From assembly GCA_028287465.1 (NCBI GenBank), contig JAQBPO010000072.1:1-64000 (forward strand): a stretch of DNA of 64,000 nucleotides, in the 5' to 3' direction. Shown here one piece after another: positions 1 through 64,000 of the stretch. The translations under genes and the position numbers were made by a program. Below the pieces are notes generated by a model that was not told where the DNA came from, did not search any database, and saw only the letters and a program-made list of their open reading frames with translations. The stretch is from Fibrobacterota bacterium. GTDB taxonomy: Bacteria; Fibrobacterota; Fibrobacteria; UBA11236. How positions within the stretch are numbered: position 1 is the stretch's first letter; each line of letters starts with the position of its first letter.

Positions 1-1569
1 TACGGAAAGGTGCTTCTCCGCACGGACGAGGATCGGTTCCGCCAGCCCAGCCACCGCGTGACCGCCAGCGTCAAATACGGCCCTTGGGTCGGGCTCAAGG
101 CCGGCGACATCTATCCGCTCTACAATCCGTTATCCCTGAACGGCACCCGGGTGCGGGGCGGCGAGGCCATGCTGAACCTGACCACATCGCAAACGACTTG
201 GGGAACCCTACGCGTTGTGCGCGGAGAGAGCCGCCGGGAAGTCCCGGCCTATTTCGTCAAATACGATACCGGGAACGGCACCCGGATCGATACGGTTTCC
301 GGATCGTACACCCAGGTTTTGACCGCCGGGCGATTGGGTTTCGGAGGCGGACCGCATTTCGATCTCGGCCTCAGCCTGATGAAGGCTTCCGATCTCGAAA
401 GCTCGCCGGAAGAAACCCGGGTCAACAACCTCGTCCGCGGTGCCAGGCCCCTGGAGAACCTCGTTCCAGGAATGGATCTCCGGATGGGGTTCTGGGACGG
501 TCGCATCCAATTCTACGGGAACCTGGCCGCGAGCCTTTACACTCGTGACAGGTCCCTGGGCGCTTTCCATCCCGACTCCTCCGACCTTGCCTTCAACCCC
601 GAGAAGATCGAGGATTGGTTCGTCTTCAATTCCACCACGCGCGGATGGCAGTACCTGTTGAGCAACGCCAATGAAAAACCCGACGTCCTCGGATTCATCA
701 ATTCGAACAGCACCTATGAATCCGGAGTCGTCTCCTCCATACCCTTCTTCGGCATGGTCTCGGAAACGGAACTCCGGTATTCGCATCTGGGCCTGGAGTA
801 CCATAGCGAAGGCAACCCCTTCCTGGGAGGCAATCCCGGCGATGGGTTCACCGTCATCCAGAAGCTGCTGGTGCTGGACAACCGGGTCTCGGTTGGAATG
901 GAGTTGGGCGACTATTCCCAGGACCTGGGCATCGCCTCGCAAACCCAACGCAATCTCAAAGTGGAACTCCGCTTCTCCCCTGGACCGTATCAACCCAGCT
1001 TTTGGGTCGGAGGGGGCCGTTCCAACATCGCGCCGGACGGCGTCTTCGCGCACCAGTTCAGTTCCAGCTTCCTCAATTTCAATACCGGAGGCTATCACCA
1101 GTTCCAGTTGCCGGACGCAAAGCTGCATACCACCTTGCTATACGGATTCACCCAGAGCGAGCTCGCCCTGGAATCCCCTCCCAACGATACCTTGTACGAT
1201 TCCCTGCCGGTTTTCCCGACCACGCGGACCAATATCGTGAACGGAATGGTGCAATACAAGATGCGCTATACCGGATTCCTGCCGCGCTTCTCCTATACCT
1301 TCTCGCATAACGGCATCCAGCTTCCCACCCACAGCGTCAGCATGGGTTTCCTTCAACCGATGCTGGACAATCGGGTGAAGCTCGATCTCTCCGGGACGGT
1401 GGGGCAGTATCCCGAGTCCAACGAGAAGAACGACGTGAGCATGGGGGCCGCGGCCAATGTCGAGTACGTACTGGGCCCGCAGCAGACCTTCCGCCTGCGG
1501 GAGAAACTGGTCCAATACGGCAAGCGCCGCCATCTCCTGGTGGGCGCCAATTACGAATTGTTCTTCTAG
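1..1569 (+). CDS. Outer-membrane beta-barrel-like protein, 5' truncated
   Basis: The reading frame is open to the left window edge, so the true start lies outside; the first internal start-like codon is a GTG at 10. The visible 522 residues have no recognisable enzyme motif. They are rich in alternating aromatic/polar stretches, Gly and Asn, and end in LLVGANYELFF, that is, a C-terminal aromatic residue with alternating hydrophobics, as in the beta-signal recognised by the outer-membrane assembly machinery. I infer an outer-membrane barrel, probably surface-exposed. I do not recognise the family and assign no substrate. The stop codon overlaps by 4 bp, tail to tail, with the convergent oxidoreductase gene, so the two transcripts must end inside one another. 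Confidence 0.65.
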   Translation, partial: YGKVLLRTDEDRFRQPSHRVTASVKYGPWVGLKAGDIYPLYNPLSLNGTRVRGGEAMLNLTTSQTTWGTLRVVRGESRREVPAYFVKYDTGNGTRIDTVSGSYTQVLTAGRLGFGGGPHFDLGLSLMKASDLESSPEETRVNNLVRGARPLENLVPGMDLRMGFWDGRIQFYGNLAASLYTRDRSLGAFHPDSSDLAFNPEKIEDWFVFNSTTRGWQYLLSNANEKPDVLGFINSNSTYESGVVSSIPFFGMVSETELRYSHLGLEYHSEGNPFLGGNPGDGFTVIQKLLVLDNRVSVGMELGDYSQDLGIASQTQRNLKVELRFSPGPYQPSFWVGGGRSNIAPDGVFAHQFSSSFLNFNTGGYHQFQLPDAKLHTTLLYGFTQSELALESPPNDTLYDSLPVFPTTRTNIVNGMVQYKMRYTGFLPRFSYTFSHNGIQLPTHSVSMGFLQPMLDNRVKLDLSGTVGQYPESNEKNDVSMGAAANVEYVLGPQQTFRLREKLVQYGKRRHLLVGANYELFF

Positions 1570-2696
1570 GCCTTGGTGCGGGTCAATCCCTGGCGCCGCC
1601 AGGGATTGAAAGGGGAGAGGTCGACCGCGGTCTTTTCCCCATGCAGCAGGCGGGACATGCTCTCCGCGGCCAAGGGCGCCATGCTGATGCCGCATTTATA
1701 GTGCCCGGTGCAGAGCGCCCAGCCCCTTTCCGGATCGATCCAACCCATCCAGGGCAACCGATCCCGGGTACGGGGCCGCAAACCGGCCCAGCGTTCCAGC
1801 GGCTCCCGGGAGACTTCCGGCAGAAGCCGATCCAGGCGGGAACCGATATGCGCTTCCCCTTTCTCGTTGAATTCCTCATCCCAGATCCCGGGCTCCGTGG
1901 TCGCTCCCACGACAAGGCTGTCGCCGCGGGGTACCAGGTACAGATCGTCGTTCAGATGGATCATGGCATCCGACCCGTGGAACTTCCGAATCCGGATCAA
2001 TTGGCCTTTGACGGAAACCATGGGAGCGTCCAAACCCAAGGATTCCAGCAGACGGACGCTCCAGGCCCCGGCCGCGATGAGGACCTGCCCGGCATCCCAT
2101 TCCTCCGCGGCGAACCGGAGCCGGGTGGTCCCGGCGCCATGTTCCCATGGGGACGAGGGCGCCTCCGCCAAGAATGCCACGCCCGCCTTCAGGCAAGCCT
2201 GGTTCAGGGCCTCCAGGAGGACCCGGTTCTGCACGTAGGCCTCGCCTGGGAAATGGAACGCTTTCGCCTTCCGGATCCGGCAATGGCCCTCCAGGATCCC
2301 GGGTAGCGTATCGGTTACCGTGAAATCCGACGCGCGCTCCCTTTCCAATTGGCGTTGCTTGGCCTCCAGGCGGAGCACGGCGGCGGGATCGTCCAGGTCG
2401 AAGATGAGGTGATCGCCCCCGCGGTGCAAGGGGATTTCCATTCCCGAGGCGGCGGATATCCCCGCCAGCCATTCCGGGTATCGGCGGATGGACCGTACGT
2501 AGAATTCCCGGAATGGGGAAGCGAAGGCATGCGCGTCCCGGGTGACCAGGATTCCCGCGGCCGCGGAAGAGGCCTTGGAACCGGTACCCGCCGGATCGAA
2601 CACCCCCACGCGGCGTCCGCGCCTCGCCTCTTCCAGGGCGCAGGCCAATCCCATCACGCCCGCCCCGGCCACGGCGATATCGAAGCTGCGGCTCAT
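1566..2696 (-). CDS. FAD-dependent amino-acid oxidase (glycine oxidase ThiO-like)
   Basis: 376 residues, the usual length of DAO-family flavoenzymes. The N-terminus has the Rossmann dinucleotide motif GAGVMG at about residues 11-16, and SSAAAGIL follows near residue 43, where ThiO-type proteins have a conserved Ala/Gly-rich FAD loop. The C-terminal GHYKCGISMAP resembles the GHYRNGI-type segment that closes the FAD and substrate site. Family members oxidise glycine or other small amines to the imino acid, ammonia and hydrogen peroxide; in thiamine synthesis ThiO supplies the iminoacetate. No thiamine genes are adjacent, so the substrate is open (glycine, sarcosine or another D-amino acid). It is the last gene of a minus-strand operon behind two peptidases, 13 bp after the M20 gene, which would fit amino-acid catabolism. 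Confidence 0.8.
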   Translation of the reverse strand: MSRSFDIAVAGAGVMGLACALEEARRGRRVGVFDPAGTGSKASSAAAGILVTRDAHAFASPFREFYVRSIRRYPEWLAGISAASGMEIPLHRGGDHLIFDLDDPAAVLRLEAKQRQLERERASDFTVTDTLPGILEGHCRIRKAKAFHFPGEAYVQNRVLLEALNQACLKAGVAFLAEAPSSPWEHGAGTTRLRFAAEEWDAGQVLIAAGAWSVRLLESLGLDAPMVSVKGQLIRIRKFHGSDAMIHLNDDLYLVPRGDSLVVGATTEPGIWDEEFNEKGEAHIGSRLDRLLPEVSREPLERWAGLRPRTRDRLPWMGWIDPERGWALCTGHYKCGISMAPLAAESMSRLLHGEKTAVDLSPFNPWRRQGLTRTKA

Positions 2697-2709
2697 GGCC
2701 TTTCCGGAT

Positions 2710-4203
2710 TCAATGCGGCAGCGGCTTCCGGTTATCCGCCCAGAAGTCCGGTTGGGCGGCCGAGGCCTGGGCCAGGTCGGCGAAGAAATGGATCTGGCTC
2801 CGTACGGAGCTGTGGAAATCGGCCAGCCCCAGGGATTCGTTTTCCGAATGGGCGTTGGTATAGGGATCTTCGATGCCGACCAACAGGGCCGGGATGTTCC
2901 CCAGGACCCGGGTGAAGCTGTCCACGAAGGGTATGGTCCCGCCGCAACCGATGAGCACGGCGTCCCGGCCGTAGCCGCGGCCCAGGGATTTCTTGGCCAC
3001 CGCGAAGACCGGATGATCAGGCTTGGTCATCCAGGGATTGGCTCCCTGTTCCGGCACCACTTCCACCTTGAGGCCCCAAGGACAGTTGGCCTCGATGAAG
3101 GTTTTCAGCATCTTCATGGCCTTGGCATGATCCATGTTCGGCACCAGACGCAGCCCGACGCGCGCCCAGGCCGAGTCCATGATGACGTTGCCGGCGATCT
3201 TCTTGCCGCCCGCCTGTATCGAGTTCACCGAGATCGAAGGCTCGCGCCACATCTTGGCGAGCAGGCCGGGACCCTGGGCGAACAATTCCACGCCTTCGCC
3301 GATGCCCGCCTGTTCCCGGAACACCTTGTCCTCCATGCCCAGCTTGCGCATGTCTTCCATTTCGGCCGGGCTGGGAGGGACCACATCGTCCCAGATACCC
3401 GGTACCGCCACCCGGCCGTTCTCGTCGGACAGCTTGGCCAGGATTTTGGCCAGGCCCTGGACCGGATCGGGGATGGGCCCGCCCCACATGCCGGAATGCA
3501 AGGGATGATCGAGGCCGGTGACCGTGACGTCCATGCTGATGAGGCCGCGCAGGGTGGTGGTCAGGCTGGGGAGACCCGTGTCGAAGTTGCTGCAATCGGT
3601 GAGGACCACCACGTCCGCGCCGAGGCGATCCCGGTACTTCTCCAGGAAGGCGCCGAGGTGGGTCGATCCGATTTCCTCCTCGCCTTCGATGATGACCTTG
3701 ACGTTTACGGGCAGCGCGCCCGAGGTCTCCAGCCAGGCCGCGACGCTGGCCGCATGGATGAGCACGCCGGCCTTGTCGTCCGCGATGCCGCGGGCGAAGA
3801 TGCGCCCGTCCTTAACCGTCGGTTCGAAGGCCGGGGTCTTCCAGAGTTCCTCACGCATGGGCGGCTGCACGTCATGATGGGCATAGAGGAGCACGGTAGG
3901 GGCCCCCGGGCGCTTGAGCCAATCGCCGTAAATGTAGGGATGGGTCCCGGGGATGCGCATGATTCCCACGTGCTCGAAACCGGCGGATTCCAGGATTCCC
4001 TTTACGCACTCCGCGGATCGTTCCACTTCATTTGGATCGAACCCATCGAAACTGACCCCGGGGATCTTCGTCAAACGGATGAGATCGTCCATGTGCCGCT
4101 TGCTGTCGGCCTCGTAACGGGCAAGGGCGGCCTTGCGCGCCGTTTCGAGGTCCTTCAGCGCTTCTACCGGTTCTCCCATGCCTGGCTTATCCATGCGCCC
4201 CAT
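2710..4203 (-). CDS. M20-family metallopeptidase (dipeptidase-like)
   Basis: 497 residues. Metal-binding motifs of the M20/M28 clan are visible: LLYAHHDVQP (His109, Asp111), GIADDKAG (bridging Asp142), and EGEEEIGS (catalytic/metal Glu175-176), with the dimerisation 'lid' domain between about residues 210 and 400 and a late NAHSENE motif supplying the last His ligand. The pattern matches the CNDP/PepV-like dipeptidase branch, cytosolic enzymes that cleave dipeptides and related acylated amino acids with two zinc ions. The start at 4203 overlaps the end of the upstream M3 gene by 17 bp; the Met at 4194 is a possible alternative. The overlap and the following oxidase suggest one peptide-degradation operon: oligopeptide to dipeptide to amino acid to oxidation. 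Confidence 0.9.
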   Translation of the reverse strand: MGRMDKPGMGEPVEALKDLETARKAALARYEADSKRHMDDLIRLTKIPGVSFDGFDPNEVERSAECVKGILESAGFEHVGIMRIPGTHPYIYGDWLKRPGAPTVLLYAHHDVQPPMREELWKTPAFEPTVKDGRIFARGIADDKAGVLIHAASVAAWLETSGALPVNVKVIIEGEEEIGSTHLGAFLEKYRDRLGADVVVLTDCSNFDTGLPSLTTTLRGLISMDVTVTGLDHPLHSGMWGGPIPDPVQGLAKILAKLSDENGRVAVPGIWDDVVPPSPAEMEDMRKLGMEDKVFREQAGIGEGVELFAQGPGLLAKMWREPSISVNSIQAGGKKIAGNVIMDSAWARVGLRLVPNMDHAKAMKMLKTFIEANCPWGLKVEVVPEQGANPWMTKPDHPVFAVAKKSLGRGYGRDAVLIGCGGTIPFVDSFTRVLGNIPALLVGIEDPYTNAHSENESLGLADFHSSVRSQIHFFADLAQASAAQPDFWADNRKPLPH

Positions 4204-5959
4204 CCTTGCTTCCCTTGCCGACCGCGGCTTCCCATTCTTCCTTCACTTTTTCCACCAGCGGCCGGATGGCCGCTTCGCGCATGTCGAACTTCAGCCCGCC
4301 GCCCTCGAACAGTTCGCGAAGACCGCGCGTACCGCCCAGGCTGAGCCCGCGCTTATAGTCCGCCAGGGCGGACTTCTCATCCTTCAAGGATTTGAGCCAG
4401 ACCTGCAGGGCCCCGAGTTGGGCGATACCGTATTCGATATAGTAGAAGGGCACCTCGAAGATATGCAGTTGGCGATGCCACGAGCTGGCCCGGAACTCCT
4501 CGAGGCCGGACCAATCCAGGTTGGAGCCGAAGCGCTGGTCCAGGCCGAGCCATACGGCTTTCCGTTCCGCCTGGGTATGACCGGGATGGGTATACAGCCA
4601 ATGCTGGAAGGCGTCCACGGTGGCGACCCAGGGAAGCAGGCGGAAGACCTCTTCGTCCTCGGTCTGGATCGCGCGCTTCCGCTCTTCGTCCGTATAGAAC
4701 TCGTCCAGGTACCGGGAACCCAGACGTTCCATGGCCATGGAAGCCACCTCGCTGAATTCCATGGGCGCGCCCCGGTTGAAGCCCAGGGACATGCCGCGGG
4801 TATAGAAGAGGTGGAAGGCGTGGCCGCTCTCGTGCAGCAGGGTGAACACATCCTCGTTCATCCCCACGGCGTTCATGAAGATGAAGGGCAGGCGGACCTC
4901 GGCCAGGCTGCACTGGTAGCCGCCGGGTGCCTTGCCGATGCGGTTTTCCAGATCCATCAGTCCCTTGTCCGTCATGGTCTTGTAGAAGCCGTGCAGTTCC
5001 GGATCCATGCGGGAGAAGATCTTGCCGACGCCGTCCACCAGGCGCGCGGCCTCCTTGAAAGGCTTCAGGGGCGGGCGTCCCAGGGGATCGCATCCAAGGT
5101 CCCAGGGCCGCAAGGCGCTCAGCCCCAGCTTCTCCTTGCGGTAGTCCAGGGCCCGGCGGAACTGCGGGACCACGGCCTTTTCCACGCTGTCATGGAACTC
5201 GAAGCAGTCCTTGGAGGTGTAATCCGTCCGATGGTTGGCCTTGAAGCTGTATTCCACGAAATCCTTGAGTCCCAGGTTGCGGGCGACCTGGTTGCGCAGC
5301 ACGAACAACTCATCGAAGAGGTCATCCAGCTTCTGGCGGTCCTTGGAGCGGCGCTCGGCCAGTTTCATCCAGGCCTTTTCCCGGATCCCGCGATCGCTGG
5401 CCTGGAGGAAGGGGGAGAGCTGGCTCAAGGTCTTGGTCTCGCCGTCCCACTCCACGGTCATGTCGCCGCAGATCTTCTGGTAGGACTGGGCGAGCTTGGA
5501 GATCTCGGTATGCAGGGGGATGTTGGAATCGGTGAAGAGCTCCACGCTCACCCGCAGGGCCAGCAGCCACATCCCGTATTCCTCCTTGGGCAGGGTGCGG
5601 GCGTCCGGATGGGCGATGGCCTTCTTGTTCAACTCGTCGATGACGGGGGCCATGGCCGGTTCCACGGTCTCCACGAAGTTCAGGTAGGCTTTCTGCTTCT
5701 CCTCGTCCTGGGTGAAGCAGGTCATGCCGATATAGAGCCGGGAGCCTTCTTCGTGGACGGCATCGCCCAGTTCCGCGAAGTCCTGGATCCATTTGACCAG
5801 GGAGGCCCGGTCCGGGAGGAAACGGCGGTTCAACTCATCGAGGTAAGGTTTGATGCCCTCCCAGGTCGACAGATCGGCATCCACGGCTATGAAGGTGCGT
5901 GGGAATTCAGGGCTGGGCCGGGGAACCTTGTCGATCCAGGCGGGAACGTTCTTGACCAT
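4187..5959 (-). CDS. M3-family oligoendopeptidase (PepF-like)
   Basis: 590 residues, typical of PepF/M3B oligoendopeptidases. The zinc-binding HExxH motif is HESGH at residues 376-380, followed by the downstream metal-ligand helix EFSEVASMAMERLG about 25-30 residues later. No signal peptide is seen, so it should act in the cytosol on short imported or proteolytic peptides. It is the first gene of a three-gene minus operon (M3, M20, FAD oxidase) with a divergent promoter region of about 155 bp shared with prfC. The start follows a CAT at 5957-5959 and fits the conserved N-terminal helical region of the family. Confidence 0.92.
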   Translation of the reverse strand: MVKNVPAWIDKVPRPSPEFPRTFIAVDADLSTWEGIKPYLDELNRRFLPDRASLVKWIQDFAELGDAVHEEGSRLYIGMTCFTQDEEKQKAYLNFVETVEPAMAPVIDELNKKAIAHPDARTLPKEEYGMWLLALRVSVELFTDSNIPLHTEISKLAQSYQKICGDMTVEWDGETKTLSQLSPFLQASDRGIREKAWMKLAERRSKDRQKLDDLFDELFVLRNQVARNLGLKDFVEYSFKANHRTDYTSKDCFEFHDSVEKAVVPQFRRALDYRKEKLGLSALRPWDLGCDPLGRPPLKPFKEAARLVDGVGKIFSRMDPELHGFYKTMTDKGLMDLENRIGKAPGGYQCSLAEVRLPFIFMNAVGMNEDVFTLLHESGHAFHLFYTRGMSLGFNRGAPMEFSEVASMAMERLGSRYLDEFYTDEERKRAIQTEDEEVFRLLPWVATVDAFQHWLYTHPGHTQAERKAVWLGLDQRFGSNLDWSGLEEFRASSWHRQLHIFEVPFYYIEYGIAQLGALQVWLKSLKDEKSALADYKRGLSLGGTRGLRELFEGGGLKFDMREAAIRPLVEKVKEEWEAAVGKGSKDGAHG

Positions 5960-6115
5960 GCGAAATCCCTTTCAAGCATCAAACGCGCCGGAAAAGCGCG
6001 CTCGGCCCATTTCCTCTAATTTAAAAAAGACAGGGTCCCTTACCGCCAGCCTTTTCACCCAATATCCCTGCGGGTTGCTACTTTTATCCCCTTCACCCGA
6101 GAAATCCGGAATCCA

Positions 6116-7687
6116 ATGACCGAGGAAATCCTAAAGCGCCGCACCTTCGCCATCGTCAGCCATCCCGACGCCGGCAAAACCACCATTACCGAGAAGTTCC
6201 TGTGGTACGGGAAGGTGATCCGCGAGGCCGGGCACGTGCGCGCCAAGGCGAATAAGAAATTCACCACCTCGGACTGGATGAAGATCGAACAACAGCGCGG
6301 CATTTCCGTATCCTCTTCGGTCCTCAGCTTCCCCTATCACGGCTGCCAGATCAACCTGGTGGACACCCCCGGCCATCAGGATTTCAGCGAAGACACCTAC
6401 CGGGCCCTCACGGCGGTCGATTCCGTCCTCATCCTCATCGACGCGGCCAAGGGGGTGGAACCGCAGACCATCAAGTTGATGGAAGTCTGCACCATGCGCA
6501 AGACCCCGGTTACGGTCTTCATGAACAAGATGGACCGGGACAGCCTGGACCCCGTAGCCCTCATGGACGAAGTCGAACGCATCCTCGGGCTCAAATGCTC
6601 GCCCATGACCCTGCCCATCGGAAGCGGCAAGATGTTCCAGGGTGTCTACTCCTTCATCGATGATTCCGTGCATTTCTTCAATCCGGAATCGACCGAAGCG
6701 GAAATGCGCAAGGTGGACGGGACCAACGACCCCCGCCTGGACGAGTGGTTCAACGCCAAGTATCTGGCCGAGTTCCGTGAACAGGCGGACCTGGTGCGCG
6801 GCGCCATGGAGCCGTTCAATCTGGAGAAATACCTCGCGGGCGACCTGTCCCCGGTCTATTTCGGCTCGGCAATCAACAATTTCGGCGTGGCCCACCTGCT
6901 GGACAATTTCGTCGCCAATGCCCCTTCGCCCATGCCTCGCGAGGCGGAGCAGCGCATGGTGGCGGCCACCGAGCCCAACTTCACCGGCTTCGTCTTCAAG
7001 ATCCAGGCCAATACGGATCCCAAGCACCGCGATCGCATCGCCTTCGTGCGCGTATGCTCCGGCAAGTTCGTGCGCGGGGCCAAGGTCATCCATTGCCGCA
7101 CCGGGCGCCAGGTCCGCTTGGCCGCGCCCTCGACCTTCATGGCCCAGGAAAAGACCGTGGTGGACGAGGCCTATGCCGGGGACATCATCGGAATCCACGA
7201 TCCTGGACTCTACAATATCAGCGATACCATCTCCGAGGTCGAGAACCTGAAGTTCGTCGGCATTCCGGATTTCGCCCCCGAGCATTTCTCCCGGGTCTAT
7301 CTCGAGGATCCCCTGCGCAGCAAGCAGCTCAGCCAGGGTCTCAAGCAGCTTTCCGAAGAAGGCGCAACCCAGTTGTTCGCTCCGGTCAACAGCCCCATTC
7401 CCGTGCTCGGGGTGGTCGGCGTGCTCCAATTCGACGTCATCAAGTTCCGCCTCGAAGAGGAATACAATGCCCGCTGCCGCCTGGAGGCCGCGCCCATTTT
7501 CGTGGCGCGTTGGGTCGAAGGCGAGCCCGAGGCCGTGCAGGAATTCCGTTCCCAGAACAGCCATGACCTGGCCCTGGACAAGCGCGGGAACCTGGTCTAC
7601 CTGTGCCCGAACGAGTTCCGGATGACGACCATGGAGAAGAACTTTCCCAAAATCACTTTCGCCAAATTCCATACCGAGCTGAAGTAG
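6116..7687 (+). CDS. prfC: Peptide chain release factor 3 (GTPase)
   Basis: 523 residues, the standard RF3 length. G1 is SHPDAGKTT (residues about 15-23), the switch I region has QQRGISVSSSV with the RF3-type serine run, G3 is DTPGHQDFSED, and G4 is MNKMDRD. Domain II and the C-terminal RF3 domain follow (VGVLQFDVIKFRLEEEYNARC). RF3 uses GTP hydrolysis to remove RF1/RF2 from the ribosome after termination. The SED after DTPGHQDF distinguishes it from EF-G and TetM, which have a different switch II. It stands alone between the divergent peptidase operon and an uncharacterised gene. Confidence 0.97.
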   Translation: MTEEILKRRTFAIVSHPDAGKTTITEKFLWYGKVIREAGHVRAKANKKFTTSDWMKIEQQRGISVSSSVLSFPYHGCQINLVDTPGHQDFSEDTYRALTAVDSVLILIDAAKGVEPQTIKLMEVCTMRKTPVTVFMNKMDRDSLDPVALMDEVERILGLKCSPMTLPIGSGKMFQGVYSFIDDSVHFFNPESTEAEMRKVDGTNDPRLDEWFNAKYLAEFREQADLVRGAMEPFNLEKYLAGDLSPVYFGSAINNFGVAHLLDNFVANAPSPMPREAEQRMVAATEPNFTGFVFKIQANTDPKHRDRIAFVRVCSGKFVRGAKVIHCRTGRQVRLAAPSTFMAQEKTVVDEAYAGDIIGIHDPGLYNISDTISEVENLKFVGIPDFAPEHFSRVYLEDPLRSKQLSQGLKQLSEEGATQLFAPVNSPIPVLGVVGVLQFDVIKFRLEEEYNARCRLEAAPIFVARWVEGEPEAVQEFRSQNSHDLALDKRGNLVYLCPNEFRMTTMEKNFPKITFAKFHTELK

Positions 7688-7894
7688 GAGATCCGAGGCA
7701 GAACGGCTTCTTACCCCGATCGGGAAGGATCACCTCAAAAACCGTCGGTAACGCTTACGAAACCCCGTCCTTGAATGGGATTTGGGCCGCGAATCCGGGC
7801 AAATACCCCGATTTGACATCATTTTACACCCTGCAGGATCGTGGGGATGGGATATTTTAATAAACTATTCCTGCATCATAACCGTAAGGTAAGC

Positions 7895-9739
7895 ATGTAC
7901 AAGACGCATCACTATCTGCATATCCCCATCATGGGCACCGGGTTCACCATCGACACCGCCATCCGGGTCGCCAGGTTCGGTATCTCCTCGGTCCTGTCCC
8001 TGGTGGATGACCTGCTCATCGAACGGATCCGGAAGCATTACGCGGCCCAATACGGTTTCCCTTTCGAGGCCATCACGGCCTCCGTTCCCGACGCCCGGGC
8101 GAAGCGCATCACCGCCTACCTGGACATGGTGGACGATATCGTCACCAGGCAGATCGAGGAGCTCCGCAAGCTGCCCTTTGAGGCGGGCAACGACAAGATC
8201 AAATACTTCGAACTCCTGCCCGATACCTCCACCGTCAAGAAGCTCTACCTGACCTATCTCGCCACCCTTGAAGGTCCGGAAAAGCGGCAGTTGGAAATCG
8301 ACCTGACCCAGGCCATCGTCCCCGGCAAGATCGACTGCAATATCATGACCAAGCTGGACCGGATCAATTACGACCGGGAAGGCAACCTGATGAGCATGGA
8401 GCATGCGGACGCCAAATCCGCCCTCCGCGGCTTCGCCCAATCCAAGATCCGGGCGGACATCGTCTTTTCCGCCGGCATCAACCCGACCTTGTACGGCTAT
8501 ATGGAATCCTTCCCGGACTTCTACCGCACGGAAGACGGCCCCGCGAAAAAGGGCGTGATCCTGAAGGTTTCCGATTACCGCTCCAGCATCATCCAGGGCA
8601 AGTTCATCGCCAAGAAGGGCATCGAGGTACGGGAGTTCCGCATCGAATCCGGCCTCAACTGCGGCGGTCACGCGTTCGCCTCGGACGGCTACCTGATGGG
8701 CCCCATCCTCCAGGAGTTCAAGGACAACCGGTCCAAGTTCCCGGAAATCTTCGAGGGCCTGATCGCCTCCTGGTACGAGAAAAAGGGCCGGGTCTATCCG
8801 GCGGAAGCCCGCAATCGGGATATCCCCGTCACCGCCCAGGGGGGCATCGGCAATTTCGCGGAAGTCCAGCGCCTGATGGAAGGCTACGGCATCGACGCCA
8901 CCGGCTGGGCCAGCCCGTTCCTGTTGGTACCGGAGGCCACGGCCCTGGACAACGCGACCCGTCAGCAATTGGCGGCCGCGAAGGAAGAGGACCTCTACCT
9001 GAGCGATGTTTCGCCCCTTGGAGTCGTATTCAACAACCTCCGCAATTCCACCTCTGAGCAATGGACCAAGAAGCAGATCGACGGCGGGAAGCCCGGATCC
9101 GCCTGCCCCAAGAAGTACCTGGTCTCCAATACGGAATTCACGGACAAGCCCATCTGCACGGCCTCCAAGGAATACCAGGGAATGAAGCTTACGGCCATGG
9201 GCCTGGAAACGCCGCCGCCCTCGAACACGGCGGACCAGAAGGTCCAGACCGTGTACCAGAAGAGCTGCATCTGCGATCAACTCGGCAACGGAGCGCTCAT
9301 CAACCTCGGGATCGTCAAGGCCGAGATGCCCGTTTCGGTTTGCCCGGGCCCCAACATCGCCTATTTCGATCGGCTTTACACCTTGAGGGAGATGGTGAAC
9401 CATATTTACGGCCGTGGCCGCTCCCTGGTGCCGAACGATCGCCCCCATATGTTCACCAAGGATCTGGTGATGTCCGTGGACTATTTCGGCAAGTTGGCGG
9501 CCAAAATCCAACCCGGCGATTCAAAAGCCTATGCGTACCTGGCCGTCTTCAAGGCCAACCTCGAAGACGGATTGGGGTATTACCGGGGATTGGTCGAAAC
9601 CAAGCCATATCCGGGTGAGAACCTTGCTTCCTTGAAAGACGCCATGGTCGTCCAGGGCAACCGGTTGGCTGAACTCTGGCAGAAGGCGGGGGAGACCTCC
9701 GGCATGGCCAACCTCCAGAAGGCTTCCACCTCGGCTTAA
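7895..9739 (+). CDS. Uncharacterised large protein, TIM-barrel-like segment, Cys-rich
   Basis: About 614 residues from the ATG at 7895, which has AAGG 9-10 bases upstream; an in-frame GTG at 7841 would add 18 poorly conserved-looking residues. I do not recognise a named family. A segment at about residues 310-345 (PVTAQGGIG followed by GIDATGWASPFLLVPEA) resembles the phosphate/FMN-binding strand-loop of TIM-barrel enzymes such as nitronate monooxygenases; this is inference. Six or more cysteines cluster in the last 240 residues (SACPKK, KPICTAS, KSCICDQ, VSVCPG), plus LNCGGH in the middle, which could bind metal or an Fe-S cluster. No signal peptide or membrane segment is evident. It appears monocistronic: an intrinsic terminator follows 53 bp after the stop. 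Confidence 0.75.
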   Translation: MYKTHHYLHIPIMGTGFTIDTAIRVARFGISSVLSLVDDLLIERIRKHYAAQYGFPFEAITASVPDARAKRITAYLDMVDDIVTRQIEELRKLPFEAGNDKIKYFELLPDTSTVKKLYLTYLATLEGPEKRQLEIDLTQAIVPGKIDCNIMTKLDRINYDREGNLMSMEHADAKSALRGFAQSKIRADIVFSAGINPTLYGYMESFPDFYRTEDGPAKKGVILKVSDYRSSIIQGKFIAKKGIEVREFRIESGLNCGGHAFASDGYLMGPILQEFKDNRSKFPEIFEGLIASWYEKKGRVYPAEARNRDIPVTAQGGIGNFAEVQRLMEGYGIDATGWASPFLLVPEATALDNATRQQLAAAKEEDLYLSDVSPLGVVFNNLRNSTSEQWTKKQIDGGKPGSACPKKYLVSNTEFTDKPICTASKEYQGMKLTAMGLETPPPSNTADQKVQTVYQKSCICDQLGNGALINLGIVKAEMPVSVCPGPNIAYFDRLYTLREMVNHIYGRGRSLVPNDRPHMFTKDLVMSVDYFGKLAAKIQPGDSKAYAYLAVFKANLEDGLGYYRGLVETKPYPGENLASLKDAMVVQGNRLAELWQKAGETSGMANLQKASTSA

Positions 9740-10085
9740 GGAGACGGGGACCTTCCCGTTAACAGGGTTCAAGGCCCTGACCATCAGGACCCAAAGCCCC
9801 TTCCGACCCCGGGAGGGGCTTTCCTTTTGAGGATATATTTGCCCTGGAATCATACACTTACAGGGTGCTGTGACCTTACGGAATCCTTTATTCAACTCAG
9901 GGAATCCTTCCTACCTTACGCCCTCATAGAGGTTCCCGGCCCAAGGCTCCCAAAAAGGATGCTCCCTGGGTTATAAGTCCTTGAAATAAGTGGACATAGC
10001 TGGTTCCTGGACATTCGCTGTCCCCGGAATCGCCCTATATTTCCTCCTCGACAGGTTTTGCCGCCTCCTCTTAGAATGGCTGTAT
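9740..10085. other. Intergenic region with terminator and leader of the TPR gene
   Basis: This 346-bp stretch holds the terminator of the preceding gene (9793-9828) and then AT-richer sequence. An in-frame GTG at 9990 could extend the TPR gene upstream, but the 32 residues it would add precede a good signal peptide and are probably not translated. A short inverted repeat GGACA-TTCGC-TGTCC lies near 10010-10024. No RNA gene was recognised. Confidence 0.5.
9793..9828 (+). terminator. Rho-independent terminator
   Basis: Stem AAAGCCCCT (9793-9801) pairs perfectly with AGGGGCTTT (9814-9822) around a 12-base loop, followed by CCTTTT. It lies 53 bp after the uncharacterised gene's stop. Confidence 0.8.
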
Positions 10086-11495
10086 ATGCATCTCCCACGC
10101 GTTATACCCCCTAATTCTCTGGTGGGTCGGCTTTTGCTCCCCACTGCCTTGATCCTTGCGTTTTCGGGCCATCCAGCCCGGGCCGGGGAGGTCGCCGCCA
10201 ATTCCATCGAACTTCTGCCCGGCGGCGCGACAAAGATGAACTACGAAGACCGGGTTTCCTTGAACTCGCGTTGGGACCTCGGCTATTACCTCTTCCAGAT
10301 GCAGGAATTCGGCGAGGCCGCCAAGGAATTCGAAAAAATCCGCCAAGTGCTCCCCCAGGACGCTTCCTTGCTGGCCTTGATCGGATCCTGTTATTCCATG
10401 TCCGGCAATTGGAAGGAGGGCGAGAGGGCCCTCCTGGATGCCAAGGCCCAGAATCCCGATGACGAGGATATCAACGGTCTGCTGGGGCAATTCTACCTCT
10501 CCGCGGGCCAATCCCTGAAGGGTGCCGCCTACCTGGAGCACTCGCTGAAAATCACTCCCGAGCAGGAAGACCTCCGGGCCCGTCTGGCCACCCTTTACCT
10601 GGATGCGGGCAAGGAGGAACGGGCGCGTTACCATCTGGAATACCTGCTCCGCGCCCGCGGGGCCGATGAAGGCAAGGGTTTCGGATTCCCGGAACTCGAT
10701 TATGACTACGCGCGGTGCCTGCTGCAAGCCGGGAAATTCAAGGAAGGCCTCGCCTTCGCCCAGCTGGCCTACAAGGCGGAACCGGCCAATCCCCGTTATT
10801 CCCGCGCCCTGGGCCTCTGCCTGATGGGCACCAACCAATACGGCGAGGCTGCGCGGATGCTCGCCGCCGGACGGAATGAGTTGCAGGCCGAAGAGCTCGT
10901 CTACCTTCAATGGGGCGAGGCCCTATTCCTGGATCGCAGGTGGGAGTCCGCCGAGGCCGTTTGGCTGGAAGGCGTGAGCCGTTTCCCCAAGTCCTATGAT
11001 CTGATGTCCCGCCTGGTCGAGTATTACATCCAGATCGCCAAGCCCGCCAAGGCCCGCCGGGTGATCGTTTTCGGCGAGACCCGCAATCCCGGTCATCCCG
11101 GCAACCTGCTCCTGGATGCCCGCCTGCATCGTAAGCTTGGCGATTTCGCGGCGTCATGGAAATCCCTGGAAAGGCTGAAGCGCCGGGCTTGCGGTGCCAT
11201 GGCCAAGGAGGCTTTATGGGAAGAGGCGCAGCTGGCCTTCGCCTCCTCCAAGTTCGGCACCTGCGACAAGCTCTTGGACAACCTGCTTGCGGTCAAGCAC
11301 CGCCCTGCGGAGGCCCACCTCATGAAGGCCAAGCTGGCGCTCTACCGCGGGGACAAGGCCTTGGCGCAGGCCCAGGTGCTGAAGGCCAAGGACGCCGAGC
11401 CCTATAACGTCAAGGTCGTCGCCCTGGCCAAGGAGGCGTTTACCGGCCCGTCCGGAGCGGCCGCCGTCGCCGGCATTTTGCGGGACGTCAAATAG
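10086..11495 (+). CDS. Exported tetratricopeptide-repeat protein
   Basis: About 469 residues from ATG 10086. This start is chosen because it gives a clean Sec signal peptide: basic MHLPR start, hydrophobic LLLPTALILAF and an ARA-GE cleavage site near residue 34. A longer frame from GTG 9990 exists. The mature protein is a run of TPR-like helical hairpins (repeated W/L-x2-L-G/A-x3-Y-x8-A-x3-F/L-E patterns) from about residue 55 to the C-terminus, for example AAKEFEKIRQVLPQDASLLA. Such proteins scaffold other proteins, here in the periplasm or at the outer membrane. No catalytic domain is visible and no partner is identifiable from context. Confidence 0.85.
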   Translation: MHLPRVIPPNSLVGRLLLPTALILAFSGHPARAGEVAANSIELLPGGATKMNYEDRVSLNSRWDLGYYLFQMQEFGEAAKEFEKIRQVLPQDASLLALIGSCYSMSGNWKEGERALLDAKAQNPDDEDINGLLGQFYLSAGQSLKGAAYLEHSLKITPEQEDLRARLATLYLDAGKEERARYHLEYLLRARGADEGKGFGFPELDYDYARCLLQAGKFKEGLAFAQLAYKAEPANPRYSRALGLCLMGTNQYGEAARMLAAGRNELQAEELVYLQWGEALFLDRRWESAEAVWLEGVSRFPKSYDLMSRLVEYYIQIAKPAKARRVIVFGETRNPGHPGNLLLDARLHRKLGDFAASWKSLERLKRRACGAMAKEALWEEAQLAFASSKFGTCDKLLDNLLAVKHRPAEAHLMKAKLALYRGDKALAQAQVLKAKDAEPYNVKVVALAKEAFTGPSGAAAVAGILRDVK

Positions 11496-11547
11496 CGCCC
11501 GACGATCGCCGGGCAAGGGATGCCCGCTTGGGAGAATACGAAATGGA

Positions 11548-11580
11548 AAACGCCGCCCCCGAAGGAGCGGCGTTTCTTTT
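11548..11580. terminator. Terminator between convergent genes, possibly bidirectional
   Basis: Stem AAACGCCGC (11548-11556) pairs with GCGGCGTTT (11567-11575), loop of 10, followed by CTTTTT on the plus strand; the A-run on the other side gives some U-tract on the minus strand too. It serves the TPR gene and perhaps the converging minus operon. Confidence 0.8.
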
Positions 11581-11627
11581 TCAAGGTTTGCGCGACGGAT
11601 GCCGTCCGCGCGAAGGAAAGGTCGCGC

Positions 11628-12299
11628 CTAGTCCTCCGCGGCCTCGCCCTCGGGGGTTTCCGCTGCGGCGCTGACATCCAGGTCGAATAGGCGCTTGAGG
11701 GGGATGATTTTCAATCCCTTCTTGGGATCCACCGCATCCGACATCTTGTCCGCGGCGAACCCGATCAGGAGCGGATGCTCCGGATGGTTGGCGACCGCCT
11801 TGACGAAGGGCGAACTGCTGTAGCCCGGCATCAGGAAGTTTACCACGTAGGTATCGAAGTCGCCTTCTTCCATCATGCCCAAGGCCTCTTCGGGATCGTC
11901 CGCGACCTCGATTTCCGCATTGGGCAGGATCTGGCTGATGATGGCCACGGTCTCGTTGCGGCGCTGGCCTTCCTCATCGACGACCAGGATGATACGTTCG
12001 GAAGTGTCGGTGGTGCCGAGGGTGACCTCCAAGGCCACCTCTTCCACATCCGCGCTTTCGTCCTCGAACAAGGGTTCGGCCGCATCCTCGTCGTCCTTTT
12101 CGTCCGCATCCTCGTCATCTGAAGGATAGAGATCGGATTCGTCCTTGGGCGGCTTGGGAATGGGCGGTTTGGCGGGCTTCGCGGCCTTGGCCCCGTCCAG
12201 GGCGGCGGGCTTCTTGGCCGGTTGGGCCGGGATTCCACCGATGGGCGCGCCGTCCGCGGCAGGCTTGGCCTTGGGATCCTTGTTCTTGTCGTCGTTCAT
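11628..12299 (-). CDS. Acidic protein with degenerate receiver (pseudo-REC) domain
   Basis: 223 residues in two parts. Residues 1-95 are low-complexity: Lys/Ala/Pro-rich, then a very acidic run of Asp and Glu. Residues about 102-205 look like a response-regulator receiver fold (RIILVVDEEGQRRNETVAIISQ at the start, an acidic pair at the beta-1 end, then VVNFLMPGY). The position of the phospho-accepting Asp, normally xxDxxMPG, is Asn here, and the conserved Lys region is also weak. It is therefore probably a phosphorylation-independent adaptor. It is the last gene of the leuC-leuD-M24 minus cluster, 55 bp after the M24 gene. Function is unknown. Confidence 0.7.
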   Translation of the reverse strand: MNDDKNKDPKAKPAADGAPIGGIPAQPAKKPAALDGAKAAKPAKPPIPKPPKDESDLYPSDDEDADEKDDEDAAEPLFEDESADVEEVALEVTLGTTDTSERIILVVDEEGQRRNETVAIISQILPNAEIEVADDPEEALGMMEEGDFDTYVVNFLMPGYSSSPFVKAVANHPEHPLLIGFAADKMSDAVDPKKGLKIIPLKRLFDLDVSAAAETPEGEAAED

Positions 12300-12354
12300 G
12301 TTTAGCCGTTTCCTGGGTTGTGCTGGGCTGCTATAGAAGCCATAAATATAAAAG

Positions 12355-13827
12355 TTATCGGCCTATGGGGGGATTTTCGGCGAGCAGGGCCTCCAATTGG
12401 CCGATTTCCTTGGGTACTTCCGCGCAGAGATTGCGGCAGCCGCCCTTGGTGATCAGCAAATCGTCCTCGACCCGGATGCCGATCCATTCCGAGTACTTCT
12501 TGCCGTCCAGGGTCACGGCGAAATGGCCGTACAGCCCGGGCTCGTTGGAAATCTGCCATCCGACCTGCAAGGGGTAGTCCTGATAGATGCGGTAGGGATC
12601 GCCGTCATGCTCCTGTTCGCCCATCAGATGAGAGACGCCATGGGGTTGGCCCATATAGGAGCGCATGGCCTTGCCGCCACGAGAGAAAAAGCGGGCCTGC
12701 AATTGCGCTTCAAGGAATTCCCAGGTCCGCTTGTTCAGGTTTCGAATGGTCTCGCCGGGACGTGCGTTCTTCTGGGTCTCCTTGTTGGCATCGAGAACGA
12801 TGCCGTAGAGGAGGGCTTGAAGGGGATTGTACTTCCCGTTATGGGGCACGGTGCGGGTGATGTCCGCGTGCATGGTCCCGTAACGGACGCCAAAGTCCAG
12901 CAAAACCAATGACCCGGGCACGATGGGCTCGTCGTTCTTCAGGTAATGGAGCACGGTGGCATTCTTGCCGGATGCCACGATATTGGGGAAGCTCAGGCCG
13001 GAGGGGCTGCGCTTCTTCATGCCCCATTCCAGGTGGGCCGACAACTCGTTCTCGTCCTTGAAGGTCTTCATGGCGGCCAGGGTCTCGGCGAAGGCCTTGC
13101 CCGTATGGTGAACGGCGATTTCGGCGTCCTTGATCTGCTCCGGTTCCAGGGGCAGGCGCAGGCGGAAATGCATGTCCACGCAAGAGCGGAGTTCAAAGCC
13201 CTTGCGGCCGGATTTGCGGATCAGCTTTTCCAGCTGCTCCTTGAAATCCCAGTTGTAGTCCGTCTTGGAGCGGATGATTTTCTTGCCTCCCTCAACCTTG
13301 GGGTCGTAGGAGTGGAAGAAGGAGTAACCGTAGGGTTTCGGGGCGGCCTTCACCAGTTTCTCGAAATAGCCGGGGAAGTCCTCGAAAGGCCGGATGTCCT
13401 GGATGCCGGTCAAAGCGCGCAACTCTTCCAGGTCGCGCTTGCCTTCGGGGGTGGGATCCTTCGGATACCCGAAGCGCACCCCGTCCCAGAATTCCTTGGC
13501 GGGATCCTTGCGGGAGATGAAAAGGACTTCCTTGGCGTTCCCCTTGGCCTTGGGATTCAGGACGAGGATGACCTTGGGCTGGTTGATGCCCGTGAGATGG
13601 ATAAGGGCCGGTTCCTGGAAGATGCGAAGGCCGCTCATGATCCAGATATGCTCGCTGCCGGGTTCGCGGAAGACGCCGGAGAAGACGGCGAAACCGTCCA
13701 ACTCCTTGAGGTGGGCCTTGCGGCGGGCGATCAGGCGAGCGGTATGGCGGACCCCCGCCGATCCGACGGGGAAGACCTGGGAATATTTGCGGAGCAGGGC
13801 GGAGGTGACCGGAGGTTTCGCGGGCAT
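12355..13827 (-). CDS. M24-family Xaa-Pro aminopeptidase
   Basis: 490 residues. The N-terminal creatinase-like domain occupies about residues 1-190 and the pita-bread catalytic domain about 230-475. The metal ligands are in place: LLDFGVRYGTMHADITRT (two Asp), QPHGVSHLMG (His), SNEPGLYG (Glu) and GIRVEDDLLIT (Glu). Such enzymes remove an N-terminal residue preceding proline, using two Mn or Co ions in the cytosol. It begins 10 bp after leuD, with GAGGCGGA upstream of the ATG, so it is probably cotranscribed with the leucine genes, although no functional link is obvious. Confidence 0.9.
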   Translation of the reverse strand: MPAKPPVTSALLRKYSQVFPVGSAGVRHTARLIARRKAHLKELDGFAVFSGVFREPGSEHIWIMSGLRIFQEPALIHLTGINQPKVILVLNPKAKGNAKEVLFISRKDPAKEFWDGVRFGYPKDPTPEGKRDLEELRALTGIQDIRPFEDFPGYFEKLVKAAPKPYGYSFFHSYDPKVEGGKKIIRSKTDYNWDFKEQLEKLIRKSGRKGFELRSCVDMHFRLRLPLEPEQIKDAEIAVHHTGKAFAETLAAMKTFKDENELSAHLEWGMKKRSPSGLSFPNIVASGKNATVLHYLKNDEPIVPGSLVLLDFGVRYGTMHADITRTVPHNGKYNPLQALLYGIVLDANKETQKNARPGETIRNLNKRTWEFLEAQLQARFFSRGGKAMRSYMGQPHGVSHLMGEQEHDGDPYRIYQDYPLQVGWQISNEPGLYGHFAVTLDGKKYSEWIGIRVEDDLLITKGGCRNLCAEVPKEIGQLEALLAENPPIGR

Positions 13828-13837
13828 CCGTTCCGCC

Positions 13838-14476
13838 TCACCAGCCCGAAACGTAGGGGAGACCGGAGGCCACCTTGTCCACGACGGGCAGGTTGGTCAG
13901 GAGCTCGTTGAGCGAGTTCCAGCGCCCGCTCAAGAACTGGGATTTGGGCCCGGCAGGCAAGGTCGCGGCTTCTTCCACCGGCCCCTTCACCATTCCGGCC
14001 TCGACATCCACGGACCATTCCGCGATCGGATTCTTCTCGGCCGCATCCATGAGGCGGGCGAGGGATTCTTCGCCGGCGACGAAACAGGGGATCCCGAGGG
14101 AAACGCAATTGCCGAAGAAGATCTCGGCGAAGGATTCGCCCACGATGGCCTGGATGCCCCACCGCATGAGCGCCTGGGGGGCATGCTCACGGGAGGATCC
14201 GCAGCCGAAGTTCTTGTTCACGAACAGGACTTTCGCGCCCTGGAAACGGGCATCGTCGAAGGCATGGGTCTGCCCCTTGGCCTTGAGGCCCAGGCGATCG
14301 TCCTCGAAGGAATGCTCCCCCAGGCCGTCGAACACCACGCAGCGCAGGAAGCGGGCGGGGATGATGCGATCGGTATCGATATCGTTCCCGCGGACGGGGA
14401 TGGCCCGGCCTTGGACTTTGGCGATGATGGCCTGGGCGGCGCCGGCGGCGGGTTGGGCGGTGGTCGTGGCGGTCAT
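13838..14476 (-). CDS. leuD: 3-isopropylmalate dehydratase small subunit
   Basis: 212 residues from the ATG at 14476; the frame is open further upstream but only as a shadow of leuC. The ATG overlaps the leuC stop as ATGA, indicating translational coupling. Diagnostic motifs are [17 protein letters not shown] near the N-terminus and [15 protein letters not shown], the swivel-domain substrate-binding signature of LeuD/aconitase small subunits. With LeuC it isomerises 2-isopropylmalate to 3-isopropylmalate in leucine biosynthesis. Confidence 0.96.
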
Positions 14477-15900
14477 GCGGCCTCCTTGGCGTAGGCGAAT
14501 ACGGTTCTGGCGTCGGCCACCTTGCCTTCGATTGCGGCGGCGGCGGCCATGGCAGGGCTCATCAGCAGGGTGCGTCCCGAAGAGGAGCCTTGGCGGCCCT
14601 TGAAATTGCGGTTGGACGTGGACGCGCAGATCTGGCGTCCTTGCAGTTTGTCCGGGTTCATGGCCAGGCACATGGAGCATCCGGGCTCCCGCCATTGGAA
14701 GCCCGCGGCCAGGAAGATTTCCTTGAGTCCCTTGGCTTCGGCCTGGCGCTGGACTTCCATGGAGCCTGGTACGATGAGGGCCTTCACCTTGGGCGACACA
14801 TGGTGGCCGGCCACCAGGCGCGCGACCTCTTCGAGATCGGAAAGGCGGCCGTTGGTGCAGGAGCCGATGAAGACCACGTCGACGGGAACTCCCGCGATGG
14901 ATTGCCCTTCTTCCAGGGACATGTATTCCAGGGCTTCCCTGATGAGGGGACGCTCATCGGAAGGGAAGGAGGCCACGCTCGGGATCGCCTGGGTGACCTG
15001 CAGGGACTGGGCCGGGGTGATGCCCCAGGTGACGAATGGCTCCAGGGCCGATCCGTCGAGCTCCACCACGTCGTCGAATTCCGCGTCCGCGTCCGTTGCG
15101 ATGCTCTTCCAGTAGGCCAGGGCCTTGTCCCATTCCGCGCCGGTGGGCGAGTACTTACGGCCCTTCAGGTAGGAGAAGGTCTTCTCGTCGGGATTGACGT
15201 ACCCGATGCGGGCGCCTCCCTCGATGGACATATTGCAAAGGGTCATGCGCTCTTCCATCGAGAAGGCGGCTATGACCGGGCCGGAGTATTCATAGGCGTA
15301 GCCGACGCCGCCGTTAACGCCCAGCTTATTGATGATGGCGAGGATGACATCCTTCGCGTAAACTCCCGTACGTAACTTGCCGGTCACATTGATCTTGCGC
15401 ACCTTGAGCTTGGACATGCTCATGGTCTGGGTGGCCAGGATGTCGGCCACCTGGCTGGTGCCGATGCCGAAGGCCAGGGACCCGAAGGCGCCGTGGGTGG
15501 AGGTATGGCTATCGCCGCAGGCGATGGTCTGACCGGGCTGGGTCAGGCCCATTTCCGGTCCGATGATGTGGACCACGCCCTGGTTGCCGCTGCCTTCCCC
15601 GAAGAAGGTGATCCCGTTCGACTTGGTGTTGTCCTCGATGGCCACCAGCATCTCTTCCGCCAACCCGTCCTTCAGTGGGCGCTGGCGCTCGCGGGTCTCG
15701 GTGGGAATGATATGGTCCACCGTCGCGAAGGTGCGCTGGGGATAACGGACCTTCAGGCCGCGCTGCTTGAGCAGGGAAAAAGCCTGGGGGGAGGTCACCT
15801 CATGGATGAGGTGAAGCCCGATGAAAAGCTGGTATTGCCCGGAGGACAACTTTCCTACGGAATGCTTGTCGAAGACCTTGTGGTAGAGGTTTTTGCCCAT
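14473..15900 (-). CDS. leuC: 3-isopropylmalate dehydratase large subunit
   Basis: 475 residues, full length. The three cysteines that hold the [4Fe-4S] cluster are visible: Cys348 in GSCTNGR and Cys408/Cys411 in [19 protein letters not shown] and [14 protein letters not shown] are also typical of LeuC. Together with LeuD it forms the hydro-lyase of the second step of leucine synthesis. The 167-bp leader up to the tlpA-like gene shows no Leu-codon-rich attenuator peptide that I can recognise. leuA and leuB are not in the window. Confidence 0.97.
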
Positions 15901-16067
15901 AATCAGGATTCCAATGGTTGATGGAGCGTTGCCGGCTCCGGCGTATTTCGAAAGATAACAAAGAATCCGGGGATTTTACCCGGTCAGAGGGCCGGAACGG
16001 AGCCTGGGTCAGGTCGGGCTGGACCGGATCGGGCCGGAAGGAATCCGGCGATGCCGTAAGGGTCCGA

Positions 16068-16580
16068 TCAACCCGGGGGAGCCAAGGCCTGGGTTACCAG
16101 GTGTTCCAGCTGTTCTTCCGGATATAGGCCCTGGAGCTTTTCCCGGATGCGGCCGTCCCGGCCTATCAGGAAGGAGGTCGGCAGGGCCGTGATGCCGCCG
16201 AATTGCTTCATGATGTCCTCATTGCCGATCAGGACAGGGTAGTTGATGCCGAAATCCCGGGCAATGGATTTGACCTTTTGGCCCTCGGGGTCGTCCACAT
16301 TGATGGAAACCACCCTGAAATTGCGGTCGCGGTATTTCTCATGGAGCTTGACCAGGGTTGGCATCTCCATCAGGCACGGTTGGCACCAGGTGGCCCAGAA
16401 AACCAGGAGGGTTACATCCTTGTCGTCGCCGGCCAAGGTGAAGGTTTCCCCTGAATAGCTTTTAAGGGCCACCGTGGGCACTTTGCCCGTGATAGGGCGC
16501 TTTTCCTGGCAGGAGGAGAATAGCGCGAAGCCGGCCAATAAGCCCATGACGGTAAGGATTCGGTAAACCGGCTTATGCAA
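16068..16580 (-). CDS. TlpA/ResA-like lipoprotein thioredoxin
   Basis: 170 residues. The N-terminus is a lipoprotein signal: basic start, hydrophobic VMGLLAGFALF, then lipobox FSSC with Cys24 as the acylated residue. The thioredoxin fold follows, with active-site WCQPC (Cys66, Cys69) and a cis-proline loop ALPTSFLI. TlpA/ResA proteins are membrane-anchored periplasmic thiol reductants, often serving cytochrome c maturation. No cytochrome genes are adjacent, so the client is unknown. It is divergent from pilB across a short AT-rich gap. Confidence 0.9.
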   Translation of the reverse strand: MHKPVYRILTVMGLLAGFALFSSCQEKRPITGKVPTVALKSYSGETFTLAGDDKDVTLLVFWATWCQPCLMEMPTLVKLHEKYRDRNFRVVSINVDDPEGQKVKSIARDFGINYPVLIGNEDIMKQFGGITALPTSFLIGRDGRIREKLQGLYPEEQLEHLVTQALAPPG

Positions 16581-16695
16581 ATGGATTCCTGGTATGGATT
16601 ATCAGGTGGATAGTGGATTACAATATACACAAAAAACGTCGAATTAAAGCCATTTGGGGAGGGAGGTTCCTTCCCAGGGAAAGGCCGAGCCGCTT

Positions 16696-18396
16696 TTGTC
16701 AGAAAAACTAGGCGAAATCCTTCTTCGGGACGGAGTGGTCACCCAAGACCAACTGCAAAGCGCCCTGCGCGGGCAGGTGGAAAACGGCCGCAGTCTCGGG
16801 GAGAATCTGGTAGGGGTGGGCGCCATCGCTTCCGTCGACGATATCGTCTGGCAGCTGGCCGCCCAGATCAATACCCAGGTAGTGAATCTCAGCGAGATGG
16901 AACTTCCCGCGACCATCGTATCCCTGATCCCGGAGGAAATGGCGATCAAATACGGCGTCATTCCGGTGCAGAAGGAAGAGCGCATCATCCATGTGGTCAT
17001 CGGAGATCCCAAAAACGTCTTCGTCGTGGACGCCATCAAATTCCTGACCGGATGCAACGTGCGCGTCTGGATGGCCCCGGAATCCCAGGTCAAGAAGGCC
17101 ATCGAGAAATATTACATCCACTCGACCGCCACCACCGGCTTCGACGGAATCCTCCAGGACGTGGAGGACAGCAATCTCGAGATAGTCCAGGAAAACAAGG
17201 ACGACGACGAGGGCGGCGCGGATTATAACGTGATGGAGGCGCCCCTGGTGCGCCTCGTGAACAAGGTCCTGTCCGACGCGGTCAAGATTCGCGCTTCGGA
17301 TATCCACATCGAAACCTATGAGAAGACCGTGCGCGTCCGGTACCGCTTGGACGGCACCCTTATCGAGCAGACCACTTTGCCCTATAAACTTAAGGGCGCG
17401 GTCGTCTCGCGCCTGAAAATCATGGCCAATCTCGATATCGCCGAACGCCGCCTGCCCCAGGACGGCCGCATCAAGCTGGCCCTGGGAATGAAGAAGATCG
17501 ATCTGCGCGTCAGCGTGCTTCCGACCATCTATGGCGAGAAGGTGGTGATGCGTATCCTGGATCAGAGCAATCTGAACCTCGACATGAGCAAGATGGGCTT
17601 TTCCGAAAAGAGCCTGCGGGATTTCCAGGAGGCCCTGAACTCGCCGTTCGGCATGATCCTCGTGACCGGCCCTACCGGTTCGGGCAAGTCCACCACCCTC
17701 TACTCGGCCCTGTCGACGGTCAACAATCCCGATACCAATATCATGACCGCGGAAGACCCGGTGGAATACAACCTGGAAGGTATCAACCAGGTGCAGGTAA
17801 ACAGCGATATCGGGCTGACCTTCGCCGCGGCCCTGAAATCCTTCCTGCGCCAGGATCCGGACATCATCATGGTGGGGGAGATTCGCGATCTGGAGACCGC
17901 CCAGATCGCCACCAAGGCCGCCCTCACTGGCCATCTCGTGCTCAGCACCCTGCATACCAACGATGCCCCGAGCACCATCACGCGTATGGCGGACATGGGC
18001 ATCGAGCCGTTCCTGATAGCGACCTCCCTGCGTCTGGTGATCGCCCAGCGCCTTGTGCGCAAGGTCTGCAAGGAGTGCAAGGCCGAGGACCATCCTTCCT
18101 CGGAAGAACTCAGGCTTCTGGAAATCAGCGAGGCGGAAGCCAAGACCATTACGTTCTACAAGGGTGCGGGTTGCACGGTCTGCGGAGGGACCGGCTTCAA
18201 GGGACGCGTGGCCATCCATCAGGTGCTGCCCGTGACCGACGCCATCCGCAAACTGATCGTGGACCGGGCCACCCCCGACGAGATCGAAAAGGTCTCGATT
18301 GCCGAAGGAGTGCTCAATCTGCGGATGAACGCCCTGGAAAAGCTGAAAGCGGGCATCACCACGGCGCAAGAGGTGATTAAAACCACCAAAATATGA
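16696..18396 (+). CDS. pilB: Type IV pilus assembly ATPase PilB (GspE family)
   Basis: About 566 residues. I place the start at TTG 16696 (MSEKLGEILL, the usual family N-terminus, with AGGGAAAGG upstream); a further TTG at 16654 is in frame. Domains: N-terminal GSPII_E domain (about 1-140), then the ATPase with Walker A GPTGSGKSTT, Asp box/Walker B DPDIIMVGEIRD, His box LVLSTLHTND, and the four-cysteine zinc element CKEC...CTVC near the C-terminus. PilB powers pilin polymerisation at the inner membrane. It starts a pilB-pilT-pilC operon. Confidence 0.95.
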   Translation: MSEKLGEILLRDGVVTQDQLQSALRGQVENGRSLGENLVGVGAIASVDDIVWQLAAQINTQVVNLSEMELPATIVSLIPEEMAIKYGVIPVQKEERIIHVVIGDPKNVFVVDAIKFLTGCNVRVWMAPESQVKKAIEKYYIHSTATTGFDGILQDVEDSNLEIVQENKDDDEGGADYNVMEAPLVRLVNKVLSDAVKIRASDIHIETYEKTVRVRYRLDGTLIEQTTLPYKLKGAVVSRLKIMANLDIAERRLPQDGRIKLALGMKKIDLRVSVLPTIYGEKVVMRILDQSNLNLDMSKMGFSEKSLRDFQEALNSPFGMILVTGPTGSGKSTTLYSALSTVNNPDTNIMTAEDPVEYNLEGINQVQVNSDIGLTFAAALKSFLRQDPDIIMVGEIRDLETAQIATKAALTGHLVLSTLHTNDAPSTITRMADMGIEPFLIATSLRLVIAQRLVRKVCKECKAEDHPSSEELRLLEISEAEAKTITFYKGAGCTVCGGTGFKGRVAIHQVLPVTDAIRKLIVDRATPDEIEKVSIAEGVLNLRMNALEKLKAGITTAQEVIKTTKI

Positions 18397-18466
18397 TATT
18401 ATCTATTTTGAGAATCTTGAGGATCCGCCCCCATCGGGCGGGATTTCCCCGATCGGGAGCCGCGCC

Positions 18467-19534
18467 ATGGTAAGCATCCAGGAATTGTTGAGCAAAATGG
18501 TCGAGATGAGCGCATCCGATCTCCACGTCACCGCGAGCAGACCGCCCTTGTTCCGCGTGCACGGAAACCTGCGTCCGATGGCCGCGGATCCCCTCAGCCC
18601 GGAAGACTGCCTTCGCCTTGCCTACGGCGTCATGAACGAGGGGCAACGCAAGAATTTCGAGAACAAGAAGGAATACGATTTCTCCTTCGGCGTCGCCAAC
18701 CTGGCCCGCTTCCGCGCCAACGTGTTCCTGCAGCGGGGTTGCGTGGCCATGGCCATCCGTCTGATCCCTTATGAAATCCAGACCCTCGAGTCCCTGGGAC
18801 TTCCCCGAATCTTTTCCGATATCATCGACAGGCCTTCCGGCCTGGTGCTGGTGACCGGACCTACCGGGTCCGGCAAATCCACCACCTTGGCGGCCATGGT
18901 GGACCGGCTGAATTCGGAATTGGAAGGCCATATCCTCACCGTAGAGGATCCCATCGAGTTCGTGCATAAGCACAAGAAATGCATCGTGAACCAGCGCGAA
19001 GTGAAATCCGATACGGAAACCTTCGCTTCCGCCCTGCGTGTCGCCTTGCGCCAGGATCCGGACGTGGTGCTCATCGGGGAGATGCGGGATACCGAGACCA
19101 TGGAGGCCGCCCTCTCCATCGCGGAGACGGGCCATTTGACCCTCGCGACCCTGCATACGAATTCCGCGGCCCAGACCATCAACCGCATCGTGGACGCGTT
19201 CCCGGCGGGGGAGAAGGCGCAGATCCGCACCCAGTTGTCCTTCGTACTCCAAGGCGTGATCAGCCAGGCCCTGGTCCCCAAGATCGGGGGAGGGCGCATC
19301 CTTGCCTGGGAGGTCATGGTAATGACCACGGGCATCCGGGCCATGATCCGGGACGACAAGGTCCATCAGATCCAGAGCTCCATCGAAGCCGGCCAGAAAT
19401 TCGGGATGAATACCATGAACGCGAAGCTGGTGGAGCTGGTCCAGACGCGCAAGGTGGAACGGACGGACGCTCTTGCGCGTTCACCGGACGCGGAACATTT
19501 CGAACGCCTTTTGGCCGCGAACTTCAAGAACTGA
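18467..19534 (+). CDS. pilT: Type IV pilus retraction ATPase PilT
   Basis: 355 residues. Walker A GPTGSGKSTTLAAM, Walker B region DPDVVLIGEMRDTETM, and LATLHTNSAAQTINRIVDAFP are characteristic of PilT rather than PilB; the retraction-associated AIRLIP-like segment (MAIRLIPYEI) is present, and no four-Cys zinc element is found. It drives pilus depolymerisation and thus twitching motility. It lies 70 bp after pilB and 37 bp before pilC. Confidence 0.95.
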   Translation: MVSIQELLSKMVEMSASDLHVTASRPPLFRVHGNLRPMAADPLSPEDCLRLAYGVMNEGQRKNFENKKEYDFSFGVANLARFRANVFLQRGCVAMAIRLIPYEIQTLESLGLPRIFSDIIDRPSGLVLVTGPTGSGKSTTLAAMVDRLNSELEGHILTVEDPIEFVHKHKKCIVNQREVKSDTETFASALRVALRQDPDVVLIGEMRDTETMEAALSIAETGHLTLATLHTNSAAQTINRIVDAFPAGEKAQIRTQLSFVLQGVISQALVPKIGGGRILAWEVMVMTTGIRAMIRDDKVHQIQSSIEAGQKFGMNTMNAKLVELVQTRKVERTDALARSPDAEHFERLLAANFKN

Positions 19535-19571
19535 AGTCTTCCAATGAATCGACCGCACAGAACGGATAGTC

Positions 19572-20774
19572 ATGTCTAAATGGATGTACAAGGGTAAGAC
19601 CACCCAGGGCAAGGAAGTGGCGGGCGAGGTGGAAGCCTCGAACAAGGCCGATGTGGAGATCCTGCTCCGGAAGAAGCGCATCCGCGCCATGTCCATCAAG
19701 CGTAAGCCGATGGACATGAAGATGCTGAGTTTCGGCGGCGGCGTCCCGTTGAAGGTGATGGCCCGTTTCACCCGGCAATTCTCGGCCATGACCTCGGCCG
19801 GCCTCCCTTTGATCCAATGCCTGGACATCCTTTCCGAGCAGACCGAGCACGAGGTCCTCAAGCAGGCGATCATGCAGGTCGCCGCGGACATCCAGGGCGG
19901 CGGCACCCTCGCGGACTCGCTCTCCAAGCACAAGAAGATCTTTTCCGAGCTCTATTGCCAGATGATAGCCGCGGGCGAGGCCGGCGGTATCCTGGACACC
20001 ATCCTGCTGCGCCTGGCGGAATACCAGGAAAAGGCGGACGCGCTGCGCCGGAAGATCAAAGGAGCCATGACCTATCCCGTCATCGTGGCAATCGTGGCCG
20101 TGGCCGCCGTGGCCATCCTCATGATCTTCGTGGTCCCCATTTTCGCGAACATGTTCCAGGACGCGAACGCCAAGCTGCCCTTGCCCACGCGCATCGTCAT
20201 GGGTCTCAGCCAATTCATCCGCGATTGGATCCTTGCCATCCTGACCGGAATCGGGGTGGGTCTGTTCTCCCTATTCAGATATTACAAGACGGATAAAGGG
20301 CGGCTGAAGTGCGATCAGCTACTCCTCCAGGCTCCCGTTCTAGGCGATTTGGAGCGCAAATCCTGTATTTCGCGCTTTACGCGCACCCTGGGGACCCTGC
20401 TCAACTCCGGCGTTTCCATCATCGACGCCTTACAGGTTACGGCAAAAACCTCGGGCAACAAGGTTCTGGAACTGGGCATCTACAAGACCTTGGAAAGCAT
20501 CTCGGGCGGCCAGACCATCGCGGATCCCCTCCGGGCCACCGGAGTATTCCCGCCCATGGTAATCCAGATGATCGCCGTGGGCGAACGCACCGGCGGCCTC
20601 TCCGAGATGCTCATCAAGATCTCGGACTTCTACGATGATGAGGTCGACGCCGCGGTGGACGCCCTGACATCCATGATCGAACCCTTGGTCATCGTCGTCC
20701 TGGGATCCATCATCGGCGGCGTTCTCGTGGCCATGTACCTCCCCATGTTCGAAATGGCAGGGACCGTCGGATGA
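19572..20774 (+). CDS. pilC: Type IV pilus inner-membrane platform protein PilC
   Basis: 400 residues with two T2SSF domains (about 65-190 and 270-395), each beginning with a FTRQFSAMTSAGLPL / FTRTLGTLLNSGVSI motif. Three membrane segments are visible at about 170-195, 217-240 and 370-395 (VIVVLGSIIGGVLVAMYLPMF). PilC is the platform on which the ATPases act. The extreme C-terminus AGTVG-stop is the first copy of a 38-bp tandem repeat whose later copies encode separate mini-ORFs. Confidence 0.95.
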   Translation: MSKWMYKGKTTQGKEVAGEVEASNKADVEILLRKKRIRAMSIKRKPMDMKMLSFGGGVPLKVMARFTRQFSAMTSAGLPLIQCLDILSEQTEHEVLKQAIMQVAADIQGGGTLADSLSKHKKIFSELYCQMIAAGEAGGILDTILLRLAEYQEKADALRRKIKGAMTYPVIVAIVAVAAVAILMIFVVPIFANMFQDANAKLPLPTRIVMGLSQFIRDWILAILTGIGVGLFSLFRYYKTDKGRLKCDQLLLQAPVLGDLERKSCISRFTRTLGTLLNSGVSIIDALQVTAKTSGNKVLELGIYKTLESISGGQTIADPLRATGVFPPMVIQMIAVGERTGGLSEMLIKISDFYDDEVDAAVDALTSMIEPLVIVVLGSIIGGVLVAMYLPMFEMAGTVG

Positions 20775-20850
20775 CCGCCGCCGCACCACAGGCAACGGGA
20801 ACCGTCGGATGACCGCCTCCACGCCGAGGGCGACGGGCTCCGTGGGCTGA
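20763..20850 (+). repeat. 38-bp tandem repeat forming ATGA-linked mini-ORFs
   Basis: The sequence ACCGTCGGATGACCGCC occurs at 20763-20779 and again at 20801-20817, and a weaker third unit ends at the TGA at 20848-20850. The pilC stop TGA (20772-20774) overlaps an ATG that opens MTAAAPQATGTVG-stop; that stop at 20810-20812 overlaps the ATG of MTASTPRATGSVG-stop. The period of 38 equals 13 codons minus one base, so the frame shifts each time but every unit keeps the ATGA overlap. It could be a duplicated gene end or a translational-coupling relay towards the kinase gene 13 bp further on. Confidence 0.7.
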
Positions 20851-20863
20851 GGTCAGCCCGCCC

Positions 20864-22600
20864 ATGGCCGACTCCGATCACCCGCAAGGGGAAACGACCC
20901 CGGATCCCGAGCGCCCCGATGCGGACGCCGCCCCGGCCTATGATTCCGCCTTTTCGCAGGAGGCCGGCAGGGACATCCTGGCCGTCGTTCTCTCCAGGGT
21001 GGCCATGTTCGCCGTCCTGTTCTGGACCGCGCTTACCTTCGACAAGGAATCCCTGGCCCGCGGCCTCATCCTCATCTACGGCCTTTCCACCATCCTCTAC
21101 CTGGCCACCTGGGTTTCGGCCTACCGTTCCCGGCAGGCATCCCCGGTTGGCCTGCTCCTCTACTTCCAATTCCTCGTCGAACTCCTGGTCGAGACCGCGA
21201 TCTTCTATTCCAACGAGGGGTATCATTCCGATTACGGCCTCCTTTTCATCCTCACCATCCTGAGCGCCGGATTCTTCTTCCGCTTCGCGGGAGCGATGAC
21301 CACGGCCGCGCTGGCGACCGCGCTTTTCGGCTATGCCGGCATGCTCCATCTGGGCCTGCCGGATTTCCTCGGGATCGAGTTGCCGCGCCTCCTGGTGGAA
21401 ACCGTGCAAGTCCGCTTCTTCCTCTATACCACCCTCTTCTTCATGGTCGCCCTGCTCTCGTCCCTCCTTTCCGGGCGGTTATTGGCGGCCCGAAAGGAAC
21501 TGGCCGGCACACAAAGGGCGAAGGAGCTGTACCAGTTCAGCGCGGAATCGGTCATGAACGATTTGCCGACCGGTCTTCTTTTCTTCGACTCCAATGGGCT
21601 TTTGAAGCTCAAGAACCGGCCTAGCGAGGAATGGTTGGGAAAGGAGCTCGCGTCCGGCATGGGGTTGCGTGAGACCCTCAGCGGTCTGCTCGAGGAAGAT
21701 ATCTTGGAGGAAATGGAGCGTTTACGGGAAGGTTTTCCCTATACGGAATTGGAGGTGGAAACGAAAACCCACGTTCCCCTCCACATCCAAATCAAGACCT
21801 TGACGCGGGACGGCCGCTACCTGGGCAGGGTGTTTCTGCTCATTGATTTCACGGAAGAGCGGAAAATGGCCCGCACCCTCCTCCGATCGGAACGGATGGC
21901 CGCCTTGGGCGCCATGTCCGCGCGCATCGCCCATGAAATCCGGAATCCCTTGGCCAGCATCAGTGGATCGGCCCAATTGCTTCGGGACGCTTCGTTACAA
22001 ACGGATACCGACCGAAAGCTGGTGAGCCTGATCGTGACCGAGTCCGCTAGGCTCAACCGCATTCTAACGGGAATGCTCGATTATGCCCGCGACCGGGCTC
22101 CGGCCAATCGGGAGGTATCCATTGCCGAGATTTTCAAGAAAATCCAGTTCATGCTCGAAAAGGATCCCGGGTTCAACAAGGAACTTGTAACCGTCCGCCA
22201 ATTTATAGAAAATGGAGATATTCGCTTTAGTAGCGACCCTGACATCATTGTTCAGGTATTGCTCAATGTCGCCTTGAATGCCATGCAGGCCCTGCCTGAC
22301 GGAAAAGGCGTCGTTGGATTGGGAGCCTACCTCAAAACCACCTTGGAAGGCGGTAGGGTGATCCTGAAAGTTGATGATAATGGAAGGGGAATGGGTGCGG
22401 AAGAGAGTGTCAGGGCTTTCGAACCCTTTTATACCAGTAAATCCAATGGTACGGGTTTGGGGCTCGCGACCTGCCTCCATTATGTGCAAGCCTTGGAAGG
22501 AAATATTACCTTGAACAGCTTGGAAGGGTCGGGAACCACGGTTACCATCAGCCTGCCCCTGAACCAGCTAGGCACCGGATTGAGGAAGAATGGACATTAA
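20864..22600 (+). CDS. Membrane sensor histidine kinase, PilS/NtrB-like
   Basis: 578 residues. An N-terminal Asp/Pro-rich tail precedes about six membrane helices (residues 40-210), then a PAS-like region (about 225-335, MNDLPTGLLFFDSNGLL), the HisKA domain with ARIAHEIRNPLASI (His357 the phospho-acceptor) and the HATPase domain with NVALNAMQALP, DDNGRGM and GTGLGLA boxes. The architecture is that of PilS, which with PilR controls pilin transcription, and the position after pilC supports a pilus role. No response regulator is encoded beside it. Confidence 0.92.
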   Translation: MADSDHPQGETTPDPERPDADAAPAYDSAFSQEAGRDILAVVLSRVAMFAVLFWTALTFDKESLARGLILIYGLSTILYLATWVSAYRSRQASPVGLLLYFQFLVELLVETAIFYSNEGYHSDYGLLFILTILSAGFFFRFAGAMTTAALATALFGYAGMLHLGLPDFLGIELPRLLVETVQVRFFLYTTLFFMVALLSSLLSGRLLAARKELAGTQRAKELYQFSAESVMNDLPTGLLFFDSNGLLKLKNRPSEEWLGKELASGMGLRETLSGLLEEDILEEMERLREGFPYTELEVETKTHVPLHIQIKTLTRDGRYLGRVFLLIDFTEERKMARTLLRSERMAALGAMSARIAHEIRNPLASISGSAQLLRDASLQTDTDRKLVSLIVTESARLNRILTGMLDYARDRAPANREVSIAEIFKKIQFMLEKDPGFNKELVTVRQFIENGDIRFSSDPDIIVQVLLNVALNAMQALPDGKGVVGLGAYLKTTLEGGRVILKVDDNGRGMGAEESVRAFEPFYTSKSNGTGLGLATCLHYVQALEGNITLNSLEGSGTTVTISLPLNQLGTGLRKNGH

Positions 22601-22919
22601 GTTTCGGCTCAGCGGCAAGTGGAACGTGCTCGACATCAGCGGGCATATCAAGGGGAGCGAGGTCTCCCATTTCCGTGCGGCCATCCAAAGGGCAATCTCC
22701 GACAAAAAGCTGTTCCTCGTTGCGAACATGCAGGAAGTCGGATTCATCGACAGTTCCGGTGTCGGCATGCTAATCACTTGCCATCAGGACCTCAAAGCGG
22801 CCGGAGGGCAGCTGATCCTGATGCGCCTTTCGGACGATATCTATGATTTGTTCGAAATGACGTCGATCGACCGGCTTTTCGAAATCGTCGATAATGAAGA
22901 GGAATTGGCATCTCGTTGA
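22590..22919 (+). CDS. STAS-domain anti-sigma-factor antagonist
   Basis: 109 residues, a single STAS domain. The conserved FIDSSGVGML loop carries the serines (Ser55/Ser56) that SpoIIAA/RsbV-type proteins have phosphorylated by their partner kinase. The gene overlaps the histidine kinase by 11 bp, implying translational coupling. No SpoIIAB/RsbW-type kinase is adjacent, so the partner is unknown; the preceding kinase or a distant anti-sigma factor could be it. Confidence 0.9.
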   Translation: MDIKFRLSGKWNVLDISGHIKGSEVSHFRAAIQRAISDKKLFLVANMQEVGFIDSSGVGMLITCHQDLKAAGGQLILMRLSDDIYDLFEMTSIDRLFEIVDNEEELASR

Positions 22920-22969
22920 GTTTTTTGGGGCCGCCGGGCAACTCCTTTCAATTTTTCATAAAAAACATT

Positions 22970-22996
22970 TAAGTTCAGGTCTTCATCATCCGATAA
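22970..22996 (+). promoter_or_regulatory. Sigma-28 (FliA)-type promoter of flgM
   Basis: TAAG (22970-22973), 15-base spacer, TCCGATAA (22989-22996). The flagellar sigma-28 consensus is TAAA-N15-GCCGATAA, so the match is 10 of 12 with exact spacing. The flgM ATG is 21 bp downstream, with AGAGGAAGA as ribosome-binding site. Confidence 0.75.
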
Positions 22997-23017
22997 TAGG
23001 GAATAGAGGAAGATGGA

Positions 23018-23323
23018 ATGAAAATTGATAGAATCTCCCAAATATTCGGTGCCGACCTTCAAAAGGTCGCCGGCGGCGGGAAAAGCCTGGATAAAACGGA
23101 AAAGCCCGTCAGGAGCGATTCCGTGTCCCTCTCCAAGAAGGCCAAAGAGCTATCCTCCTCTTCCAATGAGGCCGTAGCCCAGCATATCAATGCTCTCCCG
23201 GACGTGCGGGCGGAAAAGGTTCAGGAAGCCAAGGAGAAGATCGCTTCCGGGTATTTCAACTCTCCGGATTTCGAAGACAAGCTTGCGGATCGGTTGCTGA
23301 AGGAATTCGGTTTCGGATCCTGA
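23018..23323 (+). CDS. flgM: Anti-sigma-28 factor FlgM
   Basis: 101 residues, small and hydrophilic. The C-terminal half has the FlgM signature: RSDSVSLSKKAKEL, then LPDVRAEKVQEAKEKIASG and a terminal helix LADRLLKEFGF. FlgM binds FliA until the hook-basal body is finished and is then exported through it. The gene has its own sigma-28-type promoter, giving the usual negative feedback loop, and is followed by an intrinsic terminator. It sits after the pilus/STAS genes rather than among flagellar genes. Confidence 0.88.
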   Translation: MKIDRISQIFGADLQKVAGGGKSLDKTEKPVRSDSVSLSKKAKELSSSSNEAVAQHINALPDVRAEKVQEAKEKIASGYFNSPDFEDKLADRLLKEFGFGS

Positions 23324-23349
23324 GGCCACCTGCTTCGGTTCCCTTGGAC

Positions 23350-23376
23350 AATCCGGCTTCCGCCGGATTTTTTTTT
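23350..23376 (+). terminator. Rho-independent terminator after flgM
   Basis: AATCCGGC (23350-23357), loop TTCC, GCCGGATT (23362-23369), then an uninterrupted T run to 23376. Confidence 0.9.
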
Positions 23377-23489
23377 GCCCCTCCGCGAATCTTCCATCTC
23401 GCAATCCATCGGCCATGGGGCCGATCCACCTTCCATGCGGCTGATTGGCCTCGCCCATGCGGGGGAAGATGTCATATAATCCTTGCGTA

Positions 23490-25073
23490 ATGCGCATGAT
23501 ACCCCTGTTGGTTTTTTCGGCCCTCCTGTCGGCCGGGTCGATTCCGTCTTCCGCCGACCACGCCCCCTATCCCGATCCGACCCTCCTGGACGCCGCTTCG
23601 GATCAAGCGCCCTATCCCGAAACGGCCCTTCCGGGCCCCCGGTCGGATCAAGCCCCTTATCCCGACCCGGCTCTCCGCGACGATCCGGCGGACCAAGGGA
23701 CCGATACGGCCGCTGCGGTAGCTGGAAAGCTTAAGGCCAGGACCGTCGGGAAGACCCCGAAGAGCGCCAAAGGGCAGGACAGCGCCAAGGTCAGGTTGAA
23801 GCCAAAGCCCAAAACCATTGCCGGTGCAAAGGGGCAAGATAGCGCCATCGTGAAGGGCGGCTCCCATGCCAAGGAAAAGGCCAAGGAGACCGCCGAAGGA
23901 AAGGGAAGCGTTCCCAAAGGGGAAAACGCCAAGGTTCCCGCGGATTCAAATGGCCATGCGATCCCCTCGGCCCAAAAGAAAGCCGATGTCAAGGCAACGG
24001 AAATCGAAAAGCCTCACGAGAGCGCGAAGGGACACGGCGTCGCCAAAGGAAATGAAAACGCCGGTGGACGGGATTCGGTGAAGGTTCGCGAGGAGGCCGA
24101 GGACCGTAAAGGCGCCGTAGCGCATGAAGTTGCCAAGGATATCCGGGCGGACAAGGATGCTCACGGCGGAAAATCCCCGGAAACCCACGTGTCGAGCGAG
24201 ACCCACGAAATCCACGAGCAGCATGAAGCCCAGGAGGTTCACGATTCCCACGATACCCGGGAAACCCACGATGTCCACCGCGGCGGGAATCAGGATGAGG
24301 CGACCATTCCCCAAATGGCTCCCAAGCCGGATTCCGCTTTCGCCCGCGCCGCCGATTGGAACAAGGGCCTCGCCGAGGTATTGTCCTATTCGGTATTGCG
24401 GCGCGGTCGGGCGGGAGAGACCCGATTCTCAGGACGCCTGGTCACGGAAAGAATGTACCTGCGCAAGGACGGGATAGCGGATCGCAAACCATCGGGCAAA
24501 GGCGATGTGGAAATACTCAATACGGTGCTGGCCGCATCGGGGGAGGAAGGCGGAATTCCGTTCGCCACGGAGACGGTGATCAAGCTGCCCCGCGCGGATA
24601 GGTTGAAATTGCTACGCCAGGATCAATCCCTACAATCCCTGCCGGGCACGGCCTATCGTTCCCTGGATTGCAGCGTCTCGCCCCCGCGCTTGCGCACCTT
24701 CTCAAGCGGCGGAGAATCCCCCAGGGATTCGGTCCTCACGCGCTGGCCCGTCTATACGGAGGAGATGCTTTTCACCTATCTTCGGGCCGTTCCCCTGCAT
24801 CCGGGATACAAGGAAGAAGTCTGGCTTCAGGATTGGGCGGGGGAAGGGAGATTCAATCCCATGCCGCAGTATGCGGCCATATCCGTGCGCTCCAAGACAT
24901 CAAGCGTTCGCGACCTGGAAACCTGGTACATAACCGTGGATCGCGACGATGGCCGGAGATCGGAGTTCTGGATCTCCGCTGCGGGACTGCATCCGGTGGT
25001 ACTCGCCATCCTGGGCGATGGTGCCACATGGACCTTGCAGGATATAGCGCGGAAGAATTATTGGTCCTGGTGA
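23490..25073 (+). CDS. Exported low-complexity protein with His-rich segment
   Basis: About 527 residues from ATG 23490, chosen because it opens a signal peptide (MRMIPLLVFSALLSAGS, cleavage near SSA-DH). A TATAAT at 23475-23480 lies only 10 bp before this ATG, so the message may be nearly leaderless. The mature N-terminus has three near-copies of the unit (S)DQAPYP. A long Lys/Ala/Gly/Glu-rich tract follows (about 75-230), then a His-rich tract (ETHEIHEQHEAQEVHDSHD style, about 235-265) that could bind metal. From about 285 to the end is a globular beta-rich domain ending ETWYITVDRDDGRRSEFWI...WTLQDIARKNYWSW, reminiscent of DUF3108-type periplasmic domains, but I am not sure. Function unknown. 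Confidence 0.75.
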   Translation: MRMIPLLVFSALLSAGSIPSSADHAPYPDPTLLDAASDQAPYPETALPGPRSDQAPYPDPALRDDPADQGTDTAAAVAGKLKARTVGKTPKSAKGQDSAKVRLKPKPKTIAGAKGQDSAIVKGGSHAKEKAKETAEGKGSVPKGENAKVPADSNGHAIPSAQKKADVKATEIEKPHESAKGHGVAKGNENAGGRDSVKVREEAEDRKGAVAHEVAKDIRADKDAHGGKSPETHVSSETHEIHEQHEAQEVHDSHDTRETHDVHRGGNQDEATIPQMAPKPDSAFARAADWNKGLAEVLSYSVLRRGRAGETRFSGRLVTERMYLRKDGIADRKPSGKGDVEILNTVLAASGEEGGIPFATETVIKLPRADRLKLLRQDQSLQSLPGTAYRSLDCSVSPPRLRTFSSGGESPRDSVLTRWPVYTEEMLFTYLRAVPLHPGYKEEVWLQDWAGEGRFNPMPQYAAISVRSKTSSVRDLETWYITVDRDDGRRSEFWISAAGLHPVVLAILGDGATWTLQDIARKNYWSW

Positions 25074-25375
25074 AGCCAGGCCCTTCACCGTCCTTCACCT
25101 GATTTCACCCGTCTTCCCGCGTTTTCACCCCTGAGGGAATCGGAATCGCGTTTACGGCCCCTCTAAGGGGCCGATTGCCGTTCCATACGCTCCTATCCCG
25201 ATTGGCATCCCCTTTGCATTCCCTTCATTCCGACCAACCGAAGTAACAGTCCGGAGCCAGGCCGCCGCCCGAAAGGGTGTGCTGGTCCGGGTGGACCGGG
25301 CGCCTCGGATGGTTTTAATGAACCAGGCAAGGGCCCTTCGCGGCCCATGCCAAGCAATGACCAAAGGAGTCAAAG
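25074..25375. other. spoVG upstream region
   Basis: A 302-bp gap. It contains the phased TTCACC array (25084-25129), a perfect palindrome CGGCCCCT-CTA-AGGGGCCG at 25155-25173 without a T-run, and the spoVG ribosome-binding site AAAGGAG just before 25376. No convincing -35/-10 pair was seen and no small ORF is favoured. Confidence 0.5.
25084..25129 (+). repeat. 10-bp-phased TTCACC array (5 units)
   Basis: TTCACC begins at 25084, 25094, 25104 and 25124, and the variant TTCCCG at 25114, so five hexamers recur at exactly 10-bp spacing on one face of the helix. The complementary GGTGAAG at 25069-25075, overlapping the preceding stop codon, can pair with the first unit (CTTCACC) as a 7-bp stem. 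It may be an operator array for spoVG or a structural element. Confidence 0.6.
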
Positions 25376-25663
25376 ATGTCCCTCAAAGGAATCGAAATCA
25401 CCGAAATCAACGTCCACCCCCTTCAGAACAAGAAGGCGGACAATCCCCTGGAGGCATTCGTACGCGTCGTCCTCAATGAACAATTCGTGATCAACAGCAT
25501 CCGCGTCGTGAAAGGAAAGTTCGGGCTCTTCGTCTCGTTCCCCCGGGAGTACAACAAGAAGGAAGGAAAGGGGTACAACTATTGTTTCCCCATCACCAAA
25601 TCCCTTCATGAATACATGTCGGAGAAGATCCTGAGCGAATACCGCCAGGCGGCAGCCGCTTAA
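25376..25663 (+). CDS. spoVG: SpoVG-family RNA/DNA-binding regulator
   Basis: 95 residues, the normal length. The sequence ITEINVHPL...LKAF-like (NPLEAFVRVVLNEQFVINSIRVVKGKFGLFVSFP) and the acidic/aromatic tail match SpoVG throughout. SpoVG proteins are widespread small nucleic-acid-binding regulators (originally septation/sporulation, but present in non-sporulating phyla). AAAGGAG precedes the ATG by 7 bases. It is followed by a strong terminator and, 127 bp later, by a second SpoVG-like gene. Confidence 0.93.
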   Translation: MSLKGIEITEINVHPLQNKKADNPLEAFVRVVLNEQFVINSIRVVKGKFGLFVSFPREYNKKEGKGYNYCFPITKSLHEYMSEKILSEYRQAAAA

Positions 25664-25674
25664 CCCTTCACCTG

Positions 25675-25712
25675 GGCGTCAGGGCGGACCACTTCGCCCT
25701 GGCGCCTTTTCC
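25675..25712 (+). terminator. Rho-independent terminator after spoVG
   Basis: GGCGTCAGGGCG (25675-25686) pairs with CGCCCTGGCGCC (25695-25706) with one mismatch, 8-base loop, then TTTT. Confidence 0.85.
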
Positions 25713-25789
25713 GGCCCCGGCCGCAACCTCACGAGGGTATCCGGTGCCTTTTTCGGAACATATTGAACGCAGAGAAAGAATCAGACATC

Positions 25790-26065
25790 ATGGAAATCAC
25801 GTCAATCCAAATAGAACCCAGCACCCATCCGGAAGCCAAGGTCATGGCCACAGCGCAGGTTGTCCTCAACGGCAGCCTGTCCCTTCGCGGCATCAAGATC
25901 CTGCGCGGCAGGTACGGACTCTTCCTTGCCTTCCCCGGCCTGAGCGCGGGGTCGCCTTATCGCGCCTTCGAAACCCTTTCCATGCGCTTCCGCAAGGAGT
26001 TGCAGGAAGAGGTCCTCCGCGCCTACCGTAACATGCTCGCCACCCCGCTTCCTCTTTTCGGGTGA
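25790..26065 (+). CDS. Second SpoVG-like protein
   Basis: 91 residues from ATG 25790; an in-frame TTG at 25763 is less likely. It aligns by eye with the upstream SpoVG: MEITSIQIEP at the N-terminus and SLSLRGIKILRGRYGLFLAFP in the centre, but the C-terminal half is divergent (SPYRAFETLSMRFRKELQEEVLRAY). It looks like an old tandem duplicate that has changed its tail. It lies 10 bp upstream of comM, so it is probably cotranscribed with it. Confidence 0.8.
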   Translation: MEITSIQIEPSTHPEAKVMATAQVVLNGSLSLRGIKILRGRYGLFLAFPGLSAGSPYRAFETLSMRFRKELQEEVLRAYRNMLATPLPLFG

Positions 26066-26075
26066 GGGGCGCGCC

Positions 26076-27614
26076 ATGCTCTCGGTAATCACCACCTGCG
26101 CGCTTTCGGGGATCGATGCCTACCCCATCACCATCGAGGTGGACATGAGCCCGGGCCTGCCTGGTTTCACCATGGTGGGCCTACCGGATTCGGCGGTCAA
26201 GGAAGCGAGGGAAAGGGTCTTCGCAGCCCTCAAGAATTCCGGTTTCACCGTGCCCAGTAAGCGTATTACCGTCAATCTCGCCCCGGGAGGGATCCGCAAG
26301 GAGGGGACCGGATTCGACTTGCCCTTGGCCATCGGGATCCTGCTTGCCTCCGGCCAATTGGAGCCCACTCCCCTTGAAGGCTACCTGTTCCTGGGTGAAC
26401 TCTCCCTGGACGGCGCCATCCGACCCGTGAGGGGTGTCCTGCCTGCGGCCATTTACGCCAAGCAAAGCGGACGAAAAGGCCTGATCGTTCCGGAAGGGAA
26501 CCGGGATGAGGCGGTTCTGGTTGCCGGGATCGGGGTTTTCGGGGCGGGTAACCTGCTCGAGACCCTGGAATTCCTGAAGGCCCCCGTATTTCCGATCCGG
26601 ACTGGATCGAAATGGAAGGGACCGCCGGAAGGGGATGGCCTGGATTTCTCCGAGGTAAAGGGTCAGGCCCATGCCAAACGCGCCTTGGAGGTAGCCGCGG
26701 CGGGCGCGCATAACTTTCTCCTGGTGGGAAGTCCTGGGTGCGGCAAGACTCTGCTGGCGCGGAGGTTGCCGTCCATCCTGCCGCCCTTGAGCGAGGAGGA
26801 GGCCCTGGAGACCACCAGGGTCTATAGCGTAGCGGGCTTGCTCAAATCGGGTCAAAGCTTCCCCAGAAGGAGGCCATTCCGATCGCCCCACCATTCGGTA
26901 AGCCTGCAAGCCCTGGTGGGCGGAACCGGCTGGTCAAGGCCGGGCGAAGTGAGCCTGGCCCATAATGGCGTACTATTCCTCGATGAGCTGCCGGAATTCC
27001 ACCGGGATGTGATTGAAGCCCTTCGCCAGCCATTGGAAGAAGGCACGGTGACCGTTTCCCGATCGGCGCAATCCATAACCTATCCTTGCCGGAGCATGCT
27101 GGGCGCGGCGATGAATCCATGTCCCTGTGCGTACCTTATGGATCCGAACCGGCGATGCGTCTGCCGGACCGAGGAAATCATGCGATACCGCGCCAGGATT
27201 TCCGGCGCCCTGTTGGATCGGATCGATCTCCATCTCGAGCTTCCGACCTTGGAGTTCGCCCAATTGGTCGATTCAAAGCGCAGTGAATCCTCCGCCGTCA
27301 TCCGCGAAAGGGTGGGGCTGGCCAGGGGGATCCAGGGCAGGCGGTTCCAGGCCGATGGCGCGGTCGGGGTTTTCTGCAATGCGCATATGTCCGGGGACCA
27401 GCTGCGGAAGCATTGCGTCCTGAACGCGGGGACCAAGAAACTGATCCGCGGGGCGGTTGAAACCCTTGGGCTTTCCGCCAGGGCATTTGATCGCATTCTA
27501 AAAGTGGGGCGCACCATCGCGGACCTGGAAGCCAGCCCGGTAATCCTTGAACAGCATGTCGCCGAGGCCGTCCACTACCGGAGCCTGGACCGGGAATTGT
27601 CGCCTTTCCCTTAG
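26076..27614 (+). CDS. comM: YifB/ComM-family Mg-chelatase-like AAA+ ATPase
   Basis: 512 residues, full length. The N-terminal Lon-like domain (about 1-170) contains PGLPGFTMVGLPDSAVKEARERV; the AAA+ Mg-chelatase domain has Walker A GSPGCGKTLLARRLP, Walker B GVLFLDELPEF, and a four-cysteine insertion (NPCPCAYLMDPNRRCVC), and the C-terminal helical domain follows. In competent bacteria ComM is a hexameric branch-migration helicase that extends integration of incoming single-stranded DNA. It follows the second SpoVG gene by 10 bp. Confidence 0.95.
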   Translation: MLSVITTCALSGIDAYPITIEVDMSPGLPGFTMVGLPDSAVKEARERVFAALKNSGFTVPSKRITVNLAPGGIRKEGTGFDLPLAIGILLASGQLEPTPLEGYLFLGELSLDGAIRPVRGVLPAAIYAKQSGRKGLIVPEGNRDEAVLVAGIGVFGAGNLLETLEFLKAPVFPIRTGSKWKGPPEGDGLDFSEVKGQAHAKRALEVAAAGAHNFLLVGSPGCGKTLLARRLPSILPPLSEEEALETTRVYSVAGLLKSGQSFPRRRPFRSPHHSVSLQALVGGTGWSRPGEVSLAHNGVLFLDELPEFHRDVIEALRQPLEEGTVTVSRSAQSITYPCRSMLGAAMNPCPCAYLMDPNRRCVCRTEEIMRYRARISGALLDRIDLHLELPTLEFAQLVDSKRSESSAVIRERVGLARGIQGRRFQADGAVGVFCNAHMSGDQLRKHCVLNAGTKKLIRGAVETLGLSARAFDRILKVGRTIADLEASPVILEQHVAEAVHYRSLDRELSPFP

Positions 27615-27642
27615 GGGCGGTCAGGGCAGGCCAGGGAACCGA

Positions 27643-28476
27643 TTACGGCGGGATATTGAAAATCGAGGCCACCTCCCGAGCCACGCCTTCCTCGGCATTG
27701 GACCACCGGGAAAACCGGGAGTGGGCCGCGCGGACTCCAGGTGTGGCGTTGGCCATCGCAATGCCCAGGCCCGCAAGGCCCAGCATGTCGAGATCGTTCT
27801 CGGCATCGCCGAAGGCGAGCAGTTCCGAGGCCTTGATGCCGCTTTGTTCCAGCCAAATCCGGATCCCGGAACCTTTGGAAACGTCCTTGCCCAGGAATTC
27901 CAGGTATTCAGGATTGGATTTGGTCAGGACGCATTCGCCCGTCAGCAGGGGTAGCCAGGCATCGTAAAGAGCCTCCCGCTTTTCGGGGGATTCGATGACA
28001 AGCAGTTTGTGGATTCCTTCGGTGGGAAGATCCTCGAGCCGGCGGTGCTTGGCCGCATAGGTCGCTCCGGAACTGGTTTCATAATGGCGGGACCAGGCGA
28101 AGTCCCCTTCCGGGTGGTACCCGTGGAGTTTCCCTTGGGAATAGATGTTCATGAACACGCGATGGGTACGGCTTAGGGCGTATACGGCATCGCGGGCGGC
28201 GGGCTCCAGTCCCCTGGAGGAAAGGGTAATCCAACCCGCGGAGCCGGAGACCAGGACTTCCGAGCCATTGTAGGTGACCAGATCAACCGGAACGCCCAGT
28301 TGTTCGGCATAGGGAATGATGCGCGCGGTCATCCGGCCTGAGGCCAGGATGATACGGACTCCCATCGAGTGCAGCGATCGCAGCATGGCTACGGTACCAG
28401 GGCGGAGGATGCCTTCCCCGTCAAGCAAGGTTCCGTCCAAATCCAGGGCCAAGGCCCGATAGGGTAGGGGATTCAG
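27643..28476 (-). CDS. HAD-superfamily Cof-type phosphatase, likely CTG start
   Basis: About 277 residues from CTG 28476. HAD motif I is ALDLDGTLLD, motif II is ILASGRM, motif III lies around the Lys of FLGKDVSKGSG, and motif IV is FGDAENDLDML; the C2-type cap lies between, as in the Cof/YidA group that dephosphorylates sugar phosphates, FMN or similar. No ATG, GTG or upstream TTG is available: a TAA stop closes the frame 18 bases before the CTG. AAGGAG sits 5 bases before the CTG, and the resulting MNPLPYRALALDLDG fits the family N-terminus well. The alternative is TTG at 28452, which has no ribosome-binding site. Confidence 0.85.
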   Translation of the reverse strand: MNPLPYRALALDLDGTLLDGEGILRPGTVAMLRSLHSMGVRIILASGRMTARIIPYAEQLGVPVDLVTYNGSEVLVSGSAGWITLSSRGLEPAARDAVYALSRTHRVFMNIYSQGKLHGYHPEGDFAWSRHYETSSGATYAAKHRRLEDLPTEGIHKLLVIESPEKREALYDAWLPLLTGECVLTKSNPEYLEFLGKDVSKGSGIRIWLEQSGIKASELLAFGDAENDLDMLGLAGLGIAMANATPGVRAAHSRFSRWSNAEEGVAREVASIFNIPP

Positions 28477-28539
28477 GGGTTCTCCTTGAGGTTATGGGAG
28501 TATTGGGGGAAAATGACGGGTAAAATTAAAAAATAGCCC

Positions 28540-28566
28540 TCAAGTTTTGCCGGAACGCGCCGATAT
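28540..28566 (+). promoter_or_regulatory. Sigma-28 (FliA)-type promoter of flagellin gene
   Basis: TCAAGTTT (28540-28547), 11 bases, GCCGATAT (28559-28566). The consensus is TAAAGTTT-N11-GCCGATAA, so 14 of 16 positions match with exact spacing. The flagellin ATG is 62 bp downstream. Confidence 0.85.
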
Positions 28567-28628
28567 GGATTACGGGAGACGTTCCGTTCGCAGGGAAGCA
28601 ATGAACGGTTCACCAGGGAAGGGGGCAT

Positions 28629-29453
28629 ATGCGGATTGAAAAACATCAGCACGATCAATTAGCCAACAGGTTCCAGGCGACCGGCAAGGAAAAAGCCAAG
28701 GTTCTGGAGCAATTGGCCACGGGTAAACGGCTCAACCGGGCATCGGACGATCCTGCTGGCATGGCCGTTGCCATGGAGTTCGACAAGCAGGTGAGGGCCT
28801 ACCGGAACGCCGCGGAAAACATCCAGGCGGGCATGAGCGCCCTGGCGATCGCGGACGGCGGCGCATCGACCATTTCGGAAATGCTGCAGAGGCAGCAGGA
28901 ACTGGCCATCCAGAGCGCTAATGGGGCCTATGGGCAGGACCAACGGGATGCTTTGGACAAGGAATTCCAGGCCCTTTCATCGGAAATCGACCGCATTTCG
29001 AAGTCGACCGAATTCAACGGCCAGAAGCTCCTGGACGGGACCGGAAAACTAGCGGACGGAACGGGTTCCATCCAGGCCGGGGATGGGGCCGATGATGCGG
29101 TGACCATCCACGCTTCGGATCTGTCCCTGAACGCCTTGAACCTGGCCTCGGAAAAGCTGGATTCACCGCAATCCGCCCTGAAGGCCATGAGCGCCATCGA
29201 TGGGGCCATGAAACGGTTGAACGATACCCGCGCCGACCAGGGCAGTACCATCAATCGGTTCGAGTTCGCCCTATCCAACAACCAGACCCAAAGCGTAGCG
29301 GCCACCCAATCCTTGTCCAATGTCCAGGACCTGGATTATGCCAAGGGGTTGACGGAAAAGGTCCGTACGGACATTCTCCAGGACTCCCAAGGTGCGGCCA
29401 TGACCCAGTTCAACCAGCTTACCAGGAGCCACCTTCTCGCGCTTTTGCAGTAA
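28629..29453 (+). CDS. fliC: Flagellin
   Basis: 274 residues, short for a flagellin. The D0/D1 N-terminal signature is clear: LEQLATGKRLNRASDDPAGMAVA then ENIQAGMSALAIADGGASTISEMLQRQQELAIQSANG, and the C-terminal D1/D0 helices contain NRFEFALSNNQTQSVAATQSLSNVQDLDYA. The variable D2/D3 region is nearly absent (about 30 residues). The first 20 residues (MRIEKHQHDQLANRF) differ from the usual hydrophobic-start flagellin leader. It is preceded by a sigma-28-type promoter and followed at once by ssrA. No hook or cap genes are nearby. Confidence 0.9.
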   Translation: MRIEKHQHDQLANRFQATGKEKAKVLEQLATGKRLNRASDDPAGMAVAMEFDKQVRAYRNAAENIQAGMSALAIADGGASTISEMLQRQQELAIQSANGAYGQDQRDALDKEFQALSSEIDRISKSTEFNGQKLLDGTGKLADGTGSIQAGDGADDAVTIHASDLSLNALNLASEKLDSPQSALKAMSAIDGAMKRLNDTRADQGSTINRFEFALSNNQTQSVAATQSLSNVQDLDYAKGLTEKVRTDILQDSQGAAMTQFNQLTRSHLLALLQ

Positions 29454-29483
29454 AATTGGTATCTTGATGGATTCACAACTCGA

Positions 29484-29850
29484 GGGGGCGCAAAGGTTTC
29501 GACGGGATTGGATAAGCCGATAGTTGCATGCCGAGGATTCTGGTTGGCCTCGTAAAAAAACCGGAAAAAAACAAATGCAGAAGAATCATATTCTTATGCA
29601 ATGGCTGCCTAGTTAAAACCTAGGTGACCACGGTTCGTCGGTCGCCGCCTTAAAGGCCGACGAATTGCAATACTCTGAGGCTGGGTTCCCCTGATGCCTG
29701 GGCGGGGGAGCCGAGAAAATCCAGGCTAGCGATCCGGAGAACCGATTCCTTGGGTGCTCCGGGCAGCGAGAATCAAATCAGGAATAAAGCATGTAGGAGC
29801 GACCGGTAAGTTAATTTCGGACGCGGGTTCGATTCCCGCCGCCTCCACCA
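29484..29850 (+). ncRNA. ssrA: tmRNA (ssrA)
   Basis: 367 bases. The 5' end GGGGGCG pairs with 3' CGCCTCC (one G-U) to make the tRNA-like acceptor stem, with encoded CCA at 29848-29850 and a T-arm GGGTTCGATTCCCGC. The conserved 5' segment CGCAAAGGTTTCGACGGG is present. The tag reading frame ends at TAG 29610-29612 and encodes NAEESYSYAMAA or a slightly longer peptide; the exact resume codon is unclear. tmRNA with SmpB rescues stalled ribosomes and tags the product for proteolysis. The YAMAA end differs from the common YALAA. Confidence 0.95.
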
Positions 29851-29873
29851 CTTCCCGCGGCAACCCCCGCGGC

Positions 29874-29905
29874 AAGGACGGTCCCTTCGGACCGTCCTTT
29901 TTCTT
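29874..29905 (+). terminator. Terminator of ssrA
   Basis: Perfect 11-bp stem AAGGACGGTCC (29874-29884) / GGACCGTCCTT (29889-29899), tetraloop CTTC, then TTTCTTT. Confidence 0.92.
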
Positions 29906-29961
29906 TCCCCCTCATGGGCTTACGGTTTCCGCGGGTCGGGAACCGGCCTCGGCTTTGTTCC

Positions 29962-29978
29962 CGGCAGGTAACCTGCCG
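29962..29978. promoter_or_regulatory. Palindrome upstream of gldA-like operon, possible operator
   Basis: CGGCAGGT-A-ACCTGCCG is a perfect 8-bp inverted repeat around one base. A half-similar GGTTACC lies about 25 bp further on. Size and symmetry suit a dimeric repressor, but no regulator gene is next to it. Confidence 0.35.
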
Positions 29979-30117
29979 AATACGGTACGGCCATAAAACC
30001 GGTTACCTGATCGCGAAAAAAGCCCCAATCGCTTGATTTCCCCCATCGACCATAGTAATTTTTACCCGATTTTAAGGACTCCATTAATGGCGTTCTCGAA
30101 AACGTGAAAGGTTGAGC

Positions 30118-31041
30118 ATGATCCATGTCGAAGGCCTTACCAAGCGTTATGGCCAATCGCTGGCTATAGACAACATCTCCTTCCATATCAATCGGGGCGA
30201 GGTGGTGGGACTCCTGGGACCCAATGGCGCGGGCAAGACCACCACCATGAAGATCCTGACCTGCTTCATTTCCGCGACCGCCGGCCGCGCCAGCATCGCC
30301 GGTCACGATACCTTCGACGAGCCCTTGAAGGTCAAGGAGCAGATCGGGTACCTGCCGGAAAGCTGCCCCGTTTACCATGATATGGACGTGACCACCTATC
30401 TGCGGTTCTCAGCGGAGGTAAGGGGTATCCCCTCCTCCAAGCGAAAGGCCGCCGTGGACCGGGTGATTTCGGATTGCGACCTCGGCAAGGTGACCTATAA
30501 GCTGATCGGCCACCTTTCCAAGGGATATAGGCAGCGCGTGGGCCTCGCCCAGGCCCTGATCCACGACCCCGCCGTCCTTATCCTGGATGAGCCGACGTCA
30601 GGACTGGATCCCAACCAGATCCGGGACATCCTAAGCCTGATCAACAATCTCGGCCAGGAAAAGACCGTCATCCATTCCACCCACATCCTGTCCGAGGTGG
30701 AAAGCACCAGCGACCGGGTGCTCATCATCAACAACGGCCATATCGTCGCCCAGGGAACGCCGAAGGAGCTGATGTCACGCTCATCCGGCACAACAGTCTA
30801 CCTGACCGTGAAGGGCGCCGACGTGCAGACCCAGCTCGCGTCCGCCCCCTTCGTGAAGAAGGCGGAGAAACTCGCCGATGGCCGGGACGGATTCCTGCGC
30901 CTGGCCCTCCAGGGCGCCGACCAGCGGGACGTTTCCCTGGACGTGTTCAAGATGGCGGTGGAGAAGAATTGGCTGCTGTCCGAGCTCAAGGCCGAGACGG
31001 CCAGCCTCGAGGACGTTTTCGCGAAACTGACGAGGGGTTAA
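30118..31041 (+). CDS. gldA: ABC transporter ATPase, GldA-like
   Basis: 307 residues from ATG 30118, with AAAGG 9 bases upstream; the TTG at 30112 is less likely. Walker A GPNGAGKTT, signature HLSKGYRQRVGLAQAL, Walker B VLILDEPTSGLDP and H-loop HSTHIL are intact. The C-terminal extension after residue 220 is shared with GldA/NatA-type subunits. With the next two genes it makes the GldA-GldF-GldG arrangement, required for gliding in Bacteroidota but also present in many non-gliding phyla, where the substrate is unknown. Confidence 0.88.
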   Translation: MIHVEGLTKRYGQSLAIDNISFHINRGEVVGLLGPNGAGKTTTMKILTCFISATAGRASIAGHDTFDEPLKVKEQIGYLPESCPVYHDMDVTTYLRFSAEVRGIPSSKRKAAVDRVISDCDLGKVTYKLIGHLSKGYRQRVGLAQALIHDPAVLILDEPTSGLDPNQIRDILSLINNLGQEKTVIHSTHILSEVESTSDRVLIINNGHIVAQGTPKELMSRSSGTTVYLTVKGADVQTQLASAPFVKKAEKLADGRDGFLRLALQGADQRDVSLDVFKMAVEKNWLLSELKAETASLEDVFAKLTRG

Positions 31042-31043
31042 GC

Positions 31044-31766
31044 ATGAATCACGTTACGACCATCTTCAAGAAAGAGCTGCGGAGCTATTTCTCGTCTCCC
31101 ATCGGCTTCGTATTCATCATCTTCTATCTCCTGGTGTCCAACGCCTTCTTTTTCTTCGTGCAGGATTTCTTCCGGCAAGGGCAGGTCACCATGCGCGGTT
31201 ATTTCGCCGCCATGCCCTGGGTGTTCCTGTTCTTCGTCCCCGCCATCACCATGCGGCTTTGGGCCGAAGAAAAGAAGATGGGAACCGTGGAATTGCTCCT
31301 GACCATGCCGATGAAGGAATGGGAGGTCGTGCTGGGGAAATTCCTGGCGGCCTTCGGGTTCCTGGCCATCACCTTGGCATTCTCCTTCACCATTCCCGCC
31401 ACCCTGATGTATCTGGGCAAGCCCGACCTCGGCGTCATCGTCGGATCCTACGTGGGCGCGCTCTTTCTGGGATCGGCCTACCTGGCGATCGGTCTCTACA
31501 TCAGTTCCCTGACGGAGAACCAGGTGGTCGCGTTCATCATCTCCCTGGCCGTCATTTTCGTCCTTCTCCTGATCGGCATCGCGCCGGTCTGGCTCAACGC
31601 CTTGGGAACCATTGTCTCCGTCTGCGAATACGTCAGCCTTCTCAGCCACTTCAACAATGTCACCCGCGGGGTCATCGATTCCCGGGACGTCATCTATTAT
31701 GCTTCCGTCATCGCCCTGTTCCTCTACCTGAATGTGAAGAACATCGAAGCCAGGAAGTGGAGATAA
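31044..31766 (+). CDS. gldF: ABC transporter permease, GldF-like
   Basis: 240 residues from ATG 31044, two bases after the ATPase stop. It starts IFKKELRSYFSSPIGFVF, the conserved amphipathic N-terminus of this permease family, and has six hydrophobic segments with WAEEKKMGTVELLLTMPM in the first cytoplasmic loop, a typical ABC2-type signature. It should form the membrane channel for the GldA-like ATPase. Confidence 0.88.
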   Translation: MNHVTTIFKKELRSYFSSPIGFVFIIFYLLVSNAFFFFVQDFFRQGQVTMRGYFAAMPWVFLFFVPAITMRLWAEEKKMGTVELLLTMPMKEWEVVLGKFLAAFGFLAITLAFSFTIPATLMYLGKPDLGVIVGSYVGALFLGSAYLAIGLYISSLTENQVVAFIISLAVIFVLLLIGIAPVWLNALGTIVSVCEYVSLLSHFNNVTRGVIDSRDVIYYASVIALFLYLNVKNIEARKWR

Positions 31767-31769
31767 GCC

Positions 31770-33410
31770 ATGGCCATGAATTCCAAGAAACTGAGCAGCC
31801 GCGCCAACGCCTACCTGGGCATCGTCACCCTGGTGGTGATCCTGGCCGTCGTGGGCCTGACCAGCGAGATGTTCTTCCATCGCCGGCTCGATTTGACCGA
31901 GGGGAAGCAATTCACCTTGAGCAAGGCGTCCCTGAATACCATCCGTTCCCTGCCGGACCTGGTCACCATCAAGGTGGTAATGTCCAAGGATCTGCCCACC
32001 CAGTTCCTGCAGATCCGCACCCACGTGGTCGACCTGCTCCGCGAATTCGAGGCCCAGGCGAACGGCAAGATCTCCCTGGTCTTCGAGGACCCGGGGGAGA
32101 GCGAGACCAAACGCCAGTCGGCCACCTCCCTGGGCATCCAGGAGGTCCAATTGCAGGAGCAGAGCTCGGAGGGGCTCCAGATCAAGAAGGGCTTCTTCGG
32201 TCTCGCCATGACCTATGGCGATAAGAAGGAGGTCATCCCGGTGCTGCAGAACCTGGAGTCCTTCGAATATGATCTGGTCGTGAAGCTCAAGAAGCTTACC
32301 GGCTCGGTCAAGACCATCGGCATTTTCGAAGGTGGCCAGGGGGCGAAGCTCACCATGACCCTGCCCGGTCCGCAACCGAAGACGACCAGCGGATTCGACG
32401 AAAACTTCCCGACCCTTAAGGAAGAGGCCGAAAAGCTCTACAAGCTTGAGAAGCTGGACCCCCTTAATGGGCCCATTCCCGAGACAATCGACCTCTTGCT
32501 GGTCGCCGCGCCCTCGCGCGTGACCGATGCGGAAAAATTCCGCATCGACCAATTCCTGATGAAGGGGAAGTCGGTCATGTTCCTGTCCCCGGGCGTGGAC
32601 ATGAGCCTGGGCATGGGCATCAACGGAACGGCCTCCCACAACGGATACGAAGACCTGCTTGCCCATTACGGTCTGTCGGTGAAGAAGAACGTGGTGCTGG
32701 AGGATCGCAACTTCCAGTTCGTCCGCTTCGGCAACTCCTTCTTCCCCTCGCCTTATCCATACTGGATCACGGTGCAGGGTGATGGCCTGAGCTCCAGCAG
32801 CCCAATCACCTCCAAGCTCGGGAACATAAGCCTGCCCTGGGCCTCTTCCATCGAAATCGACACCACCAGGAAGGATTCCGCCAAGGTTGAGGTGCTCGCG
32901 CAAACCACCAAGGGATCCTGGGAGGAGGCGAACAACTTCTTCCTGCTTCCCCGTGACCTTAAGGAATACCTTCCGGTGAACCAGCATGTACAGCCCCTGG
33001 CCGTGCTCAAGTCCGGGAAGTTCACTTCCTTCTATGAGAACCGCCCGCTGCCCGCCATGGATTCCTCCGGCGCGCAACGGATCGATTCCGCCGGGATCCT
33101 TCGCCGTTCGGAAAAGGAAAGCCGCATCCTGATCATCGGAAACGCCCTGTTCGCCACGGATTTCTACGTCGGATACACCAATGCGGTCGCGAACCTCCAC
33201 CTGGTCCTGAACAGTTTCGACCAATTGGCCCTGGATCCGGACCTCATCACCATTCGCAGCCGGGAAATCTCCAATTCACCCATCCTGGAAGCCCGCAAGG
33301 CACGTAAAATCCCCATCCTGTTGTTGAACCTGTTGGCCGCGCCCTTGTTGCTGCTGGCCGGCGGCATCGTAATCGGAATCCGCAGAAAGAAGAAGGAGGC
33401 AATGGCATGA
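31770..33410 (+). CDS. gldG: GldG-like ABC auxiliary protein
   Basis: 546 residues. An N-terminal membrane anchor (about 17-37) precedes the extracytoplasmic GldG domain (RRLDLTEGKQFTLSKASLNTIRSLPDLVTIKVVMSKDLP), a long beta-rich region, and a C-terminal membrane helix (LLNLLAAPLLLLAGGIVIGIR) with a basic tail. This is the standard layout of GldG. It follows gldF by 3 bp and overlaps the next gene by 4 bp (ATGA), so the four genes are translationally linked. Confidence 0.85.
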   Translation: MAMNSKKLSSRANAYLGIVTLVVILAVVGLTSEMFFHRRLDLTEGKQFTLSKASLNTIRSLPDLVTIKVVMSKDLPTQFLQIRTHVVDLLREFEAQANGKISLVFEDPGESETKRQSATSLGIQEVQLQEQSSEGLQIKKGFFGLAMTYGDKKEVIPVLQNLESFEYDLVVKLKKLTGSVKTIGIFEGGQGAKLTMTLPGPQPKTTSGFDENFPTLKEEAEKLYKLEKLDPLNGPIPETIDLLLVAAPSRVTDAEKFRIDQFLMKGKSVMFLSPGVDMSLGMGINGTASHNGYEDLLAHYGLSVKKNVVLEDRNFQFVRFGNSFFPSPYPYWITVQGDGLSSSSPITSKLGNISLPWASSIEIDTTRKDSAKVEVLAQTTKGSWEEANNFFLLPRDLKEYLPVNQHVQPLAVLKSGKFTSFYENRPLPAMDSSGAQRIDSAGILRRSEKESRILIIGNALFATDFYVGYTNAVANLHLVLNSFDQLALDPDLITIRSREISNSPILEARKARKIPILLLNLLAAPLLLLAGGIVIGIRRKKKEAMA

Positions 33411-34558
33411 AGAGGACCCTGATCGTCCTGGTCGCCGCCCTGGCCCTGTTGGGGGTCATCCTGATGAAGAAGAACAGCAACGAGAAGTCCATGAGCACGG
33501 ACGCTCCCGCCCTGGACAGCACCGCCAAGGCAGGCGTGGCGGACCTGCGGGTTGTGAAAAAGCCGGACACCTCCGAACTCGTGAAACGGGACGGAAAGTG
33601 GGTTATCGCCAAGGACGGGTTCAAAGTGGACACGGCCAAGATCAACAAGGTGCTTAACAATGTCTTCAGCCTGCAGAACAAGGAATTGGTCTCCAACAGT
33701 CCAGCCCGGCTCTCCGAGTACGGGCTCGATTCGGCGGAAGCCAAGCATGTTTCCGTCAAAGACGGATCCGGCAAGGTCATCGCGGACGTCGTGATCGGCA
33801 AGACTTCAGGCGCGGACTACAGTTCCACCTATTGGAAATGGGAATCCAAGCCCGAGGTATACCGCACCCCCGGCAACTTCACCTGGGAGATCGCGACCAA
33901 GGACGACGATTGGAAGGACCGCAAGCTTTTCGGCGCGGTTGCCAAGGACGTCAAGAGCGTGGAGGCCATCTGGAAGGATTCCACCGGCATGGCATACAAC
34001 TACAAGCTGGAAGCCGTATCGGATTCCACCTGGAAGATGGTCGCCCCCCAGGACAGCAGCCGCGTGAAAAATGCCCTCGCGGCGGAAATGGCCACTCGCT
34101 TCGCGGAAATGAGCATCGACGAATTCGTGTCCGCGCAGGACACCAATGTCTCCAAGGTACGTTTGGATACCCCTGCCGTCTGGGTGAAGGTGGGCCTTAA
34201 GGACGGGACCTTTCATGAGCTCAAGGGAAGCAAGACCCTGACCGGTTACGCTTATACCCAGCATCCCGACCGGAAGGATCTGATCAAACTTTCTTCCTGG
34301 CGCTTCGATTCCTTTAAGAAGAAGCCCTTTGAACTGCTTGATGCGCCTCCCGCTCCCAAGGCGGATTCGACGACCGCGGGCGGAATCAAGATCGAGTCCG
34401 CTTCGCCCTCGAAGGCCGGGAAGCCCGCTGCAGGCGCCACGGTAGGCAAACCCGCAATACCCGCCATAAGGCCGGAGTCAATCAAAAGGGCCGCTCCTCA
34501 GGCACCCGGGGCCCCTTCGGTTCCGGCAGCCGAATCCGCCAAGCCTGCCGCGAAATAA
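33407..34558 (+). CDS. DUF4340-domain protein of the Gld-type operon
   Basis: 383 residues. One N-terminal membrane anchor (residues 4-20) is followed by DUF4340-like repeats: DTSELVKRDGKWVIAKDGFKVDTAKINKVLNNVFSL and SEYGLDSAEAKHVSVKDGSGKVIADVVIGK are the usual family pattern. The last 70 residues are Ala/Pro/Lys-rich and disordered. Such proteins regularly accompany GldG-type genes and are thought to sit on the outside of the transporter; the role is unknown. Its start overlaps the gldG stop. Confidence 0.88.
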   Translation: MKRTLIVLVAALALLGVILMKKNSNEKSMSTDAPALDSTAKAGVADLRVVKKPDTSELVKRDGKWVIAKDGFKVDTAKINKVLNNVFSLQNKELVSNSPARLSEYGLDSAEAKHVSVKDGSGKVIADVVIGKTSGADYSSTYWKWESKPEVYRTPGNFTWEIATKDDDWKDRKLFGAVAKDVKSVEAIWKDSTGMAYNYKLEAVSDSTWKMVAPQDSSRVKNALAAEMATRFAEMSIDEFVSAQDTNVSKVRLDTPAVWVKVGLKDGTFHELKGSKTLTGYAYTQHPDRKDLIKLSSWRFDSFKKKPFELLDAPPAPKADSTTAGGIKIESASPSKAGKPAAGATVGKPAIPAIRPESIKRAAPQAPGAPSVPAAESAKPAAK

Positions 34559-34608
34559 GGGAGTAGGGCGGGGGAGACCCATCCCCTCGCTTGCCTTGGA
34601 CGGTAAGG

Positions 34609-35394
34609 TTAAGGTTTAACGGGATCCGGTTTTTCCGAGGCGATCTCCCAGTCCAAATCCAATCCCGGTTCTTCCGGGATTTTTTTTTCGAACCAGGGAA
34701 CCATTTCCGCGGGGCGAACGGGTTTCCCCGAAAGCTCAGCCAGCCCGGCCAGGAATTCCCGATGGGTCCTTCCGGACCTATACTCCGGCTCCTTGGAGGG
34801 ATGGGCCAGGTAGGCGTCGATATCCTTGAAATCCGGATCCACGAGAATGGACGCCAGGTATAATACGTAATCCCGGGGCATGTACAGGGCGCAGCCGGCC
34901 ACCTTGCGTTCCCGGATCCCATCCACCCCGTCTTCGCCTTCGAGAATCCGGGTACCGAGGACCGACGCGCCGTTGGATGGCATGGTACAGGCCAGGTCGG
35001 AAGTTCCCCGAAGCCGGAGATCCAAGCCCAACTCCCGGGAAACTATTCCGCTGATCAAGGCGGATGCCTTGGCGAAATAATCCTGGATGGTGATTTCCTT
35101 TCGCTTGGCGAATCTAAGCCCCAGGCAGAGGCAACCCGGGGAGAGGAGAACCGCCCCACCCCCGCTCATGCGCTTGTGAACGGGTATCCCGTCGCGCTTG
35201 ACGGCATCCACCTTAAGCTCCTTCTCCGCATCCTGGGAATTGCCGAGCACGATCGCCTTGGAACGGGGAACCCAGATGCGATACGGCCTTTGGACGCGAT
35301 CGAGCAGTTGCTCTCCGGTAGGATTTTCCTCCGGAAGGATATCATTGTGTCGGAGGGGTTGGATGGCGTCAGACATGGGAAGGCCGTCCGGCAT
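34609..35394 (-). CDS. lplA: Lipoate-protein ligase / lipoyltransferase family (LplA-like)
   Basis: 261 residues (the Met at 35376 is an alternative start). The lipoate-binding loop KRMSGGGAVLLSPG corresponds to the family RRxSGGGAVxH; Leu-Leu replaces the usual Val-His after Ala. RKVAGCALY corresponds to the KISGSA-type segment with the catalytic lysine. It lacks a clear C-terminal LplA accessory domain. It sits last in the pyruvate dehydrogenase operon, 32 bp after lpdA, where it would attach lipoate to the E2 lipoyl domain. The plus-strand terminator of the converging operon lies inside its coding sequence. Confidence 0.85.
   Translation of the reverse strand: MPDGLPMSDAIQPLRHNDILPEENPTGEQLLDRVQRPYRIWVPRSKAIVLGNSQDAEKELKVDAVKRDGIPVHKRMSGGGAVLLSPGCLCLGLRFAKRKEITIQDYFAKASALISGIVSRELGLDLRLRGTSDLACTMPSNGASVLGTRILEGEDGVDGIRERKVAGCALYMPRDYVLYLASILVDPDFKDIDAYLAHPSKEPEYRSGRTHREFLAGLAELSGKPVRPAEMVPWFEKKIPEEPGLDLDWEIASEKPDPVKP
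34661..34688 (+). terminator. Terminator of the gld-type operon, inside lplA antisense
   Basis: AATCCCGG (34661-34668), loop TTCTT, CCGGGATT (34674-34681), then eight T residues. It is 103 bp past the DUF4340 stop and within the C-terminal codons of the opposing lplA. Confidence 0.85.
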
Positions 35395-35426
35395 GGGCGG
35401 CCGCCGGAGTTCCGGCGGCCTTGGAT

Positions 35427-36830
35427 TCAGATGTGGACGGAAACGCCTTGGCTGTCCATGGCCGCTTCCATCACGGCTTCGGACAGGGTGGGGTGGGCAT
35501 GGACGGTATGCATGATTTCCTCGTAGGTGGATTCCAGCTTCATGGCCAGGCCCAGCTCGGCCAGCATTTCCGTGGCTTCGCTCCCGATGATATGGGCACC
35601 CACAAGTTCGCCGAACTTGGCGCCGAAGATCAGTTTCACCATGCCTTCGGTATGCCCGATGGCCCGCGCCTTGCCGCTCGCGGAAAAGGGGAATCGGCCG
35701 ATTTTGACGGCGATGTTCTTTTCCTTACAGGCCTTTTCGGTGAGGCCGATGGAGGCCACCTGGGGCTGGCAATAGGTGGCGCCGGGGATCTGCCCGTATT
35801 CAAGGCCGTGCTTGGCGGTGCCGAGGATCCGGGCCACGGCCACTTCGCCTTCGGCCGAGGCCTTATGGGCGAGCAACTGTTTGCCGGCCACGTCGCCGAT
35901 GGCGAATATGCCCTTGACCGAGGTTTCCTGAAAGCCATCGACCTTGATGAACCCGCGTTCGTCCAGTTTCACGCCTACCTGCTCCAGGCCGAGATCCTTG
36001 GTATTGGGAGACATGCCTACCGCGACCAGGACGCGGTCTACGGTCAGGGCTGTTTCCTTGTTGGAGGCGTCCAGGAGCTTGGCCTCGATGACTCCGGGTT
36101 TCACGGCCTTGACGTCGCCTACCTTGGTCGCCACATAGCAATTGATGCCCTGCTTTTTGAACGAGCCCAGCAGGGTCTTGGAGATCTCCTCGTCCTCGAC
36201 GGGCAGGATTTGGGGAAGCATTTCCACGAGGTGGACTTCCGTACCCAGGGTATTGAAGTAATAGGCGAACTCCACGCCGATGGCGCCCGCACCGATGATG
36301 AGCATCTTCTTGGGCTGATCCTTGAGTTCAAGGGCGTGGCGGTAGGTGATGAAATTCGTCCCGTCGATGGGATACTGGGGAAAAGAGCGGGCGGACGCGC
36401 CGGTCGCCAGGATGATGTTCTTGGCGTTGACGTTCTTGCGCGCGCCCTGGGCATCCGTAACCTCGATGAGACCCTTGGCGACCAACTTGGCCGAACCCTG
36501 GATCACCTCGATCTTGTTCTTCTTCATCAGGTACTGGACGCCGTTGCTGTTCTGTTTCGCCACGTCCCGGGACCGGGAGATGATCTTCGGATAATCCACG
36601 GTCACGTCCTTGACGTTCAGCCCGTAGTCGCCGGCATGCTTGAGGTAATGGGCCACTTCCGCGCTTTTCAGCAGGGCCTTGGTGGGGATGCATCCCCAGT
36701 TGAGGCAGATGCCGCCGAGCTCGGACTTCTCGATGAGTGCGACCTTCTTGCCGGCCTGGGCGCCTTTGATGGCGGCCACGTAACCGCCCGGGCCGCTGCC
36801 GATTACCACGATGTCATAAGTCGATTCCAA
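35427..36830 (-). CDS. lpdA: Dihydrolipoyl dehydrogenase (E3)
   Basis: 467 residues. FAD-binding GSGPGGYVAAIKGAQAG at the N-terminus, redox disulfide GGICLNWGCIPTKAL (two Cys about residues 41 and 46), NAD-binding GAGAIGVEFAYYFNTLG, and the C-terminal HAHPTLSEAVMEA dyad of the dimer interface are all intact. E3 reoxidises the dihydrolipoyl group of E2 with NAD. It follows E2 by 20 bp in the pdh operon. Confidence 0.97.
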   Translation of the reverse strand: MESTYDIVVIGSGPGGYVAAIKGAQAGKKVALIEKSELGGICLNWGCIPTKALLKSAEVAHYLKHAGDYGLNVKDVTVDYPKIISRSRDVAKQNSNGVQYLMKKNKIEVIQGSAKLVAKGLIEVTDAQGARKNVNAKNIILATGASARSFPQYPIDGTNFITYRHALELKDQPKKMLIIGAGAIGVEFAYYFNTLGTEVHLVEMLPQILPVEDEEISKTLLGSFKKQGINCYVATKVGDVKAVKPGVIEAKLLDASNKETALTVDRVLVAVGMSPNTKDLGLEQVGVKLDERGFIKVDGFQETSVKGIFAIGDVAGKQLLAHKASAEGEVAVARILGTAKHGLEYGQIPGATYCQPQVASIGLTEKACKEKNIAVKIGRFPFSASGKARAIGHTEGMVKLIFGAKFGELVGAHIIGSEATEMLAELGLAMKLESTYEEIMHTVHAHPTLSEAVMEAAMDSQGVSVHI

Positions 36831-36850
36831 GGTGTTCTCCTAGCGCCCGT

Positions 36851-38212
36851 TCAGAGCATCAGCCAGACGGGGTTTTCCAACAGGGACTTGAGCGCGGAAA
36901 GGAACTGGGCCGAGAGCGCTCCGTCGACGACGCGATGGTCCGAGGTCATTGTCAGCTTCATGACGTCCTTCTGCTTGGCGACGCCGTTGTCGAGATAGAC
37001 TTCCTGCTGAATGCCGCCCACCGCCAGGATTCCGGACTGGGGCGGGTTGATGATGGCGGTGAACTCGTCCACGCCGTACATGCCCAGATTGGAAATGGTG
37101 AAGGTGCCGCCCTGATACTCTTCAGGAGCCAGTTTGCCGGCCTTCGCCTTGGCCACCAGCTGCTTGATCTCGGACGAGATCAGGCCAAGGCCCTTCTGGT
37201 CCACGTCCCGGACGATGGGGGTGATGAGCCCGCCTTCGATGGAAACGGCGATGCAGATGTCGATGTTGGCGTTCTGCCGGATGAAGTCCCCATGATAGGA
37301 GGAGTTCACGGCGGGGAATTCCCGCAAGGCGAAGGACGTGGCCTTGGTGATGATGTCGTTCACGCTGAGCTTGTAACCGGGAGCCCGGTTCAGTTGGGCG
37401 CGGAGCGCGTTCACGGCGCCCATGTCCACCTTAACGGTCACGTAGAAATTGGGGATGCCCTGGGAGGATTCCAGAAGGCGGCGGCCGATGGTCTTCCGCA
37501 TCATATTGAGCGGGATATCGTGGGTCTGGCCGATGGGGGCAAGGGAGCCGTAGAGCGGGCGCTGGACCGGGCCGGAGGGAGCCTTGCCCGAGGCGGGTTT
37601 GGCTTCTGCCTTGGCCACGGGTTCCGGTTTGTAATTCTCGATATCCCGACGGATGATCCGGCCGTTGGGACCGGAGCCGGGGACATTCTGGATTGGGATT
37701 CCGGCATCGTCCGCCATCTTGCGGGCGAGGGGAGAGGCCTTCACCCGGCCGCCTTCGGCTCCGGCTGCGGCGTGCATGACGGGCTCCGGTGCGGTGGCTA
37801 CGGCGGCAGGCGCGCGCGAAGGCGCGGGCGCGTACGACGCGGAGGCGGGACCGGATCCGTTTCCGGCGCTGGCGGGCGCGGCGACGGCGGCGGGCTGGGC
37901 TCCACCCTTGGAGGCCACCATTTCCTGGCTCTTCTTCACGGCCTTCTCGAGATAGGCGGAAATGTCTTCGTCTTTATCGTCGCTCAGGATGGCGATGAGC
38001 TGGTTGACCTTGGCGGGTGTTCCGCCGGGAACCAGGATCTTGCGCAGGAACCCTTCGTCCATGCTTTCGTAATCGACCGTGGTCTTGTCGGTTTCGACGC
38101 TGCAAAGCATCATACCGGGCTTGATGAAATCGCCCTCCTTGACCAACCACTTGGCCAATACGCCCTCTTCCATGGTGGGGCTCAAACTCGGCATCAACAT
38201 GCTTGTGGGCAT
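36851..38212 (-). CDS. pdhC: Pyruvate dehydrogenase E2 (dihydrolipoyl acetyltransferase)
   Basis: 453 residues: one lipoyl domain (1-80, Lys43 in VETDKTT is the lipoylated residue), an Ala/Pro-rich linker (about 100-150), a peripheral-subunit-binding domain (about 155-190, ASPLARKMADDAGI), a second linker, and the catalytic acyltransferase domain with the active-site TMTSDHRVVDGALSAQF. A single lipoyl domain is typical of operons of the E1-alpha/beta type. The start at 38212 has AGGGAG 10 bases upstream. Confidence 0.96.
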   Translation of the reverse strand: MPTSMLMPSLSPTMEEGVLAKWLVKEGDFIKPGMMLCSVETDKTTVDYESMDEGFLRKILVPGGTPAKVNQLIAILSDDKDEDISAYLEKAVKKSQEMVASKGGAQPAAVAAPASAGNGSGPASASYAPAPSRAPAAVATAPEPVMHAAAGAEGGRVKASPLARKMADDAGIPIQNVPGSGPNGRIIRRDIENYKPEPVAKAEAKPASGKAPSGPVQRPLYGSLAPIGQTHDIPLNMMRKTIGRRLLESSQGIPNFYVTVKVDMGAVNALRAQLNRAPGYKLSVNDIITKATSFALREFPAVNSSYHGDFIRQNANIDICIAVSIEGGLITPIVRDVDQKGLGLISSEIKQLVAKAKAGKLAPEEYQGGTFTISNLGMYGVDEFTAIINPPQSGILAVGGIQQEVYLDNGVAKQKDVMKLTMTSDHRVVDGALSAQFLSALKSLLENPVWLML

Positions 38213-38286
38213 ATCGCTCTACTCCCTTAAAGCTGGTGTCGGCCCAATCCCTGGGCCGTTATCGTTCAACTAATCCAGAACCTGAT

Positions 38287-39267
38287 TCAAGCCTTGTAAG
38301 TGACCTGTCGGACTGCCTTTATAATCTTGTCCACCGAGGGCAAGGTCGCGGCTTCCAGGTTTGCCGCATAGGGCATGGGATTTTCACTCTGGTAGACCCG
38401 CGCGATGGGCGAGTCCAGGTAATCGAACAGGTTGGTATAAACGGATTCGGCCACCTGGGCGCCCAGGCTACTGAAGAAATGACCCTCTTCGACCACGACC
38501 ACGCGATTGGTCTTCTTGACCGACTGCGCGATAAGGTCCATGTCCAAGGGCTTCAGGGTGCGGGGATCCAGGAGTTCGACGTTGATGCCGTCCTTGGCCA
38601 GTTCCTCTGCCGCCGTTTTCGCCAGGGACATCATGCGCGACCAGGCTATGATGGTGACATCGGTGCCTTCGCGCTTGATATCGCCTTTTCCGATCGGGAT
38701 GATGAAATCCCCTTCCGGGACTTCTTCCTTGAGGTTGTAGGCCAGTTCGTTCTCCAGGAAAACCACCGGGTCATTGCAGCGGATGGCCGCTTTGAGCATG
38801 CCTTTCGCGTCCCTGGGGGTGGAGGGGGCCATGACATGGAGGCCGGGAAAATGGGCGAACACGGATTCCATATTGTGGGAATGCTGGGAGGAGACCCGGG
38901 GACCCGCGCCGTTGGGACCGCGCATCACCATGGGGATATTGTACAGGCCGCCGGACATGTAATACATCTTGGCCGCGTTGGAGATGATCTGATCGATCGC
39001 CACCAGGGAGAAGTTGAAGCTCATGAACTCGACCACGGGGCGGAGGCCCATCATGGCGGCGCCCACGGCCAAGCCGGTGAACCCGGATTCGGAAATAGGG
39101 GTATCGATGACGCGCTTGGGACCGAAATGGTCGAGCAGTCCCTTGGTCACCTTGTAGGCGCCGTTGTATTCGGCCACCTCTTCGCCCAGGATGAAGACTT
39201 TCTCGTCCCGGGTCATTTCTTCCTTGAGGGCCTGGTTCAGGGCCTCTCTCATCTCAATCACTGGCAT
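38287..39267 (-). CDS. pdhB: Pyruvate dehydrogenase E1 beta subunit
   Basis: 326 residues, the standard length. Contains EEVAEYNGAYKVTKGL, DTPISESGFTGLAVGAAMMGLRPVVEFM and VVVEEGHFFSSLGAQVAESV, conserved in PdhB and in the related acetoin dehydrogenase beta subunits. It pairs with PdhA to form the thiamine-diphosphate-dependent decarboxylase. Start and preceding stop overlap by one base (TGATG). Confidence 0.95.
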   Translation of the reverse strand: MPVIEMREALNQALKEEMTRDEKVFILGEEVAEYNGAYKVTKGLLDHFGPKRVIDTPISESGFTGLAVGAAMMGLRPVVEFMSFNFSLVAIDQIISNAAKMYYMSGGLYNIPMVMRGPNGAGPRVSSQHSHNMESVFAHFPGLHVMAPSTPRDAKGMLKAAIRCNDPVVFLENELAYNLKEEVPEGDFIIPIGKGDIKREGTDVTIIAWSRMMSLAKTAAEELAKDGINVELLDPRTLKPLDMDLIAQSVKKTNRVVVVEEGHFFSSLGAQVAESVYTNLFDYLDSPIARVYQSENPMPYAANLEAATLPSVDKIIKAVRQVTYKA

Positions 39268-40268
39268 CAGGCGTTCCCCACATCATCCATGAATACGTGC
39301 TGCGTCAATTCCTCCAGGGGCGGCTCGGGGCTTTCTTCCGCGAAATCCACGGCCTCCTGGATGGTGGCTTTGATCCTCTTCTGAAGAGCCTTGAGCTCAT
39401 CCTCCGTGATCATCTTGTTTTCGATCATCTCGCGGGCCACGGCCAAGGTCGGGTCCTTCAGTTTGTAGGAATCGACTTCTTCCTTGGATCGGTACAGGCC
39501 GGCATCGGAAACCGAGTGACCGGTGTAGCGGTAGGTCTTCATATGGATGAGGACGGGGCGGCGGGTGGCGCGCACTTCCTTGACGATTTCGCCCATGCGG
39601 CTGTGGACCTCGTTGAGGTCCATTCCGTTGAGGGTGTGGCCCTTCATCCCGTAGGCTTCGGCCTTGGAAGCGATGTCCGTATTCGCGATGGCGCGGGCGT
39701 TGGCTGTTCCCATGCCGTACTGGTTGTCTTCGCAGATGAAAATGGCGGGGAGATCCCAGAGGGCGGCGAGGTTCATGGTCTCATGCAGGGTGCCCTGGAC
39801 CGTGGCGCCGTCTCCGAAGAAGATGAAGCTAACCGCGTTATCCTCGTCATAGTTGGACTTGAAGGCGGCCCCGATGCCGATCCCGAACTGGCCGCCGACG
39901 ATTCCGTGACCGCCCAGGAAATTGTGGGGCTTGGAGAAGAAGTGCATCGAACCGCCCTTGCCGCGCGCGCATCCCGTGACCTTGCCGAAAAGCTCGGCCA
40001 TCCCGGATTTGGGATCCAGTCCGAGCGTCAGGGCAAGGCCATGGCAGCGATAGGTGGTTACGACGGAATCCTGGGGGAGCTTGTGGGAGAGGGTTCCCAC
40101 TCCAACGGCCTCCTGGCCGATATAGGTGTGGAGGAAGCCTGCGATCTTCTTCTGCTGATACGCCTTGATGCTGGCTTCCTCGAAATAACGGATGGTCAGC
40201 ATTTTCTCTAGGATTTCGACCATTTTTTCCTTGGACAAGGACTGCATTTCTTTTTTGACGCTTGCCAT
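39267..40268 (-). CDS. pdhA: Pyruvate dehydrogenase E1 alpha subunit
   Basis: 333 residues from ATG 40268, with GGAG at a good distance; a longer frame to 40295 is less likely. The thiamine-diphosphate motif GDGATVQGTLHETMNLAALWDLPAIFICEDN is intact, as are the phosphorylation-loop-like YRYTGHSVSD and HTYIGQEAVGVG. It opens the pdhA-pdhB-pdhC-lpdA-lplA operon, which converts pyruvate to acetyl-CoA. The acetoin dehydrogenase family is the main alternative; the linked single-lipoyl E2 and lack of acetoin genes favour PDH. Confidence 0.95.
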   Translation of the reverse strand: MASVKKEMQSLSKEKMVEILEKMLTIRYFEEASIKAYQQKKIAGFLHTYIGQEAVGVGTLSHKLPQDSVVTTYRCHGLALTLGLDPKSGMAELFGKVTGCARGKGGSMHFFSKPHNFLGGHGIVGGQFGIGIGAAFKSNYDEDNAVSFIFFGDGATVQGTLHETMNLAALWDLPAIFICEDNQYGMGTANARAIANTDIASKAEAYGMKGHTLNGMDLNEVHSRMGEIVKEVRATRRPVLIHMKTYRYTGHSVSDAGLYRSKEEVDSYKLKDPTLAVAREMIENKMITEDELKALQKRIKATIQEAVDFAEESPEPPLEELTQHVFMDDVGNA

Positions 40269-40503
40269 GTTTCTCCGGCTTGACTTGAATCCCAATGATA
40301 TGGAAAGGCGGTTGGATAGTCGACTTCGTTGGGAAATTTAGTAAAAAAATCCTTAAAACAGGCCCAAAGGCCGGTTCCAGGCCCGGTGAAATTCAGGGGT
40401 TCCAGGTCAAATCGCGCCTGACCGGCGGACATTTGAAGGAACTCCTTGGCGGAATTTGATTCCGGGTTGATATTTTTTGCGTAGGCCATAAAAAGAGGTA
40501 AAA

Positions 40504-40980
40504 ATGGACGACGTTTCCCCGCTCGCCGCAGCCGTCGGGAAGATCCCTTCCGGATTGTTCATCGTGACTTCGGTCCTCGACGGGCGGAGAGAGGGTTATC
40601 TGGGTTCCTGGATCCAGCAGGCTTCCTTTTCCCCCTTGATGATCAATATCGCCATCCGGCCAGGAAGGCCTTGTTACGCGGCCATCAAATCCCATGGCCG
40701 GTTCTGCGTCAACATCGTGGGCCAAAAGAACGGCGGGCTCATGAAACCCTTCTGGAATCCGGATTCCACGCCGGATCCCTTCGAAGGATTGGAATGCAGG
40801 ATTACCGCCCGGGGGAACCTCATTCTGAACACCTCCTTGGCCGCCTTGGAGTGCGAATTACGTACCGCCGTGACGCCCGGGGATCACGAGATCGTGTTCG
40901 CGGAGGTGGTGGAAGGGCATTTGATCCAACCGGAAGACAAATCCCTCACCCACGTGCGACGTTCCGGCCTGGGTTATTGA
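40504..40980 (+). CDS. Flavin-reductase-like FMN-binding split-barrel protein
   Basis: 158 residues with the pattern of flavin reductase-like domains: VGKIPSGLFIVTSVLDGRREGYLGSWIQQASFSPLMINIAI, then RPCYAAIKSHGRFCVNIVG. These proteins bind FMN and pass electrons from NAD(P)H to oxygenases or diiron proteins. The substrate is unknown. AGAGGT precedes the ATG by about 6 bases. It converges with the PHP-domain gene, leaving 8 bp. Confidence 0.85.
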   Translation: MDDVSPLAAAVGKIPSGLFIVTSVLDGRREGYLGSWIQQASFSPLMINIAIRPGRPCYAAIKSHGRFCVNIVGQKNGGLMKPFWNPDSTPDPFEGLECRITARGNLILNTSLAALECELRTAVTPGDHEIVFAEVVEGHLIQPEDKSLTHVRRSGLGY

Positions 40981-40988
40981 GTCACTAG

Positions 40989-42539
40989 TTACCGGTAGAC
41001 CGGTGCGGTCATAGCGAACCGATTGCCGGACGTCCGGGCTTCCACCCTCAAATAGGAGGCCCCGTCCGGCGCGGTCACCAGTTCGGAAACCTCCAAGGGC
41101 CCATGCCCCGGCTTCTTCCAATCCCATTCCCGGACGGATTGTTCCTTGGTTTCTCCCGTCTTCCCAGAGAACACGGTGATTTTTTCGAATCCGCCGAAAT
41201 CCCCCGTGCTTTTGCCCCTCAGCCGGAGCGAGCCGGACTCATCGGCCAAATGCAGGAAGGGACCATCGGTGCAAAACAGATTCCCGGAAGCCAGCCCCGC
41301 CTGGATGCCTGGGATGGTTTTTTCCGGGGAGTGCACGACCGTCCGGACATGGCCGAAAACATGGTTGCGGTTGTGGTAAAGGGAAAATAGGGGGGTTTTC
41401 ACCCCGATGTTCCGGTTCAAATCCCCATGGGCATCGTTGGCTCCGATGGGGGAGATGCGATGGCCCGACAGCAACCGGGCAATCCAGAACTGCCTGCCTT
41501 CGGAAAAATCCCGGCCCCGATGTCCGTTCCAGAACTGCAGTCCATGGATGGCGTTGTCGCCCTGGGTAATCCGCAAATCCTGGTCATGCCACATCCCGCG
41601 GCGAAAGAGGAATCGCTCCAAGGACCCGATCCTTGAGCGTGGGTGGGCGGCGAAGCAGGGGGTTCCACTCAGGCGCGCCAGAACCTCAGCCACCTTCAGG
41701 TCCGGTTTATTGTTCAGCCAACGGCGCCCGCCATCACCCAGTCCAGGCAGGAAATCCCCGTGGCCGGCTACAAGAAGATGGACATTCTCCCCCAGATGGT
41801 TGCCGCAGGAGACCTCCTCGCCCGGAATGAGGACCGTCCCACCTGAAGGCACGTTCAAACGATTGAGCTCGAGGGCTTCCGCGCGGTAATTTCGGAAATT
41901 CTCCTCCGGATCGGTCCGTTCCATATAACGCCGCTTGTCATAGTAAAAGTCATACGAGTGGTCGGTACAGACGACATACCCCATGCCCAAGGCCCTTCCA
42001 GCTTCTTGCAGGACCGACAAAGGCGCCCCGAATTCGACCGGATCATTGGAGTAATCCGAGTGACAGTGCAGTTCCCCTCCATGCCAATCGGCAGGGTAGG
42101 GAAGGGATTCAGCCAAGACGTGGAGATGGAGCGGAGAAGGGGGGAGACCGGGAAAGTTGGAGTTCAGGAAGGAGCGGCTTTTACCCTTGGAGGTTTCTAC
42201 CCGGATTCGGCCATTGATCGAGAGTTTCCCCTGCAAACCCGAAAAATCGATTTCGAGAGGAATGAAAATCAGGTTTTCCGAAACATCCCGATCCAGGTCC
42301 AGCCTGATTTTACGGCTTTGGCCTACGCCTTGGATGAGCAATTCGATTTCCCGGACCCGGACGGGGAAATAATCCGCGTCCTTCAGGACCAGGTAGAAAA
42401 CCGGCTTGACGCCCGGAACGCAGAAGCTCGGTCCATCGAGGAAAACCTCGGGCCACCGCTTATGGAGCGGCGACCAGGGTAGCTTGAATTTGTAATGGGT
42501 TTCGGCGTAGGGGAGGGAGAGGGGGAAGAACTTATTCAT
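40989..42539 (-). CDS. PHP-domain metallohydrolase (CehA/McbA-like)
   Basis: 516 residues. An N-terminal beta-rich region of about 150 residues is followed by the PHP fold: GELHCHSDYS, CTDHSYDFYY, IPGEEVSCG, CFAAHPRS and GANDAHGD provide the His, Asp and Glu metal ligands. The C-terminal 120 residues resemble a beta-sandwich. Related proteins are phosphoesterases or carboxylester hydrolases with a trinuclear metal centre; the substrate cannot be told. No signal peptide is visible. The start overlaps the preceding small ORF by 8 bp. Confidence 0.82.
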   Translation of the reverse strand: MNKFFPLSLPYAETHYKFKLPWSPLHKRWPEVFLDGPSFCVPGVKPVFYLVLKDADYFPVRVREIELLIQGVGQSRKIRLDLDRDVSENLIFIPLEIDFSGLQGKLSINGRIRVETSKGKSRSFLNSNFPGLPPSPLHLHVLAESLPYPADWHGGELHCHSDYSNDPVEFGAPLSVLQEAGRALGMGYVVCTDHSYDFYYDKRRYMERTDPEENFRNYRAEALELNRLNVPSGGTVLIPGEEVSCGNHLGENVHLLVAGHGDFLPGLGDGGRRWLNNKPDLKVAEVLARLSGTPCFAAHPRSRIGSLERFLFRRGMWHDQDLRITQGDNAIHGLQFWNGHRGRDFSEGRQFWIARLLSGHRISPIGANDAHGDLNRNIGVKTPLFSLYHNRNHVFGHVRTVVHSPEKTIPGIQAGLASGNLFCTDGPFLHLADESGSLRLRGKSTGDFGGFEKITVFSGKTGETKEQSVREWDWKKPGHGPLEVSELVTAPDGASYLRVEARTSGNRFAMTAPVYR

Positions 42540-42732
42540 CCAACGCGGACTTGGTCACCCAATGAAGCATTTCCGCTCCCGTGGCCTGGTCGTCGGCCAG
42601 CGAATTAGCGCGGCGATCATTGGCTCGGCGATCGGGAAATCCGATCGCCGCTTGCTCTTTGCGGCGATCAACTTTCCGAAGATCCCAGGAGCCACCTTTG
42701 AAATTCCGGAGCGACATTTGTTCTCTCAACAT
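42532..42732 (-). CDS. Small basic protein, RR-repeat motif
   Basis: 66 residues (or 61 from the Met at 42717). The middle FPDRRANDRRANS is a doubled D-R-R-A-N motif of the kind seen in many small bacterial proteins and PilZ tails (xRRxGxDRR). It overlaps the start of the PHP gene by 8 bp and follows a CopG-like ORF, so translation as part of a small operon is plausible. No fold or function is recognised. Confidence 0.45.
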   Translation of the reverse strand: MLREQMSLRNFKGGSWDLRKVDRRKEQAAIGFPDRRANDRRANSLADDQATGAEMLHWVTKSALDE

Positions 42733-42787
42733 GTGTTACCTCGCAGGAAGGCAAATGATAAAATATTTATCAACCCACCGGAAGTCG

Positions 42788-42976
42788 TTACTTTTTGTCG
42801 GTTTCCCGCACTATATCGCGCCAGTAATTTTCCTTGTAGTCGCGGCAAGCACGTCGGATCAAATCGGAAACCCTGATGTCCCTTCCGGTCCTTTTGCGTT
42901 CATTGACCGCAATTGCCTCCAAGTCCAGATACTCCTGACCCATATAGACGTTTCTTCTTTTTTTTGTGTTCTCCAC
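42788..42976 (-). CDS. Small ribbon-helix-helix (CopG-like) protein
   Basis: 62 residues from GTG 42976, or 51 from ATG 42943. MGQEYLDLEAIAVNERKRTGRDIRVSDLIRRACRDYKENY reads as a beta strand, a helix with repeated basic residues, a turn and a second helix: the ribbon-helix-helix pattern of CopG/Arc-type DNA-binding proteins or antitoxins. A TATAAT-type -10 on the minus strand at 43014-43019 lies about 38 bp upstream. No toxin gene is adjacent; the RR protein downstream is too short to judge. Confidence 0.55.
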   Translation of the reverse strand: MENTKKRRNVYMGQEYLDLEAIAVNERKRTGRDIRVSDLIRRACRDYKENYWRDIVRETDKK

Positions 42977-43645
42977 TCAAACCCCATTCCGTCCAAACAG
43001 CGAATACATCTGCATTATACACAACATACTCCTAGTTTCCCTGGAATTCCAACACAACATCCACAACCGACCCAGGACGGACCTGAGGCATGGTCCCCAA
43101 ACCAACCCGGAGATCCTATTGGTCTAAACGCGGACCAACTATGGCATCTCAGGCGGTTTGCTATGGCGCTCAACTTGTCCCTTTATGGGGCGATAGATAA
43201 GGCTGATCATTCAGAATCGGAGGATTTGGAGCATTTCTCACCATTTTCCCAACTTGATTGAAATCAACTGATTAGCAGGCTGTAATTTGGGGCGTTTTCA
43301 TTCACATCGTAAAGCAATGCTAGGGCCATCTATTAACAGTGGAAAACAAAATCCAAATTGAAGTTTACATAATATATCTTATGCGTACATGCTTCATTCC
43401 TTTTCAGGTTCAAATCTTGTATCACATGAATAAGGTAAACCCGTAGTGCCTTGAGAATTTAGGGTCATGGAGTGTTAATAGACTCGAATAATCTGTGGAT
43501 TAAATGTTGTTTCACGGGAAACAACCTCAAAAACGACCTATTTGGGTCAATCCATGATTTGGGGATATGTAGTCTATATAAAGGCTGGATTGTAACTTAT
43601 TGAATGGTACTGCTCGGTTGGGCAGGCATTTGATGGGGCTTAAAA
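42977..43645. other. AT-rich intergenic region
   Basis: A 669-bp gap, much richer in A and T than its surroundings, particularly 43260-43640. It contains a minus-strand TATAAT-like box (43014-43019), the 8-mer ATACACAA (43017-43024), a DnaA-box-like TGTGGATTA (43494-43502, one mismatch to TGTGGATAA), a parS-like palindrome (43506-43525) and TATATAAAG near 43575, just upstream of the ERF gene. The plus-strand frame over 42581-43261 is not favoured as a gene. Confidence 0.6.
43506..43525. promoter_or_regulatory. parS-like ParB-binding palindrome
   Basis: GTTGTTTC-ACGG-GAAACAAC has perfect 8-bp arms. Its 16-base core TGTTTCACGGGAAACA (43508-43523) matches the conserved bacterial parS site TGTTTCACGTGAAACA at 15 of 16 positions. 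ParB binds parS to nucleate segregation complexes on chromosomes and plasmids. No parAB genes are visible here, so function is inferred from the sequence match alone. Confidence 0.55.
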
Positions 43646-44527
43646 ATGGTTAAAAAAGAAGGATCCATCCTGGTGCAGAAGTTGGCCAAGGTAATGGCCG
43701 AGACACGCTGGGTGGAGAAAAAAGGCCGGAATTCATTCTTCAATTACGACTACGCCCGCGAAACGGATATCCTTGATGCGGTCAGAACCAAGCTCGCCGA
43801 CAATGGGATTTTCGTTTTCACCAGCGTCGAGAACATGGAGATGAAGGAAACCGGAAAGCGGACCAGGGACGGAAGTCCGGTCAACCTTGTCATCGTAAAA
43901 ACCAAGCATACTTTTTGGGATGGCGAGTCCGGTGAAACGGCTGAGGTCTTCGGAACCGGATGCGGCGAGGACTCCGGGGACAAGGCCATCTATAAGGCCA
44001 TTACCGGAGCCATGAAGTACTTCATTTCGAAGAACTTCCTGATCAGCACGGGTGATGACCCCGAGAAGGATGATGATGCCGGCAAGGGTTCGGGAAACGG
44101 CCAGACGGAAGCCCCGGTAAGGGCGGATAAATCGCAATCCATGGCCCCGGGCGAAAATGCCAGCGCCACGCCTATGCCTCAATTCGAATCCCCCTCGGCC
44201 TCCCCCACCCCCCTTTCCCTCGCGCAGGAAAAGCCACTATCCGAGAATCCCATCCAGGATTACGTGGTGGATATCCAAAGCCGAAGCGGGCCGAAACGGG
44301 ATGGGACAACCTACACCCGGTACAGTGTCCAAACCCGGAACCACGGCTATTTCACCACCTTCAATACGGCTTTCGCGGATTTGGCCACCGATGCCAAGAA
44401 CGGCTCCCAGGAGGTGGTCATCCGGTACAAGTCCAATGGCCGGTGGAAGGATATCGAGTCCATCCGGTATGCGGAAGGGGCTTACGTATCCCCCGCCTTT
44501 TCCGAAGCGGATGCCCTACCCTTTTAG
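43646..44527 (+). CDS. ERF-family single-strand annealing recombinase
   Basis: 293 residues. The N-terminal 150 residues match the ERF pattern of phage and plasmid recombinases: LVQKLAKVMAETRWVEKKGRNSFFNYDYARETDILDAVRTKLADNGI, followed by GTGCGEDSGDKAIYKAITGAMKYFISKNFLISTGDDPEKDDD, the typical closing motif. A Pro/Ser-rich linker (about 155-200) leads to a small C-terminal domain. ERF proteins anneal complementary single strands, usually with a phage exonuclease and SSB, neither of which is nearby. The gene lies downstream of the AT-rich gap and ends in a strong terminator, suggesting acquired DNA. Confidence 0.85.
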   Translation: MVKKEGSILVQKLAKVMAETRWVEKKGRNSFFNYDYARETDILDAVRTKLADNGIFVFTSVENMEMKETGKRTRDGSPVNLVIVKTKHTFWDGESGETAEVFGTGCGEDSGDKAIYKAITGAMKYFISKNFLISTGDDPEKDDDAGKGSGNGQTEAPVRADKSQSMAPGENASATPMPQFESPSASPTPLSLAQEKPLSENPIQDYVVDIQSRSGPKRDGTTYTRYSVQTRNHGYFTTFNTAFADLATDAKNGSQEVVIRYKSNGRWKDIESIRYAEGAYVSPAFSEADALPF

Positions 44528-44553
44528 CCGGATTCCCGGATTTCGCCAAACGC

Positions 44554-44585
44554 AAAAGACCCCGCATCCGCGGGGTCTTTTTTTC
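44554..44585 (+). terminator. Terminator after the ERF gene
   Basis: AAAGACCCCGC (44555-44565), loop ATCC, GCGGGGTCTTT (44570-44580), continued T run to 44584. Confidence 0.92.
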
Positions 44586-44643
44586 GCCCCTCCTTCGAGG
44601 GGGGGCCGTTCCATCCAGGGTGGTGGTCCGGCCGGACCCGGAT

Positions 44644-46035
44644 TCAAGCCGTCAGTCCATTGCGGGGCGGGAAATCCGGCTTGGGGAGATTCCTGAATTG
44701 GTGGTCGATAAGGCCGGCGCGTCCAGGCCCTACGGATTCGATGCGGTTCAGGAGTCTATGAGCCATGGTGTCGAAAAAGGCCATCCGGTCACTGCGGGGG
44801 GTATCCAGCATGCGGCCCAGGACATCCTTGTTTATCTCCTCGCTGAGGAAGCTTTCCAGGTGGATATTCTGGCTATGGTCGAGGCGGCTCAGGAGATCCG
44901 TAAAGACCGTTTCAATGCGTTCCTGGAAGGCGTCCTCATCCTTGGCTTTCAAGGATAACAGGCTCCAGACCGCGTAAAGCGAATTGAAGATATAGTGCCG
45001 GCCTTCCTTAGGGTGGAGCGGGGAGTAGAAGTACTCCGAGATGACCTCGCCTTCGGGCGTCTTGACCATGGATTTGCTGCATAGGGCCTTGCCCGGCTCG
45101 AACATCTTCAGCCGCGCGGCTTTTTCCACCATTCCGCCTTCACGGGGAGAGAGGGGTATGGTATTGGGGCTGGGCACGGCCGGAGCAGCCGGGGCCGACT
45201 GACCGAACGGGAATGCGGGTCCGCCGCCCATAGCCTTATCACGCGTCCACACAGACTCGGAAGACACGGGGAGCGATTTACCGAAAATCGATTCCTCGAC
45301 CGCCAATGGGTCGGACGCCTTGCGGAAGAGTCCTTCCGTGAAAGGGCGCTGGGGCTCCTGAATCACGGGATCGGATTGATGAGCCTTCGGGACTTCCACG
45401 GCGGGTCTTTCGATCGAGGCGGGTTTGGGCCTTTCCTGGGCGGGCGGAATGGCCAAAGGCGCCTGGACCGGAGCCGCTTCGTGGCCCTGATCCGGCAAAT
45501 CCGTAACGATCTCGTATAAACCGTTGATGATGTTGCGTTTGTTCTTGTCCAATTCAGTGCGGAGGTTGGTCTCGATAAACCGCAGCTCCTCTTCCTTCTT
45601 GAGCAGCTTCTCGGTGTTCTTCGCCAACTCGCGGAGCTTGGTCTGCGATTCCATCAGGTTCCGTTTGACGTCCGCCAGTTCCTGGGTCCGCTTCTTGTAT
45701 TCCTCCATCATCTTGCGGGAGTCCTCGGAGAGGTGGTTTATCCGCTCCTCCTTCTCGCTGGCCACATGGAGACGCTGCTGGTAATGGTCCATGACGAGCT
45801 TCAAGGTGCCGTCCGGATCGTTCTTGCCGCCGGCAAGGCGCTTCAGATCGGCCAAGGCCAATTCGCACAGTTCCTTCTCCCGCCTTACGATGTTCTCGGT
45901 GGCGCCGTAGATTTCCTGTTGCTGGTTGTTCTCGTACGCGGTCGTGAGCGCGTGGAAGATCTTGTTGTCCTGCAGCTTCGGCTTCACCAAGCCCTGCTCC
46001 TTGGAGATGAATCCCCAGTCTTGAACCGTTTTCAT
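44644..46035 (-). CDS. Uncharacterised coiled-coil protein
   Basis: 463 residues. Residues about 30-175 are predicted coiled coil (long heptads of E/K/R with L/M/I, such as EEYKKRTQELADVKRNLMESQTKLRELAKNTEKLLKKEEELR). A Pro/Ala-rich linker (about 180-300) follows, then a compact alpha-helical C-terminal domain (about 305-450) with YFYSPLHPKEGRHYIFNSLYAVWSLLSLK. No signal peptide. It follows the TPR gene by 42 bp and is probably cotranscribed; an assembly or scaffolding role is a guess. I do not recognise a family. Confidence 0.72.
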   Translation of the reverse strand: MKTVQDWGFISKEQGLVKPKLQDNKIFHALTTAYENNQQQEIYGATENIVRREKELCELALADLKRLAGGKNDPDGTLKLVMDHYQQRLHVASEKEERINHLSEDSRKMMEEYKKRTQELADVKRNLMESQTKLRELAKNTEKLLKKEEELRFIETNLRTELDKNKRNIINGLYEIVTDLPDQGHEAAPVQAPLAIPPAQERPKPASIERPAVEVPKAHQSDPVIQEPQRPFTEGLFRKASDPLAVEESIFGKSLPVSSESVWTRDKAMGGGPAFPFGQSAPAAPAVPSPNTIPLSPREGGMVEKAARLKMFEPGKALCSKSMVKTPEGEVISEYFYSPLHPKEGRHYIFNSLYAVWSLLSLKAKDEDAFQERIETVFTDLLSRLDHSQNIHLESFLSEEINKDVLGRMLDTPRSDRMAFFDTMAHRLLNRIESVGPGRAGLIDHQFRNLPKPDFPPRNGLTA

Positions 46036-46077
46036 GCCCGGCTCCTTTTCGATTAAGCTCGCCGCTCCGGCTAGCTC

Positions 46078-47613
46078 TTAGATTATGCCCGTCTGGACCG
46101 CGAGTTGGTCGTACTCCTTGAATTGTCGTATATACGCGAGGTCCTCGTCAGCGTTAATCTTATCGATGTCCTGGAACCCTTTATCCATGGCCTGTTTGAG
46201 GTAATGGAGGCTATCGTCGAAATTCCTGTTCCTCGCGTGGCAACACGCAAGATTGTAAAGGCAATCGGGATCTTCCGGGATCACGGCCAGGAGGCTTACC
46301 AGGGTCAGAAGCGCCTTTTCCCCTTCACCCCGGGAGAGATTGATGCGCGCCAGATCGAACGCCGCTCCCTTCGCGGCGGGATCCAACGCCAGGGCTTTCC
46401 GGTACCTGACCTCCGCCAGGGACTCGGCGCCGCTTTGCGCCAACATGCGGCCGAGCATGGCCAGGTTGACCGCGGTTTCGCCTTCCACCGAAAGCAGTGT
46501 TTCCAAATGGCGTATGGCGTCCTTGGTCCTTCCCAGCTTCCATAGGCCGAGCACCAGGATCTTCCTGAATGCTGAGGTTAGCGCGGCGTCCTCGAACCTC
46601 TGCAGGAATTGGACGCACTTATCGCACTCCCCCATTTCCATCAATAGGGTCAAGGTCGCGAGACGCTCTTCTTCGCCCATCGGATTTTTCTCGAGCAGGC
46701 GCTGGAGCACAATGCCGGCATCGTTCAGTTCCATTTCCTGGATGTGCAGCTTGGCCAATGCCAACAAGGTCGGGACGTGGCCGTCATCGTTCTTAAGGGC
46801 ATCGCGGAATGCGTCGCGCGCGCCGCGGAACTCCTTCCCGGCCAAGCAGAGCCGGCCCAGGATATGGCAGGCCTCGACGTTTCCAGGATTCAATTTCAAG
46901 GCCCTGGCGATGTTTTCCCTGCCCAGGGAAAGGTCTCCCCGCTCAAGCCGGATGATCGCCATGTTCAGCAAGGCCGATTCATAGTTCTCATCCTTGCGTA
47001 CGCAGAGATCGAAATCGCGGAGGGCTTCCTCTTTGCGGCCAAGATGATAGGCCGTGTTGGCCCGGTTGAATAGCGCATCGGTATACTCGGGCGCTTCCGC
47101 GTAGGCTTTGTCGAAATAATCCCACGCCGATCCAAGGTCGCCTTCCAGGAAGGAGACCTGGCCGAGACAGTTCCATAAAGGGGCACGGGCGGCCTTTTGG
47201 GCCAAGCCCGTATTGCAAAGTTCCCTTACCTTCGCCAACTCGCGCAGTTTCAGGTGGCAATTGGCCAGATCGATCAGGCCATGGATATCCGTCGGGTAAT
47301 TTTCGACATAGGCCCGCAGCCTGCTTTTGGCGCCATGATAATCCCCCGCATAGAACAATGCGTTTCCCAGATTAAGCTCATACTCGGGCAGGGGTTTCTC
47401 ATCCATGGCTTGCTTGAAGAAACGGGCAGCTAATGCCTGGTTCTTTTCCTGGAGCGCCAATTCCCCCATCGCATTGAACCATCGATGATCGGCATGTCCG
47501 GACTTCTCCAATTTGGAAAGGGTCTTCCGCATGGCTGCGGAAAGGCCCTTAACCTTTTGGTTTTCATAGAGATCCCACAATGCCGCGCCCATCGTATCCA
47601 TTACCGGGATCAT
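46078..47613 (-). CDS. Cytoplasmic tetratricopeptide-repeat protein
   Basis: About 511 residues from ATG 47613 (AGGTGG just upstream; TTG 47628 and ATGs 47601 and 47592 are alternatives). Nearly the whole protein is TPR hairpins: HRWFNAMGELALQEKNQALAARFFKQAM, YELNLGNALFYAGDYHGAKSRLRAYVENYPTD, YTDALFNRANTAYHLGRKEEALRDFDL and onwards, at least ten. No signal peptide or catalytic domain. It is the first gene of the pair with the coiled-coil protein; together they look like a scaffold complex of unknown target. Confidence 0.82.
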   Translation of the reverse strand: MIPVMDTMGAALWDLYENQKVKGLSAAMRKTLSKLEKSGHADHRWFNAMGELALQEKNQALAARFFKQAMDEKPLPEYELNLGNALFYAGDYHGAKSRLRAYVENYPTDIHGLIDLANCHLKLRELAKVRELCNTGLAQKAARAPLWNCLGQVSFLEGDLGSAWDYFDKAYAEAPEYTDALFNRANTAYHLGRKEEALRDFDLCVRKDENYESALLNMAIIRLERGDLSLGRENIARALKLNPGNVEACHILGRLCLAGKEFRGARDAFRDALKNDDGHVPTLLALAKLHIQEMELNDAGIVLQRLLEKNPMGEEERLATLTLLMEMGECDKCVQFLQRFEDAALTSAFRKILVLGLWKLGRTKDAIRHLETLLSVEGETAVNLAMLGRMLAQSGAESLAEVRYRKALALDPAAKGAAFDLARINLSRGEGEKALLTLVSLLAVIPEDPDCLYNLACCHARNRNFDDSLHYLKQAMDKGFQDIDKINADEDLAYIRQFKEYDQLAVQTGII

Positions 47614-47696
47614 ACCACCTGGCGCCAAAGTGCCGGATACTCGACTTTGCCATGGAAAATGGCTTGGTTTGTAAGGGAGGAAGGGATCGCGGAAAA

Positions 47697-47731
47697 ATCA
47701 AAAAAATAGGCCATTCCCTTAGGGAATGGCC
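47697..47731 (-). terminator. Terminator of the tRNA-Gln transcript
   Basis: On the minus strand GGCCATTCCC and GGGAATGGCC (47731-47722 and 47718-47709) form a 10-bp stem with a 3-base loop, followed by TATTTTTTTGATTTTT. Confidence 0.88.
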
Positions 47732-47783
47732 ATATCTCTTCGGCCAGTAGCCTTCTGGGAAGGCGGTACCGGCCGGGTTAGGC

Positions 47784-47857
47784 TGGTTGGGATGCAAGGA
47801 TTCGAACCTCGATAGCCAGAACCAGAATCTGGCGTCCTGCCATTGGACGACATCCCA
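47784..47857 (-). tRNA. tRNA-Gln (anticodon CTG)
   Basis: 74 bases with encoded CCA (47786-47784). The acceptor stem TGGGATG/CATCCCA is perfect; the anticodon stem CCAGA/TCTGG closes loop TTCTGGT, giving anticodon CTG (reads CAG, glutamine). The T-arm has GGTTCGAATC. A strong promoter lies 11 bp upstream and a terminator 52 bp downstream, so it is a single-gene unit. Confidence 0.95.
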
Positions 47858-47868
47858 GCGCGGTGAAA

Positions 47869-47897
47869 ATCTTAAAAATCTTTACGAGACGGGTCAA
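47869..47897 (-). promoter_or_regulatory. Sigma-70-type promoter of tRNA-Gln
   Basis: Minus strand TTGACC (47897-47892), 17-bp spacer, TAAGAT (47874-47869). The start point would fall about 5 bp before the tRNA. Spacing and -35 are close to ideal. Confidence 0.75.
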
Positions 47898-48012
47898 GGA
47901 TCCGCGTCTTATAATCGTCAATAGTTACCGGCGGCCCCAAGACTTGTGGTTTTCCGGGATGGAATGATGGAGAATTATTTCAGGGCCTTAAAACCCAAAA
48001 AATAGCCAGGAA

Positions 48013-48162
48013 ATGTTAAAGATTTTTGAAAGAATACCGAGTAGTTTAAAGAAGGGTCGTCCCTTCGAGAAGTGTTACCGGGGTGGCTGCATAATGGTTA
48101 CCGAAGTCGCGCCCGCACTCGAAGAAAACAGGCCTGGAGATGAAGGAGTGGGTGAAAAATGA
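48013..48162 (+). CDS. Tiny ORF, 49 aa, ATGA-coupled to the next
   Basis: ATG 48013 to TGA 48160-48162, encoding MLKIFERIPSSLKKGRPFE, then a Cys pair (KCYRGGC) and an acidic C-terminus. Its TGA overlaps the ATG of the next tiny ORF as ATGA. The ribosome-binding site (AGG two bases before ATG) is too close to be good; ATG 48094 inside the frame is an alternative. Shorter than usual gene-calling cut-offs. Function unknown. Confidence 0.35.
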   Translation: MLKIFERIPSSLKKGRPFEKCYRGGCIMVTEVAPALEENRPGDEGVGEK

Positions 48163-48329
48163 AGCACGCCTCGCGTCACGAAGCCATTAAGGACAAGATC
48201 CCCTTTCTAAAGGGCCGGCCGGATCGGGAATTCCCGATTACAAAGGATGATCTTATAAATCTCCAGATCGCTCTTGAGATCCATAGGGATGTCTCGTCCT
48301 TCTGGACGGACAAGCATATCTTCAAATAG
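48159..48329 (+). CDS. Small protein, 56 aa
   Basis: ATG 48159 with GAAGGAGTG about 9 bases upstream, a strong ribosome-binding site. The product begins MKHASRHEAIKDKIPFLKG and ends FWTDKHIFK; it is charged, with a central amphipathic helix-like DDLINLQIALEIHRD. No membrane segment, signal or known motif. It precedes the ABC exporter genes by about 155 bp and overlaps the previous 49-codon ORF as ATGA. I do not recognise it; a regulator, antitoxin-like or secreted peptide are all possible. Confidence 0.5.
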   Translation: MKHASRHEAIKDKIPFLKGRPDREFPITKDDLINLQIALEIHRDVSSFWTDKHIFK

Positions 48330-48484
48330 GGTTATCTAAACTTCCATAGCGTCCCAGCCGGGCGCGGCGCCGCGGGTTACCAACCCGACCTCTTTCCAGG
48401 CCCGGCATTCTTTACCAAATTTCCTCCAGGCCCGAAGCCGGAGGAAATCCCCCCCGCTCCGGGTCCTCATACGAGGCCACTGCC

Positions 48485-50344
48485 ATAACTACCGCGTCCA
48501 TACCGCCGACCCTATCGGCCAAGCCGGTTCCAACCGAGTCCCGCCAAAAAGCGCGGTTCGCCTTCCTGAGGCCGTATCTCGCCCGTCAGAAGGGATTCAT
48601 CCTCGCCGGCTGGATTTTCGTCCTGGTTTCCACCGGCCTTGACCAGGTGACCCCTTGGATGGTCAAGGTGATCCTGGATTCCCTCCAGGCCGGACGGGAC
48701 TTCCCCGCCGTACTGTGGCCCATCGCCGCCATCGTGGGCTCCACCCTGGTCAGCGGTCTTCTCCTGTATTACCAGAGGCTTTGGGTGATCCGCGGTTCCC
48801 GGACCATCGAATACGAAATGCGGAGGGATCTCTTCTCGGGCCTGATGCTCCAGCCCAAGCGGTTTTTCGATCTGCATTCCATCGGCGATATCATGTCCCG
48901 TGCGACCAACGATTTGGATCGCATCCGGGATATGGCCGGCCCGGTCATCCTCCACCTGGCTCGCATGGGGTGCCTGTTGGTCTATACGACCTTCTGCATC
49001 TGGAAGCTGAACCCCCATCTCATGTGGCTGGGATTGTTGCCCTCCCTCATGATGCCCGTGCTCGCGAACTATTTCCTGAAGCGCATGTACGGCCTGTTCG
49101 GAGGGATCCAGAAGAACCTATCCTCGTTGAACTCATTTCTCCAGGACACCATTTCCGGGATCCAGGTCGTAAAGTCGTACGGCAAGCAGGAAGAATTCTC
49201 CGCGAAACTGGCCCGGACATCCCGTGACCTCAGGGATTCCTCCCTGAAAGTCGCCTACTCGAATTCCGTGATCTGGCCGGCCATCGGCGCGCTTGGGGCC
49301 ATCGGGTTGGTCCTGGTCGCCTGGATGGGCGGCAAAATGGTCATCCGCGATCAGATCAGCCTGGGAACCCTGTCGGCGGCCATCCTCTATATCCTCCGCC
49401 TGCAATTCCCTCTGGTGGGCCTGGGTTGGGTGGCCAGCATGATCCAACGGGCCAACGTGTCCATCGACCGGTTATCGGCCCTGAGGAAGTCCTTCCTCGT
49501 GGAGCCCAAGGATCTCGACGCCACCGTCTCCAACGTGGCCGCGGCGGAGAGCAAGCGGGCGGTTTCACCCCAGGGTTCCCTTGCGGGGATCCGGTTGCAG
49601 GGACTTTCCTTCAGGTATGAAACCACCGACGCCAAAAATGCCCCACGTCCGGCCCTGGACGGAATCACCCTGGACATTCCGGCCGGATCGACCTTGGGGA
49701 TCGTAGGTCCCACCGGTTCCGGCAAAACCACTTTGATGCATGTCCTGTGCGGCATCTATCCTCCCTCTCCGGGATCGCTGTTCCTCAACGGCGTGCCGCG
49801 GGAGCAGATCCAGGATGAGGATTGGATCCGCCATTTTACATATGCCCCCCAGGACGGATTCCTGTTCTCCACGAGCATCCGCAACAATATCGAGATGGGC
49901 CGCGGGGCGACTTCGGTGCATACCGTCGAAGAGGCGTCGGAGTGGTCGGCCCTGTCCCGGGATCTGGCCCAATTCCCGTTGGGCTACGATACCATGTTGG
50001 GCGAGAAAGGGATCAATCTGAGCGGGGGCCAACGCCAGCGCGTCGGGTTGGCCAGGGCCCTATTGGCGAACATGCCCGTGCTCGGGTTGGACGATACCCT
50101 TTCGGCGCTGGACACGGAAACCGAGACCTTGGTCCTGGAGCAATTGCGCAGGCGGTTCGAAGGCCGGACCGTGCTGATCGTTTCCCACCGTTATTCGGCC
50201 GTCATGGGCTGCGACAAGATCATCTTCCTCGCGGACGGGAGAATCCTGGAACAGGGCACGCATGCGAAACTTCTCCGCCTGGGAGGAGCCTACGCTTCCG
50301 TATGGGAAAAGCAACGCCTCCGTTCGGCCCTGGAATCGGATTGA
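48485..50344 (+). CDS. ABC exporter half-transporter with degenerate site, non-canonical start
   Basis: About 619 residues if started at ATA 48485 (GAGG 8 bases upstream). The first canonical start is GTG 48647, but that would remove TM helix 1: the upstream frame encodes KARFAFLRPYLARQKGFILAGWIFVLVSTGLDQVTPWM, the usual exporter N-terminus. Six TM helices (about 35-330) precede a nucleotide-binding domain with Walker A GPTGSGKTT, Q-loop, signature NLSGGQRQ and Walker B MPVLGLDDTLSALD. The catalytic Glu after Walker B is Asp, as in the degenerate-site subunit of heterodimeric exporters of the TM287/288 type. It pairs with the next gene. Confidence 0.85.
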   Translation: MTTASIPPTLSAKPVPTESRQKARFAFLRPYLARQKGFILAGWIFVLVSTGLDQVTPWMVKVILDSLQAGRDFPAVLWPIAAIVGSTLVSGLLLYYQRLWVIRGSRTIEYEMRRDLFSGLMLQPKRFFDLHSIGDIMSRATNDLDRIRDMAGPVILHLARMGCLLVYTTFCIWKLNPHLMWLGLLPSLMMPVLANYFLKRMYGLFGGIQKNLSSLNSFLQDTISGIQVVKSYGKQEEFSAKLARTSRDLRDSSLKVAYSNSVIWPAIGALGAIGLVLVAWMGGKMVIRDQISLGTLSAAILYILRLQFPLVGLGWVASMIQRANVSIDRLSALRKSFLVEPKDLDATVSNVAAAESKRAVSPQGSLAGIRLQGLSFRYETTDAKNAPRPALDGITLDIPAGSTLGIVGPTGSGKTTLMHVLCGIYPPSPGSLFLNGVPREQIQDEDWIRHFTYAPQDGFLFSTSIRNNIEMGRGATSVHTVEEASEWSALSRDLAQFPLGYDTMLGEKGINLSGGQRQRVGLARALLANMPVLGLDDTLSALDTETETLVLEQLRRRFEGRTVLIVSHRYSAVMGCDKIIFLADGRILEQGTHAKLLRLGGAYASVWEKQRLRSALESD

Positions 50345-50384
50345 CCCGCAGGATGGACGCGAACGGAAAGATGGAAGCATAGCC

Positions 50385-52214
50385 ATGGCGGAACGCAAAG
50401 AATACCTCAGCGAAGACAAGGTGGCGCGGTTCCTGGACCGGAACCTTTGGATTCGGCTTATCGCATTGGCGAAAGGACATAAGGGCACGGCGTTCATCGC
50501 CTTCTTCTTCCTCATCACCTCGGAAATCCTCCCGGTGCTTCAGCCGCGCATCCTGAAGGACATGATCGACGGTCCCATCAGGGCCAAGAACATCGATGGC
50601 ATCACCCCGTTCATGATCGCCTTCGTCGCCCTGGTCGTTCTTTCCGGCGCCCTGGAATACCTGCGCGCGGTGGCAAGCCAGAAGCTCGGCCTATCCATCA
50701 TCCATGAGTTGCGCGTGCAGATCTTCGCCCGTCTCCAAGGTTTCAGCATGGATTTCTTCCACCGCACTCCGGTGGGACGCCTGATGACCCGCCTGGGGAA
50801 CGATATCGACTCCCTGAGCAGCATGTTCACGGAAGGCCTGATCGAGCTCCTCGGCGCCATCCTAATGATCGCCTATGCCGTGGTCTTCATGTTCATGCTG
50901 GACTGGAAGCTCGCATTGGCTTCCCTGGCGGTCCTGCCCCTAATGATCCTGACCACGTCCATCTTCAGGGAAAAGGTCCGCAAGAACAATACGGTGATCC
51001 GCGGGTACATCGCCGAGCTGAACTCCATCATGCAGGAAAGCCTGGCCGGCATCCACATCGTGCGGATTTTCGGTAAGGTTTCGGAGCAGATCCGCAAGTT
51101 CGACGAGGTGAACCGGACCACGCGAGGCGAGTGGTACAAGAACGTGCGGTATTATTCCGTGTTCTTCCCCGTCATCAACGGCCTCACCGAGATTTCCATC
51201 GCCGTCCTGTATTTCGCCGGAGCCTATTTTTTCTTCAGGCATTCGGTTTCCCTGGGGACCTTGATCGCCTTCTCCTGGTATACCGGGCTGTTCTTCCGGC
51301 CCCTTAGGGAGCTTAGCGATAAGATCACGGCCTTGCAGAGCGCCTTGGCCGCGGCCGAACGCGTCTTTACCCTGTTCGATACCCGGGCCTCGCTTCCCGA
51401 CGGACCCCGCCGGGACTTCGCCGAAAGGCCGGATATCGTATTCGAAAACGTGACCTTCGCCTACGAAGACGGGAAGACCGTGCTCAGCGAGGTTTCCTTC
51501 GATGTCAAGCCTGGGGAGTCCGTCGCCATCGTCGGAGCCACGGGAAGCGGCAAGAGCACCACCATTTCCCTCTGCAACAAGTTCTACCTGCCGGATGAGG
51601 GCCGCATCCTGATCGGCGGGCACGCCATCCAGGAATATGAGGAAGGGGCATTGCGCAGGCACGTGAGCCTGATATCGCAGGACGTTTACCTCTTCTCCGA
51701 ATCCATCGCTTTCAACGTGGCATTATCCCCGGATTTCGACTTGATGCGCGTTGAAGAGGTTTGCCGTTACGTGAACGCCCATGAGTTCATCCAACGGATG
51801 CCCGATGGATATGCCACAAGGTTGAAGGAGCGGGGCGAGAACCTTTCCGCCGGCCAAAGGCAGTTGCTCGCTTTCGCCCGGGCCCTTTATCACCGGCCCA
51901 GGATCCTGCTTTTGGACGAGGCGACTTCTTCGGTGGACACGGCCACCGAAGCCCTGGTACAGGAAGCTTTGGACAAGATCCTCCGCAATATGACCTCCAT
52001 AGTGGTGGCGCATCGTCTTTCCACCATCCAGAAGGCCTCCAAAATCCTGGTGATGCATAAAGGGCGGATCCGAGAAGAAGGTACCCATCAGGAGCTTTTG
52101 AGAATGGGTGGCATTTATTACAAGCTCTACCAATTGCAGAACTTCGATGGAGATGCGGAACCATCACTTGAGGACCTTAAAGCGGCCCAGGCGAATCCTG
52201 CCGGTCCCGTCTGA
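50385..52214 (+). CDS. ABC exporter half-transporter, canonical subunit
   Basis: About 609 residues from ATG 50385, chosen because AAAGATGGAAGC lies just upstream and the earlier in-frame codons overlap the preceding gene. Six TM helices (about 35-325) are followed by an intact nucleotide-binding domain: Walker A GATGSGKSTT, signature NLSAGQRQLLAFARAL, Walker B ILLLDEATSSVD with catalytic Glu, H-loop VVAHRLS. It forms a heterodimeric type IV exporter with the upstream subunit; substrates of this group are lipids, drugs or peptides. A C-terminal Asp/Glu/Pro tail is present. Confidence 0.9.
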   Translation: MAERKEYLSEDKVARFLDRNLWIRLIALAKGHKGTAFIAFFFLITSEILPVLQPRILKDMIDGPIRAKNIDGITPFMIAFVALVVLSGALEYLRAVASQKLGLSIIHELRVQIFARLQGFSMDFFHRTPVGRLMTRLGNDIDSLSSMFTEGLIELLGAILMIAYAVVFMFMLDWKLALASLAVLPLMILTTSIFREKVRKNNTVIRGYIAELNSIMQESLAGIHIVRIFGKVSEQIRKFDEVNRTTRGEWYKNVRYYSVFFPVINGLTEISIAVLYFAGAYFFFRHSVSLGTLIAFSWYTGLFFRPLRELSDKITALQSALAAAERVFTLFDTRASLPDGPRRDFAERPDIVFENVTFAYEDGKTVLSEVSFDVKPGESVAIVGATGSGKSTTISLCNKFYLPDEGRILIGGHAIQEYEEGALRRHVSLISQDVYLFSESIAFNVALSPDFDLMRVEEVCRYVNAHEFIQRMPDGYATRLKERGENLSAGQRQLLAFARALYHRPRILLLDEATSSVDTATEALVQEALDKILRNMTSIVVAHRLSTIQKASKILVMHKGRIREEGTHQELLRMGGIYYKLYQLQNFDGDAEPSLEDLKAAQANPAGPV

Positions 52215-52279
52215 CGGTTCTTCAATTTGGGTCTCAAGGGGTTTACCCTTTTGAAAATGCCATAAATTTAAGGCACAAC

Positions 52280-52305
52280 ATACACAACATGCCCCTATTG
52301 TGTAT
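52280..52305. promoter_or_regulatory. Inverted repeat ATACACAA-N10-TTGTGTAT
   Basis: Perfect 8-bp arms at 52280-52287 and 52298-52305, upstream of the tRNA-Ser promoter. The same 8-mer occurs in two other gaps (16625-16632 and 43017-43024). Confidence 0.4.
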
Positions 52306-52331
52306 CTAATTGAATTTTACTGCCCCAATTC

Positions 52332-52359
52332 TTGATATTTCGCCGAAAATTCCTATACT
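52332..52359 (+). promoter_or_regulatory. Sigma-70-type promoter of tRNA-Ser
   Basis: TTGATA (52332-52337), 16-bp spacer, TATACT (52354-52359), 8 bp before the tRNA 5' end. Confidence 0.75.
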
Positions 52360-52366
52360 TGCACCC

Positions 52367-52456
52367 AGAGAGTTGTCCGAGCGGTTTAAGGTACATGCTT
52401 GGAAAGCATGTTGGCCCTAACAGGCCACGGGGGTTCGAATCCCCCACTCTCTGCCA
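52367..52456 (+). tRNA. tRNA-Ser (anticodon GGA)
   Basis: 90 bases with encoded CCA. Acceptor stem AGAGAGT/ACTCTCT with discriminator G, anticodon loop TTGGAAA between CATGC/GCATG (anticodon GGA, reads UCC/UCU), and a long variable arm TTGGCCCTAACAGGCCA, as required for a serine tRNA. rpoZ begins 41 bp later with no intervening terminator, so the two may share a transcript. Confidence 0.96.
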
Positions 52457-52497
52457 TTTTTCATACAGCCCCTAACCAGGGCCCGTTAGGAGCTAAA

Positions 52498-52710
52498 GTG
52501 TCGAAGAACCAGCACCTTTCCCTGGAAACCTGCTATAGCAAGGATATCTCGCCGTTCAAGGCCGTGATCATGTCCTCGCAGGAAGCCCGCTTCATCAACG
52601 AGCAGGCGAACCTGGGCTTCATCAAGCTCGCGGAGAAGCCGACCACCATCGCCATCCAGAAGTTCAAGGACGGCAAGCTCGAGATCCTCAAGGAAGGCGA
52701 AGCAAGCTGA
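52498..52710 (+). CDS. rpoZ: RNA polymerase omega subunit
   Basis: 70 residues from GTG 52498 with AGGAG 5 bases upstream. The core KAVIMSSQEARFINEQANLGFIKLAEKPTTIAIQKF is the RpoZ/Rpb6 pattern, including the ARxIN segment. Omega helps assembly of RNA polymerase and binds ppGpp. The gene is followed by a terminator and then coaBC, the classic rpoZ-coaBC neighbourhood, which supports the call. Confidence 0.85.
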   Translation: MSKNQHLSLETCYSKDISPFKAVIMSSQEARFINEQANLGFIKLAEKPTTIAIQKFKDGKLEILKEGEAS

Positions 52711-52756
52711 CGTCCGTTCGTTAGAATGCCATGATTGGGAAGCGGCGCTTCCCGAT

Positions 52757-52790
52757 GAAAAACGGAAGCGCTCGAACGCTTCCGTTTTTC
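52757..52790 (+). terminator. Terminator after rpoZ
   Basis: AAACGGAAGCG (52760-52770) / CGCTTCCGTTT (52777-52787), 6-base loop, then TT. It separates rpoZ from coaBC. Confidence 0.88.
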
Positions 52791-52848
52791 ATTCCGGAGT
52801 TTTTTTATTCCTGTCTCTTTTCCGGTACGTGAAACCTGGGGTTGGTGC

Positions 52849-54066
52849 ATGGGTCTAAGGGACAAAAACGTACTGCTTGGGGTGACGGGAAGCATTTCCG
52901 CTTACAAGGCATGCGACCTGGTTCAGCGCCTCAAGGATGAAGGCGCGAATGTCCGCGTCGTAATGACCCCCAGCGCCGCCAAACTCGTCCATCCGAATAC
53001 CTTCGCCGCCCTCACCGCTCATCGCGTTCCCGTCGACGGTTGGTCCGGGGTGGAAGGCGGCGCCATGGACCATATCGACCTGGCCCGCTGGGCCGATATC
53101 TACCTCATCGCTCCCTGCACGGCGCATACCCTGGGAGAGTTGGCGAATGGCCTGACCGGCTCCCTGCTTTCGCTGATCTACCTGGTCTACGCCGGCAATG
53201 CCTATATCGCTCCCGCCATGAATTCCGTCATGCTGGACGCTCCTGCGGTAACGCGCAATCTCGGCATCCTACGGGCCAAGGGCGATATCATCCTTCCAAC
53301 CGGGGAGGGCATCCTCGCCTGCGGGGAATCCGGATACGGGAAGCTTCTCGATGTCGCCCATATCATCGCCTATCTGAACTCGAGCCTGGCCTTGGGGAAA
53401 AACCTGCACGACCTGCAAGGGAAAAAGGTCCTGATCAGCCTGGGCCATACCCAGGAGAAATGGGATGACGTACGGTTCCTGTCCAACCGCAGCAGCGGCA
53501 AGACCGGCCTGGCCCTGGCCCGGGCATTCCTGCTGTCTGGTTCGGAGGTCCATGTGGTGGCCGGGGTCACCGATGAGCCCTTGACCCCGGGTCCGGGGGT
53601 AACGCGCGTGACTACCTCGGAGGAATTCCAGCGGGAAATGTTGGGTCGCCAAGCCGATGCGGACATCGTCATCATGGCCGCCGCGATCGCGGATTTCGTC
53701 CCGGCCCGGACGCATCCTGGCAAGCAGAAGGATTCGAAATCCCTTTCCAAATTGGACTTGCGGCCTTTCCCGAATATCCTGCTCGAACTGGGCAAACGGA
53801 AGACCAAGGGACAGATACTCGTCGGCTTCGCGCTGGAAACCTCCGACGCCTTGGCCCATGCCTTGGGAAAGATGAACGAGCGCCACTGCGACGTCATGGT
53901 GGTCAACAACCCCGTGGCGAACCACACCGGTTTCGGCAAAGGACGGGTGATGGCCGCGGTATTGAGCCGACGGGACCAGGCCGGAAAGCCTTCGCTCACC
54001 GAGTGGGACAAGGACCAACTGGCGAATTCGGTAGCGTCCGAGATCCAGGCGATTCTGGCGGGATGA
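52849..54066 (+). CDS. coaBC: Bifunctional phosphopantothenoylcysteine decarboxylase/synthase
   Basis: 405 residues, the length of bacterial CoaBC (Dfp). The CoaC half shows the catalytic residues at the same numbers as E. coli Dfp: His75 in GAMDHIDL, Asn125 in PAMNSVM, Cys158 in ILACGESG. The CoaB half has the substrate motif VRFLSNRSSGKTGLAL. The usual KxKK motif near residue 290 is changed to SKLDLR. It makes 4'-phosphopantetheine from pantothenate phosphate in CoA synthesis. It overlaps the next gene as ATGA. Confidence 0.95.
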   Translation: MGLRDKNVLLGVTGSISAYKACDLVQRLKDEGANVRVVMTPSAAKLVHPNTFAALTAHRVPVDGWSGVEGGAMDHIDLARWADIYLIAPCTAHTLGELANGLTGSLLSLIYLVYAGNAYIAPAMNSVMLDAPAVTRNLGILRAKGDIILPTGEGILACGESGYGKLLDVAHIIAYLNSSLALGKNLHDLQGKKVLISLGHTQEKWDDVRFLSNRSSGKTGLALARAFLLSGSEVHVVAGVTDEPLTPGPGVTRVTTSEEFQREMLGRQADADIVIMAAAIADFVPARTHPGKQKDSKSLSKLDLRPFPNILLELGKRKTKGQILVGFALETSDALAHALGKMNERHCDVMVVNNPVANHTGFGKGRVMAAVLSRRDQAGKPSLTEWDKDQLANSVASEIQAILAG

Positions 54067-55115
54067 TGGCGACCGCGGAACTCATCCGGGCGTACCTGGA
54101 CTGGCAATCGGAAATGGGGACCGAGGATGTGATCCTCCCCCATCCCCTGGTCCGGAAAACCGCGGCTGTTTCCCTGGCCAAAGCCGGCTCGATCGGCCAG
54201 TCCCCCCATGCGATGCATCCGGGTTTCCAATCCGGACAAGAGGAAGACTCGCCGGCCCCGAAAGGCCCCGGTTACGTGGAGCCGGAATTCCAACCCGGCA
54301 ACCCTGTTTCTCCATCCGGGGGCACTCTTGCCCAACCGTCCCGCCCCGACCAGGCGGCGGTTGCCGCGGAACTTTTCCAATCCCTGTCCAAGGCCCTGGA
54401 AAAATCCTCCGACTCGCGTAAAGGGGAAATCTCCCTGGTCACGGGGCCCGGCCGCACGGCGGGCATTCGACCCTCCGAGGCTTCCAACCTGCCCGTGTTC
54501 ACGGACCTGGACGGGTTCTGGACCTACATGGAAAGCCAGCCGCGACTGCTTCAGGGGGAAATTCCCGGTACCTCTTCCCAAACCGGGGCCGACCTAACCT
54601 CGGCCGGCCGCGGCGCTGCCGCAGCCCGGGTGATACGCGGCGTAGGTCCTGCAAAAGCGCCCCTGGCCCTGGTCGGTTTCGAGCCCGGTGCGGCCGATGC
54701 CTTGGAAGGCAAGGCCTTCCAAGGCGACAACGGAACCCTGCTGGAAAAGATGATGAAGGCGATCCGCCTGGATACGCGTGAACTCTATCTGACCAACCTC
54801 ATCAAGGTGGCAGAGCCGGGCAAAGCCTGGAGCCGGAGGGAATTGAACCGCATCCTTCCTTTTTTGCATATCGAACTGGGCTTGGCCCAAGCCCCCATGG
54901 TCCTGTTATTGGGCCAGGATTGCGCCCAGACCGTGCTCAAGACCGGCAAGCCTTTGGAGGAGCTGCGTCAGGAGACCCATCGCATGGAAGGCCGCGAATT
55001 CTTCGTCACCTATCACCCCCAAGAGCTGCTCCGCAAGGAAGAGTTGAAGCGCAAGGCCTGGGAAGACCTGCAGTGGCTGCAACGGCGGATGGCGGAAGCG
55101 CAGGCGAGGACATGA
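54063..55115 (+). CDS. Uracil-DNA-glycosylase-like protein with long N-terminal extension
   Basis: 350 residues from ATG 54063. Residues about 190-345 are UDG-superfamily-like: a motif-1 region APLALVGFEPGAADALEGKAFQGDNGTLLEKM, then TNLIKV and YHPQELLR (motif-2 His). The family-4 cysteines that hold the Fe-S cluster are missing, and motif 1 is atypical, so activity is uncertain. The first 180 residues are Pro/Ser-rich and of no known fold, apart from RAYLDWQSEMG at the start. Both ends overlap neighbours as ATGA (coaBC and dnaB), so the three are translationally linked. Confidence 0.72.
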   Translation: MMATAELIRAYLDWQSEMGTEDVILPHPLVRKTAAVSLAKAGSIGQSPHAMHPGFQSGQEEDSPAPKGPGYVEPEFQPGNPVSPSGGTLAQPSRPDQAAVAAELFQSLSKALEKSSDSRKGEISLVTGPGRTAGIRPSEASNLPVFTDLDGFWTYMESQPRLLQGEIPGTSSQTGADLTSAGRGAAAARVIRGVGPAKAPLALVGFEPGAADALEGKAFQGDNGTLLEKMMKAIRLDTRELYLTNLIKVAEPGKAWSRRELNRILPFLHIELGLAQAPMVLLLGQDCAQTVLKTGKPLEELRQETHRMEGREFFVTYHPQELLRKEELKRKAWEDLQWLQRRMAEAQART

Positions 55116-56539
55116 GCCAGGCCGGATCCGATTTTCGAAAGGGAGATTTCCGAGGCGGCGAAGGCAGGCGTGAGCGCGGCGAGAGCCAAGGGGAGATCCG
55201 CACCGGAGGCTTCCGGGTGCCGCCCCAGGCCATCGAGGTGGAGAAGCACGTCATCGGCGCCTTGTTCCTGGATGCCGAGGCCCTGGGCGAGGCCCTGGAA
55301 ATCCTGAAGCCGGAAGACTTCTACCTTGAGAAGCACCAGATCATCTTCGAGGCCGTCGCGGGCCTGTTCGAGAAGAACGCTCCCGTCGATTTGATCACCA
55401 TTTCCGAAAGCCTCAAGAAAGGCCAGAAATTCGACCTGGCCGGCGGCGACGCTTACCTCATGGAGATTTCCTCCGAGGTGGTCTCTTCCGCCAATGTGGC
55501 CCAACATTGCGGCATCATCAAGGAAAAGGCCCTGCTCCGAAGCCTGATCGGATCGGCCACGCGCATCCTGGAAAAGGCCTACGACGGTTCCCAAGAGCCG
55601 GGCGAAATCATGGATTCGGCCGAAGGCGAAATCTACGCCATCAGCGAGACGACCATCAAGCAGGGCTTCGTCCCCATCAAGCGGATCCTGAGCGATACCT
55701 TCAAGCTGATCGAGAGCTACTCCAAGGGCGAAGTCATCGGCGTCCCCACGGGATTCAAGGATTTCGACGCCATGACCTCCGGTTTCCAGAAGACGGATTT
55801 GATCATCCTGGCCGGCCGCCCCGCCATGGGCAAGACCGCCCTCGCCCTTTCGATGCTTGCCAACGCCGCGATCGATTACAAGAAGACCGTGGCCTTCTTC
55901 TCCCTGGAAATGGGCCGGGAGCAGCTGGTGCAGCGTATCCTGTGCCGCCAGGCCCAGGTCAACATGCATCTGCTCCGCACCGGGCGCCTCCCCCAGCGGG
56001 ATTTCCCCAGGTTGTCCATAGCCGTGGGGCCCATCAGCGAGGCCAAGGTCTATATCGACGATCATCCGTCCCTGAACATCCTGGAACTGAGGGCCAAGTG
56101 CCGGCGCCTGAAGGCCCAACAAGGCCTGGACATGGTCATGGTGGATTACCTCCAGCTGATGACGGGCGCAGGCCGCCAGGAGAACCGGCAGCAGGAAATC
56201 TCCCAAATCTCCCGCGGCCTGAAAGGTTTGGCCAAGGAACTGGAAATACCGGTCCTGGCCTTGTCCCAGCTGAGCCGCGCGGTGGAACAGCGGGGCGGCG
56301 AGGGCGAGCCCAAGCTTTCGGATCTCCGCGAATCGGGCGCCATCGAGCAGGATGCGGATTTGGTCATGTTCGTCTACCGCGAAGAGATCTATAATAAGGA
56401 GGCTGAGAAAGGAAAGGCCAAGATCATCCTGGCCAAGCAGAGAAATGGGCCTACCGGCGAAGTTCCCCTCACCTTCATCTCCGACTATGCGTCCTTTACC
56501 AATTACTCGGGACGCGGGCCGGAATCCGACGGGTTCTGA
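55112..56539 (+). CDS. dnaB: Replicative DNA helicase
   Basis: 475 residues from ATG 55112 (the longer frame upstream is a shadow of the UDG gene). A Gly/Arg-rich tail of 35 residues precedes the DnaB N-terminal domain (PPQAIEVEKHVIGALFLDAEAL), and the RecA-like domain has Walker A GRPAMGKTALAL, Walker B DMVMVDYLQLM and the arginine-finger region ILAKQRNGPTG. DnaB is the hexameric fork helicase loaded by DnaC/DnaI-like proteins. Confidence 0.96.
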   Translation: MSQAGSDFRKGDFRGGEGRRERGESQGEIRTGGFRVPPQAIEVEKHVIGALFLDAEALGEALEILKPEDFYLEKHQIIFEAVAGLFEKNAPVDLITISESLKKGQKFDLAGGDAYLMEISSEVVSSANVAQHCGIIKEKALLRSLIGSATRILEKAYDGSQEPGEIMDSAEGEIYAISETTIKQGFVPIKRILSDTFKLIESYSKGEVIGVPTGFKDFDAMTSGFQKTDLIILAGRPAMGKTALALSMLANAAIDYKKTVAFFSLEMGREQLVQRILCRQAQVNMHLLRTGRLPQRDFPRLSIAVGPISEAKVYIDDHPSLNILELRAKCRRLKAQQGLDMVMVDYLQLMTGAGRQENRQQEISQISRGLKGLAKELEIPVLALSQLSRAVEQRGGEGEPKLSDLRESGAIEQDADLVMFVYREEIYNKEAEKGKAKIILAKQRNGPTGEVPLTFISDYASFTNYSGRGPESDGF

Positions 56540-56545
56540 TCCCGG

Positions 56546-57406
56546 ATGAGAGAGGATTCCACCCTGCCTCCCCTTCCTCCGAGGCGCGCCTCCGAGCCCG
56601 CCATGGCCCTGATCCTGGATTCGATAGGAGGCCATTCCCTCCGCCTCGCCTCCCTCCTCTGGGAGTCCCTGGCCGCCAAAATCGCCAAGATCGGCGAGGT
56701 GATCCTGCTGCTGCTCCGCATCCTCCGGCGGACCCCCTGGTTCTTCACCAATCCTTCCTTGACCCTGGAGCAGTTCATCCGCATCGGGGTCGCTTCCCTG
56801 CCCCTGGTCATGGTCATCAGCTTCTTCATCGGCGCGGTATCGGCCGTCCAGGCGGAATACCAGTTCCGCGGTTTCGTGCCCTCCAATTACCTGGGCACGG
56901 CCGTCTGCAAACTGGTCATCATCGAATCCGGGCCCGTTCTCACGGCCCTGGTGCTGGCCGGTCGGGTGGGATCCGCCATCGCCGCCCAGATCGGAACGAT
57001 GAAGGAAAAGGAAGAGTTGGACGCGATGACCGTGCTCGACCTGGATCCCCTGCGCTACCTGGCCCTTCCCAGGCTCCTCAGCGGGATCATCGCCTTCCCC
57101 CTGCTCGTCATCATCTCCGATTTCCTCTCGATCATCGGCGGATGGATCATCACCACCCTGGTCCTGAACGTCACGACGGCCACCTATATCTTCGGCCTTC
57201 GCTTCCTGTTCCAGCCCTATGACGTCCTGATCAGCATGATCAAGGCCATGGTCTTCGGAGGCATCGTGGTCCTGATGGGCTATTACCATGGCCTTTCGGC
57301 CGGTCCCGGCGCCAAAGGCGTGGGCCAGGCTTCCATGAAATCCGTGGTCTCCTCCTGCATGCTCATCCTGATCGTGGACTTTCTGATCGTATACATCGCT
57401 TATTGA
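56546..57406 (+). CDS. mlaE: MlaE-family ABC permease
   Basis: 286 residues, about five to six hydrophobic segments. IGVASLPLVMVISFFIGAVSAVQAEYQFRGF and VLAGRVGSAIAAQIGTMKEKEELDAM are the conserved MlaE/YrbE motifs. With MlaF it forms the inner-membrane complex that moves phospholipids between the membranes. It begins 6 bp after dnaB's stop. Confidence 0.93.
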   Translation: MREDSTLPPLPPRRASEPAMALILDSIGGHSLRLASLLWESLAAKIAKIGEVILLLLRILRRTPWFFTNPSLTLEQFIRIGVASLPLVMVISFFIGAVSAVQAEYQFRGFVPSNYLGTAVCKLVIIESGPVLTALVLAGRVGSAIAAQIGTMKEKEELDAMTVLDLDPLRYLALPRLLSGIIAFPLLVIISDFLSIIGGWIITTLVLNVTTATYIFGLRFLFQPYDVLISMIKAMVFGGIVVLMGYYHGLSAGPGAKGVGQASMKSVVSSCMLILIVDFLIVYIAY

Positions 57407-57416
57407 CGGTATAACA

Positions 57417-57456
57417 GCGAGGAGCGTGGAGTTTGCGGAAGCAAACTCCAGAGCGA
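57417..57456 (-). repeat. REP-like palindrome between mlaE and mlaF
   Basis: Hairpin GGAGTTTGC (57428-57436), loop GGAA, GCAAACTCC (57441-57449), flanked by GAGCG-type ends. Read on the minus strand it resembles two elements before tgt at 62663-62698 and 62724-62760 (shared core TCGCTCNGGAGTTNGC and AACTCCNCGC). Confidence 0.6.
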
Positions 57457-57479
57457 CGAGCCACACTAACGGGAACGTA

Positions 57480-58247
57480 ATGAACGGCGATCACCTCATC
57501 GAACTCAAGCACCTGCAGAAATCCTTCGGCCCCCAGAAGGTTCTGAGGGACGTGAACCTGGAAATCCGCCGGGGCGAGACCATGGTGATCATAGGGACCT
57601 CGGGCGGCGGCAAGTCCGTGATCCTGAAGCATTGCATTGGCCTTCTCCAGCCGGACGGCGGCGAGGTGGTGGTGGACGGCAAGGTCATCAGCAGCAAAGG
57701 CCATATCGACGTGAAGACCATCCGCAAGCGGATGGGCATGCTCTTCCAGGGCGCGGCCCTCTTCGATTCCATGAACGTCGGGGAGAACATCAAGTTCGCG
57801 GTGCGCGAGCACGAAAAGCAGCACAGCGAAGCGGATCTGGATCGGATCGTGGCGGAAACGCTCCACATGATCAACTTGAACCCGGACTTCCGCTTCAAGA
57901 TGCCGAGCGAGCTTTCGGGCGGCATGAAGAAGCGCCTCGGCCTGGCGCGCGCCATCGCCTTGAAACCGGAAATCCTCCTGTACGACGAGCCGACCACGGG
58001 CCTTGATCCCATCACCTCCGACGTCATCAACGATCTGATCATCGATATGCAGGCCAAGCTAGGCGCCACCAATATCGTGGTGACCCATGACATGGTTTCC
58101 GCATACAAAATCGCGGACCGGATCGCCATGCTGCTGGACGGACGCATCATCTTCGTGGGCACCCCGGAAGAGACCCGGGCCACCTCCAACCCCTACGTCC
58201 AGCAGTTCATCCTCGGCCAGCGCAAGCTGGGCGCCGAGACGGAATAG
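57480..58247 (+). CDS. mlaF: MlaF-family ABC transporter ATPase
   Basis: 255 residues from ATG 57480 (GGGAACG just upstream). Walker A GTSGGGKSVILKH, signature ELSGGMKKRLGLARAI, Walker B EILLYDEPTTGLDP and the H-loop THDM are intact; SGGGKS with MKKR is characteristic of MlaF/Ttg2A. It pairs with MlaE. MlaD/B/C partners are not in the window. Confidence 0.93.
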   Translation: MNGDHLIELKHLQKSFGPQKVLRDVNLEIRRGETMVIIGTSGGGKSVILKHCIGLLQPDGGEVVVDGKVISSKGHIDVKTIRKRMGMLFQGAALFDSMNVGENIKFAVREHEKQHSEADLDRIVAETLHMINLNPDFRFKMPSELSGGMKKRLGLARAIALKPEILLYDEPTTGLDPITSDVINDLIIDMQAKLGATNIVVTHDMVSAYKIADRIAMLLDGRIIFVGTPEETRATSNPYVQQFILGQRKLGAETE

Positions 58248-58254
58248 GCCCGGG

Positions 58255-58290
58255 GCCGCATCGGCGGCCCAACCGCCGCATCGGCGGCCC
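58255..58290 (+). repeat. 16-bp direct repeat, period 20
   Basis: GCCGCATCGGCGGCCC occurs at 58255-58270 and 58275-58290 immediately after mlaF. Each copy contains the self-complementary GCCGC...GCGGC, so the pair may fold as hairpins; no T-run follows, so it is not a clear terminator. Confidence 0.5.
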
Positions 58291-58400
58291 CGTCGACACT
58301 CCCGTTATTATCCTTGGAATCCCCCCCTCCCAACATTTTTTTTCAATAAAGGGAGATGGCGAACATCCTTTTCATTTTAACGGACATGGAGGAAAAGGAA

Positions 58401-59447
58401 ATGGCATACCAAGACGAAAACCTGAGCTCGCAGGCCCAAATGAACGAGTACGAGCGCCTGCTCGGATACGATGTGGAAGACAAGGATGGGAACAAGATCG
58501 GTTCCGTGAAAACCGTCTGGGAGGACCATACGGGCCAACCGGCCTTCCTGGGCATCAGCACGGGTTGGTTGGGGTTGGGCAAGATCCATGTGGTCCCGGC
58601 GCACTATGCCACCTATACGGAAAGAGGCAAGCGCATCCGGATCCCCTTCAACGAGGATGTGATCAAGTCCGCCCCGGAATTCGAGTCGGATTACGATTTC
58701 ACGGAGGAGGGCGAGTCCCGGCTGTATGAGTATTATCGCGGCAAAGGCATGGATACCTCCTTTTATGATCGTGACCGTTCCCCTACCGAAACGGCGGATA
58801 TGGGCCGTTCCCCCGCCGCGGACATGGATACCGATATCGCGATGAGGACGGATACGGACTACGATCGGACCCGGGAAACCGCGGAACCTTCCGATTGGAG
58901 CGCCGACCGGACCCGGGAGGCCGATATCCGGACCACGGATGCCGAGATGGATGCCGACGCCGACCGGACCAAGGGGAAATCGGCCCTGGGAGAAGCGGTG
59001 GACAAGGCCAAGAACGCCCTCAGCCGCCGGGGCAAGGGCGACAAGGATCGGGACGTCGATCTGGAAGGGGAACGTACCATACCGCTGAGCGAAGAAAGGC
59101 TCAACGTGCAAAAGCGCCAGGTTGAAGCCGGCGGGGTGCGTCTCCGCAAGATCATCAGGACCGAGACCGTCAACCAGCCCGTGGAACTGCAACACGAGGA
59201 AATCGAGATCGAAAGGGTCCCGGCCTCCGGTACGGCCAGGCCCGGTGATTTCCAGGAGGAGGAAATCTACGTCCCTCTCCGACGCGAGGAAGTGGACGTT
59301 TCCAAGGATGCCCAGGTCCGGGAGGAAGTGCGGGTCAACAAACGCACGGAGACCGAAAGGTCCCAGATCAAGGAATCCCTGCGCAAAGAGGACGTGGAAG
59401 TCGACCGCGATACCCGGGAAGACCGGACCGACCGGTTGGACAAATAG
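58401..59447 (+). CDS. PRC-barrel and DUF2382 (YsnF/AvaK) stress-type protein
   Basis: 348 residues from ATG 58401, with GGAGGAAAAGG ending 7 bases before. Residues about 19-93 are a PRC-barrel (LLGYDVEDKDGNKIGSVKTVW...HVVPAHYATYTERGKRIRIPF). The middle is a low-complexity Asp/Arg/Thr/Ala tract with repeats such as DTDYDRTRE. Residues about 225-340 are DUF2382 (IPLSEERLNVQKRQVEAGGVRLRKIIRTETVNQPVELQHEEIEIERVP, then EEIYVPLRREEVDVSK). Similar proteins are induced by stress in other bacteria; no direct function is known. Confidence 0.9.
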   Translation: MAYQDENLSSQAQMNEYERLLGYDVEDKDGNKIGSVKTVWEDHTGQPAFLGISTGWLGLGKIHVVPAHYATYTERGKRIRIPFNEDVIKSAPEFESDYDFTEEGESRLYEYYRGKGMDTSFYDRDRSPTETADMGRSPAADMDTDIAMRTDTDYDRTRETAEPSDWSADRTREADIRTTDAEMDADADRTKGKSALGEAVDKAKNALSRRGKGDKDRDVDLEGERTIPLSEERLNVQKRQVEAGGVRLRKIIRTETVNQPVELQHEEIEIERVPASGTARPGDFQEEEIYVPLRREEVDVSKDAQVREEVRVNKRTETERSQIKESLRKEDVEVDRDTREDRTDRLDK

Positions 59448-59507
59448 ACCCTGATGGGGCCTGCACATGCGGGCCCCATTTCCTCCCCAGTTTGTTAGAT
59501 TCTGGCT

Positions 59508-60890
59508 ATGGCCCTACCCAAATCGAAAAGCAAATCCGGAATCCTCTACGCCTGCCGCGAATGCGGGGATACGACCGCGAAATGGAGCGGCAAGTGCCTA
59601 TCCTGCGGAACCTGGGACAGCTTGGTGGAAGTGGCGGCCACCTCCCTGGAAGACGACAGCCAAAAGCGGGGCCTGGGCGACGTAGGCGAAGCCGTGCGCC
59701 TGAAGCAGGTCGAGACCCGGAAGGAGCCGCGTACCCGCACCGGACTCACCGAATTCGATCGGGTACTGGGAGGCGGAATCGTTACGGGGTCCCTCGTCCT
59801 GATCGGCGGTGATCCGGGAATCGGTAAATCCACCCTGCTCCTGCAGATGGCCACCATCCTGTCCGCAGCGGACGTCTCCGTTCTTTACGTGACGGGCGAG
59901 GAATCCCTTACCCAGCTGAAGATGCGCGCCGAGCGCCTGGAAACGCCCTCCCCGGACATGCTCGTTCTTTCCGAAACCAATCTGGACGCGATTTTCAAGC
60001 AATGCCAGCAGTCGAAACCGAAGGTTCTCGTCATCGATTCGATCCAGACCATCTACAAGCCGGACCTACCCGGTTCCCCGGGATCCATGACCCAGCTCAG
60101 GGAATGCACTCTGGCGCTCATGGTCCATGCCAAATCCACCGGCACGGCCATATTCATCGTGGGGCATGTGACCAAGGAAGGGGTCCTGGCAGGCCCGCGC
60201 ATGCTGGAACATATGGTGGATACGGTGGTGTATTTCGAGGGGGAACGGCATAACGCCTATCGCGTCCTCCGCGCGGTGAAGAACCGTTTCGGCGCCACGA
60301 ATGAGATAGGGGTCTTCGAAATGGCCGCACTGGGCCTCATCCAGGTTGAAAACCCTTCCCAAGTCTTCGTACACAGCCGTGGGGAGCGGGATCCCGGTTC
60401 CGTCGTCTCCTGCAGCATAGAAGGCACCCGTCCCATCCTTGTGGAAGTTCAGGCCCTGGTGTCACGCAGCAACTACTCCACGCCGCAGCGGGTCAGCATG
60501 GGACTGGATTCCAAGCGGCTAACCATCCTGCTCGCGCTCCTGGAAAAGTTCGCCGGCATCGAAATCGGGTTGCAGGACGTTTTCATCAGCCTGGCCGGCG
60601 GTTTCCGGGTGGAGGAGCCCGCTGTCGATCTCGCCATCGCATGCGCGGTGGCATCCAACCATCTCGGCCGCAAGTGCCTGCCGGACACTCTGGCCCTGGG
60701 AGAGCTTGGCCTGAACGGTGAGCTGCGGACCATTCCCCAGGCGGATGCCAGGGTAAAGGAGGCCGTGCGCCTTGGATTCAAAACCGTGGTCCTGCCCCAG
60801 CCCATGCAGGGTAAAATCAATGTTCCGGGGGTGAAGCTTCACTTCGTGAAGAAGTTGGGTGATGCCTTCGAATTCATTTACCAGACCTGA
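59508..60890 (+). CDS. radA: DNA repair protein RadA
   Basis: 460 residues. Zinc finger Cys16-Cys19-Cys30-Cys33 at the N-terminus, Walker A GGDPGIGKSTLL (Lys107), the RadA-specific KNRFG motif (about residue 263), and a C-terminal Lon-protease-like domain without its catalytic Ser-Lys dyad. RadA is a DnaB-like helicase that drives branch migration in recombination. Confidence 0.96.
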   Translation: MALPKSKSKSGILYACRECGDTTAKWSGKCLSCGTWDSLVEVAATSLEDDSQKRGLGDVGEAVRLKQVETRKEPRTRTGLTEFDRVLGGGIVTGSLVLIGGDPGIGKSTLLLQMATILSAADVSVLYVTGEESLTQLKMRAERLETPSPDMLVLSETNLDAIFKQCQQSKPKVLVIDSIQTIYKPDLPGSPGSMTQLRECTLALMVHAKSTGTAIFIVGHVTKEGVLAGPRMLEHMVDTVVYFEGERHNAYRVLRAVKNRFGATNEIGVFEMAALGLIQVENPSQVFVHSRGERDPGSVVSCSIEGTRPILVEVQALVSRSNYSTPQRVSMGLDSKRLTILLALLEKFAGIEIGLQDVFISLAGGFRVEEPAVDLAIACAVASNHLGRKCLPDTLALGELGLNGELRTIPQADARVKEAVRLGFKTVVLPQPMQGKINVPGVKLHFVKKLGDAFEFIYQT

Positions 60891-61052
60891 TTCAGGCTGG
60901 CCGGATCGCGCGAAACCGTTCAATTTGTGCGTATTTCTTGTACTTGCATCCGAAATCAACCTTATTCCTGTTAGGCGGAAGCAATAGATCCTAGGGAAAT
61001 GGGCGGAAATAATCCACGCAGCCATGCGGCCCAGGATTGAGGACGGAACGGA

Positions 61053-62636
61053 ATGAAAGATCTTCGCATCCTGTTCATCGAAGATTCCCAGGCGGACATG
61101 GAGTTGGCTTCCTGGGAGCTGGAGAAGAACGGTTATACCATTTCCAGGCGCGAACGCGTTCAGACCCGGGTGGACCTCCAGCGAGCCATCCTGGGCGATG
61201 AGTGGGACCTGGCCATAGGCGATTATTCGATGCCCACCTTCAACGGGTTGGATGCCTTGAAAATGGTCCGGGAAATGCGTCCCGATCTCCCCTACATCAT
61301 GGTTTCCGGCACCATCGGCGAGGACATCGCCGTGACAGCCATGAAAGCGGGCGCGAACGATTACCTGATGAAAGATCGGCTTAAACGGCTGGCTTCGGCG
61401 GTGGACCGGGAGATGAGGGAAACGGCCGATCGCAAACGTGCCATCGATTCACTCCGGAAAAGCGAAGAACAACTCCGCCTTGTGCAGCGCATGGAAACCG
61501 TGGGCAGGCTCGCTGGAGGGGTCGCCCATGATTTCAACAACATCCTCTCCGTGGTTTCCGGTTACGCCAACCTCCTGCAGATGAAATTGGCGAAGTCGGG
61601 GTTCGCCCATCGTGAGTTGCTGGAGATCGAAAAGGCCGTGGTCAAGGCGACCGCCCTTGTCCGCCAGCTTTTGACCTTCAGCCGCCGGCAGGTTGTGCAA
61701 CCGCAGATCCTGGACCTCGCCCCCGTGATAAAGGAATCGCTTTCGATGTTGGACCTGGTCGTGGGGGAGGATGTCGTGGTGGAAACGGATCTGAAGCCCG
61801 GCTTGGGCAGGATTCGCGCCGACAGGAGCCAAATCGAACAGATCGTGATGAACCTGGCCATCAATGCCAAGGACTCCATGCCCCGGGGCGGTACCCTATT
61901 CCTTGGCCTGTCGGCGGAGGACCTGGGTCTCGATCATTTCCGCCAAGGCGAAAAGGCGGTTCCCGGCAAGTTCATGACGCTCACGGTCAGGGACACCGGC
62001 TTCGGCATCGCATCGGATATCCTGCCGCGCATCTTCGAACCGTTCTTCACGACCAAAGGGGAGGGACGGGGCACTGGTCTCGGTCTCTCCACCGTATACG
62101 GGATCCTCCAGCAACTCGGCGCTAACGTTCGCGTGGACAGCGCGATCAAGAAAGGAACCTCCTTCACAATCCGCATCCCCTGCGTTTCCGACGCCGTCGG
62201 CGATGATCCCGCCAATTCGAGGCCGGCGTCCCGCTTCCTGGCCAGCAAGGGGGAAACCATCCTCCTGGTCGAGGACGACATGGATCTGCGTAAATTGACA
62301 AAGGATATCCTGGTCCTGGAAGGATATCATGTATTGGAGCCCGCCAATCCGGAGGACGCCCTGGGTTTCGCCCGTTCCCTGGAATTGAAGATCGACCTTC
62401 TCCTCACCGACCTTGTCATGCCCCGCATGAGCGGGAAGGAGTTGGCCGAAGCGACGTTGCAACTGCGCCCGGAGCTCAAGGTCCTGTACATGTCCGGATA
62501 CGCCCCGGATTTCCCTATGCCGGATGCCAGCCTTATCCTGGAGCGCAATTTCCTGGAAAAGCCCTTTACTCCTGCCAAATTACTGCGGAAAGTCAGGGTA
62601 GCACTTGACGCCGAAAGGGTTGAAAAGCAACTTTGA
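61053..62636 (+). CDS. Hybrid receiver-histidine kinase-receiver protein
   Basis: 527 residues: N-terminal REC domain (about 1-125, phospho-acceptor Asp57 in IGDYSMP), a short linker, HisKA with GGVAHDFNNILS (His159) of the HPK4/HDFNN type, HATPase (about 265-375; MNLAINAKDSMP, GTGLGLS), and C-terminal REC (about 405-520, Asp453 in LTDLVMP). No membrane segment and no output domain, so it would relay phosphate to a separate phosphotransfer protein or regulator. The input partner is unknown. Confidence 0.93.
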   Translation: MKDLRILFIEDSQADMELASWELEKNGYTISRRERVQTRVDLQRAILGDEWDLAIGDYSMPTFNGLDALKMVREMRPDLPYIMVSGTIGEDIAVTAMKAGANDYLMKDRLKRLASAVDREMRETADRKRAIDSLRKSEEQLRLVQRMETVGRLAGGVAHDFNNILSVVSGYANLLQMKLAKSGFAHRELLEIEKAVVKATALVRQLLTFSRRQVVQPQILDLAPVIKESLSMLDLVVGEDVVVETDLKPGLGRIRADRSQIEQIVMNLAINAKDSMPRGGTLFLGLSAEDLGLDHFRQGEKAVPGKFMTLTVRDTGFGIASDILPRIFEPFFTTKGEGRGTGLGLSTVYGILQQLGANVRVDSAIKKGTSFTIRIPCVSDAVGDDPANSRPASRFLASKGETILLVEDDMDLRKLTKDILVLEGYHVLEPANPEDALGFARSLELKIDLLLTDLVMPRMSGKELAEATLQLRPELKVLYMSGYAPDFPMPDASLILERNFLEKPFTPAKLLRKVRVALDAERVEKQL

Positions 62637-62662
62637 GGCCGGTTAAAACCGAGTGAGGCGAT

Positions 62663-62698
62663 TCGCTCCGGAGTTGCGAAACAACTCCGCGCTTTCGC
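62663..62698 (+). repeat. REP-like palindrome, first copy before tgt
   Basis: TCGCTC, then CGGAGTTG, a short loop and CAACTCCG, then CGCTTTCGC. Arms CGGAGTTG and CAACTCCG pair across a 5-base loop. Resembles the copies at 62724-62760 and 57417-57456. Confidence 0.6.
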
Positions 62699-62723
62699 AT
62701 GTAAAAATCCAGGTCGTGGCGCT

Positions 62724-62760
62724 TCGCTCCGGAGTGGCCTCGCAACTCCACGTTCAGCGC
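62724..62760 (+). repeat. REP-like palindrome, second copy before tgt
   Basis: Begins TCGCTCCGGAGT and contains GCAACTCCACG, a diverged copy of the element at 62663-62698 in the same orientation, offset by 61 bp. The tgt ATG follows 13 bp later. Confidence 0.55.
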
Positions 62761-62773
62761 ATGTTGGGATTCG

Positions 62774-63910
62774 ATGCCCCCCTTCTTTGAAATCCAATCC
62801 GCTCCGTCCGGATCCAAGGCGCGGGCCGGACTCCTGCGTACCGCCCATGGCGAAATCCCCACCCCGGTATTCATGCCCGTCGGCACGGCCGGGTCGGTCA
62901 AGGCGGTCTCGCCCCGGGGCCTGAAAGAGGCGGGCGCCCGCATCATCCTCGGGAACACCTACCATCTCTATTTGCGGCCGGGCTGCGACCTGATCGAAAA
63001 GGCCGGAGGCTTGCACAAGTTCGCGTCCTGGGACGGAGCCATGCTTACGGACTCCGGCGGATTCCAGGTCTGGAGCCTGGAAACCCTGCGCAAGATCACC
63101 GAGGAAGGCGTGGAGTTCCGGTCCCATATCGACGGCTCCAAGCACTTGTTCACTCCGGAATCCGTGATGCAGGCCCAGAGGAGCATCGGAGCCGACATCA
63201 TCATGGCTTTCGACGAATGCACCCCCTACCCTTCCACGCCGGCTGAAACGGAAAAGTCCCTGCGCTTGACGCAGCGATGGACGGAACGCGCCCTGGAATG
63301 GCTGGCGACCCATCCGCCCCTGCATGGGTACGAACAGCGGTTCTTCGGCATCGTCCAAGGCGGGATGCACAAGGAGGCGCGGGCGAGCGCCATCGAGCAT
63401 ATGCTTCCACTGGATCTTCCCGGAATCGCCCTGGGGGGCCTAAGCGTGGGCGAGCCGGCGGAGATCATGTATGAGGTGGCCGGATTCTGCGCGGACATCC
63501 TCCCGCCGGGGAAACCGCGCTACGTCATGGGCGTGGGAACGCCATCCAACCTGGTCACCTTGGTGGGCCTGGGGATCGACATGTTCGATTGCGTTCTTCC
63601 CACCCGGAACGCCCGCAATGGAACGGTCTTCACATGGGACGGCCCTTTGCACTACAAGGCCGCCCGCCATGCGGCCGAATTGGATGAACCCATAGACCGC
63701 CGTTGTTCCTGCTACACCTGCAGGAATTTCTCGCGCGCCTACCTGCGCCACCTTTTCGTCGCGGGAGAAATCCTGGCCATGGAGCTCGCCAGCCTGCATA
63801 GCATCCACTTCTACCAGGATTTGATGGCGGAATGCCGGAAACAGATCGTGGCGGGGGTATTCGATGCCTGGAGCCGTGAGCTCCTGGCCAGGTGGGCCAA
63901 GCCGGGATAA
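62774..63910 (+). CDS. tgt: Queuine tRNA-ribosyltransferase
   Basis: 378 residues, full length. Active-site aspartates lie in LTDSGGFQVWSL and FDCVLPTRNARNGT; zinc ligands in CSCYTCRNFSRAYLRHLF and the later SLHSIHFY. Tgt exchanges guanine-34 for a queuosine precursor in tRNAs for Asp, Asn, His and Tyr. No other queuosine genes are in view. It converges with a truncated minus-strand frame at the right edge. Confidence 0.97.
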   Translation: MPPFFEIQSAPSGSKARAGLLRTAHGEIPTPVFMPVGTAGSVKAVSPRGLKEAGARIILGNTYHLYLRPGCDLIEKAGGLHKFASWDGAMLTDSGGFQVWSLETLRKITEEGVEFRSHIDGSKHLFTPESVMQAQRSIGADIIMAFDECTPYPSTPAETEKSLRLTQRWTERALEWLATHPPLHGYEQRFFGIVQGGMHKEARASAIEHMLPLDLPGIALGGLSVGEPAEIMYEVAGFCADILPPGKPRYVMGVGTPSNLVTLVGLGIDMFDCVLPTRNARNGTVFTWDGPLHYKAARHAAELDEPIDRRCSCYTCRNFSRAYLRHLFVAGEILAMELASLHSIHFYQDLMAECRKQIVAGVFDAWSRELLARWAKPG

Positions 63911-64000
63911 TCAGGATCCGGTCGGACCCGGACCGTCGATCCCGGCCGACCCGTCGAAACGGCCGAAGGTCTCGTTAACCTTCAACAATCCCTCGAAAAG
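63911..64000 (-). CDS. 3' end of a gene entering from the right edge, possible
   Basis: The minus strand is open from the window edge to a TGA at 63913-63911, encoding LFEGLLKVNETFGRFDG and a Gly/Pro-rich tail ending TGS. It abuts tgt without a gap. Only 29 residues are visible, so no family can be given and it may not be real. Confidence 0.35.
   Translation of the reverse strand, partial: LFEGLLKVNETFGRFDGSAGIDGPGPTGS

Follow-up and report, generated by a model that had tools for sequence, protein, structure and literature searches.

Heterodimeric ABC exporters of the SmdAB / TM287-288 type are the closest described counterparts of the transporter considered here, and the likeness lies in tandem halves with one degenerate ATPase site. 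AcrZ-like proteins are transporter-bound membrane microproteins. The peptide substrates of exporters are typically variable in sequence. A separate parallel concerns translation initiation. According to PMC5472188, genes with non-AUG starts, such as infC (ATT/ATC) and Streptomyces sigR (GTC), are repressed by IF3.

The locus lies in a stretch of 64,000 nucleotides (hereafter the window) from a Fibrobacterota bacterium, contig JAQBPO010000072.1 of assembly GCA_028287465.1. It encodes two proteins, ABC1 and ABC2, in tandem on the plus strand, each with Pfam ABC_membrane and ABC_tran domains. As read by eye, ABC1 carries the Walker B motif LGLDD with LSGGQ, and ABC2 LLLDE with LSAGQ. With two full TMD-NBD halves and one site predicted to be degenerate, the pair conforms to the heterodimeric ABC type. 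The two halves differ from SmdA, SmdB and MsbA in scoring below the NCBIfam equivalog cut-offs. The MsbA lipid A flippase was rejected as an identity since the TIGR02203 cut-off is missed (438.8 of 602 bits for ABC2). The type also differs from SmdAB / TM287-288 exporters by an extra small gene, ORF2, upstream of the transporter in 9 of 13 genomes (see below).

Table 1. Features of the locus (positions in the window)
Feature	Position	Strand	Description and basis
tRNA-Gln (CTG anticodon)	47784..47857	-	divergent neighbour; ARAGORN; synteny kept in the two genera of the family that were examined
ORF1-region nucleotide block	48011..48061	+	conserved, seen only in the genus; alignments
ORF1	48013..48162	+	49 codons, ATG start; open frame, unsupported as a protein gene
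ORF2 Shine-Dalgarno AAGGAG	48143..48148	+	10 nt before the ORF2 ATG; sequence
ORF2	48159..48329	+	56 codons/56 aa, ATG start; small protein with GRPxR...DDxxNL domain; real gene
CTCTTTCCA-N12-TTTA block	48390..48414	+	between ORF2 and exporter; alignment of six genus genomes, partly G008
GAGG, Shine-Dalgarno-like	48473..48476	+	8 nt before the probable AUA start; sequence
ABC1	48485..50344	+	exporter half, degenerate Walker B; Pfam; probable AUA start at 48485
ABC2	50385..52214	+	exporter half, consensus Walker B (LLLDE); Pfam; sequence

The first-pass annotation had described two tiny ORFs overlapping as ATGA, the second with a strong ribosome-binding site, between tRNA-Gln and a heterodimeric exporter. 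This layout is confirmed in every part (Table 1), with the overlap at 48159-48162. The overlap itself is weak evidence, since ORF2 begins with ATGA and any frame in that register stops there. Among the six genomes of the genus, ORF1 ends on this TGA in three, 2-4 nt before the ORF2 ATG in two and inside ORF2 in one. The sequence GAAGGAGTGG at the ORF2 Shine-Dalgarno site is identical in the alignment of all six. Over 47600-48700 only the tRNA reaches an Rfam gathering score. On the minus strand, between tRNA-Gln and a TPR-like gene, a stem of 10 pairs followed by a T-rich tail (47709-47731) is a probable terminator. Elsewhere in the window, 29484-29850 holds a tmRNA gene with the predicted tag AEESYSYAMAA.

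ORF2 is a genuine small-protein gene under strong purifying selection. It is full-length in all six genus genomes, where the relatives are 84-95% identical to the window. Its pN/pS over these genomes is 0.10, whereas the other two frames give 1.70 and 3.97, and it is this confinement of purifying selection to one frame that identifies a protein gene. Conservation of the frames in relatives had been named beforehand as the check on the two ORFs; ORF2 passes it and ORF1 (see below) does not. A search with ORF2 of the window's own genome and 60 relatives gives matches in 12 of the 61 at E <= 0.1, those in G007, G009 and G010 being to a paralogue. The AlphaFold2 model, built from 16 sequences, is only fair (mean pLDDT 72, pTM 0.42) and predicts helices at residues 6-11, 29-41 and 45-51. 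A sequence search of solved structures gave no match up to E 10, and a fold search of the PDB gave one match, at E 9.9; none is usable.

Co-occurrence of a small ORF with the exporter, proposed as a check by the first-pass annotation, holds for ORF2. An exporter orthologue (ABC1 as query, E <= 1e-110) is present in 13 of 167 genomes of the phylum, a count that could miss some orthologues because only 7 of many ABC candidates per genome were scored. In nine of the thirteen (G000-G006, G008 and G055), ORF2 immediately precedes the exporter in the same orientation. These represent two families, G055 belonging to the other one and having an ABC1 39% identical. In G007, G009, G012 (~1.5 kb read) and G014 (~0.7 kb read) the sequence ahead of the exporter showed no ORF2, which indicates that it is not an obligate subunit. 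In G007 and G009, tRNA-Gln stands close to the exporter in place of ORF2, and this tRNA is part of the gene order in both genera of the window's family. Downstream, a tRNA-Ser or a coaBC-like gene is found in most loci whose sequence extends that far (we assigned the names coaBC and TPR by reading the sequences, not by a family scan). Since these genes are syntenic too, part of the ORF2-exporter linkage may be plain gene order. The exporter-linked ORF2 copies share a D.H.F-like C-terminal end and group together in a midpoint-rooted tree with support 0.77; being drawn from 48-residue segments, the grouping is only suggestive.

The linkage points to a role with the exporter. ORF2 may well be a small soluble cytosolic protein that serves as an accessory or regulatory partner of the transporter and is probably made with it, a reading we hold tentatively. 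What computation establishes is the purifying selection on ORF2, its adjacency to the exporter in two families, the occurrence of its domain across the phylum and the lack of a membrane segment; co-transcription with the exporter and action on it are what we infer from these. The first-pass annotation had considered a small-peptide, immunity or regulatory role. The link to the exporter sustains the last of these, as far as linkage goes, while ORF2 is probably neither an exported peptide nor a membrane immunity protein. A transmembrane helix, as would be expected of a membrane immunity protein or of a transporter-bound membrane microprotein of the AcrZ kind, is absent from ORF2, the mean hydropathy over 19 residues nowhere exceeding 0.46. 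Adjacency to an ABC exporter would also suit a peptide substrate, bacteriocin-like or a signal peptide, for which ORF1 would provide the leader or the immunity partner. This is most improbable: the Pfam scan finds no peptidase domain (Peptidase C39) in either exporter half, ORF2 has no GG motif or double-glycine leader, its 84-95% identity across the genus is unlike the variability typical of such substrates, and relatives of its domain are found at non-transporter loci.

These relatives define a domain family with the signature IPFLxGRPxR...I..DD..NL.IAL....V..F. At E <= 0.01 a profile built from ORF2 and its paralogues has matches, a few of which or more are weak, in 51 of the 167 genomes of Fibrobacterota, covering 30 of 40 genera; many of the 167 genomes come from one genus, g4, of which one genome is listed with a match (E 0.006). 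The domain takes the form of ~60-residue proteins, of the exporter-linked form, and of the tails of ~130-150-residue proteins with CxxC pairs. The CxxC-pair proteins resemble zinc ribbons (L045 and L046; also L020, L023, L025 and L026), and their Pfam zinc-ribbon matches are below threshold. Among the 45 context loci that do not belong to the exporter group, an Hsp20 gene follows the ORF2 relative directly and in the same orientation in 9; a Pfam check was made of one (E 3.5e-25), the other eight being assigned by blastp clustering. The Hsp20-linked relatives (L077, L078, L086, L101, L103, L105, L106, L110 and L111) come from four families of the phylum. In 12 of the 45, the opposite strand carries a gene that we call PilT-like from its sequence.

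It follows that adjacency need not mean a functional partner. ORF2 could instead be a small regulator or adaptor that works independently and has some shared component of the cell as its partner, the exporter being merely a stable neighbour. That such paralogues adjoin unrelated genes, that an ORF2-type domain ends zinc-ribbon-like proteins and that four of the thirteen exporter genomes have no upstream ORF2 make this a possible account, on which we place some weight. Set against it, the exporter-linked copies form a group of their own and the link spans two families, and a partnership with the exporter stays our preferred reading.

The domain has so far been found convincingly only in Fibrobacterota. 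Across 84,980 species, each represented by one genome, a scan gave 16 loci, 15 of them in Fibrobacterota and one in Streptomyces; because the scan relied on a single short peptide pattern, it could have missed distant relatives elsewhere. The Streptomyces locus was rejected, being another protein that matches IPFLGGRP by chance. Phage records yielded no match up to E 1, and none of 27 pattern matches in viral contigs was confirmed. In Pfam, NCBIfam, PHROGs (ORF1 and ORF2 only) and PADLOC (16 family members), neither of the two ORFs nor any relative scanned had a match above threshold. The nearest likeness is to DUF2795 (PF11387), which residues 24-34 of ORF2 match weakly at 14.2 bits; this is less than the gathering score of 25, occurs in one of 16 family members scanned and is unconvincing. 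Equally unconvincing is DUF4447 (below threshold, 2 of 16 members, best E 0.0084). In the literature available to us in part, we recognised nothing describing the ORF2 family or the ABC1 start codon.

ORF2 and ABC1 are separated by 155 nt holding a conserved block. The pattern CTCTTTCCA-N12-TTTA is found at the locus in the five genus genomes searched, and elsewhere once in G000, once in G001 and twice in G010, a control pattern giving 0-3 matches per genome. The alternative pattern CCTCTTTCCA-N6..9-CTTTA had no matches, the spacing in the block being N12. The block is a putative promoter or operator. If it is a separate promoter, ORF2 and the exporter could be transcribed apart; their co-transcription is put forward as probable. 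No terminator-like site was found on the plus strand between the two genes, and RNA folding of the gap gives a weak consensus only.

ORF1 is a different case. As a protein it is not supported, showing no codon-level constraint, no conserved ribosome site and no match outside the genus. Over its first 19 codons pN/pS is 0.77, compared with 0.58 and 0.66 in the other frames, so that purifying selection confined to its own frame is not seen in this small sample of 19 codons and six sequences. From codon 20 to the end the value is 1.97 (window, G002 and G005), 3.14 (window and G002) or, with G003 added, 0.87. A protein search of 11 genomes gave four matches, all within the genus (G000, G002, G003 and G005), and none in G001 or G004 of the genus nor in the five non-genus genomes. 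What is conserved is nucleotide sequence, over the first ~50 bases of ORF1. Its start block ATG(T/C)TAAAG is present in all six genus genomes and unseen in the aligned regions of G006 and G008. An 18-base core of the 48011..48061 block, searched with up to 2 mismatches, occurs once per genome, at the locus, in five genus genomes searched (not G005), with two further matches elsewhere in G010; the reversed control pattern gives 0-2 matches per genome. This block is likely a 5' regulatory or leader sequence, and ORF1 probably represents untranslated sequence ahead of ORF2 or, at the most, a leader without constraint. That ORF1 is translated into a short leader peptide, coupling or attenuating the translation of ORF2, appears unlikely. 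This would accord with a frame that stays open to within 4 bases of the ORF2 start, or onto it, in five of the six genus genomes, and with the recognisability of the first ~17 codons in all six. The pN/pS of codons 1-19, not below that of the other frames, and of the remainder (1.97 or 0.87) argues against it, as do the lack of a Shine-Dalgarno sequence ahead of the ORF1 ATG by eye in the relatives, the unsupported RNA fold over the region (z-score -0.06, weak consensus) and a protein search with no match in two of six genus genomes and all five outside. ORF1 contains RGGC. That it might be a decayed ORF2 copy was rejected, the alignment scores being equalled in 240 to 1698 of 3000 shuffles.

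The start of ABC1 is unusual. In the window, G003 and G005, no ATG, GTG or TTG occurs in the ABC1 frame between the last stop and the conserved N-terminus (RFAFLRPYL or RYGFLKPYL). The earliest ATG shared across the genus stands 35 codons inside this anchor. The 33 codons from the anchor, ahead of the common ATG, have a pN/pS of 0.19 over six genomes and 0.17 over the window, G003 and G005 (1.73 to 3.15 in other frames), indicating that they are translated. In the window and G005, with starts considered as far as 1.5 kb upstream, every standard-start ORF in the plus frames ends before the near-cognate codon, leaving no room for entry through a frameshift in these two; G003 has two short ORFs in other frames that do pass it. 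Exactly one ATA/ATC/ATT codon is available in G003 and in G005, an ATC with GCC or GCT as the next codon. Of the four in the window, the ATA at 48485 aligns with this ATC. The aligned codon is thus ATA in the window, ATT in one relative and ATC in four of the five, and by reading of the alignment GAGG, AAGG or GGAG precedes it by 7-8 bases in all six (GAGG by 8 in the window). Standard starts upstream of the anchor are found in the remaining three genomes (ATG in G001, TTG in G002, TTG and GTG in G004), so that a near-cognate start would be needed in three and optional in three. The likeliest start of ABC1 is this aligned AUA/AUC codon behind a purine-rich site.

Two further tries may be recorded. 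The distance from frame opening to first start was rejected as a sole diagnostic, since it is long in other ORFs too; the window's ABC1 is absent from that list as it overlaps the frame of ABC2. infC was rejected as a second non-AUG gene of this genus, an in-frame TTG being present near its start in the four genus genomes looked at.

ABC1 would resemble the IF3-repressed non-AUG genes of PMC5472188 in its lack of an ATG, GTG or TTG start in the window, G003 and G005 and in its aligned ATA/ATC behind a purine-rich site. It differs in being an exporter gene, and IF3 control of ABC1 is hypothetical. A start at the near-cognate AUA would hold synthesis of ABC1 low or under initiation-factor control. 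A bolder scheme makes the GRPxR...DDxxNL protein a phylum-wide adaptor that tunes the gene encoded alongside it, be that the exporter or Hsp20, and that acts with the AUA/AUC start to gate initiation of the exporter half; we regard it as very improbable.

On the preferred reading, ORF2 would represent the branch linked to the exporter within a small-domain family that has been seen in no phylum but Fibrobacterota so far. It would most likely adjust the amount or activity of the heterodimeric ABC exporter, and would be dispensable on an evolutionary scale, in an exporter operon whose first transporter gene may initiate weakly. A near-cognate start kept on a transporter subunit would join the few characterised bacterial genes of this kind, and standard gene calling would misplace the ABC1 N-terminus in at least three of these genomes. 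The domain itself is widespread in a poorly studied phylum and belongs to no above-threshold family in the libraries scanned, and it has probably been overlooked.
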